Source: Prolixibacteraceae bacterium
GTDB lineage: Bacteria > Bacteroidota > Bacteroidia > Bacteroidales > Prolixibacteraceae
Reading direction: 5' to 3'
DNA: 14,036 bases
NCBI GenBank assembly: GCA_016931875.1
Contig: JAFGDX010000262.1
Span: 1-14,036 of the forward strand
The notes under the pieces are model-generated. The model saw nothing but the letters and a program-made list of their open reading frames with translations, ran no database searches and was not told the origin of the DNA. Each line of letters begins with the position of its first letter. The stretch's first letter is position 1. The translations under genes were made by a program, and so were the position numbers. Shown here in pieces: positions 1-14,036 of the stretch.

Positions 1-93
1 ATTGGGCGCTCTGAATCCGGATGAATGCGTTGAAAAAAGGTCATCAACCTTCACTCCTTTTTCGTATTGCCCGTATAAACCAAAATCTTTCAT
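1..93 (-). CDS. Partial unknown protein, N-terminal 31 residues
   Basis: An open frame runs off the left edge of the window. Its ATG (93-91) shares one base with the TGA stop of the N-hydrolase gene (95-93), giving a TGATG junction typical of translational coupling. A second in-frame ATG lies directly upstream at 96-94. The 31 visible residues begin MKDFGLYGQYEKGVKVDDLF and contain no stop. I do not recognise the family. The call rests on the coupled start and the uninterrupted frame, so only the reading frame is supported, not a function. Confidence 0.5.
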   Translation of the reverse strand, partial: MKDFGLYGQYEKGVKVDDLFSTHSSGFRAPN

Positions 94-539
94 CATACAT
101 CATTAAACAGGAGTTCCGACTTTCCTTTTTCTGCAAAAAAGGTGGCGATGGCTGATTTCCCCTCCTCCATGTTGTTGTAATAAACCAGGGTCAGGGCAGG
201 GCAACCGGCAATCATGGCTGAAAGATGTTTCCCGGCACCGGGCCTGAACAAACAAAGTACTTTTTTCCCGGATTCCACCGCCCGGCCGATTTCGTAACCC
301 ACTCCCATGGAGACCGTTGTAACTTCGGCCACCAATACTTCGGCCGACTGCAACCACTCCACATCCCTATCGTGAATATAACTGTCAGACGCACCGTCGT
401 CGCCCGCTGCCAACAGGCCGGCATCTCCAACATGTTCCGTTAAAACTTCCCCAAAATCTTTCAGATACTCAATTATTTCAAAATACAAAGCTGCATCTTC
501 TCTGCCCCCGCGAATGGAACCTGCAAAATAAATCTTCAT
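93..539 (-). CDS. DNPH1/Rcl-type 2'-deoxynucleoside 5'-phosphate N-hydrolase
   Basis: The product (148 aa) belongs to the nucleoside 2-deoxyribosyltransferase-like family and closely resembles animal DNPH1/Rcl. Members cleave the N-glycosidic bond of deoxynucleoside 5'-monophosphates, giving a free base and deoxyribose 5-phosphate, and act as nucleotide-pool cleaners in the cytoplasm. The phosphate/sugar-binding loop YFAGSIRGGRED is at residues 4-15. Asp59 lies in the RDVEWL motif, the likely nucleophile Glu72 in VAEVT, then GVGYEIGRA (79-87) and Ser107 in LSAMI, which in Rcl reaches across the dimer. The open frame extends upstream to 659, but that part lies inside the mscS gene and is unlike the family, so the MKIYF start at 539 is chosen. 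It starts 4 nt after the mscS stop and ends overlapping the next gene, so it is probably translated from the mscS mRNA. Confidence 0.88.
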   Translation of the reverse strand: MKIYFAGSIRGGREDAALYFEIIEYLKDFGEVLTEHVGDAGLLAAGDDGASDSYIHDRDVEWLQSAEVLVAEVTTVSMGVGYEIGRAVESGKKVLCLFRPGAGKHLSAMIAGCPALTLVYYNNMEEGKSAIATFFAEKGKSELLFNDV

Positions 540-543
540 AATG

Positions 544-1503
544 TTACATTTTTGGAACGCCAAAGGTTTCTGCAGTCGATTTGGTATTTGTTCCATCGCC
601 TTCAACCACAACCCTTGTTTTTGGTAAACTTTCAGGGTAATTTTTTTGAATAAATTCAATCAGCTTTTCGCGGATAAACACGCGCAAATCCCAGGCTGTT
701 GAAGAATCTTTGGCACTCATCAGCGCCCTTACTTCTACTCCGTACTCTTTGGCATCGGTTACCTGTAGCACATTCACCTTTTTGTTCCACAACGGAGTGC
801 TCTCCAAAAGTCTTGTTAATTCTTTCCGTAAGGCATCAAACGAAACATGATAATCAGTATAAATAAAAACGGTGCCCAGAATTTCGGCGGAAGTACGGGT
901 CCAATTCTGAAACGGTTTTTCAAAAAAATAGGTCGACGGAACAATCAATCGCCGTAAATCCCATATTTTCACCACAACATAGGTAAGGGTAATTTCTTCA
1001 ATCCTGCCCCATTCATTTTCAATTATTACTACATCATCAATCCGGATGGGCTGGGTAATGGCAATCTGCAAGCCGGCAATTACCGTAGCAATAAGCCGCT
1101 GTGCTGCAAACCCGATTATTATCCCTGCAACTCCTGCCGATGCAAACAAGCTAATTCCAATACGCCGTACATCTTCAAACAACATTAAAACAACCCCGAT
1201 GGAAATAATAACCACCAGGAAAACAATAATTTTTTCAAGAATATTAAACTGGGTCTGAAACTTGCGTGAGCGCAGATTGTCTTCCTGCGAGGTATCAAAC
1301 TGTTCCACCAAAATACGTTTGAGAGTTCTGATTCCGGCAATTAAAATCCATGCCAGGCTTACTATCAGCAATACCGCACCGGTTTTTCCGAAAAAATCGC
1401 TGTAGTCAACACTCACCCAATTGTAGCGAATAAAAAAGTACTTGATAAAAACAGAAATAAGAAGTAAAAAAACAGGTAAAACAAATCGTTTAATATGCCT
1501 CAT
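544..1503 (-). CDS. MscS-family mechanosensitive ion channel (319 aa)
   Basis: A small-conductance mechanosensitive channel of the inner membrane, expected to release solutes on hypo-osmotic shock. Hydrophobic segments are at about residues 7-24, 42-58 and 91-109. The pore-lining helix is at about 115-150, with the small-residue pattern ASAGVAGIIIGFAAQ. It is followed by QPIRIDDVVII (151-161), the usual entry to the MscS beta domain. The C-terminal alpha/beta part (to about 300) ends in a polar tail. The total length suits a short MscS with one or two extra N-terminal helices. It is the second gene of a minus-strand run: another MscS gene lies 66 nt upstream and the N-hydrolase 4 nt downstream. 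The two channels are of different subtypes, not a recent duplication. The conducted solute and gating tension cannot be read from sequence. Confidence 0.9.
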   Translation of the reverse strand: MRHIKRFVLPVFLLLISVFIKYFFIRYNWVSVDYSDFFGKTGAVLLIVSLAWILIAGIRTLKRILVEQFDTSQEDNLRSRKFQTQFNILEKIIVFLVVIISIGVVLMLFEDVRRIGISLFASAGVAGIIIGFAAQRLIATVIAGLQIAITQPIRIDDVVIIENEWGRIEEITLTYVVVKIWDLRRLIVPSTYFFEKPFQNWTRTSAEILGTVFIYTDYHVSFDALRKELTRLLESTPLWNKKVNVLQVTDAKEYGVEVRALMSAKDSSTAWDLRVFIREKLIEFIQKNYPESLPKTRVVVEGDGTNTKSTAETFGVPKM

Positions 1504-1569
1504 TTTTTATGATTTTAACTTACGGTTTATATTTCAAACAGTTTTGCACAAGCCGGGTTTTTAACAAAA

Positions 1570-2412
1570 CTACTTTTGCGGCGGATTTGTTTTAATATGC
1601 ACATCGCGTTGCGGAAATGGAATTTGAACGCCATTTTTCCGAAACTCATCATCAATGGCATAACGCAAAAGGCTTTTGGTATGCTCTACAAAAAAAGGTT
1701 CCATAACCCAAAAAAACAGTTGAAAATCAAGCGACGAATCGCCAAAATTATTGAACCGCACAAACGGTGCCGGGGCATTGGATATTTTCCCGTTTTGTCG
1801 TGCACACTTTAATAAAATTTCGGTCACCAGTTTGGTATCAGAACCATAAGCTACGCCCACTTCAACCGAAAAACGGGTGTTGTAATCCATCTGGCTCCAG
1901 TTGATAATGACGTCGTTAACAAACTTTGAATTGGGAACTACCAAAATAATATCATCGCGGGTTTTTATTTTTGAAGTACGCAGGCCCATCTGAATCACCT
2001 TCCCAACGGTGCCGTCTTCGAGTTGGATGACATCATTCATCTGAAGATTTCTTTCAAACAGCAGTACCAGTCCCGAAGCCAGATCGCTAAACAACTGCTG
2101 GATACCAAAACCAACACCAACCAAAAGCGCTGTAAGACCAGCCAGTAAAACCGAAACTTTTACCCCGGCAGTTTCCAACAGCAACACAATAACAATGACC
2201 CAAACCACATAGCGCAGAATAAAATAAACCGACCAGTACGAACGCCGTTCTGTCTCATTTTTTCTGATAAATTTTTTAAATAAGCCCCTGACAATTTTTA
2301 ACCCCATAAAAGTAGCCAGCAGGATGACCACAACAATGACAATACTGTCAACTGTAATGATTATATCGCCGTGTTTGTAAATCTGAAGGTTTAAAAATTC
2401 TTTAAAGGTCAT
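1570..2412 (-). CDS. MscS-family mechanosensitive ion channel (280 aa)
   Basis: A second MscS-type inner-membrane channel, nearer to the MscK/MscS-like proteins common in Bacteroidota. Membrane helices are at about residues 19-42 and 62-82. The pore helix spans about 85-120 and includes GVGFGIQQLFSDLASGLVLL. It is followed by the beta domain with LEDGTVGKV (131-139) and the conserved VPNSKFV (159-165). The C-terminal domain ends in GVQIPFPQRDVHIK (261-274), a typical closing motif of this subfamily. The start at 2412 is the first ATG and leaves a normal short cytoplasmic N-terminus. It appears to be the first gene of the run leading into the second mscS and the N-hydrolase. I found no convincing promoter in the 2413-2475 gap. 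The tandem terminators upstream separate it from the ACP-like gene. Confidence 0.92.
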   Translation of the reverse strand: MTFKEFLNLQIYKHGDIIITVDSIVIVVVILLATFMGLKIVRGLFKKFIRKNETERRSYWSVYFILRYVVWVIVIVLLLETAGVKVSVLLAGLTALLVGVGFGIQQLFSDLASGLVLLFERNLQMNDVIQLEDGTVGKVIQMGLRTSKIKTRDDIILVVPNSKFVNDVIINWSQMDYNTRFSVEVGVAYGSDTKLVTEILLKCARQNGKISNAPAPFVRFNNFGDSSLDFQLFFWVMEPFFVEHTKSLLRYAIDDEFRKNGVQIPFPQRDVHIKTNPPQK

Positions 2413-2475
2413 GGCAAAAATTTAGTTTAAAACGAGCTAACAAGTTACTAAAATTCGCCGAAGTTTTTTTTCCTG

Positions 2476-2506
2476 AAAAAGCGGAATGTCGTAGTTTTCA
2501 TTCCGC
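2476..2506 (-). terminator. Second of two tandem intrinsic terminators
   Basis: A perfect 8-bp inverted repeat (2481-2488 with 2499-2506, GCGGAATG/CATTCCGC, 10-nt loop) is followed on the minus strand by five T's (2480-2476). It lies just downstream of the stronger terminator at 2514-2542 and would catch read-through from the ACP-like gene before the mscS gene. Confidence 0.6.
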
Positions 2507-2513
2507 AATCCAA

Positions 2514-2542
2514 TAAAAAAAGGGTAAATAAATTTACCCTTT
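2514..2542 (-). terminator. Intrinsic terminator of the ACP-like gene
   Basis: A perfect 11-bp inverted repeat (2519-2529 with 2532-2542, core AGGGTAAAT/ATTTACCCT) has a very short loop and is followed on the minus strand by a run of seven T's (2521-2515, partly shared with the stem base). It begins 34 nt after the ACP-like stop codon, so that gene is probably monocistronic. Confidence 0.8.
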
Positions 2543-2576
2543 CTACCTTTTTAATAACTAAATTATCAGCTTTTTA

Positions 2577-2813
2577 CTAAGCCGTTCTTCCTAAATAATG
2601 CAGCGTATCTTTAACATTTATAAAATTTCCCAATTCCTGATCGTTTACCGAGATGTTAAAAATACCTTCCAAATAATAAGTAAAAATCGTCCAGTCTACA
2701 TTATCAAACTTCAGGTCTTCGTTAAACGAAGCGTTCAGTTTGATGTCCTTCTTCGGAACTCCCGTTTTACGAAGCACCCTGTAGAGATTTCTTCTAATTG
2801 ATTTGTCTTCCAT
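2577..2813 (-). CDS. Acyl-carrier-protein-like protein without the phosphopantetheine serine
   Basis: The product is 78 aa, the same length as E. coli AcpP, and aligns with it without gaps over the core. The segment SFNEDLKFDNVDW (29-41) matches the AcpP segment SFVEDLGADSLDT. The following helix (about 42-54) and the C-terminal INVKDTLHYL (65-74) match ACP helices II and IV. At the position of the invariant Ser of the DSL motif there is Asn38 (codon AAT, one base from the Ser codon AGT), and the next residue is Val. It therefore should not carry a 4'-phosphopantetheine arm. The N-terminus is basic (KSIRR, RKTGVPKKD), unlike the acidic helix I of real ACPs. Possible roles are a structural partner or decoy that uses the ACP fold for protein contacts; this is inference. 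It has its own promoter and terminator, so it does not look like decaying DNA. Confidence 0.75.
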   Translation of the reverse strand: MEDKSIRRNLYRVLRKTGVPKKDIKLNASFNEDLKFDNVDWTIFTYYLEGIFNISVNDQELGNFINVKDTLHYLGRTA

Positions 2814-2872
2814 TGTTTCTTGCGTTTTCTCTCTTTTTTAAATTAAAAAATCGAACAAACGATTTCAAAGGT

Positions 2873-2880
2873 CAAATATA
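2873..2880 (-). promoter_or_regulatory. Bacteroidota-type -7 element for the ACP-like gene
   Basis: On the minus strand the sequence TATATTTG matches the Bacteroidota primary-sigma -7 consensus TAnnTTTG exactly. It lies 59 nt before the ATG at 2813. No clear -33 TTG is seen at the usual distance. A 6-bp inverted repeat (2848-2853 with 2860-2865, AAATCG/CGATTT) falls just after the expected transcription start. Confidence 0.45.
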
Positions 2881-2977
2881 CAAACAATCAGTATATTAAT
2901 TACTGCTTTAACAGAATTTAACGGGTTTTTACATTCGGTTAATATTCGCTTCATAATTGAAAGAGAGAACCGGAATA

Positions 2978-3520
2978 TCAAAGAATACCTTCGGAGTGGA
3001 GTAAACTGTACACTTCCAAATCAAAAAATTTGCCGCTATGTTTTTCACCTTCGCGCTCAATTCCCTCAAAATGAAAACCTAACCGCTGAGGGATGGCCGC
3101 ACTTTTTTGGTTTCCCACAGCTACTTTTATCTGAATACGGTTTAGTTTTAGTTTTTGAAACGAATAAGAAACCAGTTTTTTTACACACAATGTAATGATT
3201 CCTTTTCCCTGCATTTTTTGGGTCAGCCAGTACCCGATTTCGGTTTTCCGGTTTACCCAGTCGGTATCTTTAAAACCAATCAGTCCGGCAAATTCTTCTT
3301 TTACCCAAATGCTGTAAACTTCATCTTTCCGGGTTTCCTTCTGCTGTGTTATTCCTTTGATAAATGCTTCAGTATCTGCAACTTCACGGGTAAAATCAAC
3401 AAAGGGCAACCAGGGTCTCAAATAATCGCGATCGTTATCAATGGCTGTAAAAATCTGCTGTGCCATCGAAAGGTTGAGTACTTCCAGCCGGATATGGTCA
3501 TTTACTTCCAAACTTCCCAT
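2978..3520 (-). CDS. GNAT-family N-acetyltransferase (RimJ/RimL-like)
   Basis: A 180-aa cytoplasmic acetyltransferase of the GNAT fold, using acetyl-CoA. The N-terminal strand and helix contain the RLEVL...AQQIFTAID and LRPWLPFVD patterns (11-42) seen in RimL-type enzymes. The central strand IWVKEEFAGLIGF is at 71-83, and the acetyl-CoA pyrophosphate loop QGKG is at 104-107. The late motif NQKSAAIPQRLGFHFEGIE (137-155) is typical of the ribosomal-protein-serine acetyltransferase group. These enzymes modify the N-terminal amine of a protein or a small amine; the substrate here is unknown. The ATG at 3520-3518 overlaps the TAA of the upstream gene (3522-3520), so the two are probably translationally coupled. 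No strong terminator was found after its stop. Confidence 0.9.
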   Translation of the reverse strand: MGSLEVNDHIRLEVLNLSMAQQIFTAIDNDRDYLRPWLPFVDFTREVADTEAFIKGITQQKETRKDEVYSIWVKEEFAGLIGFKDTDWVNRKTEIGYWLTQKMQGKGIITLCVKKLVSYSFQKLKLNRIQIKVAVGNQKSAAIPQRLGFHFEGIEREGEKHSGKFFDLEVYSLLHSEGIL

Positions 3521-4431
3521 TATTGCTTTTGATTTTTCAGGTCTATCAAAAAAATCTGCTGCAAATGTGTATTGGTGCGTTCACATGAAATCAGCAGTGA
3601 ATCATTCCCCTTAAAACAAATACCTTCGGTTTGTGCAGAAAAAATTTCATCCAGCTCCATGTAAGTTATTTTTCCCTTAAAAAAACTTTTCTCTGTTATT
3701 TCGGAAAATATCCACACGATGGGCTTAAAATCCTTATAACCAACCAGTGCGAGCGTGTTTCTGTCGGGGCTGACATCGGCACCGGTTACAAGCCCGTTTA
3801 CATTGAATGTGTCAGACAAACTTACGTTATACTCACCCTCCGTTTTGGGAATATGATACACCGAAGTGGTTTGGTCAACCCAGTTTTTTGTGAAAATAGT
3901 TAAAACCCCGTTAAAAACGGTGATCGCCTCACAATCAAAAGAATGCTGGTACGCCTGGTAATGAAATGCGGTCTGTTCGCGGTATGCAAATTTTATTTCG
4001 TCGGCAACCACCCGGTTTCCTGAATCGATATCGCTCTTTTTGATTTTGTAAATCTTCAAATCTTTTCGCGCCCCTCCGTTATTTCCAAAATCGCCAATGT
4101 AAAAATGCTCGTCATCCTGTGCAATGTCTTCCCAATCAGTGTTGGTTGCATTTTCAACAACAACTTCTCTTTCAGTTTCGCCCGAAAAGTTCAACCCAAA
4201 AAGTTTGTTTTCACCGCCGCTGTCGTTAAAAGTCCACAACAAATTATTGTACAAAATCAAACCTGAACTTTCTTCCACCTTCATCGAAATTTCAGCAATA
4301 AACGATTGTGGTTTTCCCTTTACAATGGTCATTTTCTCCTGAAGGCCCAACGCATCCGGCTGCCCGTTATTTTCTGTGGAGCAGAAAACAAAAGAGATTA
4401 AAACAAAAAGCATCGACAGAATTTTCCTCAT
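3520..4431 (-). CDS. Secreted beta-propeller-like protein, possible lipoprotein
   Basis: The product (303 aa from the chosen start) opens with a short hydrophobic signal ending in Cys17 (SFVFCSTENN). The Cys suggests a lipoprotein, but Phe at -1 is not a standard lipobox, so this is uncertain. The rest looks like an all-beta repeat protein: SSGLILYNNLLWTFNDSG (55-72), TDWEDIAQDDEHFYIGDFGN (98-117) and later strands repeat a pattern of hydrophobic strands with Asp/Asn-rich turns. DWEDIA plus IGDFGNN is common in uncharacterised Bacteroidota propeller proteins; no catalytic function is known to me. An in-frame ATG at 4479 gives 16 extra polar residues before the signal and would lie upstream of or at the likely transcription start, so the MRKIL start at 4431 is preferred. 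It precedes and overlaps the acetyltransferase gene. Confidence 0.75.
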   Translation of the reverse strand: MRKILSMLFVLISFVFCSTENNGQPDALGLQEKMTIVKGKPQSFIAEISMKVEESSGLILYNNLLWTFNDSGGENKLFGLNFSGETEREVVVENATNTDWEDIAQDDEHFYIGDFGNNGGARKDLKIYKIKKSDIDSGNRVVADEIKFAYREQTAFHYQAYQHSFDCEAITVFNGVLTIFTKNWVDQTTSVYHIPKTEGEYNVSLSDTFNVNGLVTGADVSPDRNTLALVGYKDFKPIVWIFSEITEKSFFKGKITYMELDEIFSAQTEGICFKGNDSLLISCERTNTHLQQIFLIDLKNQKQ

Positions 4432-4476
4432 CTTTTTATCTTTACAGCGGTTTTTACAATTTTTGTTCAATTTAAA

Positions 4477-4484
4477 CAAATTTA
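4477..4484 (-). promoter_or_regulatory. Bacteroidota-type -7 element for the propeller-acetyltransferase pair
   Basis: On the minus strand TAAATTTG fits the TAnnTTTG consensus exactly, 45 nt upstream of the ATG at 4431. Transcription would start near 4470, inside the longer open frame, which supports the 4431 start. A matching -33 TTG was not found, so this is moderate evidence only. Confidence 0.45.
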
Positions 4485-4490
4485 AGAAGA

Positions 4491-5315
4491 ATGAACAGAT
4501 TCCTGATATTTATGGTTTCAACACTTATGGTTGCATTACTTTCATGCGCAAATGAATCAAAAAAAGAGGACGATTTGGTTTTAATAAAAACTGAATTTGG
4601 CGATATTAAAGTGAAACTATACAATGATACCCCAAAGCATAAAGAAAATTTTTTAAAACTGGTAAATGAAGGATTTTATGATGGATTGCTTTTTCACCGG
4701 GTGATTAACCATTTTATGATTCAGGGAGGAGATCCCGATTCAAAATATGCAGAGCCGGGCGCACGTTTGGGAGGAGGTTCACCCGGCTACACCGTTGAAG
4801 CCGAATTTTTACCTGAAAAACATTTCCATAAAAAGGGCGCGCTGGCTGCGGCCAGAACCGGCGGACCTTCAAATCCTGAAAAACGGTCAAGCGGATCACA
4901 ATTTTACATTGTTCAGGGTGAAGTTTTTACGCCCGGAAAACTGGACACTTTGGAAACCATGATTTCGTCGAAACAAAAAAACGAATTGTTACGACAATGT
5001 TTTGAAGACGCCAGCGAAGAGCTGCAAACGTACCGGGCAAACAACGATCTGGAAGGATTTAACATTTGTATTGCAGAAATCAGGGAAAAGGTGGACAGCA
5101 CTTTTGAGACCTCGGGCAAAAAATTCAAATTTACGGAAGAACAGCGGGAGGCTTACACAACCATTGGCGGCTACCCGTCGCTTGACGGAGAATACACCGT
5201 TTTTGGCGAAGTTGTTGAAGGATTGGATGTGCTTGACAAAATAGCAGCGGTGGAGACCGATCAGAAAGACCGGCCTTTAACCGATATAAAAATGGAGTTG
5301 GAGTTGATAAAATAA
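4491..5315 (+). CDS. Cyclophilin-type peptidyl-prolyl isomerase, lipoprotein (274 aa)
   Basis: An exported prolyl cis-trans isomerase. The signal peptide ends in a good lipobox, LLSC, with the acylated Cys at residue 19. The cyclophilin domain starts at about 28. The catalytic Arg70 is in FHRVINHFMIQGG (68-80), with Phe75 and Gln78 at the positions of CypA Phe60 and Gln63. SGSQFYIVQG (134-143) holds the hydrophobic-pocket Phe. The usual Trp before LDG is Ser230, as expected for a cyclosporin-insensitive enzyme (inference). A 70-residue, mostly helical, charged insert (about 144-213) separates the SQFYI strand from the GGYPSLDGEYTVFGEV block (226-241). It is the first gene of a three-cyclophilin operon, divergent from the propeller gene across 59 nt. 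It probably folds envelope proteins from the periplasmic face of a membrane. Confidence 0.93.
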   Translation: MNRFLIFMVSTLMVALLSCANESKKEDDLVLIKTEFGDIKVKLYNDTPKHKENFLKLVNEGFYDGLLFHRVINHFMIQGGDPDSKYAEPGARLGGGSPGYTVEAEFLPEKHFHKKGALAAARTGGPSNPEKRSSGSQFYIVQGEVFTPGKLDTLETMISSKQKNELLRQCFEDASEELQTYRANNDLEGFNICIAEIREKVDSTFETSGKKFKFTEEQREAYTTIGGYPSLDGEYTVFGEVVEGLDVLDKIAAVETDQKDRPLTDIKMELELIK

Positions 5316-5318
5316 ATT

Positions 5319-6128
5319 ATGGTACGTTTTCTTATACTATTCAGTTTTTTAATTTATTCGTTTCAAAGTTACGGTCAGTCAAAAGTCGTGGAGATTTCCA
5401 CCAGCATGGGGAATATGAAGTTCCGGCTGTATAACGACACTCCAAAGCACCGCGACGCCTTTATTCAACTGGCCAGCGAAGGCTACTACAACGAAACGCT
5501 TTTTTATCGTGTTATCCAAAATTTCCTCATTCAGGGCGGTTCAAAAAGTTCGAAAAATGCACCTCCCGGAAAGCGTATTGGTTACGGAGATCCGGATAAA
5601 ACGGTTGATGATGAAATTCTTCCGCACTACTTTCATAAAAAAGGCGCCCTTTGCGCTCCGCGCCAGCCCGATGAGATAAACCCTTTTAAACAATCGGATA
5701 TTTCGCAGTTTTTTATCGTAAAGGGCCGTGTTCACACCGATGGCGAACTCGACACCATGGAAATGGCTGTGAACCGCCCCATTCGAAACCGGATTGTTCA
5801 AAAATACATGACACCTGAAATACGCGAAAAACTAAAACTATTAAAGGAAGAAAAAAAGGTGGATGAATTCAGGCAAATTGCAGAAGATGTAAAAAAGAAT
5901 ATCGAAATGGAATACAACATCGATCCGGATGTCCTTCAATTCTCGGAAGAACAGCGAAAAGCCTATACAACCGTTGGTGGCTACCCTGATTTGGATGGCA
6001 AGTACACCATTTTTGGTGAATGTATTTCGGGCTTTGAAACCATCGATAAAATTTCAGCATTAAAAACCGATGAAAACAACCGCCCGCTAACCGATGTTAA
6101 AATCACCGTGAACGTATTAAATGAGTAA
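5319..6128 (+). CDS. Cyclophilin-type peptidyl-prolyl isomerase, periplasmic (269 aa)
   Basis: The second cyclophilin of the operon, starting 3 nt after the previous stop. It has a Sec signal peptide with no lipobox Cys; cleavage is likely near SYG-QSK (17-22), so it should be soluble in the periplasm, unlike its two lipoprotein neighbours. The catalytic Arg64 is kept but in FYRV rather than FHRV, followed by IQNFLIQGG (66-74). SQFFIVKG is at 129-136. A charged helical insert of about 70 residues (137-207, with KLKLLKEEKK at 171-180) occupies the same place as in the first protein. The shared motif SEEQRKAYTTVGGYPDLDG (209-227) leads into the last strands. CypA Trp121 is replaced by Asp here. 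It arose by tandem duplication with gene 1, then diverged. Confidence 0.92.
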   Translation: MVRFLILFSFLIYSFQSYGQSKVVEISTSMGNMKFRLYNDTPKHRDAFIQLASEGYYNETLFYRVIQNFLIQGGSKSSKNAPPGKRIGYGDPDKTVDDEILPHYFHKKGALCAPRQPDEINPFKQSDISQFFIVKGRVHTDGELDTMEMAVNRPIRNRIVQKYMTPEIREKLKLLKEEKKVDEFRQIAEDVKKNIEMEYNIDPDVLQFSEEQRKAYTTVGGYPDLDGKYTIFGECISGFETIDKISALKTDENNRPLTDVKITVNVLNE

Positions 6129-7455
6129 CATGAAAAATCTTGCTGCATCTCTTGTTATTTTGCTGGTACTCTTCTCCTGCAGTTCAAAAGAAAACAAAAC
6201 CACCGAACAGCAACAACAGGAAAAAAGGACGCAAAACGAAAACAACCAGAATGCCGTGTGGCAGGAAATTATGGGGTCGGTAGTTGACATCGACACCTAC
6301 GACGATGATCGCATTTTGGAGTCGGGGCAGGGATTTTTTATTGCTGAAGATTTAATCGTAACCAAATACTCGCTGGTAAACCAGGCCAGCAAAGTTTGGG
6401 TGACACCTTTTAACGAGGATAACAAATTTCTGGCTGACAAATATGTAGCAGTCGACCGGATTAACGATATAATCATTTTGAAAGTTGACAGCCTGAAACG
6501 AAACCCCGTTGAATTATTCGCGGGGAATGTACCCAACTCGGCCAAAACATTGTATATCTCATCTTCATCAGGAAAAACACTCCAGCTTTTTACCGGAAAA
6601 GTGTTGAACCTCACCACGCTGAAGGGAGCCAAATTGTACCGGATTACCAATCGCATTCGTAAATCAGTTTTCGGAACCCCGGTTTTTGTCTCCAGCCAGA
6701 AAGTTATCGGAATTGCGTTTTCGGCCGTCGATAATTTCGAAGTGCAAAGCTTTGTTATTCCCTCAACCTACATTGCCGATTTGCTGAAGAACAAAAATGA
6801 ACCGGCAACTTTGGAATCGTTGCGCTCGCATTCAAACAAGGAAATTGCCGCCGAAAATATGAAAATAAAGGGGCTGGTTCTGGAAACCGATATGGGAAAC
6901 ATTACCATCCGCCTGTTTAATGAAACGCCCGTTTACCGCGACAACTTTATAAAACTGGCAAAGGAACATTTTTACGACAGCCTGCTTTTTCACCGGGTGA
7001 TTGCCGATTTTGGAATACAAAGCGGCGCTGCCGACAGCCGTTATGCAGATAAAGAAGATGCAGTGGGGTACAAAGGTCCGGGCTATACACTCCCGGCAAA
7101 CATAGTTCCCAAATTTTACCACAAACGCGGAATGATTGGTTCACCACGAAGACCCGATACGGAAAACCAGCGCCGCCGCTCGGAAGGTTCACAGTTTTAC
7201 ATTGTTTCAGGACGGAGATATTACGACTCAGAACTGGATGAAATCGAAGAACAAAACAAGTATAAATTTACCGCAGAACAACGGCAGGTTTACAAAACCG
7301 TTGGCGGCGCCCCGCACCTCGATGGCAGTTACACCATTTTTGGCGAAGTAATCTCTGGGTTGGATGTGGTGGATGAAATTGTAAAAGCTGAAACCGACCG
7401 AAACTGGCGGCCCGTGGAAGATATCAGGCTAAAAAGAATCCGGATTCTGAAATAA
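6121..7455 (+). CDS. Lipoprotein: HtrA-like pseudoprotease domain fused to a cyclophilin
   Basis: A two-domain exported protein (444 aa). The lipobox Cys is residue 20 (LFSC), followed by a Gln/Asn/Glu-rich linker to about 44. Residues 47-222 follow the HtrA/DegS trypsin fold: SGQGFFIAEDLIVT (68-81), NDIIILKVD (115-123), TGKVLN (158-163), VIGIAFS (195-201) and SFVIPSTYIADLL (210-222). The catalytic His position is Ser84 (TKYSLV), the Asp is kept (Asp116), and the nucleophile Ser position is Phe184 (SVFGTP in place of GNSGGP), so it should not cut peptides. Residues 250-444 are a cyclophilin with Arg292 in FHRVIADFGIQSG and SQFYIVSG (357-364). Its insert is only about 18 residues. The cyclophilin sits where HtrA has PDZ domains. 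It starts with an 8-nt overlap with gene 2; an alternative start at 6130 (MKNLAA) is equally good. Confidence 0.88.
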   Translation: MSNMKNLAASLVILLVLFSCSSKENKTTEQQQQEKRTQNENNQNAVWQEIMGSVVDIDTYDDDRILESGQGFFIAEDLIVTKYSLVNQASKVWVTPFNEDNKFLADKYVAVDRINDIIILKVDSLKRNPVELFAGNVPNSAKTLYISSSSGKTLQLFTGKVLNLTTLKGAKLYRITNRIRKSVFGTPVFVSSQKVIGIAFSAVDNFEVQSFVIPSTYIADLLKNKNEPATLESLRSHSNKEIAAENMKIKGLVLETDMGNITIRLFNETPVYRDNFIKLAKEHFYDSLLFHRVIADFGIQSGAADSRYADKEDAVGYKGPGYTLPANIVPKFYHKRGMIGSPRRPDTENQRRRSEGSQFYIVSGRRYYDSELDEIEEQNKYKFTAEQRQVYKTVGGAPHLDGSYTIFGEVISGLDVVDEIVKAETDRNWRPVEDIRLKRIRILK

Positions 7456-8085
7456 CGTTTCCCAAAAAAAATCAGCCATCTCCATTCCCTTTTTCAGCCA
7501 CAGCGTTTGCAAACCTGTCTGTCGTGCACTCAGAATATTGGGTTCCAAATCATCTACAAAAAGGGTTTCAGCAGGATTTACCCCCGACAATTCAATCACT
7601 TTTTCAAACGAAGTTAAATCGGGCTTGCGCTCGTGAATTTCATACGAATAAAAGGCCTTTTCAAAAAGCGATGTAAAATCAATGCCATGTTGCATCTTAA
7701 ACTCCGGAAGCAAACGGCTGATATGAATTTCGTTGGTATTACTGAAAAGATAAATCTTGAAATACTTTTTCAATTCCTGAACTACTTTTATCCGTGGGGG
7801 CGGAATATCTTTAATCATGGCATACCAGGCATCTTCAATTTGTTGATTGGTGGCCAACGGATTCCCAAGCACACGGCGCACCTGGCTGCAAAATTCTTCC
7901 GGTGTTACCTTCCCCACTTCCAGGGCATAAAAAGCGGGGTTGGAATACGCATATTTCCGGTCGACCACCTCGGCACTCAGTCCCAGTTTCTGAAAGGCTT
8001 TAACAGAAGCATCAATGTCAAGATTCAGCAATACATTTCCCAAATCGAAGATGATGTTTTTTATATTTGCAAGGTCAGGATTCAT
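7429..8085 (-). CDS. HAD-superfamily phosphatase, YihX-like
   Basis: A 218-aa cytoplasmic HAD hydrolase (subfamily IA). Motif I is FDLGNVLLNLD (13-23) with the nucleophile Asp14. As in E. coli YihX, Gly follows where many HADs have a second Asp. Motif II is FSNTNEIH (114-121), motif III is the Lys of ERKPD (152-156), and motif IV is FVDDLEPN (176-183). The pattern DLGNV plus SNTN plus RKP is that of YihX, an alpha-D-glucose-1-phosphate phosphatase. The actual substrate here may be another sugar or nucleoside phosphate. The open frame extends to 8160, but the MNPDL start at 8085 fits the family and avoids overlap with mtnA. Its last 27 nt overlap the end of the convergent cyclophilin fusion gene. 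Confidence 0.88.
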   Translation of the reverse strand: MNPDLANIKNIIFDLGNVLLNLDIDASVKAFQKLGLSAEVVDRKYAYSNPAFYALEVGKVTPEEFCSQVRRVLGNPLATNQQIEDAWYAMIKDIPPPRIKVVQELKKYFKIYLFSNTNEIHISRLLPEFKMQHGIDFTSLFEKAFYSYEIHERKPDLTSFEKVIELSGVNPAETLFVDDLEPNILSARQTGLQTLWLKKGMEMADFFWETLFQNPDSF

Positions 8086-8133
8086 TGTTGTATTTTTACG
8101 ATGTTGCGAATATAAATATTTAAAACCGGTTGA

Positions 8134-9234
8134 GTGAAAATTCAGGATAAACATTATCATACCATTTGGTTAAAGAAAGATAAGCCGTCAATTGTTCAGG
8201 TAATCGACCAGCGAAAACTGCCTTTTTCGTTTGAAATTGTGGATTTAAAAACCGTTTCCGATGTGTTTTTTGCCATTCAAAAAATGGTGGTGCGCGGTGC
8301 GCCGCTTATTGGAATTACGGCCGCTTACGGAATGTACCTCGCTTTGTTCGAAGCAGATGAAAGGGATTTTGCACGCTCAATAAACCGAAAAGCGGAATAT
8401 TTAAAGTCTGCTCGTCCCACAGCGGTTAACCTTGCTTTTGCCGTTGATGAAATGCTTCAATTTATTCTGAAAGAAAAAGATTCACCCCGAATAATTGAAA
8501 AAACATTAAAAAAAGTTCATTCTTTAAAAGAACAGGAAATCCAATTCAGTGAAAAAATAGGTGAATTCGGACTTGAACTTATTCAGAAAATTTACAGAAA
8601 AAAAGGTGAAACCGTAAACATCCTCACCCACTGCAATGCCGGCTGGCTGGCCTGTATTGACTGGGGAACCGCAACCGCGCCCATTTACAAGGCACACCTA
8701 AAAGGAATTCCGGTGCATGTGTGGGTAGATGAAACCCGGCCGCGAAACCAGGGCGCGCGTTTAACTGCTTTTGAGCTTTCAGAAGAAGGAGTACCGCACA
8801 CCGTGATTGCCGACAACACCGGCGGCCATCTGATGCAACACGGAAAAGTTGATTTGGTTATTGTGGGCAGCGACCGCACTACGGTTACAGGCGATGTAGC
8901 CAATAAAATTGGTACCTACCTGAAAGCATTGGCTGCAAAAGACAACCGTATTCCTTTTTATGTGGCGCTTCCCTCTTCCACCATTGACTGGAGTATTGAA
9001 AACGGGTTAACAGAAATTCCCATCGAGGAACGCGGCCCGGAGGAAGTAGCTGAAATTGAAGGGTGGGGTAATTCCGGCATTCAAACCCTAAAACTAATTC
9101 CTGAAAAAAGTAAAGTTGCCAACTACGGATTTGATGTAACTCCTGCCCGGTTGGTAACCGGACTGATTACCGAGCGCGGAATTTGCCATGCCAGCCAAAA
9201 AAGTATACAATCATTATTTCCTGAAAAACTGTAA
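8134..9234 (+). CDS. mtnA: S-methyl-5-thioribose-1-phosphate isomerase
   Basis: Catalyses the aldose-ketose isomerisation of methylthioribose 1-phosphate to methylthioribulose 1-phosphate in methylthioadenosine salvage. The product (366 aa, normal length) shows MVVRGAPLIGITAAYG (51-66), RPTAVNLAFAVDEM (94-107), the catalytic Cys167 in THCNAGWLACIDWGTA (165-180), ETRPRNQGARLTAFEL (200-215) and the catalytic Asp247 in GSDRTTVTGDVANKIGTY (245-262). Translation must begin at a GTG: an in-frame TGA stands immediately before it (8131-8133), and the first in-frame ATG comes only at the conserved MVVRGAP. The gene is followed after 1 nt by mtnP, the preceding enzyme of the pathway. It is divergent from the HAD phosphatase across 48 nt. 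Related eIF2B-like proteins lack the Cys/Asp pair, so the assignment is firm. Confidence 0.95.
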   Translation: MKIQDKHYHTIWLKKDKPSIVQVIDQRKLPFSFEIVDLKTVSDVFFAIQKMVVRGAPLIGITAAYGMYLALFEADERDFARSINRKAEYLKSARPTAVNLAFAVDEMLQFILKEKDSPRIIEKTLKKVHSLKEQEIQFSEKIGEFGLELIQKIYRKKGETVNILTHCNAGWLACIDWGTATAPIYKAHLKGIPVHVWVDETRPRNQGARLTAFELSEEGVPHTVIADNTGGHLMQHGKVDLVIVGSDRTTVTGDVANKIGTYLKALAAKDNRIPFYVALPSSTIDWSIENGLTEIPIEERGPEEVAEIEGWGNSGIQTLKLIPEKSKVANYGFDVTPARLVTGLITERGICHASQKSIQSLFPEKL

Positions 9235-9235
9235 T

Positions 9236-9991
9236 ATGACAAAAATAGCCATCATCGGAGGCTCCGGCCTTGAAGATCCCTCTATTCTGAAAAACCCCAA
9301 CGAAGTGAAAATCTCAACACCTTATGGTGAGCCTTCATCAACTTTCAAAACCGGCAAAATAAGCGGCGTTGAAGTGGCTGTTTTATCGCGCCACGGAAGG
9401 GACCATTCCATAACTCCCACGCTTGTAAATAACCGTGCCAATATCTGGGGAATAAAAGAACTGGGATGCACACATATCATCGCCACCTCGGCCTGTGGCA
9501 GCCTGCGCGAAGAGATTCAACGCGGCGATTTGGTTATTCTCGATCAGTTTATCGATTTTACCCGTCACCGGAAAATTACATTTTTTGATTCGTTTGAAAA
9601 AGGAGAGCTCAAACACACGCCAATGGCCGACCCGTTTGACGAAGATCTGCGCACCCGGCTAATTCATTCAGCAAAAGAATTAAATCTTCGGTTTCATTCT
9701 GCCGGAACAACCATCTCCATTGAAGGGCCCAGATTTTCAACACGGGCCGAATCAAACATGTTCCGAATGTGGGGGGCTGATGTAATCAACATGTCGGTTG
9801 CACCGGAGTGCACCCTGGCAAACGAACTGGGAATTCCCTATGCAACCGTTGCTCTCAGCACCGATTACGACTGCTGGAAAACCGACGAGGAGCCGGTAAC
9901 CTGGGAGGAAGTCCTGAAGGTTTTTAAGCGGAATGTAAAAAATGTAATCGGGGTACTTACACAAACAATATCCACTTTTACTCAAACCTGA
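9236..9991 (+). CDS. mtnP: S-methyl-5'-thioadenosine phosphorylase
   Basis: Phosphorolyses methylthioadenosine to adenine and methylthioribose 1-phosphate, the substrate of MtnA encoded just upstream. The product (251 aa) belongs to the trimeric purine nucleoside phosphorylase family: GGSGLED (8-14) and RHGRDHSITP (52-61) bind phosphate, SACGSL (85-90), SIEGPRFSTRAE (161-172), INMSVAPE (184-191) and TDYDCW (209-214). The last motif, with two Asp contacting the adenine, marks the MTAP subtype rather than a guanosine/inosine phosphorylase. The longer frame starting at 9188 lies inside mtnA; MTKIAIIGG at 9236, one base after the mtnA stop, is the family start. The pair is clearly an operon. Kinase, dehydratase and other later methionine-salvage genes are not in this window. 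Confidence 0.95.
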   Translation: MTKIAIIGGSGLEDPSILKNPNEVKISTPYGEPSSTFKTGKISGVEVAVLSRHGRDHSITPTLVNNRANIWGIKELGCTHIIATSACGSLREEIQRGDLVILDQFIDFTRHRKITFFDSFEKGELKHTPMADPFDEDLRTRLIHSAKELNLRFHSAGTTISIEGPRFSTRAESNMFRMWGADVINMSVAPECTLANELGIPYATVALSTDYDCWKTDEEPVTWEEVLKVFKRNVKNVIGVLTQTISTFTQT

Positions 9992-10028
9992 AATTACAGA
10001 GTAAAATAAAATTCACACTCTGAACAAA

Positions 10029-10048
10029 TTTATGTTGTGGAACATAAA
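10029..10048. promoter_or_regulatory. 8-bp inverted repeat, possible activator-binding site
   Basis: TTTATGTT and AACATAAA form a perfect inverted repeat around a 4-nt centre. It is not followed by a T-run on either strand, so it is not a terminator. Its centre lies about 50 nt upstream of the transcription start predicted from the sigma-54 match. A role as a binding site for an enhancer-binding protein is inference. Confidence 0.3.
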
Positions 10049-10062
10049 ACCGCTTTACGTTT

Positions 10063-10079
10063 TTGGCATAAATATTGCT
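10063..10079 (+). promoter_or_regulatory. Sigma-54 (RpoN) -24/-12 promoter
   Basis: The sequence TTGGCATAAATATTGCT fits the RpoN consensus YTGGCAYRNNNNTTGCW at every fixed position. The GG (10065-10066) and GC (10077-10078) dinucleotides are separated by exactly 10 nt, the spacing sigma-54 requires. Transcription would start near 10090. The match is intergenic, and the only thing downstream before a terminator is the candidate small RNA. Confidence 0.6.
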
Positions 10080-10089
10080 TTTTTACAAA

Positions 10090-10202
10090 TACTGTTTTGA
10101 AGCTATGAAATACACGAACCGTTCAGTTAGTTCTATATAATTCAGCCACATACTTCGTTGGCTAAATTCCCGGCGGTATCCGAAAAAGATACCGCTTTTT
10201 TT
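10090..10202 (+). ncRNA. Candidate sigma-54-dependent small RNA, about 113 nt
   Basis: The unit is bounded by the sigma-54 match and the intrinsic terminator. Its 3' half folds into two hairpins. The first pairs 10139-10148 with 10159-10168 (AGCCA/TGGCT core plus AATT, with one C-A mismatch). The second is the terminator stem. The 5' half (10090-10138) is mostly unpaired by eye and could be a base-pairing region. It also contains an 11-codon ORF (ATG 10105, TAA 10138-10140, peptide MKYTNRSVSSI), so a leader or small-peptide mRNA is an alternative. It resembles no RNA family I recognise, such as tRNA, tmRNA, 6S or a riboswitch. The 5' end is estimated from promoter spacing only. Confidence 0.45.
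10173..10202 (+). terminator. Strong intrinsic terminator
   Basis: A perfect 8-bp GC-rich stem (GCGGTATC at 10173-10180 with GATACCGC at 10188-10195) has a 7-nt A-rich loop and is followed by seven T's (10196-10202). There is no T-run on the other strand, so it acts on the plus strand. It lies 180 nt after the mtnP stop, far for that operon, and fits the end of the candidate small RNA better. Confidence 0.85.
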
Positions 10203-10359
10203 ATCTTTTCACATTCCTGAAAATCTCTCCCGAACTATTAAAAAAAATCGTCAGAACATCTAAAATATTTATATTCCAAATGCTGCAAAAATATTTTTTC
10301 GATGTAAATTTACTTTGTTTAAAGTAACTGATAAGTTGTTTATTTTAAATCAGAAAGCC

Positions 10360-10506
10360 ATGTCGAAATTTCACGAAGCACCAAAGAATGTAAAAAAAGC
10401 TCCCAAAAAAAGTGCAAAAGAAAGGAAGGCCGAAAAAAGAGAAAAAAGAGCAAGAAAAGATCATGTTTATGACATTAAAAAAGTTTTTGAAGAAAAAGAA
10501 AAGTAA
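10360..10506 (+). CDS. Small Lys/Arg-rich protein, 48 aa, unknown
   Basis: An ATG-started frame encodes a 48-residue, strongly basic protein (MSKFHEAPKNVKKAPKKSAK at the start) with a predicted charged helix in the middle and the ending VYDIKKVFEEKEK. About half of the residues are Lys, Arg or Glu. There is no signal peptide or membrane segment, so it should be cytoplasmic and could bind nucleic acid (inference from charge). Its 3' end overlaps the sulfatase start in another frame, which may couple the two. I do not recognise the family. A weak -7-like element (10310-10317) lies upstream. The A-rich composition alone can produce Lys-rich frames, so it is only moderately supported. Confidence 0.45.
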   Translation: MSKFHEAPKNVKKAPKKSAKERKAEKREKRARKDHVYDIKKVFEEKEK

Positions 10507-11953
10507 CTTTCAGCATTGCCTTGTTGTTTCCGAAAAATTATTTCTCATTTTAGTTTTCCTGTTTGTATTGGGCTGCGGGCCGGAAAAGGAACAGCGGCCC
10601 AATGTAATTTTTGTTTTTGCCGATCAGTGGCGGGCTCAGGATTTGGGGTACAAGGGAAATCCTGTGGTAAAAACGCCTGCCATCGATAAATTGTCCGAAG
10701 AAAGTGTAGTTTTTACAAACGCCGTTTCGGGCTGCCCCGTTTGCTGTCCCTACCGGGCCAGTTTGTTAACGGGCCAGTACCCGCTCAGCCACGGTGTTTT
10801 TTATAACGACAAACCTTTGAACCCGGAAGCAAATACCATGGCAAAAATGTATAAAAATGCCGGCTACGAAACCGGCTACATCGGAAAATGGCATTTAAAC
10901 GGCCACGTACCAGGTGAAGAAACTTTTGAAGCCCGGTTAAAATTTATTCCCCGCGAACGCCGGCAGGGTTTTGATTTCTGGCAGGCGCTTGAATGTACGC
11001 ACGACTACAATAACTCATTTTATTACGAAGACACACCGGAACAATTAAAATGGGATGGTTACGATGCCATTGCCCAAACACAATCAGCCATTGAATACAT
11101 TGCAGATAAAGCAAACGGAGAACACCCGTTTTTGCTCGTGCTTTCGTGGGGGCCGCCCCATGCGCCTTATCAAACTGCACCCGAAAAATACCGGCAAATG
11201 TTTTCTCCTGAAGACATTGATGTCCGCCCCAATGTTCCGGACACACTGCGGGACAAAGCCAGAAACGATATCGCCGGATACTACGCCCACATGGCTGCAC
11301 TCGATGATTGTTTAAACGATTTGCTACAGGCAGTGGACGAAAACGGAATCAGGGAAAATACCATTTTTGTATTTACCTCCGACCACGGCGATATGCTGTA
11401 TTCGCATGGAAATGTAAAAAAACAGCAGCCCTGGAACGAATCGCTGATGGTCCCTTTTTTATTGCGCTATCCTCAAAAATTCGGAAATAAAAAAAGAGTG
11501 GTTGAAGCCCCAATCAATACTCCTGACATTTTACCCACACTGCTCGGTTTGTCGGGTATTGAAATACCTGAGACAATAGAGGGAGCTGATTATTCCAAAG
11601 TGATTTCCGGTGAAGAAAAACCGGCCAGTGAGTCGGTTCTCATTCAGTGCCCGGTGCCTTTTCATCAGTGGAATTATTCCAGGGGAGGAAGGGAATTTCG
11701 CGGGGTGAGGACCGACCGGTTTACCTATGTTCGCGACCTGAACGGGCCGTGGTTTTTGTATGACAATGTTTTGGATCCGTATCAAATGAACAACCTGCTC
11801 GGGCTGGATGAATACAAATTTATTGAGTCGGATTTGGAGGAACAGTTGCAGGCCTGGCTTAAAAAAACAAACGACCGGTTTTTACCGGGAAATGAATACA
11901 TGAAAATGTGGAATTATTCCTGGGACGGAAACGACAGCACCCGGGTTCAATAA
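10463..11953 (+). CDS. Formylglycine-dependent sulfatase, lipoprotein
   Basis: A type I sulfatase (496 aa from this start) that hydrolyses sulfate esters. The long basic n-region and hydrophobic segment end in the lipobox VLGC, with acylated Cys38, so it is membrane-anchored. The catalytic Cys94, to be oxidised to formylglycine, lies in CCPYRASLLTG (94-104), which matches C-x-P-x-R. Metal and active-site residues are visible in FADQW (52-56), GKWHL (141-145), GPPHAPY (230-236), TSDHGDM (305-311) and Lys320. As a Cys-type enzyme in an anaerobe-like genome it would need a maturase (anSME) encoded elsewhere. The substrate, possibly a sulfated glycan, cannot be inferred. The open frame extends to 10412, but that part is Lys-rich and precedes an unlikely signal. 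ATGs at 10463 and 10469 are both possible, and both overlap the small basic ORF. Confidence 0.93.
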   Translation: MFMTLKKFLKKKKSNFQHCLVVSEKLFLILVFLFVLGCGPEKEQRPNVIFVFADQWRAQDLGYKGNPVVKTPAIDKLSEESVVFTNAVSGCPVCCPYRASLLTGQYPLSHGVFYNDKPLNPEANTMAKMYKNAGYETGYIGKWHLNGHVPGEETFEARLKFIPRERRQGFDFWQALECTHDYNNSFYYEDTPEQLKWDGYDAIAQTQSAIEYIADKANGEHPFLLVLSWGPPHAPYQTAPEKYRQMFSPEDIDVRPNVPDTLRDKARNDIAGYYAHMAALDDCLNDLLQAVDENGIRENTIFVFTSDHGDMLYSHGNVKKQQPWNESLMVPFLLRYPQKFGNKKRVVEAPINTPDILPTLLGLSGIEIPETIEGADYSKVISGEEKPASESVLIQCPVPFHQWNYSRGGREFRGVRTDRFTYVRDLNGPWFLYDNVLDPYQMNNLLGLDEYKFIESDLEEQLQAWLKKTNDRFLPGNEYMKMWNYSWDGNDSTRVQ

Positions 11954-11989
11954 AAAAAGCCATTCAACTCTGCATAACTGAATGACTTT
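11952..11989 (-). terminator. Intrinsic terminator of the aldo/keto reductase gene
   Basis: On the minus strand an 11-bp stem forms between 11989-11979 and 11966-11956 (AAAGTCATTCA with TGAATGGCTTT, one G-U pair, 12-nt loop), followed by four further T's to 11952. On the plus strand the G-U pair becomes a C-A mismatch and no T-run follows directly, so it works mainly for the minus-strand gene. It overlaps the sulfatase stop codon. Confidence 0.65.
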
Positions 11990-12011
11990 CCTTTTGAAAA
12001 AACAAAATTTT

Positions 12012-12962
12012 TTATGCATGCATAAACACAGGGCTGGTTTCTTTTGCCAGCGATAACAATTTATCGGTTTCTTCACCCGAAATAGGTTCATATTCATTCA
12101 TAAATTCCAGTGCTTTTAAAAATAGCGTATTCTGCCCGGGAGGTATGGCCGCAGTAATATGTTTTGAAAGGGTATATTTTAACGCCATTTTCATAATCTC
12201 CTCGTCTTCGATAGGCCGGTACCACACGTTTTTATAAATTTTTTGTTCCCCTTGCCCGAGCCGGGTAAGTGCCATGGCTTTTAATGCCAAAATTCCCATG
12301 CCACGCTTTTCGGCTTCGGCATAAACCTGCGGGCCAAAATCGCCGCCATGCCAGCAGGCAAAATTAATAGGAAACAGAATGGAATCGAAATCAAAATTCT
12401 TCATGGCCAAAAGTGCTGCATCAACCGAATGTGCTGAAAAACCCAGGTATTTTACTTTTCCTTCCTTGCGGGCTTTCACAAATGTTTCCATAGCACCACC
12501 CGGGGCAAAAACCTGTTCGGTTTCTTCCACCGAACTTAATGCGTGCAACTGGTATAAATCAAAGTGGTCGGTTTCCAGTTTCCGCAATGAATCTTCCAGC
12601 TCCAACTGAGCTTCACTGGCCGTCCTTTTTTGTGTTTTGCAGGCCAGGAAACAATTTTCGCGGTAAGGTTTTAGCGCCGGCCCCATCCGTTCCTGGGCTG
12701 TACCATAGCCCGGTGCCACATCGTAATAATTCACCCCGAGTTCATACGCTTTTGCCACAAGTTCGTTGGCAAAATCCTGCGGGTTGTCATTCAGCATTAT
12801 TCCACCAAAACCAATTACCGAAAGTTTTTCACCGGTTTTCCCCAAAACCCGGCGCGGCAAACTGTAATTGGGCGAAAAATTGCTTCCAAAACTCCGGATG
12901 GCAGGAATGGTCAGTGCAAGGCCTCCCAAAGCGCTGTTTCTAATAAATTTTCTTCGTTTCAT
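12012..12962 (-). CDS. Tat-exported aldo/keto reductase
   Basis: An NAD(P)H-dependent oxidoreductase of the AKR fold (316 aa). The twin-arginine signal is MKRRKFIRNSALGGLALTIP (1-20), with the RRKFI core. The catalytic tetrad is visible: Asp81 and Tyr86 in YYDVAPGYG (79-87), Lys108 in ACKT, and His139 in YQLHAL. The barrel then follows with GKVKYLGFSAHS and the cofactor-binding C-terminal segment around TLSKHITAAIPPGQN. Export with folded cofactor by Tat is known for such predicted oxidoreductases in Bacteroidota. The natural substrate is unknown, perhaps a sugar or carbonyl in the envelope. The frame extends to 13001, but the Tat signal fixes the start at 12962. It is convergent with the sulfatase across 58 nt; a functional link is possible but not shown. 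Confidence 0.92.
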   Translation of the reverse strand: MKRRKFIRNSALGGLALTIPAIRSFGSNFSPNYSLPRRVLGKTGEKLSVIGFGGIMLNDNPQDFANELVAKAYELGVNYYDVAPGYGTAQERMGPALKPYRENCFLACKTQKRTASEAQLELEDSLRKLETDHFDLYQLHALSSVEETEQVFAPGGAMETFVKARKEGKVKYLGFSAHSVDAALLAMKNFDFDSILFPINFACWHGGDFGPQVYAEAEKRGMGILALKAMALTRLGQGEQKIYKNVWYRPIEDEEIMKMALKYTLSKHITAAIPPGQNTLFLKALEFMNEYEPISGEETDKLLSLAKETSPVFMHA

Positions 12963-13074
12963 TTTTACTGACTCTTTAAGTTTATAATTGTTGATTTCCA
13001 CTAAGTTAATAAAATTCCTTTATACAGGAATCTGTACAAATCCAAAAGCCGGCAACTGTGTCACACCGGAAACC

Positions 13075-13102
13075 AAAAAAGCCGGAAATCTGCTCCCGGC
13101 TT
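13075..13102 (-). terminator. Intrinsic terminator of the dodecin gene
   Basis: On the minus strand AAGCCGG (13102-13096) pairs with CCGGCTT (13085-13079) across a 10-nt loop, and the T-run extends over 13080-13075. It lies about 30 nt after the dodecin stop, indicating a single-gene transcript separate from the aldo/keto reductase gene downstream. Confidence 0.75.
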
Positions 13103-13133
13103 CCATAATCCTCAGAAATGCTGCCAATTAAAA

Positions 13134-13343
13134 CTACCCTTCATATTTGAAGGAGACTTTTAATTTTGTACGGTAATATTCCACTTTACCATCTTTCAGG
13201 TGCATATCCATCTGAACTACTTCGGCAATTCTCAGGTCGCGTAACGATTCTGCTGCTTTTTTTATGGCATTTTGTGCAGCTTTTTCCCACGATTCGGTGC
13301 TGCTTCCTACCAATTCGATAACTTTATAAACACTTTCTGGCAT
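13134..13343 (-). CDS. Dodecin family protein
   Basis: A 69-aa protein of the dodecin family, which assembles into a hollow dodecamer that binds and buffers flavins (and CoA in bacterial members). It shows VYKVIELVGSSTESWEKAA (5-23), the helix to LRDLR (34-38), and two strands, AEVVQMDMHLKDGKV (40-54) and YYRTKLKVSFKYE (56-68), the usual beta-alpha-beta-beta order at normal length. The residue at the place of the flavin-stacking Trp (Trp36 in the Halobacterium protein, in the VVWAEVV segment) is Ile39 here (LRIAEVV). Flavin binding may therefore be weak or different. Variants without this Trp exist among annotated dodecins, so it is not necessarily broken. The gene is monocistronic and divergent from a nitroreductase gene. 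Confidence 0.93.
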   Translation of the reverse strand: MPESVYKVIELVGSSTESWEKAAQNAIKKAAESLRDLRIAEVVQMDMHLKDGKVEYYRTKLKVSFKYEG

Positions 13344-13454
13344 AACAATTTAATTTTTAATAAATAATTCCGTTCACTGTTCTTTTTGATAATGTTCTCT
13401 TTTACGATGATTTTGTGATGAGGTTTAAAAAACTGCCATGTTTTGGGAATAATG

Positions 13455-13462
13455 TATTTTTG
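13455..13462 (+). promoter_or_regulatory. Bacteroidota-type -7 element for the nitroreductase gene
   Basis: TATTTTTG matches TAnnTTTG exactly, with 20 nt between its end and the ATG at 13483. This would leave a 5' leader of about 15 nt. The -33 region is not a good match. Confidence 0.5.
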
Positions 13463-13482
13463 TTTGAACCAATTTGTACATT

Positions 13483-14028
13483 ATGAACTTTGAAGAATTG
13501 ATAAAACAACGGCAAAGTGTTCGGAAATACCAGAATAAAAGGGTTGAACGTGAAAAAATCGATCAACTGGCAGAAGCGGTTCGCCTGGCTCCCTCGGCAT
13601 GTAATTCGCAACCATGGAAACTGATTATTGTTGACGAACCCATGTTGAAAACCAAAGTGGCTGAAGCTACCTTCAACCCGCTTGTTTCATTTAATAAGTT
13701 TACTGTTGAAGCGCCGGTTATTGCTGTTTTGGTGATTGAAAAGCCAAAACTGATTACCCAAATTGGCGGAAACATAAAAAACCAGGAGTACCCTTTGTAT
13801 GATATCGGAATTGCCGCCGCCCATTTTTGCCTGCAGGCAACCGATTTAGGCCTGGGAACCTGTATGATTGGCTGGTTTGATGAAAAAAAAATCAAAACGT
13901 TGCTGCATATTCCGCAAAACAAAAAAATAGGACTGCTCATTACCCTGGGTTACCCGCCGGAGGATTACAAACAGCGAAAAAAAATCCGTAAACCTGCAGA
14001 ACAAATTTACGGACTCAATTCCTATTAA
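13483..14028 (+). CDS. Nitroreductase family protein (FMN-dependent)
   Basis: A 181-aa flavoenzyme of the nitroreductase fold, normally a homodimer that reduces nitro compounds, quinones or flavins with NAD(P)H. The FMN-phosphate motif RQSVRKY is at 10-16, LAPSACNSQPWKLIIV at 35-50 is the usual FMN-ring segment, DIGIAAAHFCLQATDLGLGT (about 109-128) the dimer helix, and LITLGYPPE the closing strand. The length is short but normal for the compact subgroup. The true ATG is at 13483; the frame upstream adds only a TTG-initiated tripeptide. The gene is complete, with its stop eight bases before the end of the window. It is divergent from the dodecin gene. The specific substrate is not deducible. 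Confidence 0.92.
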   Translation: MNFEELIKQRQSVRKYQNKRVEREKIDQLAEAVRLAPSACNSQPWKLIIVDEPMLKTKVAEATFNPLVSFNKFTVEAPVIAVLVIEKPKLITQIGGNIKNQEYPLYDIGIAAAHFCLQATDLGLGTCMIGWFDEKKIKTLLHIPQNKKIGLLITLGYPPEDYKQRKKIRKPAEQIYGLNSY

Positions 14029-14036
14029 AACGGCAG

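Follow-up and report, generated by a model that had tools for sequence, protein, structure and literature searches.

The window analyzed here, the whole stretch of 14,036 nucleotides from a Prolixibacteraceae contig, carries on its forward strand an operon in which two cyclophilin genes are followed by a gene that fuses a pseudo-S1C (HtrA-fold) domain to a further cyclophilin. The first gene, cyp1 (4491..5315; Pro_isomerase E 1.1e-43), encodes a cyclophilin with a long insert and has, by eye, a lipobox-like LLSC near its start. The second, cyp2 (5319..6128; Pro_isomerase E 2e-35), begins with a signal-peptide-like stretch and has no lipobox, a pattern detected in only 3 of 38 cyp2 proteins. 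The gap between cyp1 and cyp2 is 3 bp, and cyp2 overlaps the fused gene by 8 bp. The fused gene (6121..7455) is confirmed as an open reading frame of 444 amino acids that starts with ATG and whose stop codon ends at 7455, as in the initial annotation. The distance from the FYI strand to the LDG loop has a median of 90 residues in cyp1, 92 in cyp2 and 39 in the fused cyclophilin, and this longer stretch is the long insert of the first two proteins.

The fused protein is a predicted lipoprotein, whose signal peptide (6121..6180) carries the lipobox LFSC with Cys20. It continues with a trypsin-fold domain (residues 45-235; 6253..6825), hereafter the dead domain, in which Pfam finds a Trypsin_2 match at residues 69-198 (E 3.8e-8; 34.6 bits against a cut-off of 27.6), and with the cyclophilin domain, cyp3 (residues 254-440; 6880..7440; PF00160, Pro_isomerase, E 4.6e-33). 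A Pfam scan at E up to 1 returned only these two domains and no PDZ domain, so the initial annotation was right in its domain order, with the cyclophilin standing where HtrA proteins have PDZ domains. Fused proteins are mostly called peptidylprolyl isomerase in their source annotations, and precomputed domain lists give the cyclophilin only in 95 of the 120 listed rows of the window's homologue set and in 31 of 32 rows of a second family (f30); the dead domain has therefore gone largely unseen.

The lipobox agrees with the lipid anchor proposed in the initial annotation, and 116 of the 121 proteins in the window's homologue set (the query and 120 listed homologues) carry the same pattern. The lipoprotein export signal studied in Capnocytophaga requires a positive or polar residue followed by two acidic ones (PMC5080379). 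Positions +2 to +7 after Cys20 read SSKENK in the fused protein, with a single acidic residue, so no export signal is expected; among the 116 lipobox proteins, 102 have one acidic residue at these positions, 10 have none and four have two. With fewer than two, the fused protein should face the periplasm, as far as sequence patterns can tell.

The rest of the window holds several other genes. Divergent from the operon lies a gene for a 319-aa protein without a Pfam match (3520-4479, reverse strand), which is also found beside the operon in a number of loci of the window's family (f1). Convergent with the fused gene, and overlapping it by 27 bp, is a HAD hydrolase gene (7429-8160, reverse strand), followed by genes for an IF-2B family protein, mtnA-like by reading (8134-9234, forward), and a PNP_UDP_1 phosphorylase (9188-9991, forward). 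These three genes, which perhaps serve methionine salvage, accompany the operon in many f1 loci, though not in all. Two adjacent genes on the reverse strand (544-1503 and 1570-2412) encode, by eye, proteins like the small-conductance mechanosensitive channel MscS, and a sulfatase gene (10412-11953, forward; PF00884, E 5.5e-59) has a C-terminal SGSH_C match.

A trypsin fold without its catalytic triad

The two-barrel trypsin fold of the dead domain is supported by AF2 models and structure comparison together with the Trypsin_2 match, in line with the HtrA-like fold read by the initial annotation, with three of the five models being worse (pLDDT 66.5 to 68.9). The full-length model was poor (64.8; of its 444 residues, 150 scored below 50, most of them in the cyclophilin half) and thus cannot place the two domains relative to each other; its structure comparison only repeated the S1C match. 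Both by sequence and by structure, the best match of the dead domain is the S1C domain of RsgI9. The resemblance to DegS and HtrA claimed earlier holds for the S1C fold, but RsgI9 S1C and MarP (Rv3671c) belong to its nearest solved relatives just as DegS and DegP do.

In the window's protein, the His-Asp-Ser triad reads Ser84 (codon 6370..6372), Asp116 (6466..6468, kept) and Phe184 (6670..6672), and S-V-F-G-T-P replaces the G-N-S-G-G-P of HtrA, so that the nucleophile and oxyanion motif is gone; the alignment columns bear out each of these assignments of the initial annotation. Among the query and 120 listed of 357 homologues, Ser84 and Phe184 are present in 121 of 121 and Asp116 in 118 of 121 (Asn in three). 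We also assembled 235 distinct fused domains from protein hits and loci, leaving aside locus open frames below 380 aa, domain hits below 140 aa and proteins lacking the cyclophilin (e.g., P0059). H-D-S occurs in none of the 235: three have His at the first position and 21 have Ser at the third, never both together, and Asp is kept in 176. The loss is thus not a local mutation, and a sequencing error is likewise ruled out by its occurrence in every copy collected. No cyclophilin fusion with an intact triad appeared among the rows and loci examined from 295 genomes of the order, 395 genomes of the phylum and three protein searches, a scope of 120 listed of 357 hits in the first protein search and of 30 order and 25 phylum new loci opened, fewer than the matches. 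The domain pair therefore occurs elsewhere with the triad lost, and neither a different fold nor an intact-triad homologue that would make the window's copy a local exception was encountered.

Across families, the former His position of the 235 domains is occupied by Ser, Asp, Asn, Glu, Arg and others, and the former Ser position by Phe, Ser, Tyr, Ala, Pro, Asn and others, the latter column being less certain in f30 and a third family (f96), where the preceding loop is three residues shorter. Such drift between families means that no conserved ligand at these positions is apparent across the whole family. As a control on the columns, unfused S1C full rows of the phylum search, read with the same profile, gave H-D-S in 24 of 26, one of the 24 being a DegP-type protease encoded in the same genome as the window. 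Of 22 unfused S1C rows from the order search, only 11 read H-D-S; degenerate S1C domains are therefore common in the order, and triad loss is not special to the fusion.

Some further variation was observed among these sequences. Cyclophilin-free degenerate S1C proteins of the same order (L183, which is the L034 gene; L181, which is the L035 gene; L184, L185, L186, L192, L193 and L202) show triad letters such as S-D-A, N-D-S, S-D-V, T-D-V, T-D-M and D-D-L, and L183 and L185, the two checked by Pfam, combine Trypsin_2 with TPR repeats. A His-His pair of f30 proteins lies in the hairpin after the old nucleophile loop (P0122-P0148; loci such as L155 and L158-L162). In two same-genus copies, G027 (L004, L045) and G029, the fused gene is interrupted, by one TGA in the dead domain and one frame break near residue 320, which may be assembly error or real loss.

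Selection on the two halves was compared by the Nei-Gojobori method within the genus group of the window (24 coding sequences giving 35 pairs, with pairs whose dS lay outside 0.05-1.2 excluded). Median dN/dS was 0.057 for the dead domain against 0.030 for the cyclophilin; the dead domain evolves faster than its fused partner, and its low value indicates that it is maintained in this genus group. Taken with the triad loss in the members examined, this purifying selection, computed for one genus group, marks the N-terminal half as a predicted pseudoprotease.

The cyclophilin half retains the catalytic Arg noted in the initial annotation and also Phe and Gln (H-R-V-I-A-D-F-G-I-Q). Arg292 (codon 6994..6996) is the residue that we take to correspond to Arg55 of cyclophilin A, and R292, F297 and Q300 are invariant across the 61 rows of alignment A1. 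The Arg55 and Gln63 equivalents are each present in 38 of 38 sequences of cyp1, cyp2 and cyp3, and the Phe60 equivalent in 38, 37 and 36 of 38, respectively. The best solved sequence match of cyp3 is 7l6y (E 1.9e-24). By profile and by its retained site, the fused protein is a cyclophilin and a predicted peptidyl-prolyl isomerase (PPIase). A frozen isomerase site beside a lost protease site is the main functional clue within the protein.

The cyclophilin operon and its distribution

We examined 70 loci with the fused gene, 69 from the window's family and one from f30, among which eight identical-score pairs are probably one place each. In all 70, cyp2 lies upstream on the same strand, mostly touching the fused gene and in a few cases at a gap of up to ~0.8 kb. 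In 69, cyp1 is also upstream, the exception (L128) being a contig that begins at cyp2. Another 19 loci from f30 and one from f96 have both genes upstream in 17 of 20 cases, the fused gene lacking adjacent cyp1 and cyp2 in the other three (L232, L235, L239). Five loci fetched as unfused cyclophilins (L150-L154) contain a single cyclophilin each. This conserved operon, in which the fused gene comes third, is the strongest clue to function, and it was missed in the earlier interpretation, whose fold, catalytic loss, fusion and lipobox all stood.

A quick maximum-likelihood tree (LG+G4) was built from 119 cyclophilin domains (21 f1, 16 f30 and one f96 loci, plus the five single cyclophilins); it is an unrooted test with the dead domain outside it. 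One branch separates all 38 cyp2 sequences (SH-aLRT 99) and another all 38 cyp3 sequences (SH-aLRT 100), the sole f96 cyp3 row having a long branch; cyp1 was not recovered as one clade among these 119 domains. The clustering of cyp2 and of cyp3 across families fits one origin of the fusion before those families diverged.

In the window's family, the dead domain was detected in 83 of 140 genomes and 18 of 23 genera, including Draconibacterium, Maribellus, Mariniphaga, Tangfeifania, Puteibacter and Mangrovibacterium. The other five genera gave no match, and the domain is thus dispensable there. Full-length fused proteins are present in 54 of 60 genomes drawn from f30, where the named proteins come from Saccharicrinis, Labilibacter, Plebeiibacterium and Carboxylicivirga, and in two of three f96 genomes. 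Restriction of the fusion to one family had been considered and was dropped because the first profile, A2, was too narrow: in the search of 295 genomes of the order, A3 found three f30 genomes and A2 one. A broad profile matched 62 of 395 genomes spread over the phylum; 25 new loci from these matches were opened, and none of their proteins with the matched domain carried a cyclophilin. One scan for close relatives found no viral copies.

True cyp2 was defined by E at or below 1.1e-81, the best match in genomes without it being 2.3e-72 or weaker, and it is present in 84 of the 140 genomes. Counting incomplete genomes, cyp2 and the fused domain occur together in 81, neither occurs in 54, and five are discordant. 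The contigs of G390 and G409 break off within the fused gene, and cyp2 would lie beyond; that of G399 ends just after cyp2. In G346 and G411 cyp2 is kept without the fused gene, which is really absent there, since the next gene looks from its translation like phenylalanyl-tRNA synthetase alpha. A genome with neither gene, G331, keeps a cyp1-type gene. The two genes are therefore mostly gained or lost together, a pattern that suggests a working unit of cyp2 and the fused protein.

Proposed function and relation to known systems

HtrA proteases act both as proteases and as chaperones, and HtrA folds such as those of DegP, DegS and HtrA1 have, next to the active site, a cleft in which extended polypeptide is bound. 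Removal of the triad with retention of the fold would leave a holder, and the old protease now probably holds something instead of cutting it. The simplest reading of the fusion and the co-made cyclophilin is a tethered holdase-isomerase for exported proteins. We propose that the triad of an HtrA-type fold was lost before the divergence of three families of the order, that the fold was kept as a non-catalytic binding module, and that the fused protein would be a lipid-anchored, periplasm-facing PPIase working with the cyclophilins of its operon, above all cyp2. The dead fold would hold an extended segment of an exported client beside the cyclophilin site, which would isomerize the prolines of that client; with the triad absent, the client would be held and not cut. 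Both the ligand of the dead domain and its feeding of the isomerase are what we infer here, and we judge the whole account evenly balanced between right and wrong. Several observations weigh against it: the drift of the old active-site positions, the faster evolution of the dead domain, the poor full-length model and the three worse domain models, the five genera without a match, the cyp2 genes of G346 and G411 that stand without a fused gene, the three loci where cyp1 and cyp2 are not adjacent, and the frequency of triad loss outside the fusion. More tentatively, the operon may encode a single periplasmic folding machine of protease ancestry, evolved once before the three families diverged, in which the pseudoprotease cleft captures exported segments and presents them both to its own cyclophilin and to cyp2.

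The main rival of the holding account is that the dead fold binds one fixed folded partner, perhaps cyp2, or else a translocon or outer-membrane assembly component, and only positions the cyclophilin, holding no unfolded clients. We consider such docking possible, if somewhat doubtful. The tight co-occurrence with cyp2, the conserved operon and the drift of the old active-site positions between families would all be expected from it, and PPIases docked on envelope machines do occur in the phylum, as the BAM complex of B. thetaiotaomicron holds two PPI lipoproteins, BamJ and BamK (PMC12578637). However, the same study describes BamJ and BamK as lipoproteins of the cell surface in which two or more acidic residues follow the Cys, in contrast to the fused protein, and the 60 PDB sequences listed for cyp3 or cyp1 include no row named for BAM, a weak indication because the names are those of the depositors.

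It is improbable that the dead fold is a sensor or regulator, which would perceive an envelope signal or a polysaccharide in the manner of RsgI9 S1C, or would join active HtrA trimers and tune them. Its closeness to RsgI9 S1C in sequence and structure would suit this role, as would the ability to bind cellulose attributed to that protease-like domain (PMC12203970), and the window's genome does encode a DegP with H-D-S. Nevertheless, none of the three operon proteins has a signalling domain by Pfam, and the constant companions of the domain are cyclophilins, not proteases.

A non-functional remnant, or a protease still cutting by unusual chemistry, is very improbable. The faster evolution of the dead domain would agree with a remnant, but dN/dS is about 0.06 and fused copies from three families contain the domain; the frequent Asp and the occasional Ser at the nucleophile column would leave room for unusual proteolysis, but no copy combines His and Ser at the triad positions and the window's protein has lost the oxyanion motif. 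Least credible is a metal-binding pseudoprotease of the MamO type, an HtrA fold repurposed for metal binding (PMC4794232), for which the His-His pair in 26 of 32 f30 proteins might speak, but the f1 rows displayed in the alignment lack this pair, and residues 45-236 of the window's copy contain no His or Cys, so that metal binding of this kind was rejected for it.

Returning to the holdase-isomerase reading, several known systems share parts of it. The bacterial cyclophilins 7l6y and 7l6z have the same cyclophilin domain, and their matched chains are single cyclophilins. To our knowledge, no protease-fold partner domain is known for cyclophilins such as 7l6y, 7l6z or PpiA. PpiA of Lactococcus lactis is itself a membrane or surface PPIase (PMC3307742). 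The S1C domain of RsgI9 from Clostridium thermocellum (PDB 7sjy) is part of an anti-sigma factor, where its partner is an NTF2-like domain and not a PPIase; in our alignment its His is retained and Thr takes the place of Phe184. DegP, DegQ, DegS and HtrA1 have an intact triad, the first three with C-terminal PDZ domains, whereas the fused protein has neither triad nor PDZ and carries a cyclophilin instead; MarP is an active protease without a cyclophilin.

Among periplasmic PPIases with separate client-binding parts, SurA, PpiD and FkpA are candidates for a similar way of working, as a binding part is joined to a PPIase domain, but we take their binding domains to be unrelated and their PPIase domains to be of the parvulin or FKBP type, not cyclophilins. 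With SurA and PpiD as precedents on one side and MamO on the other, the 'new kind of foldase-chaperone' of the initial annotation was overstated. MamO of magnetotactic bacteria is likewise an HtrA-fold pseudoprotease kept for a new job, but it binds metal via two surface His residues and retains His and Asp, with Thr replacing Ser, and the available part of its description mentions no cyclophilin (PMC4794232). HtrA-fold pseudoproteases and PPIases with a separate binding part were thus known already. What appears to be new is the joining of a pseudoprotease to a cyclophilin, plus the operon: our search of the open-licence PMC literature, by title and start of abstract, returned no paper on such a fusion, which is weak evidence of absence.

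The non-cutting action of the HtrA fold has been studied mainly with point mutants. Here, a triad lost in all fused copies examined, a fold under selection and a tie to folding enzymes amount to nature's own experiment. If the dead domain serves for docking to a partner, an envelope folding complex of these Bacteroidota may come to light through it; if it binds clients, it would allow the non-proteolytic half of HtrA function to be studied cleanly in a natural system.
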